Below, in pieces: positions 1-64,000 of a stretch of 64,000 nucleotides of DNA. The notes under the pieces are model-generated. The model ran no database searches. It was not told where the DNA came from and was given only the letters and a program-made list of their open reading frames with translations. The stretch covers positions 62,001 through 126,000 of the forward strand of contig WLOP01000003.1 in NCBI GenBank assembly GCA_009699205.1. Direction: 5' to 3'. Position 1 is the first letter of the stretch; each line of letters starts with the position of its first letter. The stretch comes from Actinomycetota bacterium (GTDB lineage Bacteria; Actinomycetota; Actinomycetes; Nanopelagicales; Nanopelagicaceae). Position numbers and translations under genes: made by a program.

Positions 1-435
1 CGAGAAGTACATACACAAAGTGCGTCTTACTTAGATGCGCTGCACGAAGGTGGCGCATGGAATCCTTCTGACTATGCAATTAACTTAACGCGTCGCACGC
101 GCGGTTTACCATTTTGGTTCTCACTCGCAGCAAATGGCACCGATGCTTACACGGTCGCGATGGAGAAAACTTTATCGATGGCTCAAATCGCCGCCGAGAA
201 AATTCGTCAGCATCCGCGCTTAGAGCTTTATCGTGAGCCTGAACTTTCCGTTGTTGCATTTACTCGCCCAGGTTGGCAAAAGAGTGAGTACAAAGCATGG
301 AGCGATAAATTGCTCGAAGACCAGATTGGATTTATCCCGGCATCTTCAGATAAAGGTCAGCCGATATTGCGCTTTGCCATCGTGAACCCTTGGACAAAGG
401 TCAGCGATATCGATGCAATCTTGGCGACGCTCTAA
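1..435 (+). CDS. Pyridoxal-phosphate-dependent group II amino-acid decarboxylase, C-terminal part (partial)
   Basis: The reading frame is open from the first base, so the start lies outside the window; about 144 residues are visible. The segment around residues 32-48 (TRRTRGLPFWFSLAANG, then T-D-A-Y) is typical of the C-terminal half of group II PLP decarboxylases (aromatic-L-amino-acid / diaminobutyrate / glutamate-type), where an Arg after 'TRR' contacts substrate. The PLP-binding lysine is upstream and not seen, so the substrate cannot be assigned. The C-terminus (LRFAIVNPWTKVSDID) matches the small domain ending of these enzymes. Family call is firm, substrate is open. Confidence 0.8.
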   Translation, partial: REVHTQSASYLDALHEGGAWNPSDYAINLTRRTRGLPFWFSLAANGTDAYTVAMEKTLSMAQIAAEKIRQHPRLELYREPELSVVAFTRPGWQKSEYKAWSDKLLEDQIGFIPASSDKGQPILRFAIVNPWTKVSDIDAILATL

Positions 436-475
436 ATCCCACAATTTGACGGGACTTTGGCTTAGGCTGAGCTTC

Positions 476-748
476 ATGGACGAGAGCGTGGCTACTGAAT
501 TTGACCTGCAGGTTGGCACCTTGAGCGACCTCGAGTCACGAATTCTCGATTTCGAGCGGAGCTGGTGGCAGTATGCCGGGGCGAAAGAGAGCGCAATAAA
601 AGAACTCTTCGACCTCACCCCGCCTCGCTACTACCAACTCCTCAATGATTTGATCGATCGGGAGGATGCTCTACTCGCCTCTCCCATGCTTGTAAAACGC
701 CTGCGCCGCCTGCGTCAGGCTCGCATGGCTGCTCGCTCAGCTCGCTAG
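476..748 (+). CDS. DUF3263 family protein (actinobacterial, possible DNA-binding)
   Basis: A 90-residue protein. Residues about 15-85 carry the DUF3263 pattern: LESRILDFERSWWQYAGAKE, then a helix pair with RYYQLLNDLIDR and a basic tail LVKRLRRLRQ-x-R. This family is confined to Actinobacteria; the helical, Arg-rich layout suggests nucleic-acid binding, but function is unknown. An in-frame ATG at 413 would overlap the upstream decarboxylase gene, so I chose ATG 476, which begins 41 bases after that gene's stop. It lies upstream of and in the same direction as groEL. Confidence 0.8.
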   Translation: MDESVATEFDLQVGTLSDLESRILDFERSWWQYAGAKESAIKELFDLTPPRYYQLLNDLIDREDALLASPMLVKRLRRLRQARMAARSAR

Positions 749-823
749 CAAAACCCCTGCCACCACCCCACCTCGCACCTGCCCTCGGTTTGCCCCGAGC
801 CACGCCCTGCTCTAGATTTAGCG

Positions 824-850
824 TTAGCACTCTCGGGGTGCGAGTGATAA
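824..850 (+). promoter_or_regulatory. CIRCE operator (HrcA site) of groEL
   Basis: TTAGCACTC at 824-832, a 9-base spacer, then GAGTGATAA at 842-850. The CIRCE consensus is TTAGCACTC-N9-GAGTGCTAA, so the left arm is perfect and the right arm has one mismatch. It sits 37 bases before the groEL start, next to a possible -10 (TAGATT at 813-818). HrcA is the known repressor; its gene is not in the window. Confidence 0.93.
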
Positions 851-881
851 GTACCCCCATAGCGAAGAAAAATAGGAGTAA

Positions 882-2510
<1,629 letters not shown>

Positions 2511-2528
2511 TGTAAGAACTTAAGCGTG

Positions 2529-2561
2529 GAAAGGTCCTCCGATTACCTCGGGGGACCTTTC
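2529..2561 (+). terminator. Hairpin terminator after groEL
   Basis: GAAAGGTCC at 2529-2537 pairs perfectly with GGACCTTTC at 2553-2561; three further inner pairs, one a G-T wobble, extend the stem to about 12 bp. The U-tract is weak (tgcttta), so efficiency is uncertain. It separates groEL from the DUF3027 gene. Confidence 0.75.
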
Positions 2562-2566
2562 TGCTT

Positions 2567-2572
2567 TACCCT
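2567..2572 (+). promoter_or_regulatory. -10 box of a leaderless promoter (DUF3027 gene)
   Basis: TACCCT (TAnnnT) ends exactly six bases before ATG 2579, which places the expected transcription start at the A of the ATG. No Shine-Dalgarno sequence is present. Confidence 0.5.
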
Positions 2573-2578
2573 TACCCC

Positions 2579-3277
2579 ATGGCCTTATTTAAGAAGACAT
2601 CGAAGAGTAAAGAAGTTGCAGGCTTTGATGCCTTAGATTTTGCGCGCGCCGCAGTCCTTGCAGATGCTGGTGACCCAACACTTGTCGGCGAATTTGTTAG
2701 CGTTGATTTCGATGATGAAGGCAGAATTGCTAGTTATCTTTTTGAAGCATTTCTCCCTGCATATAAAGGTTGGCGCTGGGTTGTCACTGTTGCCAAGACT
2801 GACGAAGATTCAGATCCAACTATTTGCGATGTTGTAGTCCTACCTGGGCCTGATTCTTTACTTGCACCTCAATGGATTCCATATGTTGATCGTTTGCAAC
2901 CTGGTGATGTCGGAGTCGGTGACATCGTTCCATCATCTCTTGAGGATGCGCGTTTGGTTCCGGGGTTTGCAGCGCTTCCCGGTGATGAAGATTTAGATGC
3001 AACACAAGTATGGGAACTTGGTTTAGGGCGCGCACGTGTGATGTCGATTGAAGGTCGCGACCAAGCGAGCAAACGTTGGTATGAAGGTGATCGTGGCCCA
3101 GAGAGTGCAATCGCCAAAGCTGCACCAAAACCCTGTTCCTCTTGTGGTTTCTTTATTCCAATTTCTGGTTCGCTGCGTGGCGCTTTCGGTGCATGCGCGA
3201 ATGCAATCTCCCCTGAAGATGCACGCGTGGTTTCAGTTGACCACGGCTGCGGTGCTCACTCAGAGGCCACCCTTTAA
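2579..3277 (+). CDS. DUF3027 family protein
   Basis: A 232-residue actinobacterium-specific protein. Recognisable blocks are GWRWVVTVAK (about residues 64-73), VVLPGPDSLLAPQWIPY (about 87-103), a PGDVGVGDIVPS segment, and a C-terminal part with KRWYEGDRGPES followed by CSSCGFF and two late Cys residues plus His (HGCGAH), which could bind a metal. Biochemical function is unknown. In Actinobacteria this gene commonly sits beside serC, a cold-shock gene and an MFS gene, as here. No Shine-Dalgarno sequence; the start looks leaderless. It probably begins its own transcript after the groEL terminator. Confidence 0.85.
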   Translation: MALFKKTSKSKEVAGFDALDFARAAVLADAGDPTLVGEFVSVDFDDEGRIASYLFEAFLPAYKGWRWVVTVAKTDEDSDPTICDVVVLPGPDSLLAPQWIPYVDRLQPGDVGVGDIVPSSLEDARLVPGFAALPGDEDLDATQVWELGLGRARVMSIEGRDQASKRWYEGDRGPESAIAKAAPKPCSSCGFFIPISGSLRGAFGACANAISPEDARVVSVDHGCGAHSEATL

Positions 3278-3409
3278 GCCTGTTGCAGAGGCCTCTTTCA
3301 GAGAAATAATTCCGCTTCCCCCCACACCAAGGTTGAGATAAACTTGCCCCCTGCCCGCACCCCGCGGCCTACACGAGTTCAGTAGAGATTTCGAAGGAGC
3401 GTTCCCTAA

Positions 3410-3793
3410 ATGCCTACAGGAAAAGTTAAATGGTTTAGCTTGGAAAAAGGCTTTGGGTTTATTGCATCCGATGAAGGTGAAGATGTTTATCTTGCCGCCA
3501 CATCACTTCCTGAAGGTGTGACAACTGTAAAGCCTGGCACCAAACTTGAATTCGGAGTTGCTGACGGACGCCGCGGACCACAGGCATTATCGATTCGCAT
3601 TATCGATGCGCCGCCATCCCTAGTTGCAAACAATCATGTCAACGCTGATGACTTGGCTGCAATGATCGAAGACACAATCAAGATTTTGGATAAAGTCGGA
3701 AATGGTCTTCGCCATGGACGCCATCCCTCACCTGTGGAAACTGAGCGACTTGGAAAAGTATTGCGTGGAATCGCTGGGCAGTTAGAAGCTTAA
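3410..3793 (+). CDS. Cold-shock domain protein with C-terminal extension
   Basis: Residues 1-65 form a cold-shock OB-fold that binds single-stranded RNA/DNA: GKVKWF at 4-9 and RNP1 KGFGFI at 13-18. RNP2 is diverged (DVYLAAT at 25-31 rather than the usual VFVHxS). Unlike the ~67-residue CspA, this protein is 127 residues, with a roughly 60-residue helical extension, as in the longer actinobacterial CspB type (mycobacterial Rv0871-like). A clear GAAGGAG Shine-Dalgarno sequence precedes ATG 3410. The gene converges on the DUF2530 gene with a 4-base overlap of stops. Confidence 0.92.
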   Translation: MPTGKVKWFSLEKGFGFIASDEGEDVYLAATSLPEGVTTVKPGTKLEFGVADGRRGPQALSIRIIDAPPSLVANNHVNADDLAAMIEDTIKILDKVGNGLRHGRHPSPVETERLGKVLRGIAGQLEA

Positions 3794-3978
3794 ATACCGC
3801 TTCTGCGTGCTCGACGAATTGTGTAACGAATACCAGTCAGGCCCAAGACTGCGCCCATCGCACAAGTCCAGATAATTTTTGCATCTGTATTCATGGCCAT
3901 CGCAATTACGCCAGCGACTAACCAGAGAACTGTTCCGATTGCGATGAGCGTTACTACCGATTTCACATTGCTTGCCAT
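3790..3978 (-). CDS. DUF2530 family small membrane protein
   Basis: A 62-residue protein with two hydrophobic segments (about 8-28 and 34-51) separated by a short polar turn, and a basic cytosolic tail RRARRSG. Size, topology and position beside the cold-shock gene fit DUF2530, a family of unknown function found in Actinobacteria. It runs antiparallel to the cold-shock gene and divergently from the MFS gene. Confidence 0.65.
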   Translation of the reverse strand: MASNVKSVVTLIAIGTVLWLVAGVIAMAMNTDAKIIWTCAMGAVLGLTGIRYTIRRARRSGI

Positions 3979-4060
3979 ATGAAAATCCTATCGCAGCGCC
4001 CCATGATGCCTCAAAAGCATCGCTAAGAACCGATAAGGTGGAGCGCTAAGGAGTTGTGAG

Positions 4061-5326
4061 ATGCGCATAGATGAGAATGGGAATTGGCGTTCTTTTCGTC
4101 ATCGAAATTTCAGAATTCTCTTCGCCGCAAATGCTCTCTCAAATATTGGTTCTTGGGCCCAACGCATCGCACAGGATTGGCTCGTACTCGAACTTACTCA
4201 CAGCGGATCATATTTAGGAGCAGTAACTGCGCTGCAATTCTTACCGACGCTACTCTTTAGTTTGCATGGTGGCGCACTCGCTGATCGTTTTAATAAGCGA
4301 AAAGTATTGATCTGGACGAATATTGGTGGCGGGGCCTCTGCACTCCTCTTAGGAATCTTGGTTACTAGCCACTCGGTAAAGTTGTGGCACGTATTTGTAT
4401 TAGCTTTTGGCCTTGGCGCTTCGAGCGCACTTGATGCACCGGTACGTCAAGCTTTTACCGCCGAGGTTGTGGGGCGCCCGGATGTTGCTAATGCAGTGAG
4501 TTTGAACTCTGCCAATTTCAACGCCGGTCGACTTATCGGACCTGCTTTATCGGGGCTATCTATTGCTGCTTTTGGCACCGGTCCTTCATTCCTTTTAAAC
4601 GGAGCCTCCTACCTCTTAGTCATCTATGCACTGACGAAGTTAAACCATGCTGAGTTTTTCGTAGACCCTAAGCAAGCGGTTGTAGGAAATATCCGTGAAG
4701 GAATTCGTTATGTGCGAGCTCGTCCGGACCTTTACGCCATCATGATTGTTGTTTTCTTTATGGCTACCTTCGGATTAAATTTTCAGATATTCAACGCGCT
4801 AATGGCGACACAAACTTTCCACCGCGGCCCGGCATCCTTTGGTTTACTCGGCACCACCTTGGCAGTTGGCTCTTTCAGCGGAGCGCTAATGTCGGCCAGG
4901 CTAGAACGTTTTAGACGAACAATGTTTGTGGTTTACGGAAGTCTTTGCTTTGGAACAGGTTTGATTATTCTTTCTGTGATGCCGACCTACACGACATATT
5001 CGCTCTTCTTGCCATTGTGTGGATTTGCAGCGCTCACAACAATGATTACCGCAAACTCACTGATGCAGATTAATTCTGACCCACTAATCCGTGGACGTGT
5101 GATGGGCTTTTATCTATTGGTCTTTATGGGAGGCGCACCCTTTGGTTCTCCATTTGTTGGAACGATGGGCGAGCATGTTGGTATCCGCCAAACCATTGCC
5201 ATGGGTGGAATTATTACAATTCTTGCTGGACTATATGTCTTCTTTCGTCTTCGTCACAAAGTTGCAGTGCCAGTGGATTTCTCGATCGATGTAGTTCTAC
5301 CGCCCACTTATGAAAATAAGAGCTAG
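4061..5326 (+). CDS. MFS transporter (MFS_3 / EntS-like exporter)
   Basis: A 421-residue inner-membrane transporter with about 12 predicted membrane segments. It starts FRHRNFRILFAANALSNIG-S and has the MFS loop 2-3 signature GALADRFNKRKVL (about residues 75-87), typical of the enterobactin-exporter-like MFS_3 group. Substrate unknown. The Shine-Dalgarno sequence AAGGAG lies about ten bases before ATG 4061. It is convergent with serC. The same neighbourhood (cold-shock gene, MFS, DUF3027, serC) occurs in other Actinobacteria, so this is a conserved rather than acquired gene. Confidence 0.88.
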   Translation: MRIDENGNWRSFRHRNFRILFAANALSNIGSWAQRIAQDWLVLELTHSGSYLGAVTALQFLPTLLFSLHGGALADRFNKRKVLIWTNIGGGASALLLGILVTSHSVKLWHVFVLAFGLGASSALDAPVRQAFTAEVVGRPDVANAVSLNSANFNAGRLIGPALSGLSIAAFGTGPSFLLNGASYLLVIYALTKLNHAEFFVDPKQAVVGNIREGIRYVRARPDLYAIMIVVFFMATFGLNFQIFNALMATQTFHRGPASFGLLGTTLAVGSFSGALMSARLERFRRTMFVVYGSLCFGTGLIILSVMPTYTTYSLFLPLCGFAALTTMITANSLMQINSDPLIRGRVMGFYLLVFMGGAPFGSPFVGTMGEHVGIRQTIAMGGIITILAGLYVFFRLRHKVAVPVDFSIDVVLPPTYENKS

Positions 5327-5381
5327 CAAACCAATCAAAGTCACCAAGGTTATTAGCCTGCGAGTTTTGTATTTCATCCGG

Positions 5382-7185
<1,804 letters not shown>

Positions 7186-7335
7186 ACCTGTATCTAACGT
7201 CACTTTCTCATAAAAGGCATCTTCCGCGTAAATGAGCGCTAGTAGGCGCATGATTGGTCGAAAGTTCGCCAAAGGTGGAGCAGAATTACTGTATCGCTAT
7301 AAGGCATCAGATGATGCAGGACTAAGGAGACGGCC

Positions 7336-8451
7336 GTGAGTGACGATTTCAAACCAGGTCTTGAAGGTGTAATTGCTTTTGAGTCGGAAATTGCGGAGCC
7401 GGATAAAGAAGGTAGCGCACTGCGTTACCGCGGTGTTGATATCGAAGACCTCGTTGGTCGAGTCTCCTTTGGAAACGTATGGGGATTGTTAGTTGACGAT
7501 GAATTTAATCCAGGACTTCCACCTGCAGAGCCATTTCCTTTGCCAGTGCACTCAGGAGATGTACGTGTAGATGTGCAATCTGCAATTGCAATGTTGGCAC
7601 CAGCATGGGGATTTCGCCCGCTGCTAGATATTTCTGATGAAGAAGCTCGCAACAATTTGGCTCGCGCATCAGTCATGGTCTTGTCTTACGTTGCACAATC
7701 TGCTCGCGGTACATGGCAACCGATGATTCCTCAATCCGAAGTTGATAAAGCGCACACTGTTGTAGAGCGAATGATGATTCGCTGGCGCGGAGAACCAGAT
7801 CCACTGCACGTTCGCGCGATTGATGCGTACTTTGTTTCAGCAGCAGAGCACGGCATGAATGCATCGACATTCACTGCTCGCGTCATTGCATCAACAGGTG
7901 CTGATGTTGCAGCTGCGCTATCAGGTGCAATTGGTGCGATGTCGGGTCCACTTCATGGTGGAGCACCTTCACGCGTTCTGCACATGATTGAAGAAGTTGA
8001 AAAGACTGAAGATGCTCGCGCATATGTAAAGGGCATCATGGATCGCGGCGAACGTTTAATGGGATTTGGACACCGCGTTTATCGCGCAGAAGATCCTCGC
8101 GCTCGCACTCTGCGCCGTACTGCAAAAGAACTTGGAGCGCCACGTTATGAAGTTGCACTCGCGCTTGAAAAGGCTGCACTCGCAGAGTTACACGAACGCC
8201 ACCCAGAGCGCGTCCTAGAAACCAACGTTGAATTCTGGGCTGCGATCGTTCTGGACTTTGCTCAAGTACCGGGGCATCTATTTACTTCAATGTTTACAGC
8301 TGCTCGCACCGCTGGTTGGAGCGCCCATATCTTGGAACAAAAGCGCACAGGGCGCTTAGTTCGCCCCTCAGCTCGATACATCGGAAAAGGCCCTAGAAAG
8401 GCTGAAACCGTGGTGGGTTGGGACGATACCGTGGAGCAGTTGCACAAGTAA
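7336..8451 (+). CDS. Citrate synthase (CitA-type)
   Basis: A 371-residue citrate synthase, condensing acetyl-CoA with oxaloacetate at TCA entry. Active-site histidines are recognisable: H172 in EHGMN, H207 in PLHGGA and H246 in FGHRVYR. The place of the usual catalytic Asp (NVDF-) reads NVEFW, a conservative Asp-to-Glu change that I believe is shared by the shorter actinobacterial CitA group. GTG start 7336 with AAGGAG upstream. In mycobacteria a citA-type gene also lies near serC and the DUF3027 gene. A 2-methylcitrate synthase role is possible but there are no prp genes nearby. Confidence 0.9.
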   Translation: MSDDFKPGLEGVIAFESEIAEPDKEGSALRYRGVDIEDLVGRVSFGNVWGLLVDDEFNPGLPPAEPFPLPVHSGDVRVDVQSAIAMLAPAWGFRPLLDISDEEARNNLARASVMVLSYVAQSARGTWQPMIPQSEVDKAHTVVERMMIRWRGEPDPLHVRAIDAYFVSAAEHGMNASTFTARVIASTGADVAAALSGAIGAMSGPLHGGAPSRVLHMIEEVEKTEDARAYVKGIMDRGERLMGFGHRVYRAEDPRARTLRRTAKELGAPRYEVALALEKAALAELHERHPERVLETNVEFWAAIVLDFAQVPGHLFTSMFTAARTAGWSAHILEQKRTGRLVRPSARYIGKGPRKAETVVGWDDTVEQLHK

Positions 8452-8525
8452 TTTCAGTAATTTAGAGCCTTTATAACAATCCCGTAAAGGGGTGCCTGCC
8501 ACTTCGTCGTGGCTTGACCTTTGCC

Positions 8526-8540
8526 TCCAAAGCGGTTGGA
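8526..8540 (+). promoter_or_regulatory. Inverted repeat, possible LacI-family operator of the maltodextrin operon
   Basis: TCCAA-AGCGG-TTGGA is a perfect 5-bp inverted repeat with a 5-base centre and contains AAGCGGTT, matching the AAnCGnTT core of LacI/MalR-type operators. It lies 49 bases before the binding-protein ATG, where a repressor would cover the promoter or early transcript. No LacI-family gene is in the window, so the regulator would act in trans. Confidence 0.35.
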
Positions 8541-8588
8541 ATAGCCCTGCTGACACCCTCGTGCAGCAAAACTATCCTGGAGGATTTA

Positions 8589-9830
8589 ATGAATCGTAAG
8601 CGTCTGGGTCTGCTTGGTGTTGTCACCACTGCTGCTCTAGCAATTTCGGTAGCGCTAGTTCCATCTGCGTCTGCTGCCAAAACTATTCTTATTTGGGCTG
8701 ATGACACTCGCGGTCCAGCACTTGCCAAACTTGTTGCAAGCATGAATGCAGCAGTTCCTGGCTACAACGTAGTCGTCAAGTCATTTGCTTCCTACGATGC
8801 ACAAGCATCTGCATGGGATAAGGCAACTGCTGCAACTGGTCCAGATATCTACCTTCGCGACAAGGCACTTGCTACTGTCGGCGGAAAGTCCGGAAAGATT
8901 AAGCCACTTGCTATTAGTTCAACGGTTAAGGCTGCATTCTCGGCTTCAACTTGGGGCGCAGTGAGCTACAAGGGACGCGTTATGGGTATCCCAATTGATG
9001 CTGATACAACAGCCATGATCTACAACACTGACCTTGTTACCTCTGCACCAAAAACAGTACAAGAAATGTACGACTACTTCATCGCTCACAAGTCAACACT
9101 CACCAATGGTGTCTGTTCATTTAACGGCACATGGGGCGCACAGCCAGTTTTGACTGCACTTGGTGGCGGAGCATGGGCTTATACCAAGAAGGGCGCAGCT
9201 GATTTCAGCAAGGTTGCCTTTAACTCACCAACCTTCAAAGCCAATGCTAAGAAGTACCTATTGGGTGCCGATGGCAAGACCAATAACTTCTTCTCATATA
9301 ACGGTTGCGATACAGCATTCAAGGCTGGCAAAGTTCCTTACGCACTCGTAGGTGCTTGGAACATGGACAGCATTCAAGCTGCAGGCATCAATTACAAGTG
9401 GGGTTCAATGCCTGGCACAACTGCTGGAACATTTGGTAACCAGTGGATGGGTCTTGGCGTTGCATACCTTTCTTCATATGTCATGAGCCACGGTACCTAC
9501 ACAGGTGCAATGCAACTCCTTACAAACTGGTTCGCATCAGAGGCTGGACAGCTTGCACTTGATAATGCACAAGCTGCTCCACGTCCATTGGCTCACTTAA
9601 CTGCATCAGGGAAATTGACTGATAAAGATGCAGCCGGAATCGGTGCTTCTTCAGCTAATGCCGTTTCTCAATTAGGTGCTCTTGATGACAACACAGGCGG
9701 AAGCAACTGGTATGGCGTTTCAGATGACGCGCTATCTAAGTTGTTTGCAGGTAAGGGTGTTGATGCCTCACTAGATCCAGCGGCAGAAACCTTGGCTAAG
9801 AACTTTAGCCACTACGCAGCAAATAACTAA
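8589..9830 (+). CDS. Maltose/maltodextrin ABC transporter substrate-binding protein
   Basis: A 413-residue exported solute-binding protein (family 1, MalE-like). ATG 8589 follows GGAGG and opens a signal peptide: MNRKRLG, a hydrophobic core, then cleavage near PSASAA-K. Mature protein begins KTILIWADDTRGPALAKL, the MalE-like first strand; GIPIDADTTAMIYNTDL and GVAYLSSYV match the hinge regions of MalE proteins. An upstream in-frame ATG at 8514 lacks a Shine-Dalgarno sequence and would bury the signal peptide. In a Gram-positive it would need an anchor, but there is no lipobox Cys, so it is probably retained by a cell envelope layer or by the permease. First gene of the mal operon. Confidence 0.93.
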   Translation: MNRKRLGLLGVVTTAALAISVALVPSASAAKTILIWADDTRGPALAKLVASMNAAVPGYNVVVKSFASYDAQASAWDKATAATGPDIYLRDKALATVGGKSGKIKPLAISSTVKAAFSASTWGAVSYKGRVMGIPIDADTTAMIYNTDLVTSAPKTVQEMYDYFIAHKSTLTNGVCSFNGTWGAQPVLTALGGGAWAYTKKGAADFSKVAFNSPTFKANAKKYLLGADGKTNNFFSYNGCDTAFKAGKVPYALVGAWNMDSIQAAGINYKWGSMPGTTAGTFGNQWMGLGVAYLSSYVMSHGTYTGAMQLLTNWFASEAGQLALDNAQAAPRPLAHLTASGKLTDKDAAGIGASSANAVSQLGALDDNTGGSNWYGVSDDALSKLFAGKGVDASLDPAAETLAKNFSHYAANN

Positions 9831-9856
9831 TATCGCTGCATAGTAATAATGAAGTA

Positions 9857-9888
9857 GGGAGGTGTGCCGAGCAATCGGCACACCTCCC
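9857..9888 (+). terminator. Strong hairpin between binding-protein and permease genes (partial terminator/attenuator)
   Basis: GGGAGGTGTGCCGA at 9857-9870 pairs perfectly over 14 bp with 9875-9888 around a GCAA tetraloop, followed by ATTATTT. This is a good intrinsic terminator. Its position directly after the binding-protein gene and before malF fits the known arrangement in which such hairpins stabilise or over-represent the binding-protein message. Confidence 0.9.
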
Positions 9889-9942
9889 CATTATTTGAAG
9901 GTTATTGGTTCATCAGTTAACAAATGCGATGAAGAGGAATAA

Positions 9943-11490
9943 ATGATTTATGCTTTAGTCGGACTTAGAGGATCGATTGCCTTACTCCTTAAGTTTGCAA
10001 TCCTTGGGGCCACAGATGCTCTTTTAATTTGGATTATTTCCGTTGCCCTAGGCAAGAATTCAATCATTTTGGCAGTGGTTTTAATTGCCGCAACTGCCGC
10101 GCTCAACATCACATATTTAGTTAAAGGCGCGGTCCCGCTTAAATTTCTCATTGTCGGAATTCTCTTCTTTTCTATTTTTGTTGTTACGCCAACTGGTTAC
10201 ACAATCATCATGTCTGGCTTCAATTACAAGACCGGTAATGAGATTGACAAACCAAGTGCTATTGCAGGAGTCCTCGCAAATGGCTTGAGCACAGATGAAT
10301 CGGGTACCGCCTATGACATGTTCTTAGGAAAGACTCCGAGTGGTCAATGGGCAGCAATTCTTGAAGATCAGGTTACCCACTCTGTGGTTTTCGCAACAAC
10401 TGACGGTGTACAACCGATAGGCGAATCAGAGATCACTCGTAACAGTGATGGGATTATCACTGCGGCGAATGGGATTAAGCAGCTCTCTCAAGACGAACAA
10501 GCTACTGCTGACTCAGAAATCACTACCCTGCGGTTCCCTCTGGGAGATAATTATTTTGCTAGTCCACAAGGTGCAGAGGTTGCGCTGCGTATGACTCAGG
10601 TGATGAGCTACGACAAGACCTCTGACACCTTCACAAATAGCCAGACCGGTGAAGTCTTCGTAGACAATGGCAAAGGAAATTTTGCTAACAAAGCTGACCT
10701 CGCCCAAGTCCTTGACCCGGGCTGGAGATCTTTTTCTGCATTCGATAATTACAAGCAGTTGATAATGGATAAAAAAGTCAGAGACCCTTTCATAGGGGTG
10801 TTCGTTTGGACGATAGCTTTTGCTTTTCTTTCAGTGGGAACAACCTTTGCAGTCGGGATGCTCTTGGCGCTTGCGCTGCAAAATCAGTTGCGCTTCAGAC
10901 GCTTTTATCGCGGCTTCTTGATTTTGCCATATGCAATCCCAAGCTTTATGTCGATCTTGATTTGGCGCGGATTATTTAACAAGGATTACGGTGCCATCAA
11001 CCACCTTTTGCATACTCATATTGGATGGTTTGATGGTCCATGGACTGCCCGAGCTGCAGTGATCTTGGTTAACTTGTGGCTCGGATTTCCTTATATGTAT
11101 CTCATCAGTAGTGGCGCTTTGCAATCAATTCCTTCCGAATTGGAGGAGGCAGCCTCAATTGATGGCGCAACTGGTAAGCAAGCATTTATTGCTGTGAAAT
11201 TGCCGTTGCTAGTTCAGATCCTTGGGCCACTTCTGATTTCAAGTTTCGCCTTTAACTTCAATAACTTTAATATTATCTATCTGCTTACTGGTGGTGGTCC
11301 CACCGATGAAAGCACTGGTGCAATTGCCGGAGCAACGGACATTTTGATTTCTTATGCTTACAAGACTGCTTTCGGATCAACTTTCCAGAACCTTGGGCTA
11401 TCTAGCGCCATATCGATGATGATGTTTTTCATCGTTGGAACTCTCTCCATGTACACGCTCAAGAAGTCAAGAGTTTTGGAGACGTTATGA
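9943..11490 (+). CDS. malF: Maltodextrin ABC transporter permease (MalF-like)
   Basis: A 515-residue permease with an N-terminal set of membrane segments, a large extracytoplasmic domain (about residues 85-260, as in MalF), then the permease core. The ABC permease EAA loop EEAASIDGATGKQAFIAVKL is near residues 402-421. GAGGAA precedes ATG 9943. It overlaps malG by ATGA. With MalG it forms the membrane channel for maltodextrins delivered by the preceding binding protein. The ATPase subunit is not encoded here and must come from elsewhere (MsmK/MsiK-like shared ATPases are known in Actinobacteria). Confidence 0.93.
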   Translation: MIYALVGLRGSIALLLKFAILGATDALLIWIISVALGKNSIILAVVLIAATAALNITYLVKGAVPLKFLIVGILFFSIFVVTPTGYTIIMSGFNYKTGNEIDKPSAIAGVLANGLSTDESGTAYDMFLGKTPSGQWAAILEDQVTHSVVFATTDGVQPIGESEITRNSDGIITAANGIKQLSQDEQATADSEITTLRFPLGDNYFASPQGAEVALRMTQVMSYDKTSDTFTNSQTGEVFVDNGKGNFANKADLAQVLDPGWRSFSAFDNYKQLIMDKKVRDPFIGVFVWTIAFAFLSVGTTFAVGMLLALALQNQLRFRRFYRGFLILPYAIPSFMSILIWRGLFNKDYGAINHLLHTHIGWFDGPWTARAAVILVNLWLGFPYMYLISSGALQSIPSELEEAASIDGATGKQAFIAVKLPLLVQILGPLLISSFAFNFNNFNIIYLLTGGGPTDESTGAIAGATDILISYAYKTAFGSTFQNLGLSSAISMMMFFIVGTLSMYTLKKSRVLETL

Positions 11491-12341
11491 GCAACACCGT
11501 TGGAGTTAGAAATCTTTGGCGCCATGTCCTTGCGCTGATTCTCGTATTCTTCACTGCATTTCCCATATATGTAGTCATTATGACTTCATTAGACCCAACT
11601 GGCGGCATCGCCTCAGATAGCTGGCTTCCTGTTAAGTTCAGTTTCAGCAATTACACCAAACTCTTCACCGACCCGAGAATTCCTTACCTTTCATGGATGC
11701 GAAATTCATTAATTATCGCTTCAGCTACTGCTGTGACTTCAGTGATGATTGGTGCTGCCTCAGCCTTCGCTTTTAGTCGTATGCGATTTAAGGGTCGCAA
11801 GATTGGTCTGCAGGCACTTTTACTTGTGCAAGTTTTTCCTTCATTCCTTTCTCTCTCAGCTATTTATGTGATCATGGAACGCATCTATCTAGTAGTGCCT
11901 GCGCTGGGGCTTGGAAGCATCTGGGGTCTTTACCTGATTTATATAGGTGGAGCAATGGGAATAAATGCCTGGTTACTTAAGGGATTTCTTGACACCATCC
12001 CGATGGAGCTAGATGAATCAGCTCGTATTGATGGCGCATCAGTGCCACAAATTTATTGGTTAATTTTCTTCCCATTGGCATCACCAGTATTGGCAGTTAC
12101 TGCCGTACTTTCCTTTATTGGAACTTTTAATGAGTTTGTTCTCGCAAGTTTGTTCTTACAAGATGTCGATAAGCGCACCGTTGCTGTTGGCCTTCAACAA
12201 TTCGTCGGTGGTCAATATGAGCAGGTATGGGGGCCATTTGCTGCGGGTTCAATCATCGCCTCTATCCCACTTGTCATTATCTTCCTATCGATGCAGCGTT
12301 ACATTATTGGTGGCTTGACTGCCGGTGCTATCAAAGGATGA
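11487..12341 (+). CDS. malG: Maltodextrin ABC transporter permease (MalG-like)
   Basis: A 284-residue permease with six predicted membrane segments. The EAA motif reads DESARIDGASVPQIYWLIFF (about residues 177-196), and the C-terminus ends RYIIGGLTAGAIKG, the classic MalG ending in which the tail reaches toward the ATPase. Start ATG 11487 overlaps the malF stop by four bases and its own stop overlaps the next gene by ATGA, so translation is coupled throughout. Confidence 0.94.
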   Translation: MSNTVGVRNLWRHVLALILVFFTAFPIYVVIMTSLDPTGGIASDSWLPVKFSFSNYTKLFTDPRIPYLSWMRNSLIIASATAVTSVMIGAASAFAFSRMRFKGRKIGLQALLLVQVFPSFLSLSAIYVIMERIYLVVPALGLGSIWGLYLIYIGGAMGINAWLLKGFLDTIPMELDESARIDGASVPQIYWLIFFPLASPVLAVTAVLSFIGTFNEFVLASLFLQDVDKRTVAVGLQQFVGGQYEQVWGPFAAGSIIASIPLVIIFLSMQRYIIGGLTAGAIKG

Positions 12342-14152
12342 AACAGGCATCACCACTTCCACACCATGACGGAAGCGAACTTTATGTCAGCAACTCTGCA
12401 CCCAAGATCGGTGACAAAGTAGAGTTAAAGATTCGGGTGCCCACAGGCGATAATCCTTTGGCAGTGCATGTCAGGCTCTTTCACGATGGCGAACCACGTA
12501 CATTTGCTTTAAAAAAGGGCGCGTCCACAAAAATAGAAACATGGTGGAGTGCAAAGGTTGAAATTCTCAACCCCGTTACCCACTACCGCTTCATGTTGGT
12601 GGATAAAGGTTCCTACCGTTGGCTCAATGGCGAAGGTGTCTTTAAGCATGATGTTGTTGACCGCGAAGATTTCCAGATCATTGCAAAACCTGCTTATCCG
12701 GAATGGATTAAGAGTGCAGTTTTTTATCAAATCTTTCCTGATCGTTTCGCTTCCTCTGGCGAAAAACGTCCGTTACCGGCTTGGGCAGTCCCACGCGAAT
12801 GGAATACGTTGCCTGCAGGTCGAAGCAAAGTTACAGGACAAGAATTTTATGGCGGAGACTTTGCAGGCGTAGCTGAGCAATTGGGACACCTAGAGTCTTT
12901 AGGCGTTAACGCAATCTATTTCACTCCATATTTTCCTGCACGCAGTACTCACCGCTATGACGCGACGAGCTTTGATGAAGCAGATCCACTACTCGGGGGC
13001 AATAAAGGTTTTATTGAATTTGCAAATACTGCACACGCGCATGGCTTTCGCATCATGGGAGATTTAACATCCAACCACTGTGGTGCTGGACATGACTGGC
13101 TTCAGAAGGCGCTCAAGAAGAGTCGTTCACCCGAACGAGAATTCTTCTACTGGGATAAATCAGTAGATCATGGATATGTGGGCTGGTGGGGATTGGCTTC
13201 TCTGCCAAAGTTGAATTACAACTCACAGTTGTTGCGCGAAAAGATGTATGCGGGCGCTAACTCAATTGTGAAGAAGTGGTTAAAGCCTCCATTTAACGCT
13301 GATGGTTGGCGTATCGATGTGGGCAATATGACTGGTCGCTATCGCGACGAGGATCTCAATCAAGAGGTGGCTCGCGGGATTCGCAAGGCAATGGATGAAG
13401 TTAATCCTGATGCTTGGTTAGTTGCCGAAAACGCTGATCATGCGCCAAGTGATTTAGATGGTTTTGGTTGGCATGGAACGATGAATTACGTGGGCTTTGC
13501 TCGCCCCCTCTGGAGTTGGCTGAGCAAGTCGGCAGACTTTGCGGATAATTTCTTAGGGCTCCCTTCAAAGATTCCATCTTTTAGTGGTGAAGGCGCGGTC
13601 ACAATGTTGCGCTCCTTTAGCGCGGGTATTCCTTGGCGCTCATTTACTGCCAGCATGCTCTTGCTTGATTCTCATGACACAGCTCGCTTTAGAAATGTCG
13701 TGGGCAAAGATCGCGAACGCCATCTTGCAGGCGCGACAGCACTTTTAACTTATCCAGGAGTTCCTTCAATTTTTGCTGGAGATGAAATCGGTCTAGAAGG
13801 GGAATGGGGCGAAGATGCTCGCCGCACAATCAATTGGGAAGAGCGCAAAGGTTGGGATCAGATTCTATTTGCTGGCTTTAAGGAACTTATCGCTCTCCGA
13901 AAGAAATCTCATGCACTTACCCATGGTGGTCTGCGCTGGGTAAAGGTCACGGCAGATTCCATTTGTTATCTCCGTGAATCTAAAAAGGAATCCGTCGTGG
14001 TTTACATTTCGCGCAAAGGCGGAAAGCACAGCGTTGACCTAAAGCCTTACGGATACTCTGTGGCAGCAACTCTGTATGGCGCGCAGGCTAAGGGCGCTGT
14101 TATTTCATTTTCTTCCAAGGGAGCGACAAGCGGTATCTGGCGCGTAAAGTGA
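12338..14152 (+). CDS. Cytoplasmic GH13 alpha-glucan hydrolase (maltodextrin glucosidase / neopullulanase type)
   Basis: A 604-residue glycoside hydrolase of family 13. Residues 1-125 form an N-terminal beta domain like CBM34 of cyclomaltodextrinases/MalZ; the barrel begins KSAVFYQIFPDRFASSG. Conserved regions: region I GDLTSNHCG, region II GWRIDVGN with the nucleophile Asp, region III AENAD with the acid/base Glu, region IV LLDSHDTARF. No signal peptide is seen, so it acts in the cytoplasm on imported maltodextrins. ATG 12338 overlaps the malG stop; a longer open frame upstream lies inside malG and is discarded. The exact product specificity (glucose, maltose or transglycosylation) is open. 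Confidence 0.88.
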   Translation: MKQASPLPHHDGSELYVSNSAPKIGDKVELKIRVPTGDNPLAVHVRLFHDGEPRTFALKKGASTKIETWWSAKVEILNPVTHYRFMLVDKGSYRWLNGEGVFKHDVVDREDFQIIAKPAYPEWIKSAVFYQIFPDRFASSGEKRPLPAWAVPREWNTLPAGRSKVTGQEFYGGDFAGVAEQLGHLESLGVNAIYFTPYFPARSTHRYDATSFDEADPLLGGNKGFIEFANTAHAHGFRIMGDLTSNHCGAGHDWLQKALKKSRSPEREFFYWDKSVDHGYVGWWGLASLPKLNYNSQLLREKMYAGANSIVKKWLKPPFNADGWRIDVGNMTGRYRDEDLNQEVARGIRKAMDEVNPDAWLVAENADHAPSDLDGFGWHGTMNYVGFARPLWSWLSKSADFADNFLGLPSKIPSFSGEGAVTMLRSFSAGIPWRSFTASMLLLDSHDTARFRNVVGKDRERHLAGATALLTYPGVPSIFAGDEIGLEGEWGEDARRTINWEERKGWDQILFAGFKELIALRKKSHALTHGGLRWVKVTADSICYLRESKKESVVVYISRKGGKHSVDLKPYGYSVAATLYGAQAKGAVISFSSKGATSGIWRVK

Positions 14153-16125
14153 GAATCTTTCGGCCGATCATAATTTCAGCGCTATCGCTATCGATTTTGG
14201 TAGGAACTCTTGCAAGTACACACGCCGATGGTCTCCCTGCGTTGGCAAAACCGGTGGCACGAGGCCCCCAAAGCGATGAATCAGTTTACTTTGTTATGAC
14301 CGATCGCTTTGCAAACGGGGATACAAGTAATGATCAAGCTGGCTTAACTGGCGATAGATATTCCACCGGTTTTGATCCCACCGATATTGGATGGTGGCAC
14401 GGTGGAGATTTCACTGGTCTAACCGCACATCTTGATTACATCAAGGCGATGGGGTTCACGGCTATTTGGATAACTCCACCCGTGAAACAACAGTATGTGC
14501 AAGGAAGTTCTGGGGCGTACCACGGCTATTGGGGGGTTGATTTCACCACTGTTGATCCGCATTTAGGAACTGAAGCTGAGTTTAAGAACTTTGTAGATCA
14601 TGCCCACACCCTTGGACTCAAAGTAATTCTCGATGTTGTTGCCAACCACACCGCCGATGTCATCAAATATAAAGTTGGTAAAGCATTTCCGTATATCCCC
14701 GAAGAGTTAGCAACGATTAAGAAGCCTGCCTGGCTTAATGACATTAATAATTACCACAATCTCGGGGATTCAACTTTTTCCGGAGATAGCGTCCTGAATG
14801 GTGATTTTTATGGCCTCGATGACCTCTTTACCGAAAAACCCGCAGTGGTACAGGGCTGGACTCAAGTCTGGTCCGATTGGATTACAAAGTTTGGTATCGA
14901 TGGACTGCGTATCGACACTTTCAAACACGTAGATCCTGCATTTTGGAAAGCAGTACTCCCTAAAGTATTAGCAGTGGCCGCAAAAGCTGGCAAGGTTGAT
15001 TTTCCTATATTTGGCGAAGCATCAGATGTTGATGTAGCAACCCTTGCAACATATGTCTCTGAGCATCAAACCCCTAGCGTTTTAGATTTTGCTTTCCAGC
15101 AGAACGTTGCGATGTTTGCTAATGGTGGTGATAGTTCAAGCTTGTTGGCACTTTTCAATGATGATGATGCATATACGACTAGCACAACTAGCGCTTATGG
15201 TTTGGCTACCTTTTTAGGTAACCACGACATGGGTCGTACGGGAATGATCCTTTCCCAGTACGGAAGCGATGCTGAAATTCTAGAAAAATCAAAGTTGGCC
15301 AATGCACTTCTCTTCTTGCTGCGCGGTGGTCCAATTCTGTATTACGGTGATGAGATTGGCATGGCTGGTTCTGGCGGAGATAAATCGGCGCGCCAAGATA
15401 TGTTTGCTACACAGGTTCCTGAATGGCAGAGTGAAACACGTATCGGCGGATCGCCAATCGGTACAGCAAGTGGATTTGATACTCCGAACCCACTTAGGGA
15501 TGAAATTACTCAACTTCAATCGGTGATTGCTGGCAACCCAGCTTTGCGCTCTGGGACTCAACAGAGTCGCTATGCCAAGAAAAGTACTTATGTGGCAACT
15601 AGATTTGCTGGTAACCAGGAATACATCATCGCTTTTAACTCCGGGGATGTATCTGAGCAATCGATTTTTACAGTGGGAACGCCATCTGCAGAGTGGAGTG
15701 TTATTGCAGGTGCGGGAGTGCAGAAAACCACAGGAACAAGCGTTACCTTAACCCTGGCCCCTCGCTCATATGTTGTATTTAAAGCAGGCAAGAAATTTGT
15801 CCCTCAAAGTAAATTATCTATCACTCTCAAGCCCCCTGCCGTTGATTACCTCATGCAACGTTGGGTCGGTCTATCGGCAACTGTTTTAGGAAACGACTAC
15901 ACAGAAGTTACCTTTGCTGCCCGAAAAGTAGGGGGCGCTTGGAAAGTTATTGGCACGAGCGATCGCCGAACTGTTGCAGCCGCTCAGACAAAGGGCGGTT
16001 TATACCGGGTCTTTTTGCACCCAGCTGATTACAAAATTGGCACCAAGATTGAAGTTGTTGCTATCGCCAAGAACGCGGCCGGTATTCGAGTTGCTTCGAA
16101 AATTCTTAAATACGAAGTTAGATAG
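14149..16125 (+). CDS. Secreted alpha-amylase, GH13
   Basis: A 658-residue exported amylase. GTG 14149 overlaps the preceding stop (GTGA) and opens a signal peptide (MRIFRPIII...ASTHA-D). The barrel starts VYFVMTDRFANGD; region I DVVANHTAD, region II GLRIDTFKHVD (nucleophile Asp), region III GEASDVD (Glu), region IV FLGNHDMGR. An all-beta domain C follows, then about 110 C-terminal residues (from about 545) rich in beta strands with no clear relative to me; this may be a starch-binding or envelope-binding domain. It would break down starch or large dextrins outside the cell and feed the transporter encoded just upstream. Confidence 0.92.
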   Translation: MRIFRPIIISALSLSILVGTLASTHADGLPALAKPVARGPQSDESVYFVMTDRFANGDTSNDQAGLTGDRYSTGFDPTDIGWWHGGDFTGLTAHLDYIKAMGFTAIWITPPVKQQYVQGSSGAYHGYWGVDFTTVDPHLGTEAEFKNFVDHAHTLGLKVILDVVANHTADVIKYKVGKAFPYIPEELATIKKPAWLNDINNYHNLGDSTFSGDSVLNGDFYGLDDLFTEKPAVVQGWTQVWSDWITKFGIDGLRIDTFKHVDPAFWKAVLPKVLAVAAKAGKVDFPIFGEASDVDVATLATYVSEHQTPSVLDFAFQQNVAMFANGGDSSSLLALFNDDDAYTTSTTSAYGLATFLGNHDMGRTGMILSQYGSDAEILEKSKLANALLFLLRGGPILYYGDEIGMAGSGGDKSARQDMFATQVPEWQSETRIGGSPIGTASGFDTPNPLRDEITQLQSVIAGNPALRSGTQQSRYAKKSTYVATRFAGNQEYIIAFNSGDVSEQSIFTVGTPSAEWSVIAGAGVQKTTGTSVTLTLAPRSYVVFKAGKKFVPQSKLSITLKPPAVDYLMQRWVGLSATVLGNDYTEVTFAARKVGGAWKVIGTSDRRTVAAAQTKGGLYRVFLHPADYKIGTKIEVVAIAKNAAGIRVASKILKYEVR

Positions 16126-16950
16126 TTAAAGACCGCTGAGCCAGAATGTCATTGGTTGGTCTAGATACTTAGCCCACGAACGTTCGTTATGTCCAGATTT
16201 TTTATATACGTGAGTGTGAAATTCGCGCCCTAAGCGCCATCCGAGTTGTGACATCTTCTCATCTGCATATTTTTGGAATGGCGCGTAATCAGCATCTAAT
16301 CCTTTGTCACCGTGGCTCATCCAAACTTTATGTCGCCCTGGTTTTGGCAGCGGATCAAGGAGCGCATCAACAAGTGGATTGCCCCCAATTGGCCAATGAG
16401 TTGATAGGGCAAGTGCTGTTGTAAAGAAATCAGGGCGCTTACCTAATGCATAAAGTGATGCCAGGCCACCCATACTCGAACCGATGATTGCAGTATCTAA
16501 AGATGGTAAATCCAAACCCAACGATTGAGTAATTGTTGGCGCAATCTCGTCAGTAATTTGCGAGAGATATGCGTTTCCAGCTAGATCCTCCTTTTTCATA
16601 TCTCCCGAGATTTTCGCAAGCACTTGCACTGTGGTCTGGAAAGGATCTTGTGGGGATAAATCTTTAGCGCGACCCCAAGGATTTTCTGGGGTAGAGCTAT
16701 GAAATACGCCGATAATTGCTGGGGGAGCAATTCCAAGTTTTTCGCTCACGCGAAGCGCAGATTGTGCCATTTCCCAAGTCTTTAGATGGGTAGCGGTTCT
16801 GCGGTCAAAAACATTTTGCCCATCGTGAGCGATGAGTAAATGACCTGTGGGTTGATATGGGCTCCAGTAATCAACGATTCGCCCATTGAAATTTACGCGT
16901 TGAACTAACCCCGGAACGCCCCTAATTTGAAAGCGCTTGATCTCATTCAT
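16126..16950 (-). CDS. Putative esterase, alpha/beta hydrolase (esterase D / Fes-like)
   Basis: A 274-residue alpha/beta hydrolase of the putative-esterase family. LLIAHDGQNVFDRRTA (about 38-53) forms the oxyanion region; the nucleophile Ser is in IIGSSMGGLAS; the acid is probably the Asp in SHGDKGLDADY, and the His is in KKSGHNERSW. No signal peptide. It is convergent with the amylase gene (stop abuts the amylase stop) and divergent from the photolyase gene, 17 bases away. Substrate unknown; proximity to the mal operon on the opposite strand is not evidence for a sugar-ester role. Confidence 0.82.
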   Translation of the reverse strand: MNEIKRFQIRGVPGLVQRVNFNGRIVDYWSPYQPTGHLLIAHDGQNVFDRRTATHLKTWEMAQSALRVSEKLGIAPPAIIGVFHSSTPENPWGRAKDLSPQDPFQTTVQVLAKISGDMKKEDLAGNAYLSQITDEIAPTITQSLGLDLPSLDTAIIGSSMGGLASLYALGKRPDFFTTALALSTHWPIGGNPLVDALLDPLPKPGRHKVWMSHGDKGLDADYAPFQKYADEKMSQLGWRLGREFHTHVYKKSGHNERSWAKYLDQPMTFWLSGL

Positions 16951-16967
16951 AGTGCTTTAATCATGCC

Positions 16968-18311
16968 ATGAAACGGAGAGCGATTTTCTGGTTTCGGCGT
17001 GACTTACGTCTTGCTGATAACCCAGCCTTGCTTGCAGCAATTGCAGAGTCCGAAGAAATAATCCCGCTCTTCATCATGGATGATGCCGTCGCTCACAGAG
17101 CTGGCGATCATCGCCGTGCATATCTTGCTGATTCTTTGCGAGCTTTAGATAAATCTCTTAACGGAACTCTTCATGTGATTAGTGGCAATCCTGTCGAAGT
17201 TCTTACTGAGTTAATCGCTCGCTATCAAGTTGAGAGCGTTCATTGCGCCGCTGAATATGCGCCATACGGTGTCTTTCGCGAGAAAGAAATAGAAACTCAT
17301 GGAATTGTTTTAACCAAAACTGGAAGCCCATATGCAGTTGCACCTGGCCGCGTCAGGAAAAGTGATGAAACCCCTTACCGTGTCTACACGCCGTTTTTTA
17401 AAATGTGGGCTGCACATGGGTGGCGTACGCCAGTTGCGCCACCTAAGAAGATTAATTCAGTGACACCAGAGAAAGCAGATCGACAATTTCCAGATTGGAA
17501 AGTTCCAGATGGCGTGGTCTTACAACCTGCCGGCGAAGAAGCAGCGCTGAAACGTTGGAAATCATTTCAATTAAATGAGCTTGAAGATTACGACCAGCAG
17601 AGAAATCTTGCAGGCATTGATGGAACCAGCAAAATGAGTGCGCATTTACGCTGGGGCGAAATTCATCCACGCACTCTATTAGCGGGGTTAGGCAATAGCA
17701 CCGGAGAGCAAACATTCAGGAAAGAAATCGCTTGGCGCGAATTCTATGCAGATGTACTGCACCACAATCCTCATACATCTCGCGATTATTATGCGCCCCG
17801 CTTTGCGAATATGCGCTATGACAAGCCGGGTGAAAAGTTCAAAGCCTGGTGTGAAGGCAGAACTGGGTTCCCATTTGTAGATGCTGCGATGCGTCAATTG
17901 GTACAAGAGGGATGGATGCATAATCGCACTCGTATGGTGGTTGCCTCCTTCTTGGTTAAAGATCTGCATATCGAATGGCAACATGGAGCCAATTACTTTA
18001 TGAAATACCTTATCGACAACGATATAGCTTCAAACTCCCATGGTTGGCAGTGGACGGCTGGATGCGGCACCGATGCATCACCGTATTACAGGATTTTTAA
18101 TCCCATCGAACAGGGCAAACGTTTTGATGAAGAGGGACTGTATATTAAAAAATACATTCCTGAATTAGGCCATTTGTCTGCTGACCAACTCCACGAACCC
18201 TGGTTAGCGCCCGAAGGCTATGCCCATGGCTATCCCAAGCGAGTTGTTGATCACGCAGTTGAGCGATTGGAATCCTTAGCTCGATTAGCTGAAATCAAGA
18301 ACGCTACCTGA
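16968..18311 (+). CDS. phr: Deoxyribodipyrimidine photolyase (class I, CPD)
   Basis: A 447-residue photolyase that uses blue light to split cyclobutane pyrimidine dimers. Residues 1-130 form the Rossmann antenna domain starting RRAIFWFRRDLRLADNPALL; the FAD domain carries the motif FVDAAMRQLVQEGWMHNRTR and then NDIASNSHGWQWTAGCGTD (split here for length), both diagnostic of class I enzymes; Trp residues of the electron-transfer chain are within these blocks. Useful in sunlit water. Its last 27 bases overlap the 3' end of the convergent diguanylate cyclase gene. Confidence 0.95.
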   Translation: MKRRAIFWFRRDLRLADNPALLAAIAESEEIIPLFIMDDAVAHRAGDHRRAYLADSLRALDKSLNGTLHVISGNPVEVLTELIARYQVESVHCAAEYAPYGVFREKEIETHGIVLTKTGSPYAVAPGRVRKSDETPYRVYTPFFKMWAAHGWRTPVAPPKKINSVTPEKADRQFPDWKVPDGVVLQPAGEEAALKRWKSFQLNELEDYDQQRNLAGIDGTSKMSAHLRWGEIHPRTLLAGLGNSTGEQTFRKEIAWREFYADVLHHNPHTSRDYYAPRFANMRYDKPGEKFKAWCEGRTGFPFVDAAMRQLVQEGWMHNRTRMVVASFLVKDLHIEWQHGANYFMKYLIDNDIASNSHGWQWTAGCGTDASPYYRIFNPIEQGKRFDEEGLYIKKYIPELGHLSADQLHEPWLAPEGYAHGYPKRVVDHAVERLESLARLAEIKNAT

Positions 18312-19670
18312 GTAGACCCCAAGATTTTCTCGTTTTGCTTGATACATAGCAAGATCGGCCCGACGCAAGAGATCACCTTTCGAGTCAATTTGGATGTGAC
18401 CGATGCTGACTCCCACGCGGATTGCATGTCCAAAAATAGGGAAGGGATAACTTAGCGTCGCACGGAGTGCGCGGGCAATTTCAATTGTACTTTCGGAATT
18501 TCCACGCACAATGACAGCGAATTCATCGCCACCCAACCGAGCAAGGATTGAACCTTCTGGAAGTGCGCGCATGAAGCGTTGTGAAATCTCTTTCAATAAT
18601 CGATCTCCAGTAGCATGACCATGTTCATCATTTATAGGCTTAAATGAGTCAAGATCTAAAAGTAAGAGTGCGCCAACTTCCTTTGCCTTAGTAAAAGCAT
18701 TCAAATGGGCCATAAATTGGCGACGATTAGGAATACCCGTCAGCTCATCAGTTCGTGCCATCATCCTTTCTTCGCCGATACTCGTTGTCTGAACGAGTGC
18801 AATGACCATGCGCAATAGGGAAAGGAGAAGTGTTGCGATAATTGGAATGCGTGCATATGTGGGGATAAGTTGAGTATGCAGCGACGAAACTGCCAGCAAG
18901 GTAGCTGAAGAGAATATCGCCAGCGTAATCAAGAGAGAGTAGATGTTGCTTGCAATTTTCCTATCTTTTACTTTATGACGCACCCCTTCAAACAAAATGA
19001 GAAAGGAGAGTAACCAGCCATCATCGGCGATGGATCCGAATTGATAGGAACCGTTGATCTCCTTCCAGATAAAGAGAAAATCAAAGAGTACAAATAGCAC
19101 GATTGCTAAAGAAATGAGGTTATTCCTAAGAGAATTGGCCGATAGTAGGGCAAGTGCGAGGGCGACGGATAAGAGCAGATAATCCGCGATCGGAGAGATT
19201 GATTGTGCCCATCCTTGCAGCCCCGAAGTTCTTATTGCCGGTAGAAGCTTGGTAAGACCAAATGATAGCGAGAGTGAGAAAAGCCCAAGGGCAACAATTA
19301 CGCCATCGAGAATATATGTCGCATTACGATTTATCGGCGGAATAAGAAGAAGGCCAAGTGTGAATAAGAATAGTAAATAGAAGAGTATGTATACCGCCGT
19401 TATTGCGCTATTGGTATATTCCGGGAGAGATATAAATTGTGTGAGAGTTGAAAGTGCCGACGCTAAAGTCCAGAGCGCCAACGTCGAAATGATCCAAAGT
19501 TTTCCGCTAAATCGTTGCGAGAGCGCAACTACGATTATGAGTGAGATGGGAACTACGCAGTAGGCAACGAGATCTATCGCAATCGAAGTTGATGAGATAA
19601 AAACTTTGCAAAGCAGATGACAAAGTAAGAGGCTTGGCGCTATGAGGCGCAGGAATTTATCTCGACCCAC
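18285..19670 (-). CDS. Membrane-anchored diguanylate cyclase (GGDEF)
   Basis: A 461-residue protein. Residues 1-290 are mostly hydrophobic with roughly eight to ten membrane segments and no recognised sensor domain. The C-terminal 165 residues form a GGDEF domain: DELTGIPNRRQFMAHL, then LLLDLDSFKPINDEHGH, then the intact active site RLGGDEFAV. The inhibitory RxxD site that normally lies five residues before GGDEF is not seen (the stretch is ALPEGSILA), so product inhibition may be lost. It would make cyclic di-GMP from two GTP. Start is GTG 19670. No phosphodiesterase is nearby. Confidence 0.9.
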   Translation of the reverse strand: MGRDKFLRLIAPSLLLCHLLCKVFISSTSIAIDLVAYCVVPISLIIVVALSQRFSGKLWIISTLALWTLASALSTLTQFISLPEYTNSAITAVYILFYLLFLFTLGLLLIPPINRNATYILDGVIVALGLFSLSLSFGLTKLLPAIRTSGLQGWAQSISPIADYLLLSVALALALLSANSLRNNLISLAIVLFVLFDFLFIWKEINGSYQFGSIADDGWLLSFLILFEGVRHKVKDRKIASNIYSLLITLAIFSSATLLAVSSLHTQLIPTYARIPIIATLLLSLLRMVIALVQTTSIGEERMMARTDELTGIPNRRQFMAHLNAFTKAKEVGALLLLDLDSFKPINDEHGHATGDRLLKEISQRFMRALPEGSILARLGGDEFAVIVRGNSESTIEIARALRATLSYPFPIFGHAIRVGVSIGHIQIDSKGDLLRRADLAMYQAKRENLGVYSGSVLDFS

Positions 19671-19729
19671 ACCTCAGATTTAATCAACTTTCCCTACCTA
19701 TTAAATAGGGCTAGCCATAGCCTAAAGTT

Positions 19730-20413
19730 TTATAGGCCCTTCATGCAGATCATCGCGCGACCTTGTAGGGATTGGCCAAGCCCTGTCTTAAGGGCGGCGA
19801 TATCACTCGATGCTTTTGTCTTCTTAGAAAGAAGGGTCGTATTAAGTTTGACAACTTTATCTGTGGCAATCTTTATTGCGCTCTTAGCGCTTTGAAGTTT
19901 TAGTAACGCTTGATTGTACTTATTAACCGAAGCCAAATTCTTAGCAGCATTCGCGCGGTCATTTGCTAATACATCGCGCTCAGCCGTGAATTTTGTAATC
20001 ATGTCCTCAAACTCTTTGATCTTGACGTTGTTGGCAGCGATGGTTGCTAAGTATTCCGCAGATTGCGTATCAAGATCTGCCAGTGTGGCTGGTAATTTAG
20101 CTGCATAGAGCTCATAACTTGTTTTCGCATTTGCGTACGATGTAACCGCCTTGAGGCATTGAGTGGAAAGCCAGAGTAACTTGGCACCCTTAACTTGAAG
20201 ATTCGCTGCGGACACATAATTGACCGATGAACCCGTGCCCAATTTCAGAGCAGGTACACACTTGTAACCGAAGCCAGAGACGATTTTCGTGGCATTAGCT
20301 TTGGTACATACCGCACCGTTGTTAACAGCGACGGCAGCGCTTGCACTAGGAGAGATCACCGTTCCGGTGATGAAGAGAGCAATAATCGATGCAGTAAACA
20401 CCTTGCGAAACAT
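19730..20413 (-). CDS. Secreted coiled-coil protein of unknown function
   Basis: A 227-residue protein. ATG 20413 follows GGAGGT and opens a signal peptide ending near SPSASAA. The mature N-terminus has a short Cys-paired module (CTKANATKIV...GYKC) also seen in other secreted proteins in this window, followed by a long helical, Ala/Lys/Asp-rich stretch (about residues 95-215) likely to form a coiled coil, and a late Cys (AMICMKGL). A longer in-frame start four codons upstream lacks good spacing. No enzyme motifs. Probably cell-envelope associated. Confidence 0.75.
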   Translation of the reverse strand: MFRKVFTASIIALFITGTVISPSASAAVAVNNGAVCTKANATKIVSGFGYKCVPALKLGTGSSVNYVSAANLQVKGAKLLWLSTQCLKAVTSYANAKTSYELYAAKLPATLADLDTQSAEYLATIAANNVKIKEFEDMITKFTAERDVLANDRANAAKNLASVNKYNQALLKLQSAKSAIKIATDKVVKLNTTLLSKKTKASSDIAALKTGLGQSLQGRAMICMKGL

Positions 20414-20520
20414 GATGACCTCCATAGTTGATGGCCCAATGATACCTAGAGGACTCTTATCTGACGGGTAGAAAAGCGCCTACGGGCTAGGAATTCACTG
20501 TGAATCTAGCCGAGCACCCT

Positions 20521-21297
20521 CTATTTACGACGTTGTCTGACTCGTACGTTCATTCCTAGTTTGCGGACAAGGGTTCTGGGACCGTATCGGGAAACTGTTG
20601 AAAGAATTTTGTACTGCCAACCGGGGACGGAAAGGGCAAACCCTGCAAGGGCATCACTCCACGCTTTCTTCACTAAGAATTCCGAGGATAGCCACATGAA
20701 CTTAGGCAGACCCTTCATCGACATCTTCCCGCGTTCGTGAAATTCAGTACGGGTAAATCCAGGACAGAGAGCCATTACCGTCACTTCGGTATTCGAAAGT
20801 TCGGTATGTATCGATTCGGATAGTACGGTCAGGTAAGACTTCGCTGCGCTATATGTACCCCCTGCAATCCATCCAGCAACTGAGGAAACGTTAATAACGA
20901 TCCCGGAATTTCGCGATTTCATTACTGGCAGCACTGCGTGCATCAATCGCATGGGAGCGGTTACGAGAACATCAAGAAGTTGCTGTTCGTCTTTGATATT
21001 GCTTGTTGTAAAACTCGATTTAATCCCGAAGCCCGCGTTGTTAATGAGAACATCTACAGGATTTTCTTGATCTAGCAGGCGTGCTTCAACTTTTCTCAGG
21101 TCAGCAGATACAGTCAAATCTGCACGCAATACTTCGCACGTGATACCAAATTTGCTAGTCAGAATTGCGGCACTTTGCGTAAGTCTTTCCTCGTCTCGTG
21201 CAACGAGTATGAGGTCATAGTTTTCGCTAGCTAAGAGATCGGCAAAACCTGCACCGATCCCAGCGCTTGCCCCCGTGATTAGTGCGACTTTGCTCAT
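20521..21297 (-). CDS. Short-chain dehydrogenase/reductase
   Basis: A 258-residue classical SDR. NAD(P)-binding Gly motif TGASAGIGAGFAD at residues 8-20, NNAGFG in the middle, catalytic Ser in INVSSVAGW and the YxxxK pair in TYSAAKSYL. The Arg/Lys pattern is not clear enough to decide NADH or NADPH. Substrate unknown; the DltE/YqjQ-like ketoreductase group is the nearest I can name. Shine-Dalgarno GGAGC before ATG 21297. Divergent from the sugar-kinase gene. Confidence 0.88.
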   Translation of the reverse strand: MSKVALITGASAGIGAGFADLLASENYDLILVARDEERLTQSAAILTSKFGITCEVLRADLTVSADLRKVEARLLDQENPVDVLINNAGFGIKSSFTTSNIKDEQQLLDVLVTAPMRLMHAVLPVMKSRNSGIVINVSSVAGWIAGGTYSAAKSYLTVLSESIHTELSNTEVTVMALCPGFTRTEFHERGKMSMKGLPKFMWLSSEFLVKKAWSDALAGFALSVPGWQYKILSTVSRYGPRTLVRKLGMNVRVRQRRK

Positions 21298-21328
21298 TGC
21301 TCCGCTCCTTTTCTTTTCATCTTTCCTC

Positions 21329-21334
21329 TACACT
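21329..21334 (+). promoter_or_regulatory. -10 box of a leaderless promoter (BadF-type kinase gene)
   Basis: TACACT, then TGAATT, then ATG 21341. The spacing of six bases puts transcription at the start codon; no Shine-Dalgarno sequence is present. Confidence 0.5.
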
Positions 21335-21340
21335 TGAATT

Positions 21341-22246
21341 ATGGTGCTCACAGTCGATGTTGGACAATCAGGCGCACGGTTGCGCTGGAGCGATGGTGAG
21401 CATATTTCTACTCGTGCAAAGCGAGCGGCGGAAACTCCAGTGGAAGCGCTTCGAGATATTTTCGATGAAGCGATAAAGGCGCATGGGGTTCGTACGCATG
21501 ACGTTGTTGCGCTAAGCCTGACAGGGTTTTATGGCATCGTTCCAGATCCAACTCCCTACGGGTTGCTCGTTCAAGAACTCTTCGGCGCGCATGCCGCTGC
21601 CGTGATGGATGATGGACTTGCAGGTTTTGTCGGTGCACTCGGCGGAGAAGATGGCGTCGCACTTTCAGTCGGAAGTGGAGTCGTTGCAATTGGCGGCCGG
21701 CAAGGCAAATTCGCACATGCAGATGGACTTGGCCACATTGCAGGCGATGAAGGTGGCGGTTTTTGGCTAGGAAAAAATGGTTTAGCAAGGGCGTTAGCAA
21801 CGCGTCAAGGACGAGAAAGTGATTCCGAACTCCTAAATTTTCTCAAAGAAGAGGTCCAACTCTTTGATAAGTTGGAGAGCAAGACAGGAGCCGAGGCTCA
21901 AACTCTTTGCATCTTCTCTTCGCGCAGAGTATTAGAGGCCGCAGAGGAAAACATTGCAAGTGCGGTCACAATTCGCGATCAAGGGGCTGAAAAATTAGCA
22001 AAATCTGTTGCAGCGGCGTGGATAGGCGCCGGTGGCATGAAAAATGAAGGACTGGCTCTCGCACTACTTGGTGGAAATATTAAAAATCGAGGTTACGAAG
22101 AATCGATTCGTAGAAGAGTTACAGCGCTACTTCCACAAGTCCGCTTAGTTACCCCTACTGGAAGTCAATTGGATGGCGCATATTCTGTAACAAGGTTAAT
22201 GCAGGAAGATGTTCTGCCTTTACTTCGTTGGTGGCGCCACTCGTAG
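21341..22246 (+). CDS. BadF/BadG-type ATPase, N-acetylglucosamine-kinase-like
   Basis: A 301-residue member of the sugar kinase/Hsp70/actin fold. Phosphate 1: LTVDVGQSGARLRWSDG (residues 3-19); phosphate 2/adenosine region: LSVGSGVVAIGG, followed by GHIAGDEGGGFWLGKNGL, which is the BadF/N-acetylglucosamine-kinase signature. Likely phosphorylates an amino sugar salvaged from cell-wall turnover, but no transporter or nagAB neighbour supports this. Its last 27 bases overlap the convergent GMC oxidoreductase gene. Confidence 0.8.
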   Translation: MVLTVDVGQSGARLRWSDGEHISTRAKRAAETPVEALRDIFDEAIKAHGVRTHDVVALSLTGFYGIVPDPTPYGLLVQELFGAHAAAVMDDGLAGFVGALGGEDGVALSVGSGVVAIGGRQGKFAHADGLGHIAGDEGGGFWLGKNGLARALATRQGRESDSELLNFLKEEVQLFDKLESKTGAEAQTLCIFSSRRVLEAAEENIASAVTIRDQGAEKLAKSVAAAWIGAGGMKNEGLALALLGGNIKNRGYEESIRRRVTALLPQVRLVTPTGSQLDGAYSVTRLMQEDVLPLLRWWRHS

Positions 22247-23905
22247 AAAAGCTGGTGCATTCGCTGGAACAACCGGTGAGCGCGGCACCACCTGTGCAAC
22301 CTTCTTATAGTTGCCACCTTGAGTTGGTCGTAAATCTTCGTCACCTAGATTTGGCCACATAGAGAGTGCGCGCTCTGCTTGAGCGGTGATTGTTAAGGAT
22401 GGATTGACGCCAAGATTTGCAGTAATTGTCGAGCCGTCAACAATGTGAAGAGTTGGATAGTTCCAGACGCGGTGATAAGGATCAATAACGCCTTCTTTTT
22501 CTGAAGAGCCGATGACACAACCACCTACAAAGTGTGCAGTAAATGGAGCATTGATGAGGTCGCCAATATTCCCGCCTGCGATACCACCATAGTTTTGGGC
22601 AATCTTGCGCACCGTTTCATTTGCGGCAGGAATCCACGTGGCATTGGGATGCTCTGAGTCATTAGTTGAAGTTAAACGCCAACCAAGAATTCCACGTTTA
22701 ACCTTTACCGAGATTGACGAATTAACGTTCTGCATGACAAGTGCAATGACTGTTCTTTCGCTCCATTTGCGCACGTTAAAGAATTGAGGCAAGAGAGAAG
22801 GTTTACGAATAACCATTGAAATCCATTGTCGCCTACGATCTTTAGCGGAAGAGCCATCAGTCATAATCGTCTGTAATAGGCCCATTGCGTTGCTGCCTTT
22901 GCCGTACCGCACGGGTTCTACGTGGGTATGTTCATCTGGATAGAAAGATGATGTGATTGCCGAACCAGTGCTGAAATCGATATCTGTGTTAGGCATAATC
23001 GCGCCGACGAGTGACTCACTGTTTGTACGAGATAGTTCACCTAGCTGATTTGATAACCGAGATAGTTTCCCTGTGGCTTTTAGGCGATGCAAAAGCTTCT
23101 GGGTGTTAAAAGTGCCAGCAGCGACAATTACCTGTCTTGCCGTGAAGACTTTCGTGCGGGTAGCAAAAGGTCCAGTTCTTTTTGCACTCACCTTCCAACT
23201 GCCATCGGCAAGTTCTTCGATGGTTTCGACAGTTGTGAGCGGGAAAACTTTCGCACCAAATTTTTCGGCAAGACCAAGATAGTTTTTAGGCAGAGTGTTC
23301 TTTGCATTATGGCGACAGCCAGTCATGCAGCCTCCGCACTGCATACACCCTTCGCGATCGGGGCCGACTCCACCAAAGAAAGGATCGGCAACTTTTTCTC
23401 CGGGGCTCTTACCGAAATGTATTCCGAGTGGCGCCATAGTGAATGTATGACCTACACCCATTGCTTCAGCCGCTTCTTGCATCGCTTTATCGCTCGGGGA
23501 GTAATAAGGGTTGATTGTTACACCCAACATCCGACGTGCTTGGTCATACCAAGGTTCAAGTTCAGATTTCCAGTCAGTGATATCGCGCCAATGTTCATCG
23601 TTAAAGTATTCGTCCCCTGGCTGATACAAAGTGTTGGCGTAGACCAGAGATCCACCACCAACTCCTGCACCAGCAAGAACGAGAACATCGGGCAGAACAT
23701 GAATGCGTTGAATTCCGAAGAGACCCAACTTAGGAGCAAAGAGGAATTTACGTAATCGCCACGAAGTTTTGGGGAAGTCCGAGTCGGCAAAGCGCCGTCC
23801 TGCTTCCAGGACAGCAACCTTGTAACCTTTTTCGACTAAGCGCAGCGCAGAAACAGAACCACCAAAACCAGAGCCGATGATGACAACGTCATAATCTGGC
23901 TTCAT
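22220..23905 (-). CDS. GMC-family FAD oxidoreductase (cholesterol-oxidase-like)
   Basis: A 561-residue flavoprotein. FAD-binding motif VVIIGSGFGGSVSALRLVE at residues 6-24; GAGVGGGSLVYANTLYQP near 79-96 is the GMC signature of the cholesterol oxidase subgroup; four Cys in MQCGGCMTGCRHNAKN (about residues 188-203) suggest a ferredoxin-like or structural site; the C-terminal block DGSTITANLGVNPSLTI is the flavin-closing GMC motif. No signal peptide. Substrate unknown; cholesterol itself is unlikely in this organism, a hopanoid or other alcohol is more plausible. Starts 3 bases after the saccharopine-dehydrogenase-like gene, so the pair is probably co-transcribed. Confidence 0.87.
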   Translation of the reverse strand: MKPDYDVVIIGSGFGGSVSALRLVEKGYKVAVLEAGRRFADSDFPKTSWRLRKFLFAPKLGLFGIQRIHVLPDVLVLAGAGVGGGSLVYANTLYQPGDEYFNDEHWRDITDWKSELEPWYDQARRMLGVTINPYYSPSDKAMQEAAEAMGVGHTFTMAPLGIHFGKSPGEKVADPFFGGVGPDREGCMQCGGCMTGCRHNAKNTLPKNYLGLAEKFGAKVFPLTTVETIEELADGSWKVSAKRTGPFATRTKVFTARQVIVAAGTFNTQKLLHRLKATGKLSRLSNQLGELSRTNSESLVGAIMPNTDIDFSTGSAITSSFYPDEHTHVEPVRYGKGSNAMGLLQTIMTDGSSAKDRRRQWISMVIRKPSLLPQFFNVRKWSERTVIALVMQNVNSSISVKVKRGILGWRLTSTNDSEHPNATWIPAANETVRKIAQNYGGIAGGNIGDLINAPFTAHFVGGCVIGSSEKEGVIDPYHRVWNYPTLHIVDGSTITANLGVNPSLTITAQAERALSMWPNLGDEDLRPTQGGNYKKVAQVVPRSPVVPANAPAFLRVAPPTK

Positions 23906-23908
23906 GGT

Positions 23909-25135
23909 TTATATCTCGATTCCGCTCGTATCTTCATCCCTTATTGTCCAACTTGTTCCGTAGGATTCAAGCAGGTCAAGGAATGGCTTTGAATCAAACC
24001 ATTCAGGTCCATTCACGCCCTCTGGCTGCCAAATTCCTTTATGAATCAACTCCATCGCAATAACTGGGTTAACAGCGGTCTGCCACACGACCGCTTGATC
24101 ACCATATTCGGCCATTGACCAAGAGTTATCGACGACGTTGTAGATGTAACAGGCATAAGGCTTACCCGCTTTATCGAGTCCCTTCACCAGTGCACCCGCA
24201 CAAGTTTTGCCGCGCATACGTTCGCCAAGAGTTGCAGGGTCAGGTAAGGATGCCGCTAACAAATCACGTGGCGATACAGAGACACCTTGAACATCTACAT
24301 GTTCTTTGCGATCCATACCCAACATGTGAATAGTTTTCAGAGTGGTAATAAATTGAGCTCCAAGGCCATATTTAAAATTAACCTTCTTGGCATCAACTTT
24401 CTGAGGAATCAGAACCACTTCCTCATGCTCTACGTTGACGCATTCAACGGGACCGATTCCTTCAGGGAAATCAAATATCTCGATTTCACTAAATGGTTCC
24501 GTCGTAAACCAACCACGGCCATCTTCCCAAACCAATGGTGGATTTAAACATTCTTCAATCGTGGTCCAGATAGAAAATGAAGGCGCAAAGTTATGTCCCT
24601 CAACAGTTAAATTAGATCCGTCTAAAATTGTTATCGAGTCGAGGCGACTAAAGAGATAATCGGATGCATAACGCGCAAATACATCGCTCATACCCGGTTC
24701 GATGCCCATACCAACGAGCGCATAGATGCCTCGCTCAGACCAGTTCCAATCACGAGCAAACTGCTCATCACCCAGTTTCACGCCCGTTTCTGTATTGGGA
24801 TAATGCGGGTGGGGACGCGATAGCGACATCGCCATATCGATGTAATTAGTGTTTTCGATTTCACATGCCAAGAAAATTGGCATAACAAATCGTGGATCGA
24901 CAGCGTTAATAACGACGTCGGGGTCTGCCTTCCGGATGAGTTCCCGAATATCTTCTAATTCAGCTGCATTAACTTGCGCAGCTGAAAAACGTGAATCTTT
25001 GACTCGGGTGACGGCTTCTTCAGCACGGGACAGATTTCGGTCGGCGATTACCATGGAAGTGATAAATGGTTTTCGAGACGCGATATTTGCGATTGCTCTG
25101 CCAACGCCACCCGCGCCTATTACCAGCGCTTTCAT
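23909..25135 (-). CDS. Saccharopine dehydrogenase-like oxidoreductase (possible carboxynorspermidine synthase)
   Basis: A 408-residue protein with an N-terminal Rossmann fold (KALVIGAGGVGRAIANIASR, residues 2-21; VINAVDPRF for the dinucleotide) and a saccharopine-dehydrogenase-type C-terminal domain (GLGAQFITTLKTIHMLGMDR). The length and lack of a fused lysine-ketoglutarate reductase fit the bacterial Lys1/carboxynorspermidine dehydrogenase group. The polyamine decarboxylase partner (nspC) is not nearby, so the substrate stays open. Upstream gene of a probable two-gene unit with the GMC oxidoreductase. Confidence 0.82.
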   Translation of the reverse strand: MKALVIGAGGVGRAIANIASRKPFITSMVIADRNLSRAEEAVTRVKDSRFSAAQVNAAELEDIRELIRKADPDVVINAVDPRFVMPIFLACEIENTNYIDMAMSLSRPHPHYPNTETGVKLGDEQFARDWNWSERGIYALVGMGIEPGMSDVFARYASDYLFSRLDSITILDGSNLTVEGHNFAPSFSIWTTIEECLNPPLVWEDGRGWFTTEPFSEIEIFDFPEGIGPVECVNVEHEEVVLIPQKVDAKKVNFKYGLGAQFITTLKTIHMLGMDRKEHVDVQGVSVSPRDLLAASLPDPATLGERMRGKTCAGALVKGLDKAGKPYACYIYNVVDNSWSMAEYGDQAVVWQTAVNPVIAMELIHKGIWQPEGVNGPEWFDSKPFLDLLESYGTSWTIRDEDTSGIEI

Positions 25136-25254
25136 TGTTGGCCTTTCATGTAGGAAATACTTGGTTTTGCTCTTAACCCTAGGCTAGCCATTAAGTAAGA
25201 ATCTGCCAATATTGCGCTGTACCCTTACCTATGTTTTAACGCATAAATGCGTTT

Positions 25255-25330
25255 GTCCCCGTAGCTCAGTGGATAGAGCAACCGCCTCCTAAGCGGTAGG
25301 TCGCAGGTTCAACTCCCGCCGGGGACACCA
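25255..25330 (+). tRNA. tRNA-Arg (anticodon CCU)
   Basis: A 76-base cloverleaf: acceptor GTCCCCG/CGGGGAC, D-arm GCTC/GAGC, anticodon stem ACCGC/GCGGT around loop CTCCTAA (anticodon CCT), T-loop TTCAACT, encoded CCA. The T stem has one A-C mismatch. Reads AGG. It is followed directly by a secreted metallopeptidase locus on the other strand. Confidence 0.96.
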
Positions 25331-25356
25331 CTCATTAATAGCTAAGTTATTAATAA

Positions 25357-25830
25357 TTAAGTTCTAGATGAAATTACCTGAGCAAAGTATGCATCTGCAT
25401 CTTTCTCAAAGGCAGACTCATCGAACCCATATGCCGCTTTAAATACTGAAGCGGTATCTGTTCCGGGCGTTCGAACCATTTGGAATAGAGAATCTATTGA
25501 CGCCATTTTCCAGACTAGATATTCCGCGGCAAAGTAACCTTTTGTATACTCGCATGCATGGGAGTAACTACCTTGGCCCGTCATCTGGGATAACGGAACT
25601 CTTAAACATCCAGTATCAATATTTCTTGCATATAGATCATGGATTTCTTTGTACGAGAGCTTGTTGTCATAAGAATACGAAAGTACCTTGAAGAATTCAG
25701 CACCACCTTCACGTAACCAAGCAGGTTGATAGTTCCAGTAGTCGGAATTTTTAGCAGCAATTCCGAACTCCTCCTGTGCCACATGTCCAATTTCGTGAGG
25801 GATGTTTGCCGTGATTCCAAACTTGCTCAT
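25357..25830 (-). CDS. Catalytic half of a frameshift-split secreted metallopeptidase (gluzincin, peptidase MA-like)
   Basis: A 157-residue frame with HEIGH (HExxH zinc site) at residues 12-16 and, downstream, PAWLREGGAEFF, the pattern supplying the third zinc ligand (Glu) in peptidase-MA gluzincins. It has no signal peptide of its own. Its first ATG overlaps the stop of the upstream frame (ATGA), but the frame also extends upstream without a stop through NYSGE, so the two frames look like one protein broken near the run of six A (25844-25849 on the complementary strand). Adding one base there gives a continuous protein of about 370 residues. Alternatively it is a coupled second gene, which would leave an exported-type enzyme in the cytosol. 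Confidence 0.7.
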   Translation of the reverse strand: MSKFGITANIPHEIGHVAQEEFGIAAKNSDYWNYQPAWLREGGAEFFKVLSYSYDNKLSYKEIHDLYARNIDTGCLRVPLSQMTGQGSYSHACEYTKGYFAAEYLVWKMASIDSLFQMVRTPGTDTASVFKAAYGFDESAFEKDADAYFAQVISSRT

Positions 25831-26474
25831 TTCGCCACTATAGTTTTTTCAACTCCATCGTATCCCCAGTTATTTGCAAACCAGAGTAGATCTGCGTAGA
25901 TAATTCCACCACCACAAGAGCCACCGCCAGAGTTGGAGTGGCAAAAATCTGGAGTAAATTGATTTCGATAATCTGGACCCCAGGAGATGTAGATATTCAA
26001 CTTATTTGTTGGCGTGACGCCTAAGACTTTTAGAAGCCTTAAAGCCATAGTCAGGCTCGCTACCGAATCCTTACTCCACTGTGAATCAGCGAGTAAAGGA
26101 TCAATATGTATTTCAGCTAAATCAGTCAAGGCGCTGAAATCAGCAGCTTGTAATTTTGCAGAAATAGGCATCAAGAGATCTTCAATGAGTAGAACTTGAG
26201 GAAGGGTTGTTGGCTCCGGTGTCGTTGTTGGCGTTGGCTCCGGTGTCGTTGTTGGCGTTGCCTTCGGCGTTGGTGTTGCCTTCTTTACCCAGATTAATTT
26301 CTTACCGCTTTTCTGGCAGATATATTTAAATGATTTAATCGTCACGATTTTGCCAGCTTTAGGGCAGATGCCAGAGGCTTTGTTTACTGCAGAACTTGTA
26401 CTCATTTGTGATGCAAGGGTGAGTACGAGAAGACTGGCAAGAAGGATTCTTAAGGGGCGGTGACTAGGTTGCAC
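25827..26474 (-). CDS. N-terminal half of a frameshift-split secreted metallopeptidase: signal peptide, Cys module and Pro/Thr linker
   Basis: A 215-residue frame. Signal peptide (residues 1-29, basic N-terminus, hydrophobic core, TSSAV), then a two-Cys module CPKAGKIVTIKSFKYICQ followed by KKLIWVKK that recurs in secreted proteins of this lineage, then a Pro/Thr/Glu linker built from two 24-bp repeats, then a folded part ending WGYDGVEK before the frame break. The WGPDYRN and HSNSGGGSC segments belong to the peptidase domain whose zinc site lies in the next frame. Read together with 25357-25830 as one gene interrupted by a one-base deletion or a recoding event. Confidence 0.7.
   Translation of the reverse strand: MQPSHRPLRILLASLLVLTLASQMSTSSAVNKASGICPKAGKIVTIKSFKYICQKSGKKLIWVKKATPTPKATPTTTPEPTPTTTPEPTTLPQVLLIEDLLMPISAKLQAADFSALTDLAEIHIDPLLADSQWSKDSVASLTMALRLLKVLGVTPTNKLNIYISWGPDYRNQFTPDFCHSNSGGGSCGGGIIYADLLWFANNWGYDGVEKTIVAK
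26212..26259 (-). repeat. Two tandem 24-bp repeats encoding a Pro/Thr linker
   Basis: Two perfect 24-bp copies (26212-26235 and 26236-26259), with a degenerate third, encode Thr-Pro-Glu-Pro-Thr-rich units of the metallopeptidase linker. Such repeats vary in number between strains by slippage. Confidence 0.85.
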
Positions 26475-26545
26475 AGATTCCCCTGTCTGGTGATTTCGAG
26501 ATATTCTAAGGTTTCTCGAAAGACAACCATATGGGGATAGCCCTG

Positions 26546-27370
26546 TTACTGAAAAATAACCGTCCTATCGCCAACAATAAAGATTCTGTCTTCAGCAAAA
26601 AGTTTGACAGCGCGCGCAAGGACTCTGCGTTCGATATCACGACCTAAGGCGATCAATTCATCTGGGGATGATGCATGAGTGACGTGAGCAACGTCTTGCT
26701 CAATGATTGGACCTTCGTCTAAATCACCGGTCACGAAGTGTGCGGTTGCGCCGATGATCTTTACTCCACGAGCATGTGCTTGGTGATAAGGCTTGGCGCC
26801 CTTAAATCCGGGTAAGAATGAATGGTGAATGTTGATGATCTTTCCGGGCATTAAATCGCAGAAATCCTGCGAGAGTATTTGCATGTAACGAGCAAGGACG
26901 ACGAAATCGATTTTTAGCTTCGCGATTTCTTCGCGTACGAGATTCTCATTTCCTTGCGTATTTTCAAAGGTAACGCCATGGGATTCAACGAGCTGGCGCA
27001 AATCCTCGTGATTAGACATCACAAGTGGGATCTCAATCGGCAGCTCTTCAAGTTCTAGCAAGTAGAGCAGATCTCTTAGGCAGTGACTTTCTTTGGTGAC
27101 CATAACTAGTGCACGCCTTTTTTCGTGTGCTTTGCGCACATGCAGAGTTGGCGAAAATCCTGAAAGTTCTGAGTGCAGAATCTTCCGTGCGCTCTCTGCA
27201 GTGTCATTGGTTTCGAACTTTGTCCTCATGACAAAGGTTTCAGTAACAGGATCTGTGAACTGCTGATTTTCAATGATATTGCCCTGGCATTTGAGGATCG
27301 CCGTGGTCATCGCATGCACAATCCCCGGTTGATCGGAGCATTGAAGCGTGACGATGATTTCCATAGCCAA
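26546..27370 (-). CDS. purU: Formyltetrahydrofolate deformylase
   Basis: A 274-residue enzyme hydrolysing 10-formyl-THF to formate and THF, balancing one-carbon units and supplying formate for PurT. N-terminal ACT domain (VTLQCSDQPGIVHAMTTAIL) followed by a formyltransferase-like domain: VLARYMQILSQDFC, then INIHHSFLPGFKGAKPYHQA (His of the active site) and GDLDEGPIIEQD with the catalytic Asp. A second Met two codons in (27364) is an equally possible start. It lies 13 bases downstream of the MMPL gene on the same strand. Confidence 0.96.
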   Translation of the reverse strand: MAMEIIVTLQCSDQPGIVHAMTTAILKCQGNIIENQQFTDPVTETFVMRTKFETNDTAESARKILHSELSGFSPTLHVRKAHEKRRALVMVTKESHCLRDLLYLLELEELPIEIPLVMSNHEDLRQLVESHGVTFENTQGNENLVREEIAKLKIDFVVLARYMQILSQDFCDLMPGKIINIHHSFLPGFKGAKPYHQAHARGVKIIGATAHFVTGDLDEGPIIEQDVAHVTHASSPDELIALGRDIERRVLARAVKLFAEDRIFIVGDRTVIFQ

Positions 27371-27383
27371 AGGGTAACCCGAG

Positions 27384-29486
27384 CTAGTGTGAAAGAGTAA
27401 ATCTCTTCAAGGACTTAGGCGCCCACCAGTTCTTCTCGCCAAATAGACGCATTAGCGCGGGCACTAATAAGGCGCGAATCAATGTCGCATCAAGGAGCAC
27501 GGCAAAAGAAACGCCGAATCCCATTAACTTTATTGAAGTGATTCCACTCAGAACAAAGGTGCCGAAGACGACAGCAAGCAAACCTGCCGCGGCAGTGATG
27601 ATTCGGGCTGATCTCTGGAGACCTGTTGCAACCGATTCCATATTGGATTTACCAGCAAGGTGTTCTTCACGAATACGAGAAAGCAAAAATATTTCATAAT
27701 CCATCGATAGCCCAAAGACAACTACGGCAATCAAAATTGTTGTACCGGTATCAAGGGTTCCGGTCTGCGTGAAATCGCCGACGAGCCATTTGAGATGGCC
27801 GTCAATAAAGACCCAACTTAATATGCCTAAAGTTGCTCCGAGAGAGAGTCCATTTAATACCACCGCTTTGAGCGGCAGAAGTATTGAACCGGTGAAAACA
27901 AATATTAGGATTAAGACTGAAAGAGCGATCCAACCTAAAGCCCAGGGCAGAGTATGTGCAATTCCATCCTGCGAATCGGTGAAGTCTGCAGCAGGTCCGC
28001 CAACAAGAGTGCCATCTAGATGCGCCAGCGCACGGATCTCGTGGATCATCTTTTCGGCTTCCATCGTGCGCGATGGCATGCTCTGAATTGCAGAAATTCG
28101 CAGGTCACTGCCATTGCTCACTGGTGGATTTACTCTTACTACTCCATCGACTGCCTTAACTGCATCAACGAAATCCGAAACTTGAGATTCCATAGTTGTT
28201 CCGTTTGGAATGATGATCTCTATCGGACTGCCTTCTTGTCCAAGGAATCGATCAGCAATTACTTGAGAAGCTATCGCTGCTTTATCTGCTTTAGGGAGTA
28301 CCCGAGCATCAATCTGAGCGAAGGCGATATCTTTAATAGGAGCAGCGACGATTGCAAGGATCGCCAGACTTACAACGACAACAGCAATCGGCTTTCGCAT
28401 GACAAATCTTGCAGTCTGTGCCCAACGACCATCTTCCTTAGGCGCGATTGCACTCTTGCGAACCAACCCTTTATCAACTTTGTTTCCCAGTAGGGCCAAA
28501 ATTGCTGGCAGGGGAACAAGGGCGCCAACCACCGCAAGAGTTACGACCGACATACCTGCATAGCCAAATGATTTGAGAAAATTAAGAGGGAACATAACTA
28601 GCGCGCCAAGTGTGACCAAAACAGTGAGCCCGGAATAGAAGACAGTTTTTCCTGCAGTCGACACCGTAGTAGTTACTGACTCTTCAACACTTTTACCTGA
28701 ATGAAGTTCTTCTCGGAACCGGTTGACAATCAAAAGCGCGTAATCGATTCCTAGCCCTAAGCCCAGACCTGTAATCAGATTGAGTGCGTAGATACTGACA
28801 TCGGTGAACAGAGTGATGAGGAAAATGATGAAGAATGCGCCAAGTATGGCGCTGATTCCAACCACCAGTGGCATTGCCGATGCAACCAGTGCGCCGAATA
28901 CAAAAGCCAAGAGAATAAAGGTGAGGGGAATCGAAATTGCTTCCGCTAGCGCTAAATCTTTCGAGATTTTGCTATTGATGGCGTGTGTAATCACTCCACC
29001 ACCAGAAGCGTAGACATGTAACGATTCAAACTTGCCATCGTATTTAGCTTGAATATTCTTGCCGATATCACTGACAGTTCCAAAATCTGTTTTAGTTGTG
29101 TAGATAAATAGGAAACCAGCTTTGCCATCTGTTGAAGAAAGAGTTAGAGCGCCACCGGCAGACCAGTACGAAAGCGTTTGACCCACACCTGGCTCAGTTT
29201 TAATTAGTGATTCAAGGCGTAGTGCAGAAGCGCTAACAGTTGGATCGGATATTGCTTGCGAACCAGCATCGAGCACGAGTACGACACCGGGATCTTTAAG
29301 GTTGAAATTCTTGGCAAGGTATTTAACAACTTGTGCCGATTGACTCTTTGGGTCGGAATATCCACCACTATCGAGTTTAGAAAAAGCTAAGGATCCAATA
29401 CCACCTGCAAAGAGGATGATGAGGATGAATACGATGAGCGTTGATTTTCGTCTCTTGACAACAAAGTGTCCTATCGCGTTAAACAA
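27384..29486 (-). CDS. MMPL-family (RND superfamily) membrane transporter
   Basis: A 700-residue protein with two repeated halves, each with one membrane segment, a large extracytoplasmic loop and five more segments. The first-half transmembrane block GLGLGIDYALLIVNRFREEL and its second-half partner FGLSMDYEIFLLSRIREE carry the Asp-Tyr pairs that serve as the proton relay in MMPL proteins. At 700 residues it is the compact type found in many Actinobacteria. Substrate is likely a lipid or hydrophobic metabolite, not determinable here. Probably first in a unit with purU. Confidence 0.92.
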   Translation of the reverse strand: MFNAIGHFVVKRRKSTLIVFILIILFAGGIGSLAFSKLDSGGYSDPKSQSAQVVKYLAKNFNLKDPGVVLVLDAGSQAISDPTVSASALRLESLIKTEPGVGQTLSYWSAGGALTLSSTDGKAGFLFIYTTKTDFGTVSDIGKNIQAKYDGKFESLHVYASGGGVITHAINSKISKDLALAEAISIPLTFILLAFVFGALVASAMPLVVGISAILGAFFIIFLITLFTDVSIYALNLITGLGLGLGIDYALLIVNRFREELHSGKSVEESVTTTVSTAGKTVFYSGLTVLVTLGALVMFPLNFLKSFGYAGMSVVTLAVVGALVPLPAILALLGNKVDKGLVRKSAIAPKEDGRWAQTARFVMRKPIAVVVVSLAILAIVAAPIKDIAFAQIDARVLPKADKAAIASQVIADRFLGQEGSPIEIIIPNGTTMESQVSDFVDAVKAVDGVVRVNPPVSNGSDLRISAIQSMPSRTMEAEKMIHEIRALAHLDGTLVGGPAADFTDSQDGIAHTLPWALGWIALSVLILIFVFTGSILLPLKAVVLNGLSLGATLGILSWVFIDGHLKWLVGDFTQTGTLDTGTTILIAVVVFGLSMDYEIFLLSRIREEHLAGKSNMESVATGLQRSARIITAAAGLLAVVFGTFVLSGITSIKLMGFGVSFAVLLDATLIRALLVPALMRLFGEKNWWAPKSLKRFTLSH

Positions 29487-29517
29487 CTTTCACTCCTTGA
29501 TTTATCATTCGTGCTGG

Positions 29518-29523
29518 TAACAT
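29518..29523 (+). promoter_or_regulatory. -10 box of a leaderless promoter (39-residue ORF)
   Basis: TAACAT lies seven bases before ATG 29531, with no Shine-Dalgarno sequence between. Confidence 0.4.
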
Positions 29524-29530
29524 TAATGTG

Positions 29531-29650
29531 ATGAGTGAAATCTGGCCAAAGACCGCTTCTGACGAAATAGATCCTCGTGATCAACAAGAGGAAGAAAAAC
29601 GTCGCGATGCCGAGATTGCTTCAGATAAGCCGCCACATCATGATGATTAG
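29531..29650 (+). CDS. Small acidic/basic hypothetical protein (39 aa)
   Basis: ATG AGT GAA ATC TGG... runs to TAG at 29648-29650, 39 codons. The product starts MSEIWPKTASDEIDPRDQQ and ends in KPPHHDD; it is highly charged and probably disordered. It lies alone between the divergent MMPL gene and the convergent fmdB-type gene and has a plausible leaderless promoter. Coding is suggested by this promoter and position only; no family is recognised. Confidence 0.4.
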   Translation: MSEIWPKTASDEIDPRDQQEEEKRRDAEIASDKPPHHDD

Positions 29651-29656
29651 TGAAGT

Positions 29657-29926
29657 TTAATCTACTTTTGTAACAGAATTACTTTTCGTTTCAGTTGAAA
29701 GAGGCGCTGGGCTCGTGTCTTTGGCCACAGAAGGCGTTGCAGGTGAGGAACTCTTCGAATCGGTCTTATAGAATCCGGATCCTTTGAAAACGACACCTAC
29801 AGCTGAGAAAACCTTGCGAACTTCGCCCTCGCAGATAGGGCAGTGAGTCAGCGAATCATCTGAAAATGCTTGGAAAACTTCGAATTCATGGGCGCAGGCG
29901 TTGCATGCATATTGATAAGTAGGCAT
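29657..29926 (-). CDS. FmdB-family zinc-ribbon protein
   Basis: An 89-residue protein beginning MPTYQYACNACAHEFEVFQ at ATG 29926 (GAAAGG upstream); an in-frame ATG 11 codons earlier is not family-like. Two CxxC pairs (CNAC at residues 8-11, CPIC at about 30-33) form a zinc ribbon. The C-terminal half is a Ser/Thr/Pro-rich tail. The family (FmdB/CxxC_CXXC_SSSS regulatory protein) is common beside fthC in Actinobacteria; its role is not established. Confidence 0.9.
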   Translation of the reverse strand: MPTYQYACNACAHEFEVFQAFSDDSLTHCPICEGEVRKVFSAVGVVFKGSGFYKTDSKSSSPATPSVAKDTSPAPLSTETKSNSVTKVD

Positions 29927-30037
29927 CGCATTGCCTTTCATTCGATTAAGAGGAATCACCCAGCAAGGGCAGTAGAAGGAAGTCTAAAGAAGTGAGACGA
30001 TACAGGCGAATTAGGAGCTATCTAGAGAGGAATTGGG

Positions 30038-30562
30038 ATGCGTAAAGTCGTTCTGGCCGCTCTCGCGGCGTTCTTTGCCCTCACTAGCCTCGGTAGCGCG
30101 CAGGCCAACTCGGTGATCAGTACCTCTCCGATAAGTGGATCGACTATAAATTCAGCGCCGAGCGCGGTGACTATTTCGACCCAAGTTACTTTATTGGATA
30201 TGGGAAGTTCGGTAACTATCACCGACCCTCAAGGCGCTCGCGTAGATGACGGCAATTTAACAATTAGCGATACCGACATGATTGTTGGTCTTACAGATCT
30301 TACTATTTCAGGGATTTATACGGTGACGTATTCGCTTTTGGCCGAGAACGAAAATCCACTAGAGGGAACTTTCACATTTACGTTTAAAGCGCCTGCAGTC
30401 ATCACCCAACCAACAGCAGTTCCAACAACATCTTCTAGTGCGACTCCTGTAGTAACGGGCAAGTCGAGCACTTCGGTGATGGTCATTGGCTTAATCTTTT
30501 CTGCATTTCTAGTCTTCGTATTATTAATAATGTATGCCAGAAAGATTATTAAATCGAAATGA
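30038..30562 (+). CDS. copC: CopC-domain secreted protein with C-terminal membrane anchor
   Basis: A 174-residue protein: signal peptide (residues 1-23, ending AQA), then a CopC/YcnJ-type beta-sandwich (ISTSPISGSTINSAPSAVTI, later SGIYTVTYSLLAENENPLEGTFTFTF), a Thr/Ser/Pro linker, and one membrane helix near the C-terminus followed by a basic tail. The mature N-terminus is NSVIS, so the first His ligand of classical CopC is absent; copper binding is uncertain. It overlaps the copD-ctaG gene by ATGA, which supports a joint role in copper import or cytochrome oxidase assembly. Confidence 0.88.
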   Translation: MRKVVLAALAAFFALTSLGSAQANSVISTSPISGSTINSAPSAVTISTQVTLLDMGSSVTITDPQGARVDDGNLTISDTDMIVGLTDLTISGIYTVTYSLLAENENPLEGTFTFTFKAPAVITQPTAVPTTSSSATPVVTGKSSTSVMVIGLIFSAFLVFVLLIMYARKIIKSK

Positions 30563-32460
30563 TTTCTTTGGCAGCATCTATTGCAACTTCTGGTCCACTC
30601 GTCGGCGCAATGACAACGATAAGTAAATTCATCGGAGTGACTTCCAGCTTTTTCCTTGTTGGCACCCTTTTAGCCGCTGGTTTCTTACTTACGGATAATC
30701 ACGGAAAGTTAGAGCCAGCTGCACTCCAACTTCGGATCGTCGCACTATGGTCGAGCGCTGTATGGGCGATTTCAAGCTTGATAAATATTATCTTTACTTT
30801 GGCCAATATTTTGGGTTCATCAATCGGAAGCGCACTTGACCCCACGACAATACGTTCGTTCATTACGCAAATAACTCTGGGGCAGTATCTCTTTTTCCAA
30901 TTCCTAGTGGGACTTTTTGCCTTTGCTGTATCAATGCGTCTGAAGAAAGTTGGAGGAGTGATCCTCTTGCTGATTCTTGTAGTACTCGGAATCATCGCTC
31001 CGATTTTCCAGAGCCACTCTGCATCAAGTGGATCTCACGCGTTGGCAATCGGCTCACTCGCCATCCACGTTATTGCGCTTTCACTTTGGGTCGGCGGAGT
31101 TTTCGGGTTGGGGATTTTGGACTCCAAAGATAGAGCTATTGCAACGCCACGTTTTAGTCAGTTAGCACTTTGGGCTGCAATCGCAGTGGTAGGCAGTGGT
31201 ACAGCCAACGCATGGGCGCGTTTGAATTTTCTCTCTGCTTGGCACAGCACATATGCACTTGTGGTCGTTGCCAAGACCTTACTGACCGTTTCCTTAATCT
31301 TTATTGGCTACCTTCACCGCAAGAATCTTTCAAGTAAGAATCCACTCTCAATTGACTGGCAAAAATTTGCGCGCTTGATCATGGTCGAATTGATCATCAT
31401 GATTGGTGCTCTTGCCCTAGGCGCATGGCTCTCCTCGAATAAACCACCTTCACCAGCAGGCGATCCAAAATTTAGCGCAGCAATTACGGTGGCAGGACTT
31501 CCTATGCCAGGAACACCAACTCTCAGTCGTTTGTTACTTCTTTATAACCCCGACGCTCTCTTCCTTGGATTCTTAGTTCTAGCAGTCGCGCTTTACAGTA
31601 AAGGCGTTCTCATTCTAAAAAGACGCGGAGACAAATGGCCGGTCGGAAGGTCTGCTGCATTTGTCGTGGCAATTATCGCAATCGATTACGCAACGAGCGG
31701 CGGCTTTGGCGTCTACGCACACTTCTCTTTTTCGTATCACATGATTGCGCACATGATTTTAGGAATGATTGCGCCGATTGGTTTGGTATTGAGTGCGCCA
31801 ATTACTTTGGCGCTAAGAACTTTGCCGCAAAGCCGTGATCATCAAGAACGAGGAGTGCGTGGCACTTTAGTTGCTGCTCTTCATTCCAAGTTAGCAGGAT
31901 TCTGGGTAAACCCAGTTGTTGCTCTCCTTATTTTCGATGGCTCCCTGTTCGCTCTTTACTTCACTTCGCTATTTGGCGGGATGATGCAGAGCCATACGGG
32001 TCACCTGGTTATGGATGTGCATTTTGTGCTCTCGGGATTCCTCTTCTTTCACGTGATCATTGGAGTTGACCCGAATCCAAAACGCGCTCCATATATCGCT
32101 CGCATAGTCACTCTATTTGCAGCGATGAGCATTCACGCCTTTTTCTCAATAGCGGTCATGTCATCAACAACGCTTCTCGACGGTGGATATTTTGCCCAGC
32201 TAAAGGCCCCATGGATCTCAGATCTTTTAGCTGACCAGCACTTAGGTGGGGCAATTGGATGGGCGATGGGCGAGATACCTATCTTGTTAGCTTTGATTGC
32301 GACTTTCATCCAATGGGTCCGCGATGATTCGAAAGAAGCTAAACGAATCGATAAGAACACCGAACGTTTAGCAGCAATGGGCCAACCAGATGAGTTAGCT
32401 GAGTACAACACTTACCTTGCTCAACTTGCAGAAAGGGATCGCAATGGAAAATCTATTTGA
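30559..32460 (+). CDS. CopD / caa3-type oxidase assembly factor (CtaG) fusion membrane protein
   Basis: A 633-residue multi-pass protein. The N-terminal ~310 residues are CopD-like (about eight helices, with HVIALSLWVGGVFGLGIL); the C-terminal ~260 residues are a caa3_CtaG domain (HFSFSYHMIAHMILGMIAP, then GHLVMDVHFVLSGFLFFHV, with several His residues likely to bind copper). This fusion is common in Actinobacteria. Function is copper delivery across the membrane and to the terminal oxidase. Start ATG 30559 overlaps copC; its end overlaps the acyl-CoA dehydrogenase gene by 17 bases. Confidence 0.92.
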   Translation: MISLAASIATSGPLVGAMTTISKFIGVTSSFFLVGTLLAAGFLLTDNHGKLEPAALQLRIVALWSSAVWAISSLINIIFTLANILGSSIGSALDPTTIRSFITQITLGQYLFFQFLVGLFAFAVSMRLKKVGGVILLLILVVLGIIAPIFQSHSASSGSHALAIGSLAIHVIALSLWVGGVFGLGILDSKDRAIATPRFSQLALWAAIAVVGSGTANAWARLNFLSAWHSTYALVVVAKTLLTVSLIFIGYLHRKNLSSKNPLSIDWQKFARLIMVELIIMIGALALGAWLSSNKPPSPAGDPKFSAAITVAGLPMPGTPTLSRLLLLYNPDALFLGFLVLAVALYSKGVLILKRRGDKWPVGRSAAFVVAIIAIDYATSGGFGVYAHFSFSYHMIAHMILGMIAPIGLVLSAPITLALRTLPQSRDHQERGVRGTLVAALHSKLAGFWVNPVVALLIFDGSLFALYFTSLFGGMMQSHTGHLVMDVHFVLSGFLFFHVIIGVDPNPKRAPYIARIVTLFAAMSIHAFFSIAVMSSTTLLDGGYFAQLKAPWISDLLADQHLGGAIGWAMGEIPILLALIATFIQWVRDDSKEAKRIDKNTERLAAMGQPDELAEYNTYLAQLAERDRNGKSI

Positions 32461-33589
32461 ACTTCCCTCAGAATATGAGGACCTGCGAACCAGCGTACGT
32501 TCTCTATCCGAAAAAGAGATTGCTCCCTTTGCGCAAAGGGTCGACGAGGAGGCGAGTTTCCCTCAAGAAGCTTTTGATGCGCTACAGAAGGCGGGATTAG
32601 CAGCGGCTCATGTACCTGAGGAATTTGGCGGAGATGGTGCTGATGCTCTTGCAACCGTCATCATTATTGAAGAAGTGGCACGAGTATGCGGCGCATCTTC
32701 GTTGATTCCTGCTGTCAACAAACTTGGTTCGTTACCTTTAATGCTGTCAGGATCGCAAGAACAGAAAGAGCGCTGGCTACGTCCATTAGCAGCGGGCAAA
32801 GGATTTTCGTATTGTCTTTCAGAATCTGAAGCGGGATCGGATGCCGCCGCTATGAAAACTAAAGCAACAAAATCCAAGGATGGCTGGGTTATTAACGGAA
32901 GCAAGAAATGGATTTCAAACGCAGGATTCTCTGATTTCTACACTGTATTGGCGTCGACTGATCCTGCCGCTGGCGCAAAAGGAATTACTGCCTTTGTCGT
33001 TGAAAAATCTGATGTTGGCATTTCCTTTGGTGCTCACGAAAAAAAGATGGGTTTTCGTGGCTCTCCTACGCGCGAAGTATATTTCGATAATGTAGAACTC
33101 TCTGATGATCGGCGAATAAGTGGCGTAGGTGAAGGGTTCATACTCGCTTTACAAACACTTGATCACACGCGTATAACAATTGGAGCGCAAGCATTGGGCT
33201 TGGCTCAAGGTGCGTTAGATGTTGCAAGTAAATATGCCCACGAACGCAATCAATTCGGGAAACCTATATTTGATTTCCAAGGTGTTCAATTTATGCTCGC
33301 TGATATGGCAATGAGCATCGCTGCTTCGAGGCAACTAGTTTATTTGGCTGCAGTTAAGAGCGAGAACAATGCCAAAGACCTCAAGTTTTTTTCAGCGGCG
33401 AGTAAATGTCTTGCCAGTGATACTGCAATGAAAGTTACGACAGATGCAGTCCAAATTCTTGGTGGATATGGATACGTGTCCGACTATCCGGTTGAACGCA
33501 TGATGCGCGATGCAAAACTTACACAAATTTATGAAGGTACTAACCAGATTCAACGGGTAGTTATGGCGCGCAATCTTCCGAGCAACTAA
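32444..33589 (+). CDS. Acyl-CoA dehydrogenase
   Basis: A 381-residue FAD enzyme of the acyl-CoA dehydrogenase family. FAD/substrate motif YCLSESEAGSDAAAMKTKA, then KKWISNAGFSDFY, the Arg/Gln block YAHERNQFGKPI, and the C-terminal IYEGTNQIQRVVMARNL containing the catalytic Glu. ATG 32444 follows GAAAGGG; an earlier ATG (32417) lies deeper in the upstream gene. Chain length specificity is not readable; short or branched chains are typical for this size. Convergent with fthC (4-base overlap). Confidence 0.94.
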   Translation: MENLFELPSEYEDLRTSVRSLSEKEIAPFAQRVDEEASFPQEAFDALQKAGLAAAHVPEEFGGDGADALATVIIIEEVARVCGASSLIPAVNKLGSLPLMLSGSQEQKERWLRPLAAGKGFSYCLSESEAGSDAAAMKTKATKSKDGWVINGSKKWISNAGFSDFYTVLASTDPAAGAKGITAFVVEKSDVGISFGAHEKKMGFRGSPTREVYFDNVELSDDRRISGVGEGFILALQTLDHTRITIGAQALGLAQGALDVASKYAHERNQFGKPIFDFQGVQFMLADMAMSIAASRQLVYLAAVKSENNAKDLKFFSAASKCLASDTAMKVTTDAVQILGGYGYVSDYPVERMMRDAKLTQIYEGTNQIQRVVMARNLPSN

Positions 33590-34134
33590 GAGTTAAAGCG
33601 GAGGATCGAAGCCGGGCTACAGGCAGCGTCAAGTGGTAGGTCGTGTACTTCTCTTGGTAAATCTCGAGTGCACAATTCATTTTCCCAAATGAGCCCTACT
33701 TTCCATGCGTCAAATTCTTTCAACGCGCGGTCGTAATAGCCACCTCCTTGGCCCAGTCGATAACCGCTCTTATCAATGAGTAACGCAGGCACAATCATTA
33801 CTTTCACTTTCGATAGCTCAGTAAAAGCGGGTCCTACTGGTTCGTGAATTTTCCCGTTCTTCATCAACGAGCCTTCTGCCTGACTCCAACGAACCCATTC
33901 CAATAGTTGACCGCTAATTCGCGGAAGCAAAAGAATTTTCCCTTCTGCAAGCAGAGCGCTATTTAGTTGATCTGTGTGCGGTTCGTCACCGTAGGAATGA
34001 TAAGAAGCGATAATTTCGGCTGAAGAAATTTCAGGTGCAGAGAGAAGTATTGAATAATCCGCAGATGAAATATTATTCCTGCGGTCAAGACGTGCCTGAG
34101 TGCGCAGAAGCGCTTTTTCTTCAGGTATTGTCAC
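33586..34134 (-). CDS. 5-formyltetrahydrofolate cyclo-ligase
   Basis: A 182-residue ATP-dependent enzyme converting 5-formyl-THF to 5,10-methenyl-THF. The signature is LIDKSGYRLGQGGGYYDRAL (about 125-144), which forms the ATP/folate pocket; RxDRRNN at the N-terminus is also typical. In Actinobacteria it commonly lies beside galU, glp, rimJ and sepX; here galU is missing and the gene is divergent from glp. Confidence 0.95.
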   Translation of the reverse strand: MTIPEEKALLRTQARLDRRNNISSADYSILLSAPEISSAEIIASYHSYGDEPHTDQLNSALLAEGKILLLPRISGQLLEWVRWSQAEGSLMKNGKIHEPVGPAFTELSKVKVMIVPALLIDKSGYRLGQGGGYYDRALKEFDAWKVGLIWENELCTRDLPREVHDLPLDAACSPASILRFNS

Positions 34135-34165
34135 CGAAATCCCCTAGTTAGATTGGTTTAACAAG

Positions 34166-34171
34166 TATGGT
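34166..34171 (+). promoter_or_regulatory. -10 box of a leaderless promoter (glp)
   Basis: TATGGT lies exactly six bases before ATG 34178; no Shine-Dalgarno sequence is present. Confidence 0.45.
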
Positions 34172-34177
34172 GGGATT

Positions 34178-35089
34178 ATGTCAGAGCAGATAAAGGTAGA
34201 TGAGTTCCTGAGTTCCTTATTGGCCATCTGCCATCCACTCGATGCCTTTGATATGCCGTTGCTTGATGCCCATGGAGCAACTTTGGCGAAGGATATCTAT
34301 GCTGGCGAAAGACTGGTGATGGGAGCAGACACGCGAATTCGCTCCACACACATTGGGTTAGCCGCTTCGATCGGTCTCGGGCAATTGCCTACGCGCCCAC
34401 AACCTCGCGTTGTGGTGATTTCTGCAGGGCCAGATCTTGTTGAGCCCGGTAAACCTATAAGTGGAACCGAAGAATATGAAACTAACTCGTGGTTATTGAC
34501 CACTGCTGTGCGCGAAGCCGGTGCCGTTGGCTATCGCGTGCACTCAATCCCTGATAACGATGGCGAACTTAGAGCCTTGGTAGAAGATCAACTTGTGCGA
34601 GCAGATCTCATCGTCATTAGCGGCGAGCGAGGAGATGACTCCTTCGACATGATTACTCGGACACTCTCACTACTCGGAGAGATTACAACAGTGGATTTAG
34701 CAATTGAAAATAGTGGCCGTCATAATTATGGTGTTATCGGTCCGGACAAGACACCGGTTGTCACGCTTCCAGGTGATCCTATTTCTGCATACATCTCACT
34801 CGAGCTTTTTGTGCGTCCAATGATTCGTACGATGGTGGGCTCTGAAAATATCCATCGTCCCTCGGTGAAAGCCCGTTTAGAAAAACCTGTGGCATCCATA
34901 CATGGGATGCGCTCGTATCTGCGAGGTTTTCTTTCTGAAGACGGTAAAACGGTCCGTGCGCTACCTCATCAAGAGGAGATGTCCACTCTTTCCGATGCCA
35001 ACGCGCTCATTGCCGTGCCTGAAGGGGTAGAAGAACTCGCAGCAGGTGCTCAAGTAATTGCCGTTGTATTGCGTCGTAGGTATTTCTAG
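34178..35089 (+). CDS. glp: Gephyrin-like protein Glp (shortened MoeA homologue)
   Basis: A 303-residue MoeA/gephyrin-E homologue, about 100 residues shorter than usual. Domain I remnants (residues 1-75: ALAKDIYAGERL-like and THIGLAASIGL) are joined directly without domain II, and the DNSAMDGYA molybdopterin motif is gone. Domain III is diverged: VVVISAGPDLVEPG instead of a TGDEL motif, SGERGDDSFDMI instead of TGGxSxG, and LPGDPISAY. Domain IV follows. In Corynebacterium, Glp binds FtsZ and the membrane protein GlpR; the neighbouring sepX/glpR here supports that role over molybdenum cofactor synthesis. Inference: non-enzymatic divisome protein. Confidence 0.8.
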   Translation: MSEQIKVDEFLSSLLAICHPLDAFDMPLLDAHGATLAKDIYAGERLVMGADTRIRSTHIGLAASIGLGQLPTRPQPRVVVISAGPDLVEPGKPISGTEEYETNSWLLTTAVREAGAVGYRVHSIPDNDGELRALVEDQLVRADLIVISGERGDDSFDMITRTLSLLGEITTVDLAIENSGRHNYGVIGPDKTPVVTLPGDPISAYISLELFVRPMIRTMVGSENIHRPSVKARLEKPVASIHGMRSYLRGFLSEDGKTVRALPHQEEMSTLSDANALIAVPEGVEELAAGAQVIAVVLRRRYF

Positions 35090-35101
35090 AAAATAGTATC
35101 C

Positions 35102-35674
35102 ATGAGAACTCATTGGCCAGTGGTTATTGATTCGGGTGATGTAATTTTGCGCCCCTTACGCTTGCGCGATCAGCGCCAATGGAAAAAGGTACGGGCCAAG
35201 AATCGTCAATGGCTCGAACCATGGGAGGCTACATTGCCCAAAGTTCCTGGAGATGTCGCGCTAAATGAACCTCCTTCATATCTGGAAATGATTCGCTCAT
35301 ACAACAAAGAGGGGCGATCGATTCGATCGATCTCACTGGGGGTTTGGTATCAAGGGGCTTTGGTCGGCCAGATATCCATGGGCGGAATTATCATGGGGGC
35401 ACTTCGCGGAGCTCATATCGGGTATTGGATTGACCAGTCTTACGCCAATCTAGGAGTCACCACTGTTGCAGTCGAAGCCATGACTCACTTTGGATTCAAA
35501 GAACTATCGCTGCATCGCATCGAGATAAATATTCGCCCCGAAAATGCAGCCTCCATTCGGGTCGCAGAAAAGAGCGGGTATCACTTCGAAGGCGAACGGC
35601 CCCGGTTTCTCCATATTGATGGACAATGGCGCGACCATCATTGTTATGTCCGAGAAAATTCCCAAATTTCTTAA
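35102..35674 (+). CDS. GNAT-family N-acetyltransferase (RimJ/RimL type)
   Basis: A 190-residue acetyl-CoA transferase. The RimJ pattern includes VILRPLRLRDQRQWKKVR near the start, GYWIDQSYANLGVTT for the acetyl-CoA region, and LSLHRIEINIRPENAASIRVAEKSGY (shown only by its ends here) for motif A/B. RimJ/L enzymes acetylate N-termini of ribosomal proteins; target unknown. Located 12 bases after glp and upstream of sepX, the order kept throughout Actinobacteria. Confidence 0.88.
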   Translation: MRTHWPVVIDSGDVILRPLRLRDQRQWKKVRAKNRQWLEPWEATLPKVPGDVALNEPPSYLEMIRSYNKEGRSIRSISLGVWYQGALVGQISMGGIIMGALRGAHIGYWIDQSYANLGVTTVAVEAMTHFGFKELSLHRIEINIRPENAASIRVAEKSGYHFEGERPRFLHIDGQWRDHHCYVRENSQIS

Positions 35675-35744
35675 GAAATAAACCCAGCAACACTTGCGGG
35701 TTAATACCTGATTGAGCGTGATTCCGCCTCTATCTTTGGACATC

Positions 35745-36509
35745 ATGACCTCCGGAATCATCTATCTAGCAATCATCGGAATGTGGGTTGCCTATTTCGT
35801 GCCCCGCTGGGTTCATAACCATGAAGAATTTTCAGGTAAATCCGTAGAACGTTATAAGAGCGCACTGCGTGTAGTCGCGACCGGATCTGATACATCAATC
35901 AAGAGTTCGGTCAGCACAGATTCAGATCACGAAGCTAAGAACGCTCACACTCTAATAAAGCGCAGAATTATTTTTGCACTACTTTCAGCTTCACTCGTTT
36001 TCACACTCCTTGAATTCTCTCTCAGCACTTTAGCTTTTGAATATAACCTTCTGCCTCTCTCGGGACTTGCAATATATGTTGCACATGTTCGCCGACAAAG
36101 TTTGGTTGAAAGTTTGCAACGTAGGCGCATCGTTCAATTACATCGCTCCACCGCCGGAGTATCGACTACGAATCTGTCTCAAGTTGTCGCGCCAAAACAA
36201 ACTCGCGAACATTGGATTCCGCTTTCAGAGCGGGAGTTAACTGGCGTCGTTCTCTTGCCTCAAGGGTCTGCGCAAGAGAGAGATTCATGGTCGCCGGTTA
36301 ATATCCCCGTCCCGACTTATGTGAGCGCACCAAAAGCGTTCGTACCAAAGCGAGTAATTGATTTAACTATTCCAGGTGCCTGGAGTGAAGAGCAAGAAAA
36401 ACTTGAGCGCGAAGCTTTAGCGGCTGCTGCACCATCTGCAGATCAAGTTTTCGATCAACAACTTGCAGAGCAAGCAGTTGAGCGTTTTCGTGATGCATCA
36501 AATAGTTAA
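35745..36509 (+). CDS. sepX: Divisome membrane protein SepX/GlpR
   Basis: A 254-residue membrane protein. From ATG 35745 it begins MTSGIIYLAIIGMWVAYFVP, aligning with the known SepX/GlpR opening (a first helix followed by PRW/PMW and an Arg-rich turn). Longer frames from TTG 35712 or GTG 35718 would add residues before this conserved start. Two more helices lie at about residues 80-120, then a cytosolic tail with basic and Ala/Gln-rich parts. SepX stabilises septal FtsZ in Streptomyces, and GlpR is the membrane receptor of Glp in Corynebacterium. Gene order glp-rimJ-sepX supports the call. A tRNA-Ala follows. Confidence 0.82.
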   Translation: MTSGIIYLAIIGMWVAYFVPRWVHNHEEFSGKSVERYKSALRVVATGSDTSIKSSVSTDSDHEAKNAHTLIKRRIIFALLSASLVFTLLEFSLSTLAFEYNLLPLSGLAIYVAHVRRQSLVESLQRRRIVQLHRSTAGVSTTNLSQVVAPKQTREHWIPLSERELTGVVLLPQGSAQERDSWSPVNIPVPTYVSAPKAFVPKRVIDLTIPGAWSEEQEKLEREALAAAAPSADQVFDQQLAEQAVERFRDASNS

Positions 36510-36527
36510 TTCCGCAGGATTGTTGAG

Positions 36528-36600
36528 GGGGCTGTAGCGCAGTTGGTAGCGCGCCTCGTTCGCAACGAGGAGGTCAGGGGTTCGATTCCCCTCAGCTCCA
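36528..36600 (+). tRNA. tRNA-Ala (anticodon CGC)
   Basis: A 73-base cloverleaf: acceptor GGGGCTG/CAGCTCC with the G3-U70 wobble that is the alanine identity element, anticodon stem CCTCG/CGAGG around TTCGCAA (anticodon CGC), T-stem AGGGG/CCCCT. CCA is not encoded. Confidence 0.96.
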
Positions 36601-36606
36601 CTCAAG

Positions 36607-37887
36607 CTAAATCCAGGACGGCCACCACATATGTGCGTACCAATCGCTGTAACTCAACACTGAGCCGTTGAATAAGGGCAAGAAGTAGAGGAAATTCGCA
36701 GCGATTGCCAAAGTAATGAGAGCAACGATTAATTGACGGTGACGCGCTCTGGGTTTGTCGCCCAAGAAAACTTTGGCGCAATACACAACTGCCAGAATTA
36801 AGAATGGCTCGAAAACTATTGCATAGAAAGAAAATACAGTGCGTTTTTGAAATAGAAACCATGGCAAGTATCCAGCGGCAATACCGACCAAAATGATTCC
36901 CGCAGCCTTATCTGGTTTCTTTCGAATCACACTTGTGATCCAGTAACCAAGAACTGTAAAGATTGCCAATGTTCCTAACCACCAAAGAAATGGCGTTCCG
37001 AGTGCAACTACTTCTTGCGCGCATGAAGATGCACCACACGTCTTTGGAGTCTCGTAGTAAAAAGAAGTGGGCCGCCCCATTACAAGCCAACTCCAAGGAT
37101 TAGCTTGGTAAGAATGTTGGCTTGTGAGATGAGTATGAAAGTGCAAGATCTCGGCGTGGTAATGCCAAAAAGAGCGGACGATATTTGGAATGAAAGAATG
37201 TGCTTGCGTCTGCGCCCAATGTCTGTCCCATCCACGCGGAGATGCAAACCAACCGAACCACGTTGAGATGTAAACCAGGAGAGGCGTAATCCCCAGTTGA
37301 GTGATTCTCAAGAGAAAACGTTTGACACCTAATTGATTCGTTGAGTAGTCGCGATAAACCAATATGAGGGCGAATGCGATTAAAAAGTAAATTGCACTCC
37401 ATTTAGTTCCAAGTGCTAGTCCAAAGAGAATTCCAGATAACCAATAGCGATCTTTAAGCCAAGCTAACGTTGCTAGAAGTACAAAGAAAGTAAGGAAGAG
37501 ATCCAAGAGAGCGGTGCGTGAGTGAACAAGTTGCAGCCCATCGAGTGCCATCAGTAGAGATGCCAGGGTGCTAAATCCTCGAGATCTAAAGAGCAACATT
37601 GCAACGCGGGCAACGAGAAGAATGAGGAGGGAGCCGATGACAGCAACGCTAAAACGCCAGCCGAATTCGTTATCTCCGAATAACTTAATGCCGATACCGA
37701 TCAACCATTTGCCAACGGGAGGGTGGACAATAAATTCTGATCCTGAACCAGTTACTTCGACACCGTATTTGAGTAAGTCTCTTGCCCCGTCGACATAGTA
37801 GAGCTCGTCAAAAACTAAACCTTTAGGGGTTCCTAAATTCCAAAGGCGCAGGCAGAAAGAAAGGATCGCGATCAGTACGGCTGCCAT
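36607..37887 (-). CDS. pmt: Polyprenyl-phosphomannose-dependent protein mannosyltransferase (PMT)
   Basis: A 426-residue multi-pass membrane enzyme. The N-terminal block LWNLGTPKGLVFDELYYVDG (about 15-34) carries the Asp-Glu pair required for O-mannosylation of exported proteins; HSRTALLDLFLTF forms the next conserved loop. Mannosyl donor is polyprenyl-phosphate mannose and the acceptors are Ser/Thr of secreted proteins, which may include the Thr/Pro-rich linkers encoded in this window (inference). Divergent from rsmI, as in most Actinobacteria. Confidence 0.92.
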   Translation of the reverse strand: MAAVLIAILSFCLRLWNLGTPKGLVFDELYYVDGARDLLKYGVEVTGSGSEFIVHPPVGKWLIGIGIKLFGDNEFGWRFSVAVIGSLLILLVARVAMLLFRSRGFSTLASLLMALDGLQLVHSRTALLDLFLTFFVLLATLAWLKDRYWLSGILFGLALGTKWSAIYFLIAFALILVYRDYSTNQLGVKRFLLRITQLGITPLLVYISTWFGWFASPRGWDRHWAQTQAHSFIPNIVRSFWHYHAEILHFHTHLTSQHSYQANPWSWLVMGRPTSFYYETPKTCGASSCAQEVVALGTPFLWWLGTLAIFTVLGYWITSVIRKKPDKAAGIILVGIAAGYLPWFLFQKRTVFSFYAIVFEPFLILAVVYCAKVFLGDKPRARHRQLIVALITLAIAANFLYFLPLFNGSVLSYSDWYAHMWWPSWI

Positions 37888-37934
37888 GGCGTTAGCCTAG
37901 GTCTCAACTCGCAATTTACTGAGAGGATTGACCT

Positions 37935-38786
37935 ATGAGTTTGATCCTTGCTGCAACCCCACTAGGCAATCCAGGTGATGCCAGCGCACGATTGCGTGAA
38001 GCCATCGAAAGCGCAGGCGTAATTGCGGCAGAAGATTCTCGGAAATTTCATCGGCTCTGTCAGGATCTACAGCTGACATTCTCAGGGCGCGTGATTTCTT
38101 TCTTTGAGGGCAATGAAATTGAGCGAACTCCGGAAATTTTGCAGATGCTACAGGCAGGAGAAAATATTCTCGTAGTGTCAGATGCAGGTATGCCAACCAT
38201 CAGTGATCCTGGATTTCGACTTATGCGCGATGCAATTGCGCAAGGAATTGACGTTTCGGTAATACCTGGTCCAAGTGCGGTGACAATGGCGCTTGCGCTC
38301 TCGGGTTTGCCAACAGATAGATTTACATTTGAAGGCTTTTCTCCACGCGCAGCCGGGGCTCGCAAGAAGTTTTTCGAAGTACTCGAACATGAAGAGCGAA
38401 CAGTTATCTGGTTTGAAGCTCCTCATCGCCTTGAAGAGTCGCTCGTTGATGCAGTTTCGATTTTCGGCACAGAGCGTCCTGCTGTTATTTGCCGAGAGAT
38501 GACAAAGAGATATGAAGAGACAATCCGAGGCACTTTAGAAGAACTCGTGAAGTGGTCTCAAACTCATGAAGTGCTCGGTGAAATAACCATCGTTTTGGCG
38601 GGAGCTGCGAAAGATTCTGCCGAAAAAACGGCGAGCCAATTAGTGGAGCGCGTTAAGACCTACGAGGAAGCTGGGATGGATCGCAAATCGGCCATTGCCA
38701 CCGTGGCAGATGAATATTCTGTAGCAAAGCGAGTGGTTTTCGCTGCGGTCGTTGATGCGAAATCAACCTCTAGGATATCCCCGTGA
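37935..38786 (+). CDS. rsmI: 16S rRNA (cytidine-1402-2'-O)-methyltransferase
   Basis: A 283-residue SAM-dependent methyltransferase of the tetrapyrrole-methylase fold. LAATPLGNPGDASARLREAI (residues 5-24), AEDSRKFHRL, then VSDAGMPTISDPGF and PGPSAVTMALALSGLP are diagnostic of RsmI. Modifies C1402 at the ribosomal P site. First gene of a tight operon rsmI-metG-tatD-rsmA-ispE; its stop overlaps metG (GTGA). Confidence 0.95.
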   Translation: MSLILAATPLGNPGDASARLREAIESAGVIAAEDSRKFHRLCQDLQLTFSGRVISFFEGNEIERTPEILQMLQAGENILVVSDAGMPTISDPGFRLMRDAIAQGIDVSVIPGPSAVTMALALSGLPTDRFTFEGFSPRAAGARKKFFEVLEHEERTVIWFEAPHRLEESLVDAVSIFGTERPAVICREMTKRYEETIRGTLEELVKWSQTHEVLGEITIVLAGAAKDSAEKTASQLVERVKTYEEAGMDRKSAIATVADEYSVAKRVVFAAVVDAKSTSRISP

Positions 38787-40360
38787 GCAACTCCGGAGAG
38801 AAGGCCTTCTATTTAACGACGCCTATCTATTACGTCAATGACGCTCCCCATATCGGCCATGCATACACTACAGTTGCTGGAGATGTACTCACTCGGTGGC
38901 ACCGCCAGCGCGGCGAATCAGTCTGGTTTCTCACTGGCACCGATGAGCACGGGCAGAAAGTTATGCGTACTGCGCAACAGAACGATACTTCCCCGCAAGC
39001 ATGGGTCGATAATTTAGTAGAGAGCGCTTGGAAACCTAACTGGCACTCTCTAAATATTGCTAATGATGATTTCATCCGCACGACAGAAGTGCGTCACACC
39101 GAACGGGTTCAAAGATTTCTGCAGGGTTTGAAGGATGCCGGCCATATATATGCGGGCAAGTACGAGGGTCCATATTGCGTGGGCTGTGAAGAATTTAAAT
39201 TACCCGGAGATCTCATAGATGACAAAGGCGAAAAGCTCTGCCCAGTGCATAGCAAGCCAGTTGAGATTGTTAATGAAAATAACTGGTTCTTTAGATTAAG
39301 TGCATTCGTCGAACCTTTGCTCGAACATTACAGAAGGAACCCTGAAGCTTGCCAGCCCGAAAGTGCTCGCAACGAAGTTCTCTCTTTCCTTGAAGGTGGA
39401 GTTTCTGATCTCTCGATTTCACGTTCGACATTTGATTGGGGTATTCCAGTACCTTGGGATAGAGATCAAGTTGTCTATGTCTGGTTTGATGCGCTGCTTA
39501 ACTATGCAACAGCAGTCGGACTTGGCGATGATCCAAGTTCTGAAGGCGGCAAGAAGTTTGCACAAACATGGCCAGCCGATGTTCACTTAGTGGGTAAAGA
39601 TATTCTTCGCTTTCACGCCGTTATCTGGCCAGCTATGTTGATGGCCGCCGGGTTAGCGGTCCCTAAAAAAGTATTTGCTCACGGCTGGTTGCTAGTGGGC
39701 GGCGAGAAGATGAGCAAGAGCAAACTCACCGGAATTGCACCAAGTGAAATTACCGACCACTTCGGGGTTGATGCATTCCGTTATTACTTCCTGCGCGCGA
39801 TTCCCTTTGGAACAGACGGATCATTCTCTTGGGAAGATATGAGCGCCCGGTATACGAGCGAGTTGGCCAATGATTTTGGAAACCTCGCATCCCGCCTTGC
39901 TGCGATGGTCGAGAAATATTGCGCTGGAGTTCTGCCTGCACCGAGCAATGACCCAGGGCTCGAATCTTTCCTAACAGCGACGGTCGAAAAAGCTGATGCG
40001 GCAATCTGTGCTTTGGATTTCCAAGGCGGAATCAACGCAATTATGGAGTTTTGCAAACGGGTCAACGGTTACGTCACTGAAAAACAACCGTGGGTTTTGG
40101 CAAAAGACCCCGCCAATCAATCAGAGCTTGAATCAGTTCTTTATAACACTGCCGAATCCTTACGCGCTCTTGCGGTACTACTTAACCCAGTGATGCCTGC
40201 AACGTGCGAAATTCTTTGGCAATCCCTTGGCGCAGAAAAAGTTCTTGGCGCTATCGGCAATCAAGAAATTGGAAAAGTTTCCACGTGGGGACAATTACCT
40301 GAGGGTGCAATCGTTCAAAAGAGCGCGGTTCTATTTCCGCGTCTAGAGGTTGGCGAGTAA
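38783..40360 (+). CDS. metG: Methionyl-tRNA synthetase
   Basis: A 525-residue class I synthetase. HIGH-type motif DAPHIGHAYTT near residue 20, knuckle with CVGC and CPVH (one zinc knuckle type), WFDALLNYATAVG, and KMSKS (GEKMSKSKLTG). Dimerising EMAP-like C-terminal domain is absent, as in other short actinobacterial MetG enzymes. Start GTG 38783 overlaps the rsmI stop. Confidence 0.97.
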   Translation: MSNSGEKAFYLTTPIYYVNDAPHIGHAYTTVAGDVLTRWHRQRGESVWFLTGTDEHGQKVMRTAQQNDTSPQAWVDNLVESAWKPNWHSLNIANDDFIRTTEVRHTERVQRFLQGLKDAGHIYAGKYEGPYCVGCEEFKLPGDLIDDKGEKLCPVHSKPVEIVNENNWFFRLSAFVEPLLEHYRRNPEACQPESARNEVLSFLEGGVSDLSISRSTFDWGIPVPWDRDQVVYVWFDALLNYATAVGLGDDPSSEGGKKFAQTWPADVHLVGKDILRFHAVIWPAMLMAAGLAVPKKVFAHGWLLVGGEKMSKSKLTGIAPSEITDHFGVDAFRYYFLRAIPFGTDGSFSWEDMSARYTSELANDFGNLASRLAAMVEKYCAGVLPAPSNDPGLESFLTATVEKADAAICALDFQGGINAIMEFCKRVNGYVTEKQPWVLAKDPANQSELESVLYNTAESLRALAVLLNPVMPATCEILWQSLGAEKVLGAIGNQEIGKVSTWGQLPEGAIVQKSAVLFPRLEVGE

Positions 40361-40365
40361 TTTAG

Positions 40366-41226
40366 ATGGCAGATCGCCATAACCGGGATATTGACCGCCC
40401 ATTTGCTCCGTTGCCACATCCTCTACCTGTTAGTACCGTTGATTCACATGCACATTTAGAATTAGTTACGAACGACGCTCCGAATTCAGCGGCCGTTGGT
40501 GAAATTCTGAAGCAAGCTAAATCAGTGGGCATCGACAGAGTGATGCAAGTGGGATATTCCGCTGAACAATCTCAATGGTGTGTAGATGCTGCGCAATTCT
40601 GGAACGAAAATGTTTTAGCTGCAGTAGCACTTCATCCCAATGAAGCGCCTGTCGTTGCCGACCTCGCTAGAGATCAATTAATTATCGCAAACCTTGCAGA
40701 GCATCCACGGGTGCGCGCAATTGGTGAAACGGGCCTTGACTATTTCAGGACGCCGCCAGAATTGAGGAAAGTTCAGCAGGAATCTTTTAAGTGGCATATT
40801 GAGCTTGCGAAGAAAACGGATAAAGCTCTGGTAATTCATGATCGTGATTCCCATGACGATGTCCTATCTATTTTGCTTGAGGTGGGAGCGCCAGAGAAAA
40901 CAATCTTTCATTGTTTTTCCGGAGACCTAGAGATGGCAAAAATATGTGTTGACCGCGGATACATTCTTTCCTTCGCTGGCACGTTGACGTTTAAGAACGC
41001 ACCACAACTTCGCGAAGCGGTAAGAATCGTGCCCATCGAACAACTACTTGTAGAGACTGATTCACCTTTTTTGACGCCAATGCCTAATAGAGGAGCGCAG
41101 AATTCTCCGGCGCATATTGCAACAATTGTGCGAGCTATGGCTCTCGAACGTGACGATGACATTGGCGAATTGGCGTTAGCCCTTGGCGCCAATGCAGAGC
41201 GCCTATTTGGGTCATTCTCTTCATGA
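40366..41226 (+). CDS. tatD: TatD-family metal-dependent DNase
   Basis: A 286-residue TIM-barrel hydrolase. Metal ligands: DSHAHLE (about 26-32), GETGLDYFR (Glu), IHDRDSHDD, FHCFSG and the late ETDSPFLTP Asp. 3'-5' exonuclease/hydrolase activity is known for the family. About 20 extra N-terminal residues precede the barrel. Its stop overlaps rsmA (ATGA). Confidence 0.93.
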   Translation: MADRHNRDIDRPFAPLPHPLPVSTVDSHAHLELVTNDAPNSAAVGEILKQAKSVGIDRVMQVGYSAEQSQWCVDAAQFWNENVLAAVALHPNEAPVVADLARDQLIIANLAEHPRVRAIGETGLDYFRTPPELRKVQQESFKWHIELAKKTDKALVIHDRDSHDDVLSILLEVGAPEKTIFHCFSGDLEMAKICVDRGYILSFAGTLTFKNAPQLREAVRIVPIEQLLVETDSPFLTPMPNRGAQNSPAHIATIVRAMALERDDDIGELALALGANAERLFGSFSS

Positions 41227-42077
41227 CCACTCTTCTTGGAGCTGCAGAAATACGTGCCTTAGCCGAGCAGATGGGGCTAAAACCGGCAAAAGCTTTAGGC
41301 CAGAATTTTGTTATCGATGGCAATGTCTGCCGCAAGATAGTAAAACTTGCTCAAGTCAGTCCAGAAGATATTGCGCTAGAAATTGGCCCCGGGCTTGGTT
41401 CGTTGACCTTGGCGTTGCTCGATGAAGCAGCAGGTGTAGTTGCGGTCGAAATTGATTCGCGTCTTGCAATGCAACTTCCGATCACCGTGGCTGCTCATAC
41501 AGATAAAAGTGCAAACCTGAAAGTCATCAATCAAGATGCTCTCACGTTGCAGGAGCTACCTGTGGCTCCATCAGTCTTAGTTGCTAATTTGCCTTACAAT
41601 GTTTCGGTTCCAGTTCTTTTACATTTGCTAGAGAAGTTTCCCACTCTTCGCTCTGGCGTAGTGATGGTTCAAGCCGAAGTTGCTGACAGATTGGTTGCGG
41701 GACCCGGCAGAAAAGATTATGGAATTCCAAGTCTTAAAGCTGCTTGGTGGGGAAAAATGTCCCACGTGGGTTCTGTTTCGCGTTCAGTATTTTGGCCCTC
41801 CCCAAATGTTGACTCCAAACTTGTGGGGTTCACACGAGGTACACCTCCAGGAGATGAAGCGATGCGACGGGAAGTTTTTGCTGCTATCGACAGCGCATTT
41901 GCCCAACGTCGCAAAATGTTGCGCTCTGCTCTGAGCAATTGGGTTGGAAGTTCAGCAAGCGCCGAAACACTTTTGATGAAAGCTGGAATCGATCCGACTT
42001 TGCGTGGAGAAGCACTCGTCATTGAAGATTATTGCGCCATTGCCCGAGCAAAAGCAGAAATGGGCATAGGGTCGTAA
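41223..42077 (+). CDS. rsmA: 16S rRNA (A1518/A1519-N6)-dimethyltransferase
   Basis: A 284-residue SAM methyltransferase (KsgA). AKALGQNFVIDGNVCRKIV near the start, SAM motif I ALEIGPGLGSLT, and active-site NLPYNVSVPVL, followed by PSPNVDSKLVGF-like (WPSPNVDSK) near the C-terminal domain. ATG 41223 overlaps tatD; the stop is one base before ispE. Confidence 0.97.
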   Translation: MTTLLGAAEIRALAEQMGLKPAKALGQNFVIDGNVCRKIVKLAQVSPEDIALEIGPGLGSLTLALLDEAAGVVAVEIDSRLAMQLPITVAAHTDKSANLKVINQDALTLQELPVAPSVLVANLPYNVSVPVLLHLLEKFPTLRSGVVMVQAEVADRLVAGPGRKDYGIPSLKAAWWGKMSHVGSVSRSVFWPSPNVDSKLVGFTRGTPPGDEAMRREVFAAIDSAFAQRRKMLRSALSNWVGSSASAETLLMKAGIDPTLRGEALVIEDYCAIARAKAEMGIGS

Positions 42078-42078
42078 T

Positions 42079-43005
42079 ATGACAGCGGCGTTGAACAGTG
42101 TGATGGTGCGTGTTCCAGGGAAAATAAACTTGCAACTATCCGTTGGCCCTAAAGAGGCAGATGGTTTTCACGGATTAGTTACTGTTTTCCAAGCAATTTC
42201 AATTTTTGATGAAGTAACTCTTACGCGAAATATTGAAGGTTCCGGAATTGCAATATCAATAAGCGGCGATCAAACACATGGCGTTCCCACTGATTCCAGC
42301 AATCTCGCGTATCGCGCAGCAGCGCTCATGTGCGAAATACATTCAATTACCCCTGATTTGCTGATAAATATCAAGAAATCGATACCCGTAGCAGGGGGAA
42401 TGGCCGGAGGTAGCGCAGATGCTGCAGCAACGATTCTTGCAGTTGATGCACTTTTTACCTTAGGACTTTCACGAGATGAGATGCAAGCCGTGGCATCGCA
42501 ACTTGGAAGTGATGTTCCATTTATGTTGGTTGGCGGAACTGCCGTTGGCCGTGGGCGAGGTGATGAAGTGACCTCTGCGCTTTCGCGCGGTACATACCAT
42601 TGGGTTCTCGCCCTTTCTACTGTAGGACTTTCGACGCCTGCTGTTTATGGCGAGTGCGATCGACTACGTGCAGGAATGGATGTTGTGGCACCACATGCCA
42701 ACGATCAACTTTTGCAAGCGCTACTCGCGCAGGATGCAGTTTCACTTGGAAAAAATCTCGTGAATGACCTGCAATCTGCGGCATGTTCTCTTCGCCCCGC
42801 GCTTCGACTCGTCTTGGATGTTGGCGGTGAATACGGCGCACTTGGTTCAATCGTTTCTGGTTCTGGACCTACAGTCGCATTTCTTGTTGAAGACGAAGAT
42901 CAAGCATTGGATTTAGCCGTAGCTCTTACATCTAGCGGTGTTGTTGGAAGCGTTGCTCGCGCATACGGTCCCGTGCACGGCGCGAAAGTTATTGAATTTT
43001 CTTAA
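42079..43005 (+). CDS. ispE: 4-diphosphocytidyl-2-C-methyl-D-erythritol kinase
   Basis: A 308-residue GHMP kinase of the non-mevalonate isoprenoid pathway. VRVPGKINLQLSVGP at the N-terminus and the ATP loop PVAGGMAGGSADAAATILA (about 109-127) are diagnostic; SGSGPTVAFLV is GHMP motif 3. Isoprenoids also feed retinal and menaquinone. Last gene of the rsmI operon; converges on the MarR gene with a 4-base overlap. Confidence 0.96.
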   Translation: MTAALNSVMVRVPGKINLQLSVGPKEADGFHGLVTVFQAISIFDEVTLTRNIEGSGIAISISGDQTHGVPTDSSNLAYRAAALMCEIHSITPDLLINIKKSIPVAGGMAGGSADAAATILAVDALFTLGLSRDEMQAVASQLGSDVPFMLVGGTAVGRGRGDEVTSALSRGTYHWVLALSTVGLSTPAVYGECDRLRAGMDVVAPHANDQLLQALLAQDAVSLGKNLVNDLQSAACSLRPALRLVLDVGGEYGALGSIVSGSGPTVAFLVEDEDQALDLAVALTSSGVVGSVARAYGPVHGAKVIEFS

Positions 43006-43502
43006 ACTTGCTCATCAAATGGTGCAGCGAGTTCGGCAAGCGTTGCAGCAAGTTGTGCTCGGTCTGCTTTACTAAGTGATTGCAAGAATTCTCGTTCACG
43101 AGCGAGTAGATCTTCCATCGCAGAATCAACTGCGCGGATGCCGCTCTTTGTAAGCGTTACTAAACTTCCACGTCCATCGTTTGGATCAGCTTTGCGTGTG
43201 ACAAGTCCCAATTCTTCGAGACGATCCAATCGATTAGTAATGGTTCCGCTGGTCACCATTGTTTCTTGCATTAATTGCCCAGGGGAGAGTTGATAAGGAG
43301 TGCCAGCGCGACGAAGCGCTGCTAGAACATCAAACCCCCAGGTATCTAGGTCAGCAAATGCTTTTCTGCGGTCGATATCTAGGTGACGTGCAATTCTGGT
43401 GATCCGGCTGAGGACCTCAAGAGGTGAAAAATCTAGGTCTGGGCGCTCACGTTTCCAGGCCGCTACGAGGCGATCGACTTCATCACGCATAGGTGGGCTC
43501 AC
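43002..43502 (-). CDS. MarR-family transcriptional regulator
   Basis: A 166-residue winged-helix regulator: ETMVTSGTITNRLDRLEELGL is the recognition helix region (about 91-111), followed by VTRKADPNDGRGSLVTLT, the wing. Unusually it has a long N-terminal helical part with aromatic residues. Target and ligand unknown; no adjacent divergently transcribed efflux or enzyme gene identifies a regulon. Stop overlaps ispE by 4 bases. Confidence 0.9.
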   Translation of the reverse strand: MSPPMRDEVDRLVAAWKRERPDLDFSPLEVLSRITRIARHLDIDRRKAFADLDTWGFDVLAALRRAGTPYQLSPGQLMQETMVTSGTITNRLDRLEELGLVTRKADPNDGRGSLVTLTKSGIRAVDSAMEDLLAREREFLQSLSKADRAQLAATLAELAAPFDEQV

Positions 43503-43566
43503 CAGATCTCATAGTAGGTAACGGTAGTGGTCAAAAGCATCCCCGCGGATACGGGAGAATACGGGT

Positions 43567-43638
43567 TCCGCCATTGTGTAGTGGCTAGCACATGGGCCTT
43601 TGAAGCCCAGGGTCCAGGATCGATACCTGGTGGCGGAG
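43567..43638 (+). tRNA. tRNA-Gln (anticodon UUG)
   Basis: A 72-base cloverleaf: acceptor TCCGCCA/TGGCGGA, anticodon stem TGGGC/GCCCA around CTTTGAA (anticodon TTG), T-stem CCAGG/CCTGG with loop ATCGATA, which has A at position 54 in place of the usual T. Discriminator G; CCA is not encoded. Lies just before glmU. Confidence 0.93.
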
Positions 43639-43729
43639 CAACCTTGGCCGCAAAGCCGAAGTTATTCTGGCTGACAATTAGGCTAGGAGCACCAACAGGA
43701 TCCATTAGCGCTAGCGATGGGAGCAGGGA

Positions 43730-45163
43730 TTGAATCGGCTTGATTATGTAATCGTCCTAGCGGCCGGCGAAGGCACGCGGATGAAATCAACAACGCCGAA
43801 AGTTTTGCATTCCATTGCAGGTCGCACACTCCTTGGTCATGTTCTTAGCGCAGTCGAAGATTTAGCTGCGAAAGAAGTTCGTGTTGTTGTAGGTGCTGGG
43901 CGCGAAGCTGTTCAAGAACATCTTTCGCAGATTGCCCCACATGCGCAAATAATTTTTCAGGAAAAACGCGGCGGTACTGGCCACGCAGCTCAATTGGCGC
44001 TCGCCGATGTTAATTCTTCCGGAACAGTTTTAATCCTTGCTGGGGACACGCCACTTCTCACAGGCAGCTCTCTTTTGCAATTGCTTGCAGCCCATAACGA
44101 AGGCGGATTTGCTGCGACCGTTCTTACCGCCGAACTTCCTGATCCCACTGGATACGGGCGCATTATTCGTGGGGAAAACGAAGATTTACTTCGCATCGTC
44201 GAAGAGAAAGATGCCACAGAAATTGAGCGCGAAATCGAAGAGATTAATTCTGGGGTATATGTTTTTGATCTTGCCAAGCTCTTGGAGATGATTGGCAAGT
44301 TAGTTAATTCCAATGCCCAAGGTGAGCTGTATTTAACCGATGTCATCGAACTACTTCGCAAGAATGGCGATCGCGTACTTCCAGTTTTGACTCCAGATGC
44401 CGCAGAGATTCTTGGCGTAAATGATCGCGTGCAATTGGCAGAATGCGCCGCTCTCATGCGTGATCAGATTAACGATCAGTGGATGCGCGCAGGTGTCACA
44501 ATGATTGACCCAACTACAACGTGGGTTGATGCCAGCGTTGAAATAGCTTCAGATGCCGTTATTTATCCAGGTACCGCTTTATCTGGCGCCACAACAGTCG
44601 GCAGTCGCGCCACCATTGGCCCTCGCACAACGCTTATTGATTGCACTGTTGGAGAAGGCGCCAGTGTCCAAGAGTCCTATTGCATCGGTGCATCGATACA
44701 GTCACATGCACACGTTGGCCCATATTCATTCTTACGCCCAGGAGCAAACCTCCACCCACATAGTCGGGTCGGCGCGTTTGTCGAGATGAAGAACTCGCAA
44801 TTAGGCGAAGGCTCCAAAGTCCCACATCTTTCATATGTTGGCGATGCAACGATCGGAGTCGGCACAAATATCGGTGCCGGAACTATTTTCGCCAATTACG
44901 ATGGCGAAGCAAAACATGCCACCACTGTTGGTGATCATGCCCGAGTGGGAAGCAATTCCGTCTTGGTTGCGCCAGTCACCATCGGCGATGGGGCTTACAC
45001 CGCCGCAAGTTCGGCAATTACCGAGGATGTTCCAGCCGGCGCCATGGGTGTTGGCAGGGCAAAGCAGAGAAATGTTCTAGGGTGGGTTCTAAGAAAGCGC
45101 CTTGGAAGTAAGTCAGCAGATGCTGCACAATCCAGTGCCGAGAGAGGAAAACCAACTTCATGA
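43730..45163 (+). CDS. glmU: Bifunctional UDP-N-acetylglucosamine pyrophosphorylase / glucosamine-1-phosphate acetyltransferase
   Basis: A 477-residue enzyme of peptidoglycan precursor synthesis. N-terminal uridyltransferase: VLAAGEGTRMKSTTPKVLH; left-handed beta-helix acetyltransferase (from about residue 255) with hexapeptide repeats, PYSFLRPGANL, EMKNSQLGEGSKVPHLSYVG (Lys/His residues of the active site) and GAGTIFANYDG. Start is TTG 43730, preceded by GGGAG; the next candidate start is internal to the conserved loop. It overlaps prs by ATGA. Confidence 0.97.
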   Translation: MNRLDYVIVLAAGEGTRMKSTTPKVLHSIAGRTLLGHVLSAVEDLAAKEVRVVVGAGREAVQEHLSQIAPHAQIIFQEKRGGTGHAAQLALADVNSSGTVLILAGDTPLLTGSSLLQLLAAHNEGGFAATVLTAELPDPTGYGRIIRGENEDLLRIVEEKDATEIEREIEEINSGVYVFDLAKLLEMIGKLVNSNAQGELYLTDVIELLRKNGDRVLPVLTPDAAEILGVNDRVQLAECAALMRDQINDQWMRAGVTMIDPTTTWVDASVEIASDAVIYPGTALSGATTVGSRATIGPRTTLIDCTVGEGASVQESYCIGASIQSHAHVGPYSFLRPGANLHPHSRVGAFVEMKNSQLGEGSKVPHLSYVGDATIGVGTNIGAGTIFANYDGEAKHATTVGDHARVGSNSVLVAPVTIGDGAYTAASSAITEDVPAGAMGVGRAKQRNVLGWVLRKRLGSKSADAAQSSAERGKPTS

Positions 45164-46140
45164 GCGAACTTAAACTCGCATCCGAAAAGCGTCTACGAAT
45201 ATTCAGTGGTCGCGCTTTCCCCGAGTTAGCAGAACAAGTCGCAGCGGAACTTGGAATTCCAATTACTCCTACATCGGCATATGACTTTGCCAATGGTGAA
45301 ATTTTCGTCCGCTTCGAAGAGAGCGTTCGCGGTAGCGATGCCTTTGTTATTCAAAGTCACGCCAACCCAGTCAACAAACACATCATGGAACAACTCATCA
45401 TGGTTGATGCTCTCAAGCGCGCATCGGCAAAGAGAATTACTGTTGTTGCGCCTTTCTACGGATATGCACGCCAAGATAAGAAGCACCGTGGCCGCGAGCC
45501 AATTACTGCACGATTGATGGCCGATCTATTTAAAACTGCAGGTGCCGATCGTCTAATGGTCGTAGATCTTCATACATCACAAATCCAAGGTTTCTTTGAT
45601 GGTCCAGTGGATCACCTTTTCGCTCTACCTTTGTTGACTAACTATGTTGGCAGCAAGGTAGATCGTTCTCGGTTAACAATTGTGTCGCCAGACTCAGGGC
45701 GAGTTCGCGTAGCTGAACGCTGGTCAGATCTTCTCGGCGGATGCCCCATCGCATTTATTCACAAGACTCGTGATCCTCGAATTCCTAACGAGTCTGTTAC
45801 TGGCCGCGTCGTAGGAGATGTTCAAGGACAAACCTGCGTAGTTATCGATGACATGATTGATACGGCTGGAACAATCACAAAAGCTGTCGATGCTCTATTT
45901 AATGAAGGCGCTAAAGAGGTAATCATCGCGGCAACTCACGCAGTTCTTTCGGGCCCTGCAGTAGAGCGCCTCAAGAATTCGCGCGTCAGCGAAGTTGTCA
46001 TTACTGACACCTTGCCTATCGCTGAGGAGAATCGTTTCGAGCGTCTGACTATCTTGCCTATCGCCCCACTTTTAGCTCGGGCAATCAAGGAAGTATTTGA
46101 AGATGGCTCAGTGACGAGCCTCTTTGACGGGATGAGCTAG
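45160..46140 (+). CDS. prs: Ribose-phosphate pyrophosphokinase
   Basis: A 326-residue enzyme making PRPP from ribose 5-phosphate and ATP. LRIFSGRAFPELAEQVA at the start, VDLHTSQIQGFFDGPVDHL for the ribose-phosphate and Mg site, and the PRPP loop VVIDDMIDTAGTITKA. Coupled to glmU by a 4-base overlap, the standard actinobacterial pairing. A short inverted repeat (GGCCA gat TGGCC) lies right at the stop codon. Confidence 0.97.
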   Translation: MSELKLASEKRLRIFSGRAFPELAEQVAAELGIPITPTSAYDFANGEIFVRFEESVRGSDAFVIQSHANPVNKHIMEQLIMVDALKRASAKRITVVAPFYGYARQDKKHRGREPITARLMADLFKTAGADRLMVVDLHTSQIQGFFDGPVDHLFALPLLTNYVGSKVDRSRLTIVSPDSGRVRVAERWSDLLGGCPIAFIHKTRDPRIPNESVTGRVVGDVQGQTCVVIDDMIDTAGTITKAVDALFNEGAKEVIIAATHAVLSGPAVERLKNSRVSEVVITDTLPIAEENRFERLTILPIAPLLARAIKEVFEDGSVTSLFDGMS

Positions 46141-46275
46141 GCCAGATTGGCCGATTTGCCCTCAAGCTCGCTTCTTCGCTAACCTTTCGCTCGTTCCGGC
46201 GAGGGTAAGAACCGTAATCGACGGCTTTAAAAGCTAAACGATTTACAGTGCAATCCCTCTCAAACCAACGTGAAC

Positions 46276-46288
46276 ATACCGAAGGTAT
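46276..46288 (+). promoter_or_regulatory. Small hairpin in the rplY leader
   Basis: ATACC-GAA-GGTAT forms a 5-bp stem with a 3-base loop, 18 bases before the rplY ATG and just before the GAGGAG Shine-Dalgarno. The prs-rplY gap (46141-46306) is 166 bases, unusually long for this region; I see no terminator with a U-tract in it. A role in translational control is speculative. Confidence 0.3.
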
Positions 46289-46306
46289 TTACAGAGGAGA
46301 TTTAAA

Positions 46307-46930
46307 ATGGCCGAGATCAGCATCAATGGCGTTAGCCGTACCGAATTCGGTAAGGGCGCTTCCCGTCGTGCACGTCGCGATGGATTAGTTCCAGCTGTTA
46401 TCTACGGTCATGGTGCAAAGCCAACACATATTGCATTGCCTGCCCGCGAACTCGGACTCGCGCTAAAGACCACTAACGTACTTCTCGATATCGTCGTTGA
46501 TGGCAAGACCGAACTCACACTTCCTAAGGCAATCGTGCGCCATGCAATCAAGGGCACACTCGAGCACGTTGACCTTGTCATCGTTCGCCGCGGAGAGCGC
46601 GTTGTTGTTTCTATCCCAGTTCACACATCTGGTGAATACGATCGCGACGGAATTCTTGAGCACAACAGCACATCTATTGAAGTTGAGACAGAAGCAACTT
46701 CGATTCCAGGATTCCTACCTTTGGATCTGACCGGTTTGGTTGCAGGACTTTCACTTTATGCAGAAGACGTCAAACTTCCAGCTGGCATAACACTCGTGAG
46801 CGATCCTCGCATGGTTGTTGTTCACCTCTCAGTTCGTTCAAGTCATGATGAGGTTGAAACTACTGCTACACCTGCAGCCGAGGCTGCACCTGCAGCAGAT
46901 GCTGCGGCTACCGAGAAGAAGGATGCATAA
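46307..46930 (+). CDS. rplY: 50S ribosomal protein L25 (CTC/long form)
   Basis: A 207-residue L25 of the general-stress CTC type, binding 5S rRNA. The N-terminal L25 domain has GKGASRRARRDGLVPAVIYGHG (quoted in part: RRDGLVPAVIYG), followed by the beta-rich TL5/CTC C-terminal domain (about 98-185) and an Ala/Glu-rich acidic tail. Strong GAGGAG Shine-Dalgarno sequence precedes ATG 46307. Confidence 0.95.
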   Translation: MAEISINGVSRTEFGKGASRRARRDGLVPAVIYGHGAKPTHIALPARELGLALKTTNVLLDIVVDGKTELTLPKAIVRHAIKGTLEHVDLVIVRRGERVVVSIPVHTSGEYDRDGILEHNSTSIEVETEATSIPGFLPLDLTGLVAGLSLYAEDVKLPAGITLVSDPRMVVVHLSVRSSHDEVETTATPAAEAAPAADAAATEKKDA

Positions 46931-46967
46931 GTACGCATTTAGCGAACTTATTTCCTGACCGGGCAAG

Positions 46968-46973
46968 TACCCT
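46968..46973 (+). promoter_or_regulatory. -10 box of a leaderless promoter (pth)
   Basis: TACCCT, then TTAACT, then ATG 46980: six-base spacing and no Shine-Dalgarno sequence. Confidence 0.5.
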
Positions 46974-46979
46974 TTAACT

Positions 46980-47555
46980 ATGGTCTGGCTCGTTGTAGGT
47001 CTAGGAAATCCTGGCGATGAATACGCCTCGACTCGTCATAACATCGGAGCGATGGTTGTTGATGAGTTAGCTGCGCGCAACAAATCTCGCTGGAGTTCTC
47101 ATAAGTCACGTACCAATGTGGCAGCATTCAAAATCGGAGTCGGTATTGATCCTGCCTCTGTCATCGTTGCCAAATCACACGGTTACATGAACGAATCTGG
47201 TGGACCGATTAAAGCTCTTTCGGCATTTTACAAAGTTGAGCCTGCACAAATCATTGTCATTCATGATGAATTGGATATCGGTTTTGGAGCAATACGCGCC
47301 AAAATTGCAGGTGGCGATAACGGGCACAATGGTTTGAAAAGTTTGACCTCTGCATTTGGGACCGCTGAATATTTCAGAATCCGCATGGGAATTGGCCGCC
47401 CTATGGGCCAGCAAGATCCAGGTGATTTTGTCCTTAAAGGATTCTCGAGCGTCGAGAAGAAGCAATTACAGGAATTCATTGTGCGAGGAGCGGACGCCGT
47501 CGAATCCCTCATTACGCGTGGCCTTGAAACCACGCAGCAGAATTTCAATATCTAG
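46980..47555 (+). CDS. pth: Peptidyl-tRNA hydrolase
   Basis: A 191-residue enzyme that rescues peptidyl-tRNA. WLVVGLGNPGDEYASTRHN at residues 3-21 carries catalytic His20; KSHGYMNESGGPI, IVIHDELDIGFG (catalytic Asp) and GGDNGHNGLKS complete the active site. It follows rplY (the usual pairing) but seems to have its own leaderless promoter. Confidence 0.97.
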   Translation: MVWLVVGLGNPGDEYASTRHNIGAMVVDELAARNKSRWSSHKSRTNVAAFKIGVGIDPASVIVAKSHGYMNESGGPIKALSAFYKVEPAQIIVIHDELDIGFGAIRAKIAGGDNGHNGLKSLTSAFGTAEYFRIRMGIGRPMGQQDPGDFVLKGFSSVEKKQLQEFIVRGADAVESLITRGLETTQQNFNI

Positions 47556-47585
47556 ATTCGTCTAGACGCTTGGGGGGTCGCCCCA

Positions 47586-47591
47586 TAAGAT
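47586..47591 (+). promoter_or_regulatory. -10 box of a leaderless promoter (trpB2)
   Basis: TAAGAT lies seven bases before ATG 47599 and there is no Shine-Dalgarno sequence. Confidence 0.4.
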
Positions 47592-47598
47592 TTACGCC

Positions 47599-48963
47599 AT
47601 GACATCACGTAGCGATCACAAAATTCTGCTCGAAGAATCCGAAATGCCAACTCAGTGGTACAACTTAATCGCTGACTTGCCAACGCCTCCACCACCTCCG
47701 CTTCATCCTGGTACCCACGAACCAATTGGCCCAGAAGCGCTTGCACCTTTATTCCCAATGGAATTGATTATGCAAGAAGTGACCGCAGAGCGTTACATCG
47801 ATATTCCAGAAGCGGTGCAAGAGATTTACCGCTTATGGCGTCCATCTCCACTATTTCGTGCACACAACCTTGAAAAAGCACTTGGGACACCTGCACGTAT
47901 TTATTACAAGTACGAAGGCGTTAGTCCAGCAGGTTCGCATAAGCCAAACACTGCAGTACCTCAGGCTTATTACAACTCACAAGCTGGCATCAAGAAGTTA
48001 ACAACTGAAACTGGCGCCGGCCAATGGGGAACTGCTCTCTCATTTGCATGCGCACTCTTTGGTATGGAACTTGAAGTCTGGCAGGTAGGTGCTTCATACG
48101 ATCAGAAGCCTTATCGCCGTCTCATGATGGAACTCTTCGGCGCCAAAGTGCATCGCTCTCCTTCAAATCTGACACAAGCTGGTCGCGATCAATTAGCAAA
48201 AAACCCTAACCACACAGGTTCATTGGGTATTGCAATTAGCGAAGCTGTAGAAGTTGCTGCTCAAGATCCTGCAATTAATTACGCACTTGGTAGCGTTCTT
48301 AATCACGTCCTTTTGCACCAGACAATCATTGGCGAAGAAGCGCTCAAGCAATTTGCCAAAGTTGGAGATTATCCTGATGTTATTGTTGGTTGCACTGGCG
48401 GAGGCTCTAACTTTGCCGGCCTTGCATTCCCATTCATTCGCGAAAACCTGACCAAGGGCAAGAAGACTCTTATTCGTGGAGCCGAGCCAGCATCATGTCC
48501 ATCACTCACACGTGGTGAATACCGATACGACTTTGGTGACACTGCAGGAATGACGCCACTGATGAAGATGCATACCCTCGGACATGATTTTGTGCCAGAC
48601 CCAATTCACGCTGGTGGATTGCGTTATCACGGTATGGCTCCACTGATTTCACATGTCTACGAATTAGGACTGATGGATGCAGTAGCTGTTGGACAGCTCG
48701 ATTGCTTTGCCGCTGGTGTTCAATTTGCTCGCACCGAAGGAATCGTTCCTGCCCCAGAACCTACTCACGCACTTGCGGAAATTATTCGTCTAGCAAATGA
48801 GTGCAAGGAAACTGGTGAAGAGAAGGTTCTTCTTACAGCTCTTTGCGGACATGGTCACTTTGATCTTGCTGCCTACGATGCATATCTTGGTGGCAAAATG
48901 GTCGATCACAAACTCTCTGATGAATCAATTGCCGCAGCGATGGCAACTGTTCCACAGATTTAA
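47599..48963 (+). CDS. trpB2: Tryptophan synthase beta-like protein (TrpB2 type)
   Basis: A 454-residue PLP enzyme of the TrpB2 group: long N-terminal segment ([18 protein letters not shown]), PLP lysine K115 in [12 protein letters not shown], the catalytic-face [19 protein letters not shown], and the phosphate loop [11 protein letters not shown]. TrpB2 makes tryptophan from indole and serine without needing TrpA, and may salvage indole or other indole-like substrates. There is no trpA adjacent, as expected. Convergent with ppc, one base between stops. Confidence 0.93.
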
Positions 48964-48964
48964 T

Positions 48965-51682
48965 TCAACCTGTATTACGCAGCCCCGCTGCGACGCCGTT
49001 GATAGTTAACAAGAGCGCGCGTCGCAGTAGGGGATCTGCATTTTCGCCAGCGCTTCGAACACGTTCAAGTAGGTTCACTTGTAATAAGTGGAGCGGAGAT
49101 AGGTAGGCATCCCTTACCTGCAAAGTTCTGGCCAACAGTGGTTGATCTCCAAGAAGTTCGCTCTTGCCAGTAAGTGTAAGAATTTCGCGCTGTGTTAGCT
49201 CAAACTCTTCACGGATGGTGTCCAAGAAATGGTGCAGATTTTCAGGGACTAAACGAGAGACATAACGTTGGGCGGTCTCAAGATCTGTCTTAGTTAAAGT
49301 CATTTCTACGTTACTGATAAAAGTTCTAAAGAAATGCCAGTCGTGGAGCATTTGGTTCATGACGTCGGTTTTCCCCGCTTCACGTGCCGCCTTAAGTCCG
49401 CTACCAACTCCAAACCAACCCGGGACAATTTGGCGCGATTGAGTCCAACCAAATACCCAAGGGATTGCGCGCAAACCTTCGAGACCAATACTTGCATCAG
49501 GCCGGCGCGATGGACGCGAACCCAGGAAGAGTTCGCCTAATTGTTCAACAGGGGTAGATGCGTAAAAGTATGCTGGCAAATCTGGATGGTCGACGAGCGA
49601 GCGATATCTCTTGAACGATTCTGCGCTCACTAAATCCATGCACGCGTTCCATTGCGCAAGATCCTGCGGTGATTGGCGTGGGCCACGATTAAGAACTGTT
49701 GCTTCAAGAGCTGCAGCCAATGAGAGTTCAATATTTTCGCGGGCTAGGGCTGGTAGCGCATATTTATCGCTGATGACTTCACCCTGTTCGGTCATCTTTA
49801 TTTGTCCATCAATGGAGCCCCACGGCAGTGCGATTAGCGCGTCATAAGTTGGGCCTCCGCCGCGACCAACTGACCCACCACGTCCATGGAATAGACGTAA
49901 CTTCACGCCATGCTTCATCGCAACATCGCGCAACCTTCTTTGTGCACGATGGATTTCCCACTGACTTGTTGCGATGCCAGCATCTTTATTGGAATCTGAA
50001 TAACCAAGCATTACCTCTTGAATATCACCGCGTATTGCCACAAGAGCGCGGTAGGAAGGTTGGCTAAGTAGCGCTTCCAAAATAACATCGGCTGCACGTA
50101 ATTCAGCAACAGTTTCAAGAAGCGGGGCGAAACCGATGAGAACTTCCTTCTTGCCAAGGTCAACAAGTCCGGCTTCCTTCGCCAATACAACTGCAGCGAG
50201 TAGATCATCTGCACCCTTGGTCATCGACACGATATAAGTTTCGATCGCTTCAGGACCAAAGCGTTCAATGAGGTCACCAATTGCAACAAAGGTTTCTAGC
50301 GTTTTACTACCTAATGCGTCCAAAGTTCCACTCTTGCCGCTCACTGCAGTGGTGAGTTCCGTAGAGAGGAAGTCATAGCGCTCTTGCGGTGAGAAAGTTT
50401 TGTAAGCGTCGGCAAATATCTGACCAAGTGCATGATGATGTGACTGCGCATGCTCACGAATATCCATAGTTGCGTGTGTAAGGCCAAACGCGGCCACTGT
50501 TCTAATAGTTCGCTCAAGAAGGCCGGTGGCAATCAATTCTCCACGATGAATCATGAGTGAATCTCGCATGAGTGTTAAATCGGCCAATAGTTCGGCAGTA
50601 TCTTTGTAATCACGATGTGGGATGTGATCGGTTCCCTTGGCATGACGCTCTCGAGTGAGATTTAAGCGATGAACAATTGCGGTTGCCTTTAATCTGTAAG
50701 GCTCTTCGGCATTAATACGTCGAAAGCGCGCTTCAATTTCAGGAATTCTAATGAGATCCTCTTCAACCGAGGCGACAAGAGCATCAGAAACTCCAGCGAT
50801 ACGAGTGGATATAGAAAGTATTTGACGAATCTCAGCCATCGCAGCGAGCGTCACGCGAATCGAATGCCCTACTTGCAGAACTAAAGTTTGGCGCGTGACA
50901 TCGGGTGTGACATTTGGGTTACCGTCACGGTCGCCACCGATCCATGTTCCAAAAGAGAGCGGTCTACTTGTAGGCGAGAGCTCGACGCCAATTCTCTTAA
51001 CTTCGCGCGCAAATTCATCCAAAACATCAGGGATAGTGAGAGAGAAGAGATCATCAAGATAGTAAAGAGCATTTGTTGCTTCATCTAAAGGTTCGGGTTG
51101 GCCAAGTCGTAATTCATCTGTTTGCCAGAGCAGATCAACAGTCTCTTCAAGGCGTCGCTCTTGCTGGCCGGTTGGCTCTTGATCGAGCAAGTGTGCAATT
51201 TGCCCGAGCTTTCCAAGAATTGAACGGCGCGCAGCTTCTGTGGGGTGCGCTGTAAATACAGGACGTACCGAGAAATCAGAGAGCCAATGCGAGACATCTT
51301 CTTGAGAAATTTCATGTCCAGCCACTGGATGCTCTTGTGCGTGAACAATTTTATCGACTGCGCGAGTTAACCAGGAACCGCCTTCTAATCGAGCTTGGGC
51401 AATTATCCGAGAGCGGTGAACTTGCTCGGCAACATTTGCTAAATGAAAGTAGGTACTAAAAGCTCGAACTAGTTGTACTGCTTCTTTGACACTTACGTTT
51501 TCGAGAATTTCTTCTCCGCCGCCTTCGCGAACTGCGCTACGTACCGCCTCTACGAGTTCGAGAAGTTCGATGCCTTCCTGACGAACAAGGGACTGTCCCA
51601 GCAGATCCCCAAGTTTGCGAACATCGCTGCGCAATTCACCATCATCGTTGGCAGATTCAACGTAGGCGTTTTCGGCAGACAT
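48965..51682 (-). CDS. ppc: Phosphoenolpyruvate carboxylase
   Basis: A 905-residue anaplerotic enzyme fixing bicarbonate on PEP to give oxaloacetate. VFTAHPTEAARRSIL (catalytic His), then GYSDSNKDAGIATS, LFHGRGGSVGRGGGPTY, all intact. The frame runs upstream to 51799, but MSAENAYVESAND at ATG 51682 gives the normal length; ATG 51694 is a possible alternative. No Shine-Dalgarno sequence is clear for either. Divergent from mfd across about 100 bases. With a rhodopsin-driven proton gradient, bicarbonate fixation by PPC is often discussed for photoheterotrophs, but nothing here links them directly. Confidence 0.96.
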   Translation of the reverse strand: MSAENAYVESANDDGELRSDVRKLGDLLGQSLVRQEGIELLELVEAVRSAVREGGGEEILENVSVKEAVQLVRAFSTYFHLANVAEQVHRSRIIAQARLEGGSWLTRAVDKIVHAQEHPVAGHEISQEDVSHWLSDFSVRPVFTAHPTEAARRSILGKLGQIAHLLDQEPTGQQERRLEETVDLLWQTDELRLGQPEPLDEATNALYYLDDLFSLTIPDVLDEFAREVKRIGVELSPTSRPLSFGTWIGGDRDGNPNVTPDVTRQTLVLQVGHSIRVTLAAMAEIRQILSISTRIAGVSDALVASVEEDLIRIPEIEARFRRINAEEPYRLKATAIVHRLNLTRERHAKGTDHIPHRDYKDTAELLADLTLMRDSLMIHRGELIATGLLERTIRTVAAFGLTHATMDIREHAQSHHHALGQIFADAYKTFSPQERYDFLSTELTTAVSGKSGTLDALGSKTLETFVAIGDLIERFGPEAIETYIVSMTKGADDLLAAVVLAKEAGLVDLGKKEVLIGFAPLLETVAELRAADVILEALLSQPSYRALVAIRGDIQEVMLGYSDSNKDAGIATSQWEIHRAQRRLRDVAMKHGVKLRLFHGRGGSVGRGGGPTYDALIALPWGSIDGQIKMTEQGEVISDKYALPALARENIELSLAAALEATVLNRGPRQSPQDLAQWNACMDLVSAESFKRYRSLVDHPDLPAYFYASTPVEQLGELFLGSRPSRRPDASIGLEGLRAIPWVFGWTQSRQIVPGWFGVGSGLKAAREAGKTDVMNQMLHDWHFFRTFISNVEMTLTKTDLETAQRYVSRLVPENLHHFLDTIREEFELTQREILTLTGKSELLGDQPLLARTLQVRDAYLSPLHLLQVNLLERVRSAGENADPLLRRALLLTINGVAAGLRNTG

Positions 51683-51782
51683 GTGGCTAATCATGACAGG
51701 TGTTTTCTGCTCTAGACTCAACCCTGCCCCCCCATCTTTTTGGAGCGGGGCTAGTTGGCATTTACGAGGGAGGTGCGGGCAT

Positions 51783-54700
51783 ATGAAGGGCTTACTCACG
51801 ACTTTGCTTACCGACCCTCAGATTTCGCAGCTTTCTACAACGGACGAGCGGGCAGTTGCTCCAACTCCGCTCTATCCATTTCTGATTGCTCTCCAAGGGC
51901 AATCTCGCCCGGTTTTAGTAGTAACTGCATCAAGTCGCGCCGCAGAAGATTTAACTTCAGAGATCAAAGTTCTTCATAACAATGTGCTGGAATTTCCAGC
52001 CTGGGAAACACTGCCGCATGAGCGATTAAGTCCTCGCAGCGATACTGTCGCAAAGCGAATCCACGCTCTTTACCAACTTGAAAACCAAAAACTTAATCAA
52101 GGGCAAGAGTTTCCAATCATCGTTACACCCGCCCGCGGATTAATTCATCGCTTCATTTCAGAGTTAGCAAAATCCCCGTTGAAGGAGATTGAAAAAGGAG
52201 AGGAAGAAAGCCTTGAGGCACTCGTACGTCATCTCTCTGAACTGGCTTATACGCGAACAGATTTAGTTGAACGGCGAGGAGATTTTGCCGTCCGTGGTGG
52301 AATTGTAGATATTTTCTTACCGCTCTCTGCGCACCCAGTTCGTATTGATTTTTTCGGCGATGAAATTGAAGAGCTAAGTTATTTTGATGTATCTGATCAA
52401 CGCACAATCTCTCCGGTAATTGGAAAGCTACCTATTTATCCTTGTCGAGAACTTCTGCTCACACCTCAAGTTCGCGAACGAGCACGCGGCTTGCGCGAAA
52501 AGTTCCCTGGCGCTCTAGAAGTGTGCGACCGCATCGCCGAAGGAATTGTCACCGAAGGCATGGAGTCTCTCATCCCACTTTTGGTTGATGGCCAAGAAAG
52601 TATCTTGCATCGTTTGCTGCCGAATACGCAGGTGATTTTTCTCGATCAAGAACGTATTCGTTCAAGGTCAGCCGACCTGCTTGCAACAAACGAAGAATTC
52701 CTCGCTGCCTCATGGTCGAATGCCGCCAACGGTGCAGTTACTCCATTACATGATGGTCAAGGTACCTATATGTCTTGGGATGAATTGCAAGATGAGATAA
52801 AAACACTTGCAGTGGCCTCGCGTAGCTTCAACTCATTTGGTAGCGATCTTGACGTTGACACTCAATTCTTGGACTGCTCTTCAATTGAACCAATGCGCGG
52901 AGATGTTCAAAAGGCGATCGGTGCCATATCCGAAGCGCTGCTGCAAAACTATGCCGTTGTTTTCTCCGCTTCTGGCGCCGGTATGGCAGAACGTTTTGCG
53001 GATATCTTCCGAAACGCAGATTTGCCAGTACGTATGGTGCCCAATGTGAACTCCCAACCCGTGAGAGGCACAGTTCATGTCACGGTGTCGGCAATCAGCC
53101 ACGGATTTCTCTCTCATCAAGGACAAGTACTCCTTATTACTGAGCGCGATCTATCAGGTAATAAAGGAAGCGGTAAAGACGGAGATCGTTTGCCATCTAA
53201 GCGCAAGCAAGCGGTTGACCCTCTCGAACTTCGTGCCGGAGATTTCGTAGTTCACGAACAGCATGGGATTGGGCGATATATCGAACTCGTTCACCGCACA
53301 ACAGCCGGCGTCACTCGCGAATATTTAGTTATTGAATATGCGTCAGCAAAACGTGGGCAACCAGGTGATCGCATCTTCGTGCCGACCGATTCCCTTGAAC
53401 AAGTAAGTAAGTATGTAGGTGGAGAGGCTCCAACGGTTCACCGCATTGGTAGCGGTGAATGGCAGAAAGCTAAGGGGCGGGCTCGTAAGGCAGTCCGCGA
53501 AATTGCTGGAGAGTTGATACGACTATATGCAGCACGAACAAGTGCGCCAGGCTTTGCATTCTCACCCGACACTCCTTGGCAGCGAGAGTTGGAGGATGCA
53601 TTCTCTTACATCGAAACTGCAGATCAACTTTCGACAATAGACGAAGTTAAAGCTGATATGGAAAAGCCATACCCGATGGATCGAATTATCTGCGGAGACG
53701 TGGGATACGGAAAAACAGAAATTGCCATTAGAGCAGCATTCAAAGCCGTCCAAGATGGAAAACAAGTGGCAGTTTTGGTTCCAACAACATTGCTTGTTCA
53801 ACAACATTCAACAACATTCGCCGAGAGGTATTCGGGGTTTCCGCTAAAGGTCGCCGGGCTATCTCGATTTAACACACCCAAAGAGAGTAAAGAAGTGTTA
53901 GAAGGGCTCTCTCAAGGAACCGTCGATGTAATTATTGGTACACATCGCTTACTTTCTAACGATGTTAACTTCAAAGATCTGGGCTTGGTTATTGTTGATG
54001 AAGAGCAACGATTTGGAGTAGAACAGAAGGAATCTTTGAAAAAGCTGCGAACATCGGTAGATGTATTAGCGATGTCCGCTACGCCTATCCCACGTACATT
54101 GGAGATGGCAGTAACCGGAATCCGCGAAATGTCCACAATTACCACGCCACCAGAAGAGCGCCATCCAATCTTGACCTACGTAGGACCCAGCGAAGAGTTA
54201 CAGATTTCGGCAGCCATACGTCGCGAACTCTTGCGTGATGGACAAGTTTTCTATATTCACAATCGTGTTGAATCAATTGATAGAGCGGCATCCCATCTTC
54301 AAGAACTGATTCCCGAAGCACGCATCAGGGTTGCACACGGGCAAATGGGTGAGCACCAGTTAGAAGATGTCATTGTTGCGTTTTGGAATCGCGATTTCGA
54401 TGTCTTGGTCTGCACAACAATTGTTGAAAGCGGCCTAGATATTGCAAATGCAAATACTTTAATCGTCGAACGCTCTGATCGATTTGGACTTTCGCAGCTC
54501 CATCAATTGCGCGGTCGTGTGGGACGTGGGCGCGAAAGAGCCTATGCATATTTTCTCTATCCAGCAGACCAACCACTTTCAGAGTTAGCTCACGATCGCT
54601 TAACCACTATCGCCGCTAATACCGACTTAGGATCTGGAATGCGCGTGGCCTTAAAAGATTTAGAGATTCGAGGCGCGGGCAATTTGCTAGGAGGCGAGCA

Positions 54701-55292
54701 GTCGGGACATATTGCCGATGTTGGTTTTGATTTATATATGCGCATGGTTGGTGAAGCAGTCTCTGATTACAAGAGTGGAATCATCGAGCAAGAAGAGAAA
54801 CATCTTGAATGCAAAGTGGAACTCCCAGTCAATGCGCATCTTTCACATGAATATGTTCCGGGAGAGCGATTGCGTCTTGATCTCTATCGCCGTCTAGCTG
54901 ATGTGAAAACTGAGGAGAGCGTTCTTGAAATCGCTGCGGAACTCTTAGATCGCTTCGGTCCACTCCCAGAACAAGCACAGGCGCTTCTCGGGGTTGCATC
55001 CTTACGAGCCGTTGCTAAATCTTTCGCATTAACCGAGGTTGTTCTCCACGGAAAATTCTTGCGCCTAGCTCCTGTCCGATTGGCAGAGTCCACTCAACTT
55101 CGTTTGAATAGATTGTTCCCAAAATCACTCTACAAATCAGCCACAAATAGCGTCTTGGTCGCGTTACCGGCGGCGCAATCTTGGGGTCCGGCAACACAAG
55201 GGCAAGAAATGGTGGATACTTCTCTTCTGGCATGGGCCACAGAGGCCATCAAAACCGTACTGGCGCCAACAGACCCGAAGAGAGCGAGCTAA
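51783..55292 (+). CDS. mfd: Transcription-repair coupling factor
   Basis: An 1169-residue DNA translocase that removes stalled RNA polymerase and recruits UvrA. UvrB-like N-terminal region, RNA-polymerase-binding domain (about 470-560: DFVVHEQHGIGRYIEL), helicase Walker A ICGDVGYGKTEIAIRAA, Walker B IVDEEQRFGVEQ, motif VI QLRGRVGRGRERAYAY, then a TRCF C-terminal domain. ATG 51783 has GGGAGG nine bases upstream; an open frame from 51681 has no such signal. Start of a unit mfd-lipoprotein-mazG. Confidence 0.97.
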   Translation: MKGLLTTLLTDPQISQLSTTDERAVAPTPLYPFLIALQGQSRPVLVVTASSRAAEDLTSEIKVLHNNVLEFPAWETLPHERLSPRSDTVAKRIHALYQLENQKLNQGQEFPIIVTPARGLIHRFISELAKSPLKEIEKGEEESLEALVRHLSELAYTRTDLVERRGDFAVRGGIVDIFLPLSAHPVRIDFFGDEIEELSYFDVSDQRTISPVIGKLPIYPCRELLLTPQVRERARGLREKFPGALEVCDRIAEGIVTEGMESLIPLLVDGQESILHRLLPNTQVIFLDQERIRSRSADLLATNEEFLAASWSNAANGAVTPLHDGQGTYMSWDELQDEIKTLAVASRSFNSFGSDLDVDTQFLDCSSIEPMRGDVQKAIGAISEALLQNYAVVFSASGAGMAERFADIFRNADLPVRMVPNVNSQPVRGTVHVTVSAISHGFLSHQGQVLLITERDLSGNKGSGKDGDRLPSKRKQAVDPLELRAGDFVVHEQHGIGRYIELVHRTTAGVTREYLVIEYASAKRGQPGDRIFVPTDSLEQVSKYVGGEAPTVHRIGSGEWQKAKGRARKAVREIAGELIRLYAARTSAPGFAFSPDTPWQRELEDAFSYIETADQLSTIDEVKADMEKPYPMDRIICGDVGYGKTEIAIRAAFKAVQDGKQVAVLVPTTLLVQQHSTTFAERYSGFPLKVAGLSRFNTPKESKEVLEGLSQGTVDVIIGTHRLLSNDVNFKDLGLVIVDEEQRFGVEQKESLKKLRTSVDVLAMSATPIPRTLEMAVTGIREMSTITTPPEERHPILTYVGPSEELQISAAIRRELLRDGQVFYIHNRVESIDRAASHLQELIPEARIRVAHGQMGEHQLEDVIVAFWNRDFDVLVCTTIVESGLDIANANTLIVERSDRFGLSQLHQLRGRVGRGRERAYAYFLYPADQPLSELAHDRLTTIAANTDLGSGMRVALKDLEIRGAGNLLGGEQSGHIADVGFDLYMRMVGEAVSDYKSGIIEQEEKHLECKVELPVNAHLSHEYVPGERLRLDLYRRLADVKTEESVLEIAAELLDRFGPLPEQAQALLGVASLRAVAKSFALTEVVLHGKFLRLAPVRLAESTQLRLNRLFPKSLYKSATNSVLVALPAAQSWGPATQGQEMVDTSLLAWATEAIKTVLAPTDPKRAS

Positions 55293-55294
55293 AC

Positions 55295-55902
55295 GTGAAG
55301 AGAATTATTGCCCTGATTTCAATTGCAGGTGCTCTTGTTTTAACGGGTTGCTCATCGATTAGTTCTGCCGCCACCGTAGGTTCCGAGAAGATCTCGCAAG
55401 CAACGGTTCAAACAAGTATTGATACTGTCCTTGCTGAACGTGCAACAGTTGATACCTCGCAGATGACAAACCTAGAAACTGGCGCTGCGCTTAACCGTAG
55501 CCAACTTCGCTTTCACCTCATCGTCGCACTCTTAGGTGCAGTCGGAAAAGATGCAAAAGTTACCGTCACTAAGGCCGAGATCGATACACGTCGTGCCAGC
55601 ATCATTTCTCAAATTGGTGGGGCAGCAGCACTTCCAAAGGCATTAGTTGGCGCTGGCATAGCATCGGTTGATCTCGATGCTTATCTAGAATTAATCCTTA
55701 CCTCAGAGAAGATTTCGGCTGCGGCAGTTGCTGCGGGAGTCGACCAAAGTACTGTTGGTGATGAAATTCAAAAACTCGTTGTTGCTAAAGCTCAAGAGCT
55801 AAAAGTAACTGTTAACCCACGTTATGGAACATGGGATAGCGTTAACGGAGATGTCATCGCAGTCGATTCAGCAAGCCCAGCAGCAAGTACCGCTGCAACC
55901 CC

Positions 55903-55906
<4 letters not shown>
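55295..55906 (+). CDS. Lipoprotein with SurA N-terminal-like domain
   Basis: A 203-residue predicted lipoprotein. GTG 55295 lies two bases after the mfd stop; residues 1-19 are a lipoprotein signal peptide with lipobox LTGC and lipid-attachment Cys19. The mature part is helical (ATVGSEKISQATVQTSIDT...), resembling the N-terminal chaperone domain of SurA/PrsA-like proteins, without a PPIase domain. A lipoprotein at this place between mfd and mazG is conserved in Actinobacteria. Likely helps fold exported proteins at the membrane (inference). Confidence 0.85.
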
Positions 55907-57895
<1,989 letters not shown>

Positions 57896-57898
57896 ACA

Positions 57899-58303
57899 AT
57901 GGCTCGACGTCGCTCGGGTTCTTCCCGCCGCAGTGGCTCACCTCGTGCATTAGCACTTGGCATCGTTCTCTTTCTTCTTGCTTTGATGTTGGCACCGCCA
58001 ACACAAAGGTACTTCGCACAAAGAGCTCAGATCAGCGCAGTACGTGCGCACGTCAATGCAAACAATCAAGCACTTGCTGATGCGGCCCGCGAGTTAACTC
58101 TCTGGAAAGATCCTAATTACGTCAAATCCCAAGCACGTTCACGTCTGCACTTTGTCATGCCAGGGGAGCGTCAGTACATCGTGACAGATCCGGCCACTGG
58201 TACAACTAAGCAAACAACCACAGCTGTGGCTAAAGATATTGCTTCAGGCCTACCTTGGTATAACAGATTGATTGCCTCGATTACAGAAACTGGATCGGCG
58301 TGA
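57899..58303 (+). CDS. ftsB: Septum formation initiator FtsB/DivIC-type protein
   Basis: A 134-residue bitopic membrane protein: short Arg/Ser-rich cytosolic N-terminus, one membrane helix at about residues 17-37, then an extracytoplasmic coiled coil (RAQISAVRAHVNANNQALA) and the conserved LWKDPNYVKSQARSRLHFVMPGE block (quoted in part: DPNYVKSQARSRLHFV). Part of the FtsQLB divisome complex. The eno-ftsB-DUF501-ppx order is standard in Actinobacteria. Confidence 0.92.
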   Translation: MARRRSGSSRRSGSPRALALGIVLFLLALMLAPPTQRYFAQRAQISAVRAHVNANNQALADAARELTLWKDPNYVKSQARSRLHFVMPGERQYIVTDPATGTTKQTTTAVAKDIASGLPWYNRLIASITETGSA

Positions 58304-58797
58304 ACAAGGCAACTGCCGATGATTTGGCTTGTATCGAACTTCAACTTGGTCGCACTCCGCGCGACGTTCATGCGATTGCATATCGTTGTCCTTGCGGAAA
58401 ACCTGCAGTTGTTGAGACCGAACCTCGTTTAGCTGATGGAACGCCATTTCCAACTTTTTACTATGCAACCTGCCCACGGCTCACGGGTGCGATATCAACT
58501 TTGGAATCGACTGGAATGATGGCGCAGATGAATGAACGCTTAGCGGTAGATGCCGAACTCTCTGGCGCTTATTCAGCAGCTCATGATGATTACATTGCTG
58601 CACGCACAGCTTTAGGTATAGAAGTTCCTGAAATAAAAGATATCTCTGCCGGAGGAATGCCCAACCGTGTTAAATGTTTACATTCACTCGTTGCACATTC
58701 ACTTTCTGCTGGCGAAGGCGTCAATCCATTAGGCGATGAAGCACTTACCGCTTTGCCTCAATGGTGGCTCACCGACCCTTGTAAGTCGGAGGAGTAA
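58300..58797 (+). CDS. DUF501 family protein
   Basis: A 165-residue actinobacterial protein. CPCGKPAVVETEPRL (about 28-42), then GTPFPTFYYATCPRLTGAIS and the GMPNRVKCLHSLVAHSLSAG block are the DUF501 core. Several conserved Cys/His (CPC, ATCP, KCLH, AH) suggest a metal site. Function unknown. Start GTG 58300 overlaps ftsB (GTGA); the stop overlaps the ppx ATG by one base. Confidence 0.9.
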   Translation: MNKATADDLACIELQLGRTPRDVHAIAYRCPCGKPAVVETEPRLADGTPFPTFYYATCPRLTGAISTLESTGMMAQMNERLAVDAELSGAYSAAHDDYIAARTALGIEVPEIKDISAGGMPNRVKCLHSLVAHSLSAGEGVNPLGDEALTALPQWWLTDPCKSEE

Positions 58798-59711
58798 TGC
58801 GCGTTGCCGCCATAGATTGTGGAACTAATTCGATTCGTTTGCTTATCGCAGATGTAGATGGCGTTAATTTCCGCGAAGTTTATCGGACGATGGAGATTGT
58901 CAGATTAGGTCAAGGAGTAGATCAAACGGGTCGATTCCATCCTGATGCGATCACACGCACCCTTGCAGCGGTAGACCTTTTTGCTGGCGAGATTAGGCGT
59001 CGAGGTGTTGAAAAGATTCGCTTTTGCGCAACGAGTGCTACGCGCGATGCTACAAATCGTGACTTGTTCCTCAATGGTGTGAACGAGCGCCTTGGCATTT
59101 TCCCAGAGGTTATTTCTGGAGAAGAAGAAGCAACGCTTTCATTTCAAGGCGCGATACGAGAACTTTCACAATCCCAATCACCATTCTTAGTCGTAGATAT
59201 CGGTGGCGGATCCACCGAATTTGTCTTTGGCAGCTCAATTGTTGAATCAGCTAAGAGCGTCAATATTGGCTGCGTCCGTATGTCAGAACGACATTTCAAA
59301 TCTGATCCACCATCTGCGGACGAGATTGCCCTTGCGACCGAGGACATCAAAATAGCGATTGCTGAAGCAGCCTCAATCGTTCCAATTACAAAAGCAAAGA
59401 CACTCGTTGCGGTTGCAGGCACCGCAACCACTGTGGCAGCAGCTGCTTTAGGTCTCGAAGAATATGACAGGTACGCAATTCACCTTTCGCGAATCTCAGC
59501 AGCACAAGTGGCCGAAGTTTCACAGATGTTCTTATCTCTTAGTAGCGCGGCACGCGCAGCTCTCGGCTACATGCATCCTGGACGGGTTGATGTAATCCCC
59601 GCAGGCGCACTTGTTCTCAATCAAGTCATGATTGCAACGGGTGCTAAAGAATTTGTAGCATCCGAAACAGATATCCTCGATGGAATTGCGTGGTCTCTTG
59701 CCTCGAGTTAA
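58797..59711 (+). CDS. ppx: Exopolyphosphatase / guanosine pentaphosphate phosphohydrolase (Ppx/GppA)
   Basis: A 304-residue ASKHA-fold phosphatase. AIDCGTNSIRLLIADVDG (residues 4-21), TSATRDATNRDLFL, GEEEATLSFQG, VDIGGGSTEFVFG and AGTATTVAAAALGL mark the family. It is the short form lacking the HD-like C-terminal domain. Releases phosphate from polyphosphate or converts pppGpp to ppGpp. Translationally coupled to DUF501; its end overlaps the UDG gene by 32 bases. Confidence 0.95.
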   Translation: MRVAAIDCGTNSIRLLIADVDGVNFREVYRTMEIVRLGQGVDQTGRFHPDAITRTLAAVDLFAGEIRRRGVEKIRFCATSATRDATNRDLFLNGVNERLGIFPEVISGEEEATLSFQGAIRELSQSQSPFLVVDIGGGSTEFVFGSSIVESAKSVNIGCVRMSERHFKSDPPSADEIALATEDIKIAIAEAASIVPITKAKTLVAVAGTATTVAAAALGLEEYDRYAIHLSRISAAQVAEVSQMFLSLSSAARAALGYMHPGRVDVIPAGALVLNQVMIATGAKEFVASETDILDGIAWSLASS

Positions 59712-60435
59712 ACGAACTGCGGTTGCAAAAGTTGCGGCACAGTGCACTTCGCTTCTACAAATTGATACATCAATTACCGAGTGCAACGCCTGCCCTCGCT
59801 TAGTCCAATGGCGAGAGGAAGTCGCAGTAGTTAAACGCAAGGCATATCTCAATCATGATTACTGGGGCAAGCCAATTTCAGGATTTGGCGATAGCAAGCC
59901 ACGTTTATTAATTATTGGTTTAGCACCTGGTGCGCACGGCGCAAATCGAACGGGACGGGTATTTACCGGTGACCCATCTGGAGATTGGTTATTTGGATCG
60001 CTGCACCGACTTGGTATCGCCAAAATTCCCACAAGCACCGGGCGCGAAGATGGACAGAAGTTGAAACAGACGCGCATCACCACAGCAGTGCGATGTGCGC
60101 CACCAGATAATAAGCCGAGTAATGAAGAACGTGATAAGTGCTCACCATGGCTATTGCGTGAATTTGAGATTGCCCAATCAACGACGAGAGCTTTTGTTGG
60201 TCTTGGAGGATTCGCATGGAGTGCGCTCATCAAGGCGTTGCGCGAGTTAGGTCATCCGATCCCAACAGTGAAGTTCGGTCACGGAGCAACTTATACATAT
60301 AGCCATAACGGCAATGAATATATGCTGATCGCCAGTTACCACCCCAGCCAACAGAACACTTTTACCGGGAAATTGACGGAGAAAATGTTGGATTCTGTTC
60401 TCCAAAAAGCGGGTACATTTGCCCACGTTATCTAG
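59680..60435 (+). CDS. Family 5 uracil-DNA glycosylase (UDGb)
   Basis: A 251-residue Fe-S DNA glycosylase. CNACPRLVQWREEV (about 35-48) and later Cys (RCAPPDNKPS, DKCSPW) are the 4Fe-4S ligands; motif A is IGLAPGAHGANRTGRVFTGD, where the usual catalytic Asp position has Ala-His, typical of UDGb; motif B is SYHPSQQNTFTG. Removes uracil, hypoxanthine or damaged pyrimidines. Start ATG 59680 overlaps ppx by 32 bases; TTG 59686 or 59698 are possible. Immediately upstream of tRNA-Leu. Confidence 0.9.
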   Translation: MELRGLLPRVKRTAVAKVAAQCTSLLQIDTSITECNACPRLVQWREEVAVVKRKAYLNHDYWGKPISGFGDSKPRLLIIGLAPGAHGANRTGRVFTGDPSGDWLFGSLHRLGIAKIPTSTGREDGQKLKQTRITTAVRCAPPDNKPSNEERDKCSPWLLREFEIAQSTTRAFVGLGGFAWSALIKALRELGHPIPTVKFGHGATYTYSHNGNEYMLIASYHPSQQNTFTGKLTEKMLDSVLQKAGTFAHVI

Positions 60436-60441
60436 CACGTG

Positions 60442-60517
60442 GCCCCGATAGCCCAATGGCAGAGGCAGAGGACTTAAAATCCTCCCAGTGTGGGTTCGAC
60501 CCCCACTCGGGGCACCA
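60442..60517 (+). tRNA. tRNA-Leu (anticodon UAA), class I-shaped
   Basis: A 76-base cloverleaf: acceptor GCCCCGA/TCGGGGC, D-arm GCCC...AGGC, anticodon stem GAGGA/TCCTC around CTTAAAA (anticodon TAA), 5-base variable loop CCAGT, T-stem GTGGG/CCCAC, discriminator A, encoded CCA. The anticodon reads UUA (Leu), but the long variable arm of usual leucine tRNAs is missing. The last 41 bases are repeated at 61964-62004. Confidence 0.93.
60477..60517 (+). repeat. 41-bp direct repeat, tRNA-proximal copy (att site)
   Basis: Identical over 41 bases to 61964-62004. It starts at the third anticodon base of the tRNA and runs through the CCA end; bases on either side differ. This is where tyrosine integrases typically recombine in tRNA genes. 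Confidence 0.95.
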
Positions 60518-60558
60518 ATATTTCTATCATCCAATCGATTGATATCGAGGCCACCCAT

Positions 60559-60564
60559 TAATAT
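60559..60564 (+). promoter_or_regulatory. -10 box of a leaderless promoter (island peptidase gene)
   Basis: TAATAT, then TGAATT, then ATG 60571. Same six-base spacer sequence as at 21335-21340. The island therefore seems to carry its own promoter inside the left repeat boundary. Confidence 0.5.
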
Positions 60565-60570
60565 TGAATT

Positions 60571-61965
60571 ATGAAGCGCTTCAAAATAGCTTTAGTAATC
60601 CCAGCGCTTCTCATCGCCTTTATTCCATCAATAGCTAAAGCACAACCAACTAATAATTGCCGTATCGAAACATCTCCGTGGAATATCGTTTCACTTGGAT
60701 TTCCATTGAAAGTAGAAAGACTGGCAAATAAAACTAATCCCAAAATTCTGATTTTGCCGTATCAACTAAAAGGAGAGCCTGAATACACTTTCACCGAAGT
60801 GGACAAAGAAAGCTTCAATGGTGCAGTAAGAAACATAAGCCAATTATCTGGAAATAAGAGCAACGTAACCCTCGTCTTTAGTGAAGCTTTAGAATTAGGT
60901 CAGTCGGCAGCTGATCTAGATTTCATAAAGAGAAACGTCCAGATGACCTGGCAGACTGACTTTGAGAAATCTACCTTTGGTTTTGTCACAAAGACGATAC
61001 TTGCTGGGGACTCAAAGATTGATTACAAAGGTATAGATGCTGTTGTCTTGTTTGGCTCCTCACAAAGCAAGAAAGAATATATTGGCGAAGCAATGATGTT
61101 CACTAATGATACGAGTATAAAAAATAATCCTAAGAAATCATCAGGTGGTAGCTGGTGGGATCCCATAAAAACAAGTGAAGGTGAAATTTCAAACGCGGTG
61201 TTACTCTATAACGATCTTTCCACCGACACAATCACACACGAAATTATGCATCTTTATGGTCTCACTGATTTATATGGCTCAGTAAGTAGCCCAAATTTCA
61301 GCATTATGGCTACAGGCGGATTAAAACCTGCCACCCTTCTTCCATATGAAAAATGGGTTCTGGGTTGGTTGCCCGACGAAAGCGTTACTTGTGTTAATTC
61401 GATAACTGAGCTTTCTTCAAATCCTGCCGATAATAGATTCACTTTTGACTACTCAACGGGTGATAAGACTCTTGTAATCCCAACTGGTTCTACAACTGCA
61501 TTAATTGTTGATGTCTTCAATTATCAGCAGAGTACCTACCTGCAATATTATTCTTTAGACAATAATGCACGCCCTCCGATTTTAAGAGTTACACCGGGGC
61601 CACTGCGTTTAAGTAATTTTCGAGGAGTATCAACTCAATTTGAGTCTCCAAACTACACATTATTGATTAGTGATAACGACGGTTCAAATGTTGTCATCAA
61701 TCTAATTCCTACCAGTGGTGTTAATTCCGTAGATTCGGTGCAGCTCATTACTAAGGCTGGTTCAAGAAAGTTAGAAATCGATGCCATGCTCATTGCCAAG
61801 CAAGAAGCAGATGCCAAGGCTGCGGCAGAGTTAAAAGCCAAAAAGGAATCAGACGCTAAAGCTGCTGCGGTTAAGAAAACGACCATCACTTGCGTCAAAG
61901 GTAAGCTCACTAAGAAAGTAACTACGATTAAGCCAGTTTGTCCTGCCGGGTACAAAAAGAAGTAA
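60571..61965 (+). CDS. Secreted M6-like zinc metallopeptidase (island cargo)
   Basis: A 464-residue exported protein. Signal peptide (KRFKIALVIPALLIAFIPS...KA). Zinc site HEIMHLYGLTD at residues 223-233 (HExxH with a third ligand as in metzincin/M6 immune-inhibitor-A-like peptidases), followed by a Met-turn-like SIMATGG. The C-terminal part is a beta-rich domain, then an Ala/Lys/Asp helix (about 409-436) and a tail TITCVKGKLTKKVTTI...CPAGYKKK. The last two bases of the stop codon lie inside the right att repeat. Codon composition is AT-rich. Substrates unknown; possible roles are nutrient release or attack on other cells or phage structures. Confidence 0.82.
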   Translation: MKRFKIALVIPALLIAFIPSIAKAQPTNNCRIETSPWNIVSLGFPLKVERLANKTNPKILILPYQLKGEPEYTFTEVDKESFNGAVRNISQLSGNKSNVTLVFSEALELGQSAADLDFIKRNVQMTWQTDFEKSTFGFVTKTILAGDSKIDYKGIDAVVLFGSSQSKKEYIGEAMMFTNDTSIKNNPKKSSGGSWWDPIKTSEGEISNAVLLYNDLSTDTITHEIMHLYGLTDLYGSVSSPNFSIMATGGLKPATLLPYEKWVLGWLPDESVTCVNSITELSSNPADNRFTFDYSTGDKTLVIPTGSTTALIVDVFNYQQSTYLQYYSLDNNARPPILRVTPGPLRLSNFRGVSTQFESPNYTLLISDNDGSNVVINLIPTSGVNSVDSVQLITKAGSRKLEIDAMLIAKQEADAKAAAELKAKKESDAKAAAVKKTTITCVKGKLTKKVTTIKPVCPAGYKKK

Positions 61966-62004
61966 ATCCTCCCAGTGTGGGTTCGACCCCCACTCGGGGC
62001 ACCA
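61964..62004 (+). repeat. 41-bp direct repeat, distal copy (att site)
   Basis: Perfect copy of 60477-60517 (3' half of tRNA-Leu including CCA). It is not a functional tRNA because the 5' half is missing. Its first two bases supply the AA of the upstream gene's TAA stop. Confidence 0.95.
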
Positions 62005-62056
62005 TCTGATTAATAAACCCAGAGGGCTGTGCGAACACGTGGCTCCCCCCAGGAAA

Positions 62057-62835
62057 ATGAATGCACATCAGCTAAATCTTGCTTTTCAAGTGGCGGGGCT
62101 TTCACCTCTACCCCTGGTCTCATCTCGATGCTTGCATGCACCGTTTATACCTTGGTTGCACAATCACGTGTGTTGCCAAAGTATCGCGCGGCATTAGTAA
62201 TGTCATCGATGGTTACATTTATTGCTGGCTATCACTATTTCCGAATTTTCAACTCATTTAATGAATCTTCGGTCAAGAATGCAGTCACGATCGGCACATC
62301 ACAAGGTTCATTTAACGAGGCTTACCGATACATCGATTGGATCCTTACAGTTCCACTTCTTCTCGTCGAAGTAATCGCAGTGCTTGCTCTTGCAAAGGCA
62401 GCCTCTAAGTCTTTGATCAATCGCTTGGTTCCAGCATCAGCAGCGATGATTATCTTGGGCTATCCAGGGGAAATTTCAACAGACAGTGGAACAAAGATTC
62501 TATTCGGAATCTTATCTACGCTTCCATTCCTTTACATTCTCTATGTCTTATTCGTAGAGCTAACGAAGTCAATGGACCGCCAGCCAGAGGGTGTTGCAGC
62601 GACTGTAAGCCGTTTGCGCTTACTCCTAATTGCTACCTGGGGTGTTTACCCAATTTCATATTTGATTCCAATCTTAGTGAAGAATCCATCAGCGAGTCAG
62701 ATGGCAATGCTCTTCACGGATCGCCAGATCGGTTACACAATTGCAGATGTTCTTGCAAAGTGCGTATTTGGTCTAACTATCTACAAGATTGCAAAGATGA
62801 AGTCTGTTGCTGAAGGCATGAAAGACGATCACTAA
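62057..62835 (+). CDS. Actinorhodopsin (light-driven proton pump), frameshifted near the 5' end
   Basis: A seven-helix retinal protein, about 258 residues. From ATG 62057 the frame reads MNAHQLNLAFQVAGLS, but the rest of the protein (GLISMLACTVYTLVAQ onward) is in the next frame; one extra base at about 62095-62114 (G4 or C4 run) joins them. The proton-pump triad is intact: Asp at 62335, Thr four residues later and Glu eleven later (RYIDWILTVPLLLVE); Leu eight residues after the Asp indicates green tuning; retinal Lys at 62758 (DVLAKCVFGL). A start inside the second frame would lose helix A. AGGA lies two bases before ATG 62057; GTG 62039 is an in-frame alternative start. A strong terminator follows. 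Confidence 0.88.
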
Positions 62836-62845
62836 TATCTAGCTT

Positions 62846-62883
62846 GTAAAGAGGGGCCCTGCAGTTGCAGTGCCCCTCTTTAC
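62846..62883 (+). terminator. Intrinsic terminator after actinorhodopsin
   Basis: GTAAAGAGGGGC at 62846-62857 pairs perfectly with 62872-62883 (12 bp); the apical CTGCA/TGCAG adds a further stem. It may work in both directions because the arm starts with T-rich and A-rich bases. Confidence 0.88.
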
Positions 62884-62927
62884 GAATAGTCCTAATTCTT
62901 CGCTCGTTTCTCGACTAGGAGTAGACA

Positions 62928-63164
62928 ATGACTAATCTTCGTTTTGGTGGCTATTTACTCGTGGCTATCGGCTTGATTAATTTGAGGTATCAAACTGGAC
63001 ATCACAACGCACTCCTCCACAGCATGGCGATAGTGGTTCCTGGATTACTACTCTTAGCTGGAACGTATATTTCGGCTACTCAACGCATATTAATGAGAAA
63101 GAATTCACAACTCCTAGTGGCTCTATGTGCCGCTCTCTTGCTTGTCTACGCGTTCACCAATTAG
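62928..63164 (+). CDS. Small two-helix membrane protein of unknown function
   Basis: A 78-residue protein with a short N-terminal hydrophobic stretch (GGYLLVAIGLINL) and two clear membrane segments (about 35-50 and 60-76). TAGGAG lies before ATG 62928. It is separated from the rhodopsin gene by its terminator, so is not in the same transcript. No family recognised. Confidence 0.6.
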   Translation: MTNLRFGGYLLVAIGLINLRYQTGHHNALLHSMAIVVPGLLLLAGTYISATQRILMRKNSQLLVALCAALLLVYAFTN

Positions 63165-63211
63165 ACGTTTCCTGATCAAAAAGTGAATAATCTTCTAGAT
63201 TCATCAGAAAA

Positions 63212-63229
63212 GGTTGGGTCTACCCAACC
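63212..63229 (+). terminator. GC-rich hairpin between the small membrane protein and the surface-protein gene
   Basis: GGTTGGGT-CT-ACCCAACC is an 8-bp perfect stem with a 2-base loop followed by a run of C and then TTCTT. It is more likely a transcript 3' end than a U-tract terminator. The interval 63165-63344 holds nothing else that I can identify except the GGAGAG Shine-Dalgarno sequence of the next gene. Confidence 0.4.
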
Positions 63230-63344
63230 CCCCCCTTCTTGCACTTCAGGCTTGTGTCTGTGAAGGTTAGCCTTTTAGCCTCCTAACAACTGTCGATGGT
63301 GGTCGATACGGAATCATGTTGCACGAGGAAGTTGGAGAGAGTCG

Positions 63345-64000
63345 ATGGCTATTTTGAACTTTAATGAGGGCGGTCGCTCACGCGCCCCCAAAAATAAAAA
63401 GTTCAAACTCATATTTGGTACCGGGCTCTTAGCGATCACGCTAGGGCTAAGTTCGACCCTTGCTGCAAATATTGATATCAACTCGGGTCCTGTTGAATTC
63501 GGGCAAGGTGTAGCGCAAACAACTGCCTGCGATGGCAACGTTGTAATGACACCAAGTTCAACTTTTTCAAATATTCAGGATGGTGGGGAATTCCTCTTTA
63601 CTTCCTTCACGGTCTCGGATATTTCGAGTGCCTGTGATGGCAAAGTTTTCACAATTAGAGCTTATAAGGATCAACAAAGCGAACCTCTTGATTTATATAC
63701 GACTGTCGGAACTACTGATCCCTATACTGAAATTCAGGTTCTAGACGATGGCGGAAGCTTCAGCTTTGTCGGGGGAGGCTTGTTAGCAGATGACATTGTA
63801 GATATCACTAATGGCTTTACGGTTTCTATGGTTACATCTGGCCCCCCAGCGAGTACTGCCGTCGCCTTAGCTAATGATGTGGATCGAATTACAATTGAGA
63901 GTGGAGAATACGTCGCAGGTACTCCCGCCCCCGTAGGTACAAGTTATATTTACGTAACAACGGATGGCGTGTCGCCCTATGCCATTGGGAGAGCAAATCT
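63345..64000 (+). CDS. Secreted surface protein (partial, runs off the window)
   Basis: ATG 63345 follows GGAGAG and the frame stays open to the last base (218 codons). The N-terminus has a 19-residue polar, Arg/Lys-rich leader (MAILNFNEGGRSRAPKNKK) before a hydrophobic segment FKLIFGTGLLAITLGLSSTL and an Ala cleavage site, so export is expected. The mature part is Ser/Thr/Gly/Asp-rich with few charges and a paired TACDG/SACDG motif, likely beta-sheet. It resembles envelope or pilin-like surface proteins of this lineage, but no family is assigned. Confidence 0.7.
   Translation, partial: MAILNFNEGGRSRAPKNKKFKLIFGTGLLAITLGLSSTLAANIDINSGPVEFGQGVAQTTACDGNVVMTPSSTFSNIQDGGEFLFTSFTVSDISSACDGKVFTIRAYKDQQSEPLDLYTTVGTTDPYTEIQVLDDGGSFSFVGGGLLADDIVDITNGFTVSMVTSGPPASTAVALANDVDRITIESGEYVAGTPAPVGTSYIYVTTDGVSPYAIGRAN

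Follow-up and report, generated by a model that had tools for sequence, protein, structure and literature searches.

A Glp protein without domain II in the Nanopelagicaceae, a candidate structural partner of SepX/GlpR in cell division

The locus and the domains of the short Glp

The window (the whole stretch of 64,000 nucleotides that was analyzed) comes from a genome of the Nanopelagicaceae and carries an open reading frame, with an ATG start, for a 303-residue homolog of the molybdenum insertase MoeA, referred to here as the short Glp. Its domains and its conserved neighbors are arranged as follows (window coordinates, strand):

33586–34134 (−): 5-formyltetrahydrofolate cyclo-ligase, divergent neighbor (Pfam, NCBIfam)
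34178–35089 (+): short Glp without domain II, 303 residues (Pfam, NCBIfam, PDB relative, alignment, predicted structure)
34178–34228 (+): N-terminal helix of domain III, residues 1–17, approximate (alignment and the borders in the passages of PMC10522489 used here)
34229–34396 (+): domain I, residues 18–73, its two halves now contiguous (alignment; helices and strands in the model)
34292–34309 (+): junction DIYAGE, residues 39–44, the site at which domain II (about 100 residues) has dropped out (alignments)
34397–34846 (+): domain III, residues 74–223, MogA-like fold with altered catalytic motifs (Pfam, alignment, structure comparison)
34847–35086 (+): domain IV, residues 224–303 (Pfam, alignment)
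34910–34963 (+): domain IV hairpin region, residues 245–262, shortened, Tyr369 position deleted (alignment)
35102–35674 (+): RimJ/RimL-type GNAT acetyltransferase, conserved neighbor (Pfam, NCBIfam, synteny)
35712–36509 (+): SepX/GlpR, membrane divisome protein, probable Glp partner (NF050099 SepX_GlpR_2, synteny)
36288–36320 (+): WxPxxxPxPTY motif in the C-terminal tail of SepX, around WSPVNIPVPTYV (conservation in SepX sequences)

The short Glp exceeds the Pfam cut-offs for the domain III family MoCF_biosynth (43.3 bits) and the domain IV family MoeA_C (39.5 bits), and MoeA_N scored only 14.9 bits, covering the first 42 of 160 profile positions. The Glp model of NCBIfam (NF045515) ranked best with 259.9 bits, ahead of actinobacterial MoeA (189.4 bits) and other, lower-scoring models; the Glp score lies below the cut-off of 475 bits, as expected for a protein from which a quarter of the profile is missing, and its best stretch spans profile positions 139 to 403. 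The closest relative by sequence in the PDB is the Glp of Corynebacterium glutamicum (Cgl0883; 8bve and 8bvf), for which the match to 8bve had an E-value of 4.4e-34, at 31% over the shared part.

Alignment with full-length Glps placed the absent block between AKDIYA and GERLVM and showed that it comprises the whole of domain II, DNSAMDGY included; the exact break, at DIYAGE, is ambiguous because full-length Glps carry DI or DV on both sides. The borders given for C. glutamicum Glp in those passages of PMC10522489 assign residues 1–19 and 182–331 to domain III, 20–45 and 146–181 to domain I, 46–145 to domain II, and 332–417 to domain IV. Domain II is therefore an insertion inside domain I, and it is exactly this insertion that is gone from the short Glp. 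A detached domain II was sought elsewhere in the same genome, and none was found. Among the remaining motifs, TGDEL has become AGPDL, TGGVSxG has become SGERGDD, and the GSH of domain IV is lost. The open reading frame, Pfam, the alignment, and the structural model thus agree with a preliminary description of this DNA, which had reported a MoeA homolog of only 303 residues that lacks domain II and the DNSAMDGYA motif and has altered TGDEL and TGGxSxG motifs. That description also had a remnant of domain I running straight into domain III; domain II is indeed gone, but domain I is no remnant, since by the C. glutamicum borders quoted from PMC10522489 both of its halves are present, as is domain IV. 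Mean column identity is nearly the same in domain III (0.886) and domain I (0.883), and in the stretches that may correspond to the two proline-rich hinges of Glp, Pro74 and Pro76 are invariant in 22 of 22 aligned sequences and Pro20 is nearly so.

The short Glp has neither the four-domain architecture of Glp nor the features of MoeA, namely domain II with DNSAMDG, together with intact TGDEL and TGGxSxG motifs. With the MoeA insertase (E. coli MoeA; PF03453, PF00994, and PF03454), it shares ancestry and the fold of domains I, III, and IV; unlike MoeA, it has lost domain II, its DNSAMDG, TGDEL, TGGxSxG, and GSH motifs are absent or altered, and it exists without a molybdenum cofactor (Moco) pathway. 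In MoeA, one wall of the active site is made up by domain II.

An AlphaFold2 model of the short Glp, based on 47 sequences, reached a pLDDT of 83.7 and a pTM of 0.81. Foldseek ranked 8bve first, and VIA-align superimposed the model over approximately 290–300 residues on MoeA, gephyrin, Cnx1E, and Glp (Z about 29–32), with values of Z 31.9 and 2.5 Å over 300 residues for Cnx1E and Z 29.9 and 3.1 Å over 291 residues for 8bve. The protein is thus predicted to cover the MoeA/Glp fold minus domain II, and the model fits closed MoeA/Cnx1E better than the open Glp of 8bve, a difference that may reflect prediction bias.

A chimeric or truncated gene model was rejected, as the gene is in frame and of near-constant length across the family, and an assembly artifact was ruled out by its presence in finished chromosomes, including those of Ca. 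Planktophila versatilis (NZ_CP016774.1) and IMCC19121 (CP015605.1).

Distribution, origin, and independence from molybdenum cofactor synthesis

To establish the distribution of the short form, 206 genomes of the Nanopelagicaceae (acI), each at least 80% complete, were surveyed. The short Glp occurs in 196 of them, with five copies broken or cut by contig ends (G060, G087, G124, G186, and G229). Full-length Glps are found in five genomes (G024, G081, G082, G033, and the contig-cut G080), and these are confined to two early-branching genera, g5 and g14; no Glp was found in a further five (G017, G132, G143, G223, and G190). In a search of GTDB contigs, the alignment as query recovered 80 loci, and the short Glp sequence alone matched nothing. 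This distribution indicates that the short Glp is an old, family-wide trait of the Nanopelagicaceae and is not specific to the genome containing the window. Judged from titles and the openings of abstracts, none of the matches listed in a literature search describes a Glp without domain II, and the search returned nothing on MoeA or the molybdenum cofactor in Nanopelagicales or Nanopelagicaceae.

In the Glp tree, the short forms of the Nanopelagicaceae constitute a single clade (support 100/100) whose stem branch measures 0.82 changes per column, and in a tree that includes three MoeA paralogs of the family, the short Glp separates from these with equal support (100/100), indicating that it groups with Glp and not with the MoeA paralogs. 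An FtsZ tree computed with the tail left out places the split of g5 and g14 before all sampled short-Glp genera (98/96), the bootstrap being not fully settled. Since the short forms constitute one Glp clade and the FtsZ tree independently places g5 and g14 outside, the simplest account is one deletion of domain II, in the ancestor of the Nanopelagicaceae other than these two genera.

Among 134 genomes from other families of the class, a short form was the best match in only one, G312. This 1.5-Mb genome encodes a 307-residue short Glp (L186:1366-2289) between galU and rimJ-sepX, and a search with a full-length Glp query gave no match besides it. The protein has Ala at the Tyr369 position in the alignment and a junction four residues longer. 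In the Glp tree it sits on a long branch and falls outside the clade of the Nanopelagicaceae (99/99). A topology uniting all short forms was not rejected by an AU test (p-AU 0.171); the Glp of G312 probably lost its domain II independently of the loss in the Nanopelagicaceae.

Selection on the short forms was estimated from 39 non-overlapping pairs out of 321 at 85% identity or more, with synonymous sites near saturation (dS 0.94). The dN/dS ratio was 0.040 for the whole gene, 0.031 for domain I, 0.028 for domain III, 0.063 for domain IV, and 0.051 for the hairpin, indicating strong purifying selection.

In the genome containing the window (96% complete), a Pfam search for MoeA_N (PF03453) and MoaC (PF01967) detected neither. 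Across the 206 family genomes, MoeA_N is present in 67, MoaC in 66, both in 64, and neither in 137. MoeA_N without MoaC occurs in G080, G192, and G226; MoaC without MoeA_N occurs in two genomes, G017 (a 230-contig draft in which Glp was not found) and G147 (4% contamination, two Glps). Where a short-Glp genome has MoeA_N, the match sits in a separate gene, usually an open frame of 380–410 residues. A full Moco pathway with no MoeA besides the short Glp, which the preliminary description regarded as incompatible with a scaffold, is thus not the rule. Because 137 of the 206 genomes have neither marker, Glp persists without the Moco pathway, and its presence is independent of it; the co-occurrence with that pathway expected of a MoeA is lacking in the genome at hand and in these 137.

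The full-length Glp of g5 differs in this regard. In G024 (L064:2003-4155), its DNSAMDG, TGDEL, and TSGGVSQG motifs are intact, the gene order is galU-glp-moaC-mog (mog denoting a MogA-like gene), and the single MoeA_N match of g5 is the full-length Glp itself. This protein may still be a molybdenum insertase, possibly with a dual function. The g5/g14 arrangement, in which the only MoeA is full-length, retains the motifs, and is encoded next to moaC, likely represents the state before the two functions split.

The FtsZ/GlpR-binding hairpin, SepX, and DivIVA

Besides having the same fold in its three remaining domains, the short Glp has in common with C. glutamicum Glp the rimJ-sepX/glpR neighborhood and, apparently, a proline-rich linker. 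RimJ and SepX genes lie 3′ of glp in 72 of 72 named loci (those of the 80 with 1.6 kb of downstream sequence), with sepX within 1.5 kb, so that the genomic linkage typical of Glp is retained. The downstream protein of the window belongs with SepX of Streptomyces and GlpR of Corynebacterium by NCBIfam model and synteny, its score on NF050099 being 91 bits against a cut-off of 150. Its tail carries WxPxxxPxPTY, a motif that the L220 protein, from a different family, does not have. The pattern W.P...P.P.Y was found in 107 of 111 distinct SepX sequences (one of the four exceptions, L105, is cut short), and WxPxxxPxPxY is also present in SepX from further families; it was not found in the SepX-like proteins of L216, L220, L228, and L232.

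Unlike C. glutamicum Glp, the short Glp has, besides the loss of domain II, a shortened FtsZ/GlpR hairpin from which Tyr369 is gone. The region 34910–34963 corresponds to a hairpin which, in C. glutamicum Glp and according to the passages of PMC10522489 used here, is the binding site for both FtsZ and GlpR: Leu343, Met361, and Leu370 surround FtsZ Phe440; Val338, Leu360, Tyr369, and Phe414 surround FtsZ Leu435 and Val437; and Glp binds neither FtsZ nor GlpR once the loop Met361–Leu370 is deleted. These positions were compared across 118 distinct Glps, 104 short and 14 full-length. One explanation for the short Glp is that the C. glutamicum mechanism persists intact, with a dimer groove that holds the FtsZ C-terminal peptide, SepX beside it, and only the enzymatic part stripped away. 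The FtsZ tail is present (DEIDVPDFMK in the genome at hand), the equivalents of Val338 and Leu360 are retained in 82 and 96 of the 104 short forms, respectively, and Pro74 and Pro76 of the domain I–III linker are invariant, all of which accords with such persistence. The remainder of the pocket argues against it. Tyr369, present in 13 of 14 full-length Glps, occurs in none of the 104 short forms (a gap in 95); Leu343 is replaced by Glu in 89 and Leu370 by Ser in 84 and Thr in 8; and Met361 is replaced by Ser in 84, although Met361 and Leu343 are also variable among full-length Glps outside Corynebacteriales. In the Glp of the window, the FtsZ-binding loop (Met361 to Tyr369) has Ser at 361 and a deletion at 369. 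The nearer fit of the model to closed MoeA/Cnx1E (rmsd 2.5) than to open 8bve (rmsd 3.1) would point in the same direction, but it may be prediction bias. FtsZ binding via the known C. glutamicum contacts is thus unlikely from the alignment, and an intact mechanism is doubtful. Binding of FtsZ by the short Glp is less certain than its binding of SepX or a part in division; any such binding would use other contacts than the C. glutamicum crystal shows, given that those made by Tyr369 and Leu370 are lost.

The FtsZ C-terminus of most short-Glp genera has its own variant, seen at L081:2241-3374, of DEIDVPDFMK in place of the usual D-D/E-LDVPDFLK. Among FtsZ proteins of other families, 19 of 20 have Leu at position 435, as do both full-length-Glp genera of the Nanopelagicaceae; in 15 short-Glp genomes, four from the genus of the window, this residue is Ile in 12, Met in one, and Leu in two.

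A change of the FtsZ tail as a direct result of domain II loss was considered and rejected: g9, g12, and G312 combine a short Glp with Leu435, so that the tail change came at best later, on one branch.

The counterpart of a second published partner was also sought. In C. glutamicum, GlpR binds Wag31 (PMC10522489, in the same passages). DivIVA/Wag31 was undetected by Pfam, which a diverged DivIVA could escape, in 37 of 37 Nanopelagicaceae genomes, including the genome at hand (G000:C10), and was detected by Pfam in 22 of 23 genomes from other families, the exception being the outgroup G042. In the genome at hand, G024, and G035, a convergent ileS comes immediately after ftsZ, yggS, sepF, and yggT; in G312, a 283-residue DivIVA-like gene occupies the position at which ileS adjoins yggT in these three. 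With no DivIVA found, the GlpR–Wag31 half of the published link is without a known counterpart in the Nanopelagicaceae, and if the family has no DivIVA, a link to this elongasome scaffold would be impossible in its known form. The literature search returned nothing on DivIVA in acI/Planktophila, nor on FtsZ together with DivIVA in freshwater Actinobacteria.

Loss of DivIVA as a sufficient cause of domain II loss was likewise rejected, given that G024 and G033 (g5 and g14) have full-length Glps and are also without DivIVA, and that G312 has a short Glp along with its DivIVA-like gene.

A proposed structural role in division and competing readings

The favored reading, considered probable, is that the short Glp is a catalytically dead, single-purpose structural protein of the divisome that works with SepX/GlpR and whose domain II was deleted once. 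The lineage would have stopped using this Glp copy as a molybdenum insertase; a single step would then have removed domain II from the Glp of the ancestor shared by most Nanopelagicaceae; the remaining domains would have stayed because the division role needs them; and the protein's partner would be the membrane protein SepX/GlpR, the product of the second gene downstream. The preliminary proposal of a protein stripped to a scaffolding role gains support from evolution and synteny: the loss of domain II and of the catalytic motifs, the purifying selection, the conserved SepX/GlpR linkage, and the independence from Moco are all consistent with it. A retained role in binding FtsZ via domain IV, as in C. 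glutamicum, finds no support, the hairpin being shortened, Tyr369 absent, and DivIVA/Wag31 undetected. By analogy, the short Glp would dimerize, bind SepX, and act in division, a role transferred from C. glutamicum and Streptomyces; the alteration of the very hairpin that C. glutamicum requires for both FtsZ and GlpR binding counts against it.

The gephyrin E domain and Cnx1E, which have the same fold as the short Glp, provide an analogy for an insertase fold serving as a scaffold. Gephyrin E retains domain II and enzyme activity. Its receptor peptide binds a site on domain IV different from that of FtsZ on Glp, according to the same passages of PMC10522489.

A more specific form of the favored reading is put forward tentatively, namely, that the Nanopelagicaceae have a Glp–SepX module without the FtsZ/GlpR hairpin contacts or the DivIVA link, in which Glp reads a motif shared by the SepX PxPTYV tail and the FtsZ tail. 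It is based on two observations: the pocket that would receive the FtsZ tail has become polar, and Leu435, which fills that pocket in C. glutamicum, is Ile or Met in most short-Glp genera. By conjecture from the resemblance of the conserved PxPTYV tail motif to VPDFL of FtsZ, SepX may bind Glp through this motif.

A small-molecule or metabolic role exercised through the MogA-like domain III, with no part in division, would fit the conservation of that domain, which equals that of domain I and is among the highest in the protein, and the continued match to MoCF_biosynth. This reading is improbable, however, given that the catalytic motifs have been replaced, that the short Glp is retained in most of the 137 genomes without MoeA_N and MoaC, and that the gene is tightly linked to sepX. 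That the protein is a relic on its way out after the loss of Moco synthesis, as the missing domain, the long stem branch, and the broken or cut copies in five draft genomes might suggest, is scarcely credible and is refuted as a general account by a dN/dS of about 0.04 and by retention in 196 of 206 reduced genomes.

For the favored structural role, the natural deletion bears on the question of what in Glp is there for division and what is left over from the enzyme, and it hints at the part that a dividing cell can do without. The deletion was made in abundant freshwater bacteria, and probably a second time in a small genome outside the family, and both the partner and the gene order were retained; a minimal Glp of 303 residues is therefore available for direct tests. 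With no detectable DivIVA/Wag31 in the family, a Glp–SepX role that bypasses the polar elongasome becomes testable as well.

A further Glp, from G040, a 1.4-Mb genome of another family (L074:1314-2537), is full-length with both DNSAMDG and TGGVSxG degraded, and from these motifs it is a possible intermediate state.

Follow-up and report, generated by a model that had tools for sequence, protein, structure and literature searches.

A candidate minimal CIME-like insert of one gene at tRNA-Leu(UAA) in an actinobacterial genome

In integrons, a gene cassette consists of a single gene directly followed by its recombination site, the attC hairpin. Small cargo units are also found at tRNA genes. In fGI-2 of Ca. 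Methylopumilus, repeats of the last 20 nt of tRNA-Lys delimit islands of 330 bp to 42 kb that hold 1 to 63 CDS (PMC10872708), and fGI1 of the marine order Ca. Actinomarinales, a polysaccharide island, involves tRNA-targeted gene cassettes and five tRNAs (PMC7771536). Tycheposons are larger, at 4 to 200 kb as described in PMC10872708, and CIMEs originate, in the textbook account, by deletion of larger islands (PMC5704250). Islands with tRNA repeats, down to one gene in size, are already published for streamlined plankton other than the family studied here (Methylopumilus and Actinomarinales); the open-access literature searched holds no description of such islands for this family. How single genes are exchanged in streamlined plankton with few recognizable mobile elements is an open question. 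Here, we analyze a 64-kb stretch of DNA (the window) from a streamlined actinobacterium, probably a freshwater organism of the acI type. Within it lies a 1487-bp unit that we interpret, with a probability of roughly 0.6, as a minimal insert of the CIME-like kind, carrying cargo at tRNA-Leu(UAA) and recombined by an integrase encoded outside the insert.

Architecture of the insert and its surroundings

All features described here lie on the forward strand. The tRNA-Leu(UAA) gene (60442 to 60517; ARAGORN; Rfam RF00005, 58.9 bits) is 76 nt long, its variable loop is short, and it is the putative attB and present attL. Repeat comparison shows that its nt 36 to 76 form a perfect 41-bp repeat, with identical copies at 60477 to 60517 (left) and 61964 to 62004 (right, the putative attR and displaced 3′ half of tRNA-Leu), spaced 1487 bp start to start; the number of 41-mer repeats expected by chance in 64 kb is ∼4e-16. 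Between the copies lies one long ORF (60571 to 61965; 464 aa), preceded by a 53-bp leader (60518 to 60570) devoid of a consensus promoter and of the TGCATAC motif discussed below, and the right copy begins with the last two bases of the stop codon TAA (61963 to 61965). The GC content is 39.9% in the insert versus 46.9% in the flanks. The sequence-only reading of this DNA, a perfect tRNA-Leu repeat around a single AT-rich gene, is thereby confirmed. Its proposal that the gene has its own promoter was not borne out: a sigma-70 consensus scan gave 0 sites between tRNA-Leu and the gene and 2 sites over the 2 kb, versus 4.8 expected, so that read-through from tRNA-Leu is possible. The proposed search for further copies of the 41-bp half returned only the bracketing pair, at up to 3 mismatches in the assembly (17 contigs, 1.42 Mb, 96% complete).

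The conserved upstream neighbor, a UDG-superfamily gene (59680 to 60435; Pfam PF03167, E = 3.5e-24), is also located immediately 5′ of tRNA-Leu in relatives, e.g., G101, G044, and G246. Downstream, a 111-bp segment (62005 to 62115) leads to an actinorhodopsin gene (62116 to 62835; Pfam PF01036, E = 6e-42), which in the window is 3′ of the right repeat and in G002 and G014 is upstream of tRNA-Leu. The 111 bp lack homology to the actinorhodopsin upstream region of G002 and G014, and the first ∼18 codons, conserved in these two genomes, are replaced in the window by nonhomologous sequence. A gene for a 462-aa secreted protein starts at 63345 and extends beyond the end of the window (64000); its N terminus resembles the cargo that G194 and G110 carry between repeats. 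No tRNA remnants were found between the actinorhodopsin neighborhood and the downstream conserved gene.

The cargo protein opens with a signal-like N-terminal segment; it further contains the metzincin motif HExxHxxGxxD and a long helix, and its C-terminal tail has two cysteines and ends in GYKKK. Within the motif (HEIMHLYGLTD; residues 223 to 233, codons at 61237 to 61269), H223, E224, H227, G230, and D233 are invariant in 6 homologues. The M6 domain profile of NCBIfam (TIGR03296) matched weakly (E = 9.1e-10; 38.9 bits, under the curated cutoff of 110.8), and no Pfam family scored above its cutoff for the whole protein. For the predicted structure (mean pLDDT, 79.7), the top Foldseek match in the PDB was immune inhibitor A2 (4yu6; E = 2e-5), with other metzincins among the best matches; bacterial metzincin toxins in the same list show a fold-level likeness at 10 to 15% identity that is uninformative on toxicity. 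The sequence supports a putative secreted M6-like metzincin and does not extend to the defense or cell-surface trait that the sequence-only reading suggested. The C-terminal tail (residues 436 to 464; codons at 61876 to 61962) recurs across the family in secreted proteins that are unrelated in other respects; with the pattern TCVKGK..KKV....P.CPAGYKKK, it closes many of them, often several per genome.

Several observations concern other tRNA genes. The Leu tRNAs that read UUR codons (UAA and CAA anticodons) have a short variable loop and a length of 74 to 76 nt in the window's genome (60442 to 60517; L141) and in the complete genome G101 (G101:C1, L177-L249), the other Leu tRNAs found being 82 to 85 nt long; no report of such UUR-reading tRNAs was found in the open-access literature searched. 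Reassignment of UUR sense codons by the short-armed tRNA was ruled out, given that relatives mostly have CUN Leu codons where the ppx gene has UUA or UUG. Duplications of tRNA ends are likewise present in the window's genome at tRNA-Lys(CTT), and in G101 they affect Lys, Val, and Ser tRNAs. The former is a second small island (L113; G000:C14 near 91743, G000 being the window's genome), in which a 19-nt repeat of the tRNA 3′ end lies 0.9 kb downstream with one 196-aa ORF between; tRNA-Lys(CTT) of G101 carries a different one-gene insert.

The tRNA-Leu(UAA) site across the family

A search of 296 genomes of the family, one per species, that allowed up to 3 mismatches to the 35-bp tRNA half recovered this half from 110 genomes, 23 of which contain at least 2 copies; a reversed-pattern control gave 0. 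About 50 tRNA-Leu loci were then examined; these were picked for repeats, so the fractions that follow describe inserts and not all genomes. In 11 genomes, 13 integrase-less inserts of 0.66 to 3.25 kb were mapped at tRNA-Leu, 10 of which contain exactly one ORF (≥80 aa), and 8 of the 13 have the stop codon of their last gene at most 8 bp away from the right copy. Right copies in other genomes deviate by up to 6 mismatches from a 39-bp query, and that of G018 looks mosaic, as if integration swapped tRNA 3′ halves. The tRNA half itself falls into two sequence types inside one genus.

The cargo of the mapped inserts is mostly unrelated from one insert to another. Small cargo other than that of the window was found at tRNA-Leu in G017/G018, G194, G214, G221, G116, G246, G279, G031, and G101. 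For example, G017 and G018 carry a 196-aa membrane-like protein, G214 carries a GLUG-repeat protein, G279 carries a trypsin-like protein that ends in the GYKKK tail, and G116 carries what reads from its sequence as an alcohol-dehydrogenase-like protein; tandem units are possible in G194 and G279. The cargo, in many cases secreted proteins that share the C-terminal tail, points to the cell surface as the variable trait. Empty sites were identified in G002, G240, and G274. When its insert is removed, G214 aligns with the empty G274 locus in one continuous 3995-bp alignment (87%) and with the empty G240 locus in one 3066-bp alignment; in G002, tRNA-Leu is directly 5′ of the conserved downstream gene. 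Thus, the empty sites and alternative cargo that the sequence-only reading had suggested looking for do exist among relatives. A repeat of the tRNA 3′ end with cargo that varies between relatives, which defines an additive fGI, is present at tRNA-Leu, and the data support the view that tRNA-Leu(UAA) behaves as an integration hotspot that differs between species.

A conserved leader of ∼260 bp, absent from the window, is found in several of the relatives' inserts; it includes an inverted copy of tRNA nt 4 to 31 as well as a TGCATAC motif. The reverse-complement copy of tRNA-Leu nt 4 to 31 was seen in leaders L046, L052, L058, L064, L084, and L096, some of which have TGCATAC motifs; these motifs are also present beside the integrase in G091 and G004.

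Homologues of the window's cargo, full length or partial, were found in 10 of the 296 genomes, the window's own included, and in none of the 20 other members of its genus searched. The mobility claim was to fail if all relatives shared the same gene and repeat; this is not the case. In two species of another genus (G189 and G261), a homologous gene, with 55 to 56% identity to that of the window, occupies the same tRNA-Leu, and no right repeat was detected there; in the remaining genomes, the homologues sit at other loci. A 191-aa ORF intervenes between tRNA-Leu and the gene in G189, and the G261 homologue is divided between two contigs. The gene starts 53 bp past the tRNA in the window's genome and 52 bp past it in G261, and an unrooted tree places the window's protein together with its homologues from G189, G261, and G262. 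The neighboring ppx gene is 74 to 75% identical to that of G189 and G261; on these sequence identities, the lower value for the cargo would be consistent with either old descent or old transfer. Given that the gene occupies the same tRNA without a right repeat in G189 and G261, the association between gene and site may be old. In the window, the identity of the two repeat copies points to a later event, although gene conversion may have kept them alike.

Integrases and the origin of the insert

A tyrosine integrase adjoins the right repeat in G004 and G101. Integrases at least 40% identical to that of G101 occur at 16 places in the family, 10 of which are beside tRNA-Leu(UAA) or its 3′ half, whereas none of 14 more distant integrase loci is (these are at other tRNAs or none; Fisher P = 3e-4, with the loci treated as independent although they are related). 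Integrase-bearing elements with both ends at tRNA-Leu were delimited in G101 (12.9 kb) and, at about 7 to 10 kb, in G091, G045, G110, and G239. After such an element, G110 has a one-gene insert closed by a 49-base repeat, and G101 has an integrase-less insert of 2.9 kb, tandem arrangements that the CIME accretion model predicts.

The sequence-only reading had proposed a minimal element mobilized in trans or the remnant of a larger one. Under mobilization in trans, an incoming circle would bring a copy of the tRNA-Leu 3′ half, and a tyrosine integrase from outside the insert would recombine this half with the chromosomal tRNA-Leu, such that the incoming half completes the tRNA and the displaced half becomes the right repeat. 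The likely enzyme belongs to the integrase family found beside tRNA-Leu in relatives and might have come from an element that was then present or from one that had integrated in tandem at this site. The crossover position, the identity of the enzyme for the window's insert, excision, and transfer between cells are inferred in this scheme. The hotspot with its empty sites and varied cargo, along with the integrase-bearing elements of relatives, speaks for this scheme, and mobilization in trans of the window's insert is plausible; the lack of a close integrase homologue in its own genome and of element ends in the insert speaks against it. In the recombinase search suggested earlier, the nearest integrases in the window's genome, besides Xer-like enzymes, were of phage type, one 25% identical and one truncated near tRNA-Lys, and no close homologue of the tRNA-Leu integrase was found. 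Among the 11 genomes with small inserts, only G101 has a close relative of the integrase, a count that draft assemblies limit. Comparison of the insert with the ends of integrase-bearing elements revealed no shared end sequence and no TGCATAC motif, so a lambda-type enzyme may act poorly on it. A phage carrier is unsupported, as a viral contig collection contained neither an exact match to a 32-bp core nor a relative of the G004 integrase in a search for close relatives.

Alternatively, deletion might have reduced a larger integrase-bearing element at tRNA-Leu to a single cargo gene, leaving an immobile, decaying remnant. Larger elements do use the site, deletion of larger islands is how CIMEs classically arise (PMC5704250), and the mismatched right copies elsewhere and the repeat-less gene in G189 and G261 fit such a history. 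We regard it as possible but doubtful: the insert retains no trace of element ends, its coding sequence begins 53 bp after the left repeat and runs into the right one, the repeat is identical at 41 of 41 positions, and single ORFs prevail among the mapped inserts (10 of 13). The insertion could also be old and inherited by descent, with the repeat kept identical by gene conversion from the functional tRNA and the cargo changed by homologous recombination in conserved flanks and shared tail sequence. The occupation of the same tRNA in G189 and G261, the 52- to 53-bp spacing, the grouping in the tree, and the tail common to many cargo genes are what such descent would leave; the absence of the gene from all 20 other genus members, the missing right repeat in G189 and G261, where conversion has then not kept it, and the exact empty sites make it distinctly unlikely.

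A 41-bp repeat within a 160-kb contig is short relative to usual reads, and the same arrangement recurs in independent assemblies; with a chance expectation of ∼4e-16, an accidental or assembly origin is scarcely credible. A broader conjecture, which we hold to be unlikely, sees tRNA-Leu(UAA) in this family as a platform for integron-like cassettes. Each unit would consist of a gene and half a tRNA, often with the TAA of the anticodon loop as its stop codon, and an integrase acting in trans from full elements at the site would exchange and stack the units. The CIME-like interpretation rests on the 41-bp repeat, the occupied and empty sites, the 13 inserts, the association of integrases with the att sequence, and the tandem arrangements in relatives; the tRNA-end duplications at other tRNAs of the window's genome and of G101 speak for it as well. 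With empty sites, one-gene inserts, tandems, and a candidate integrase family all at one tRNA, mobilization in trans of integrase-less inserts becomes directly testable.

Comparison with known systems

Tycheposons share with the window's insert the tRNA site and the presence of cargo, but full tycheposons encode a tyrosine recombinase, and the insert, at 1.5 kb, has none. Integron cassettes resemble it in that one gene precedes a recombination site, and the possible tandem units of G194 and G279 extend the likeness; the site, however, is half a tRNA gene rather than an attC hairpin, and no integron integrase or platform was found. The cassettes of fGI1 in Ca. Actinomarinales are likewise small actinobacterial units at tRNAs, with a partial tRNA repeat ending the insert, but belong to a marine polysaccharide island, whereas the window's family has secreted proteins at a single tRNA-Leu. 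Similarly, fGI-2 of Ca. Methylopumilus belongs to streamlined freshwater plankton, and its direct repeats derive from the 3′ end of a tRNA; it differs in phylum and tRNA, in the 41-bp core of the window, and in the integrases beside tRNA-Leu in relatives. Relative to CIMEs (PMC5704250), the insert is unusual in consisting of one gene without the backbone of a parent element, and its mobilization is inferred. Nevertheless, it retains attL and attR as 41-bp tRNA-Leu repeats, the same att being found beside integrases in relatives, and its single long ORF, for an M6-like metallopeptidase, leaves no integration or transfer genes. Finally, the relatives G110 and G101, though not the window's own genome, show the tandem accretion known from CIMEs, in which an integrase-bearing element adjoins the insert and uses the same att.
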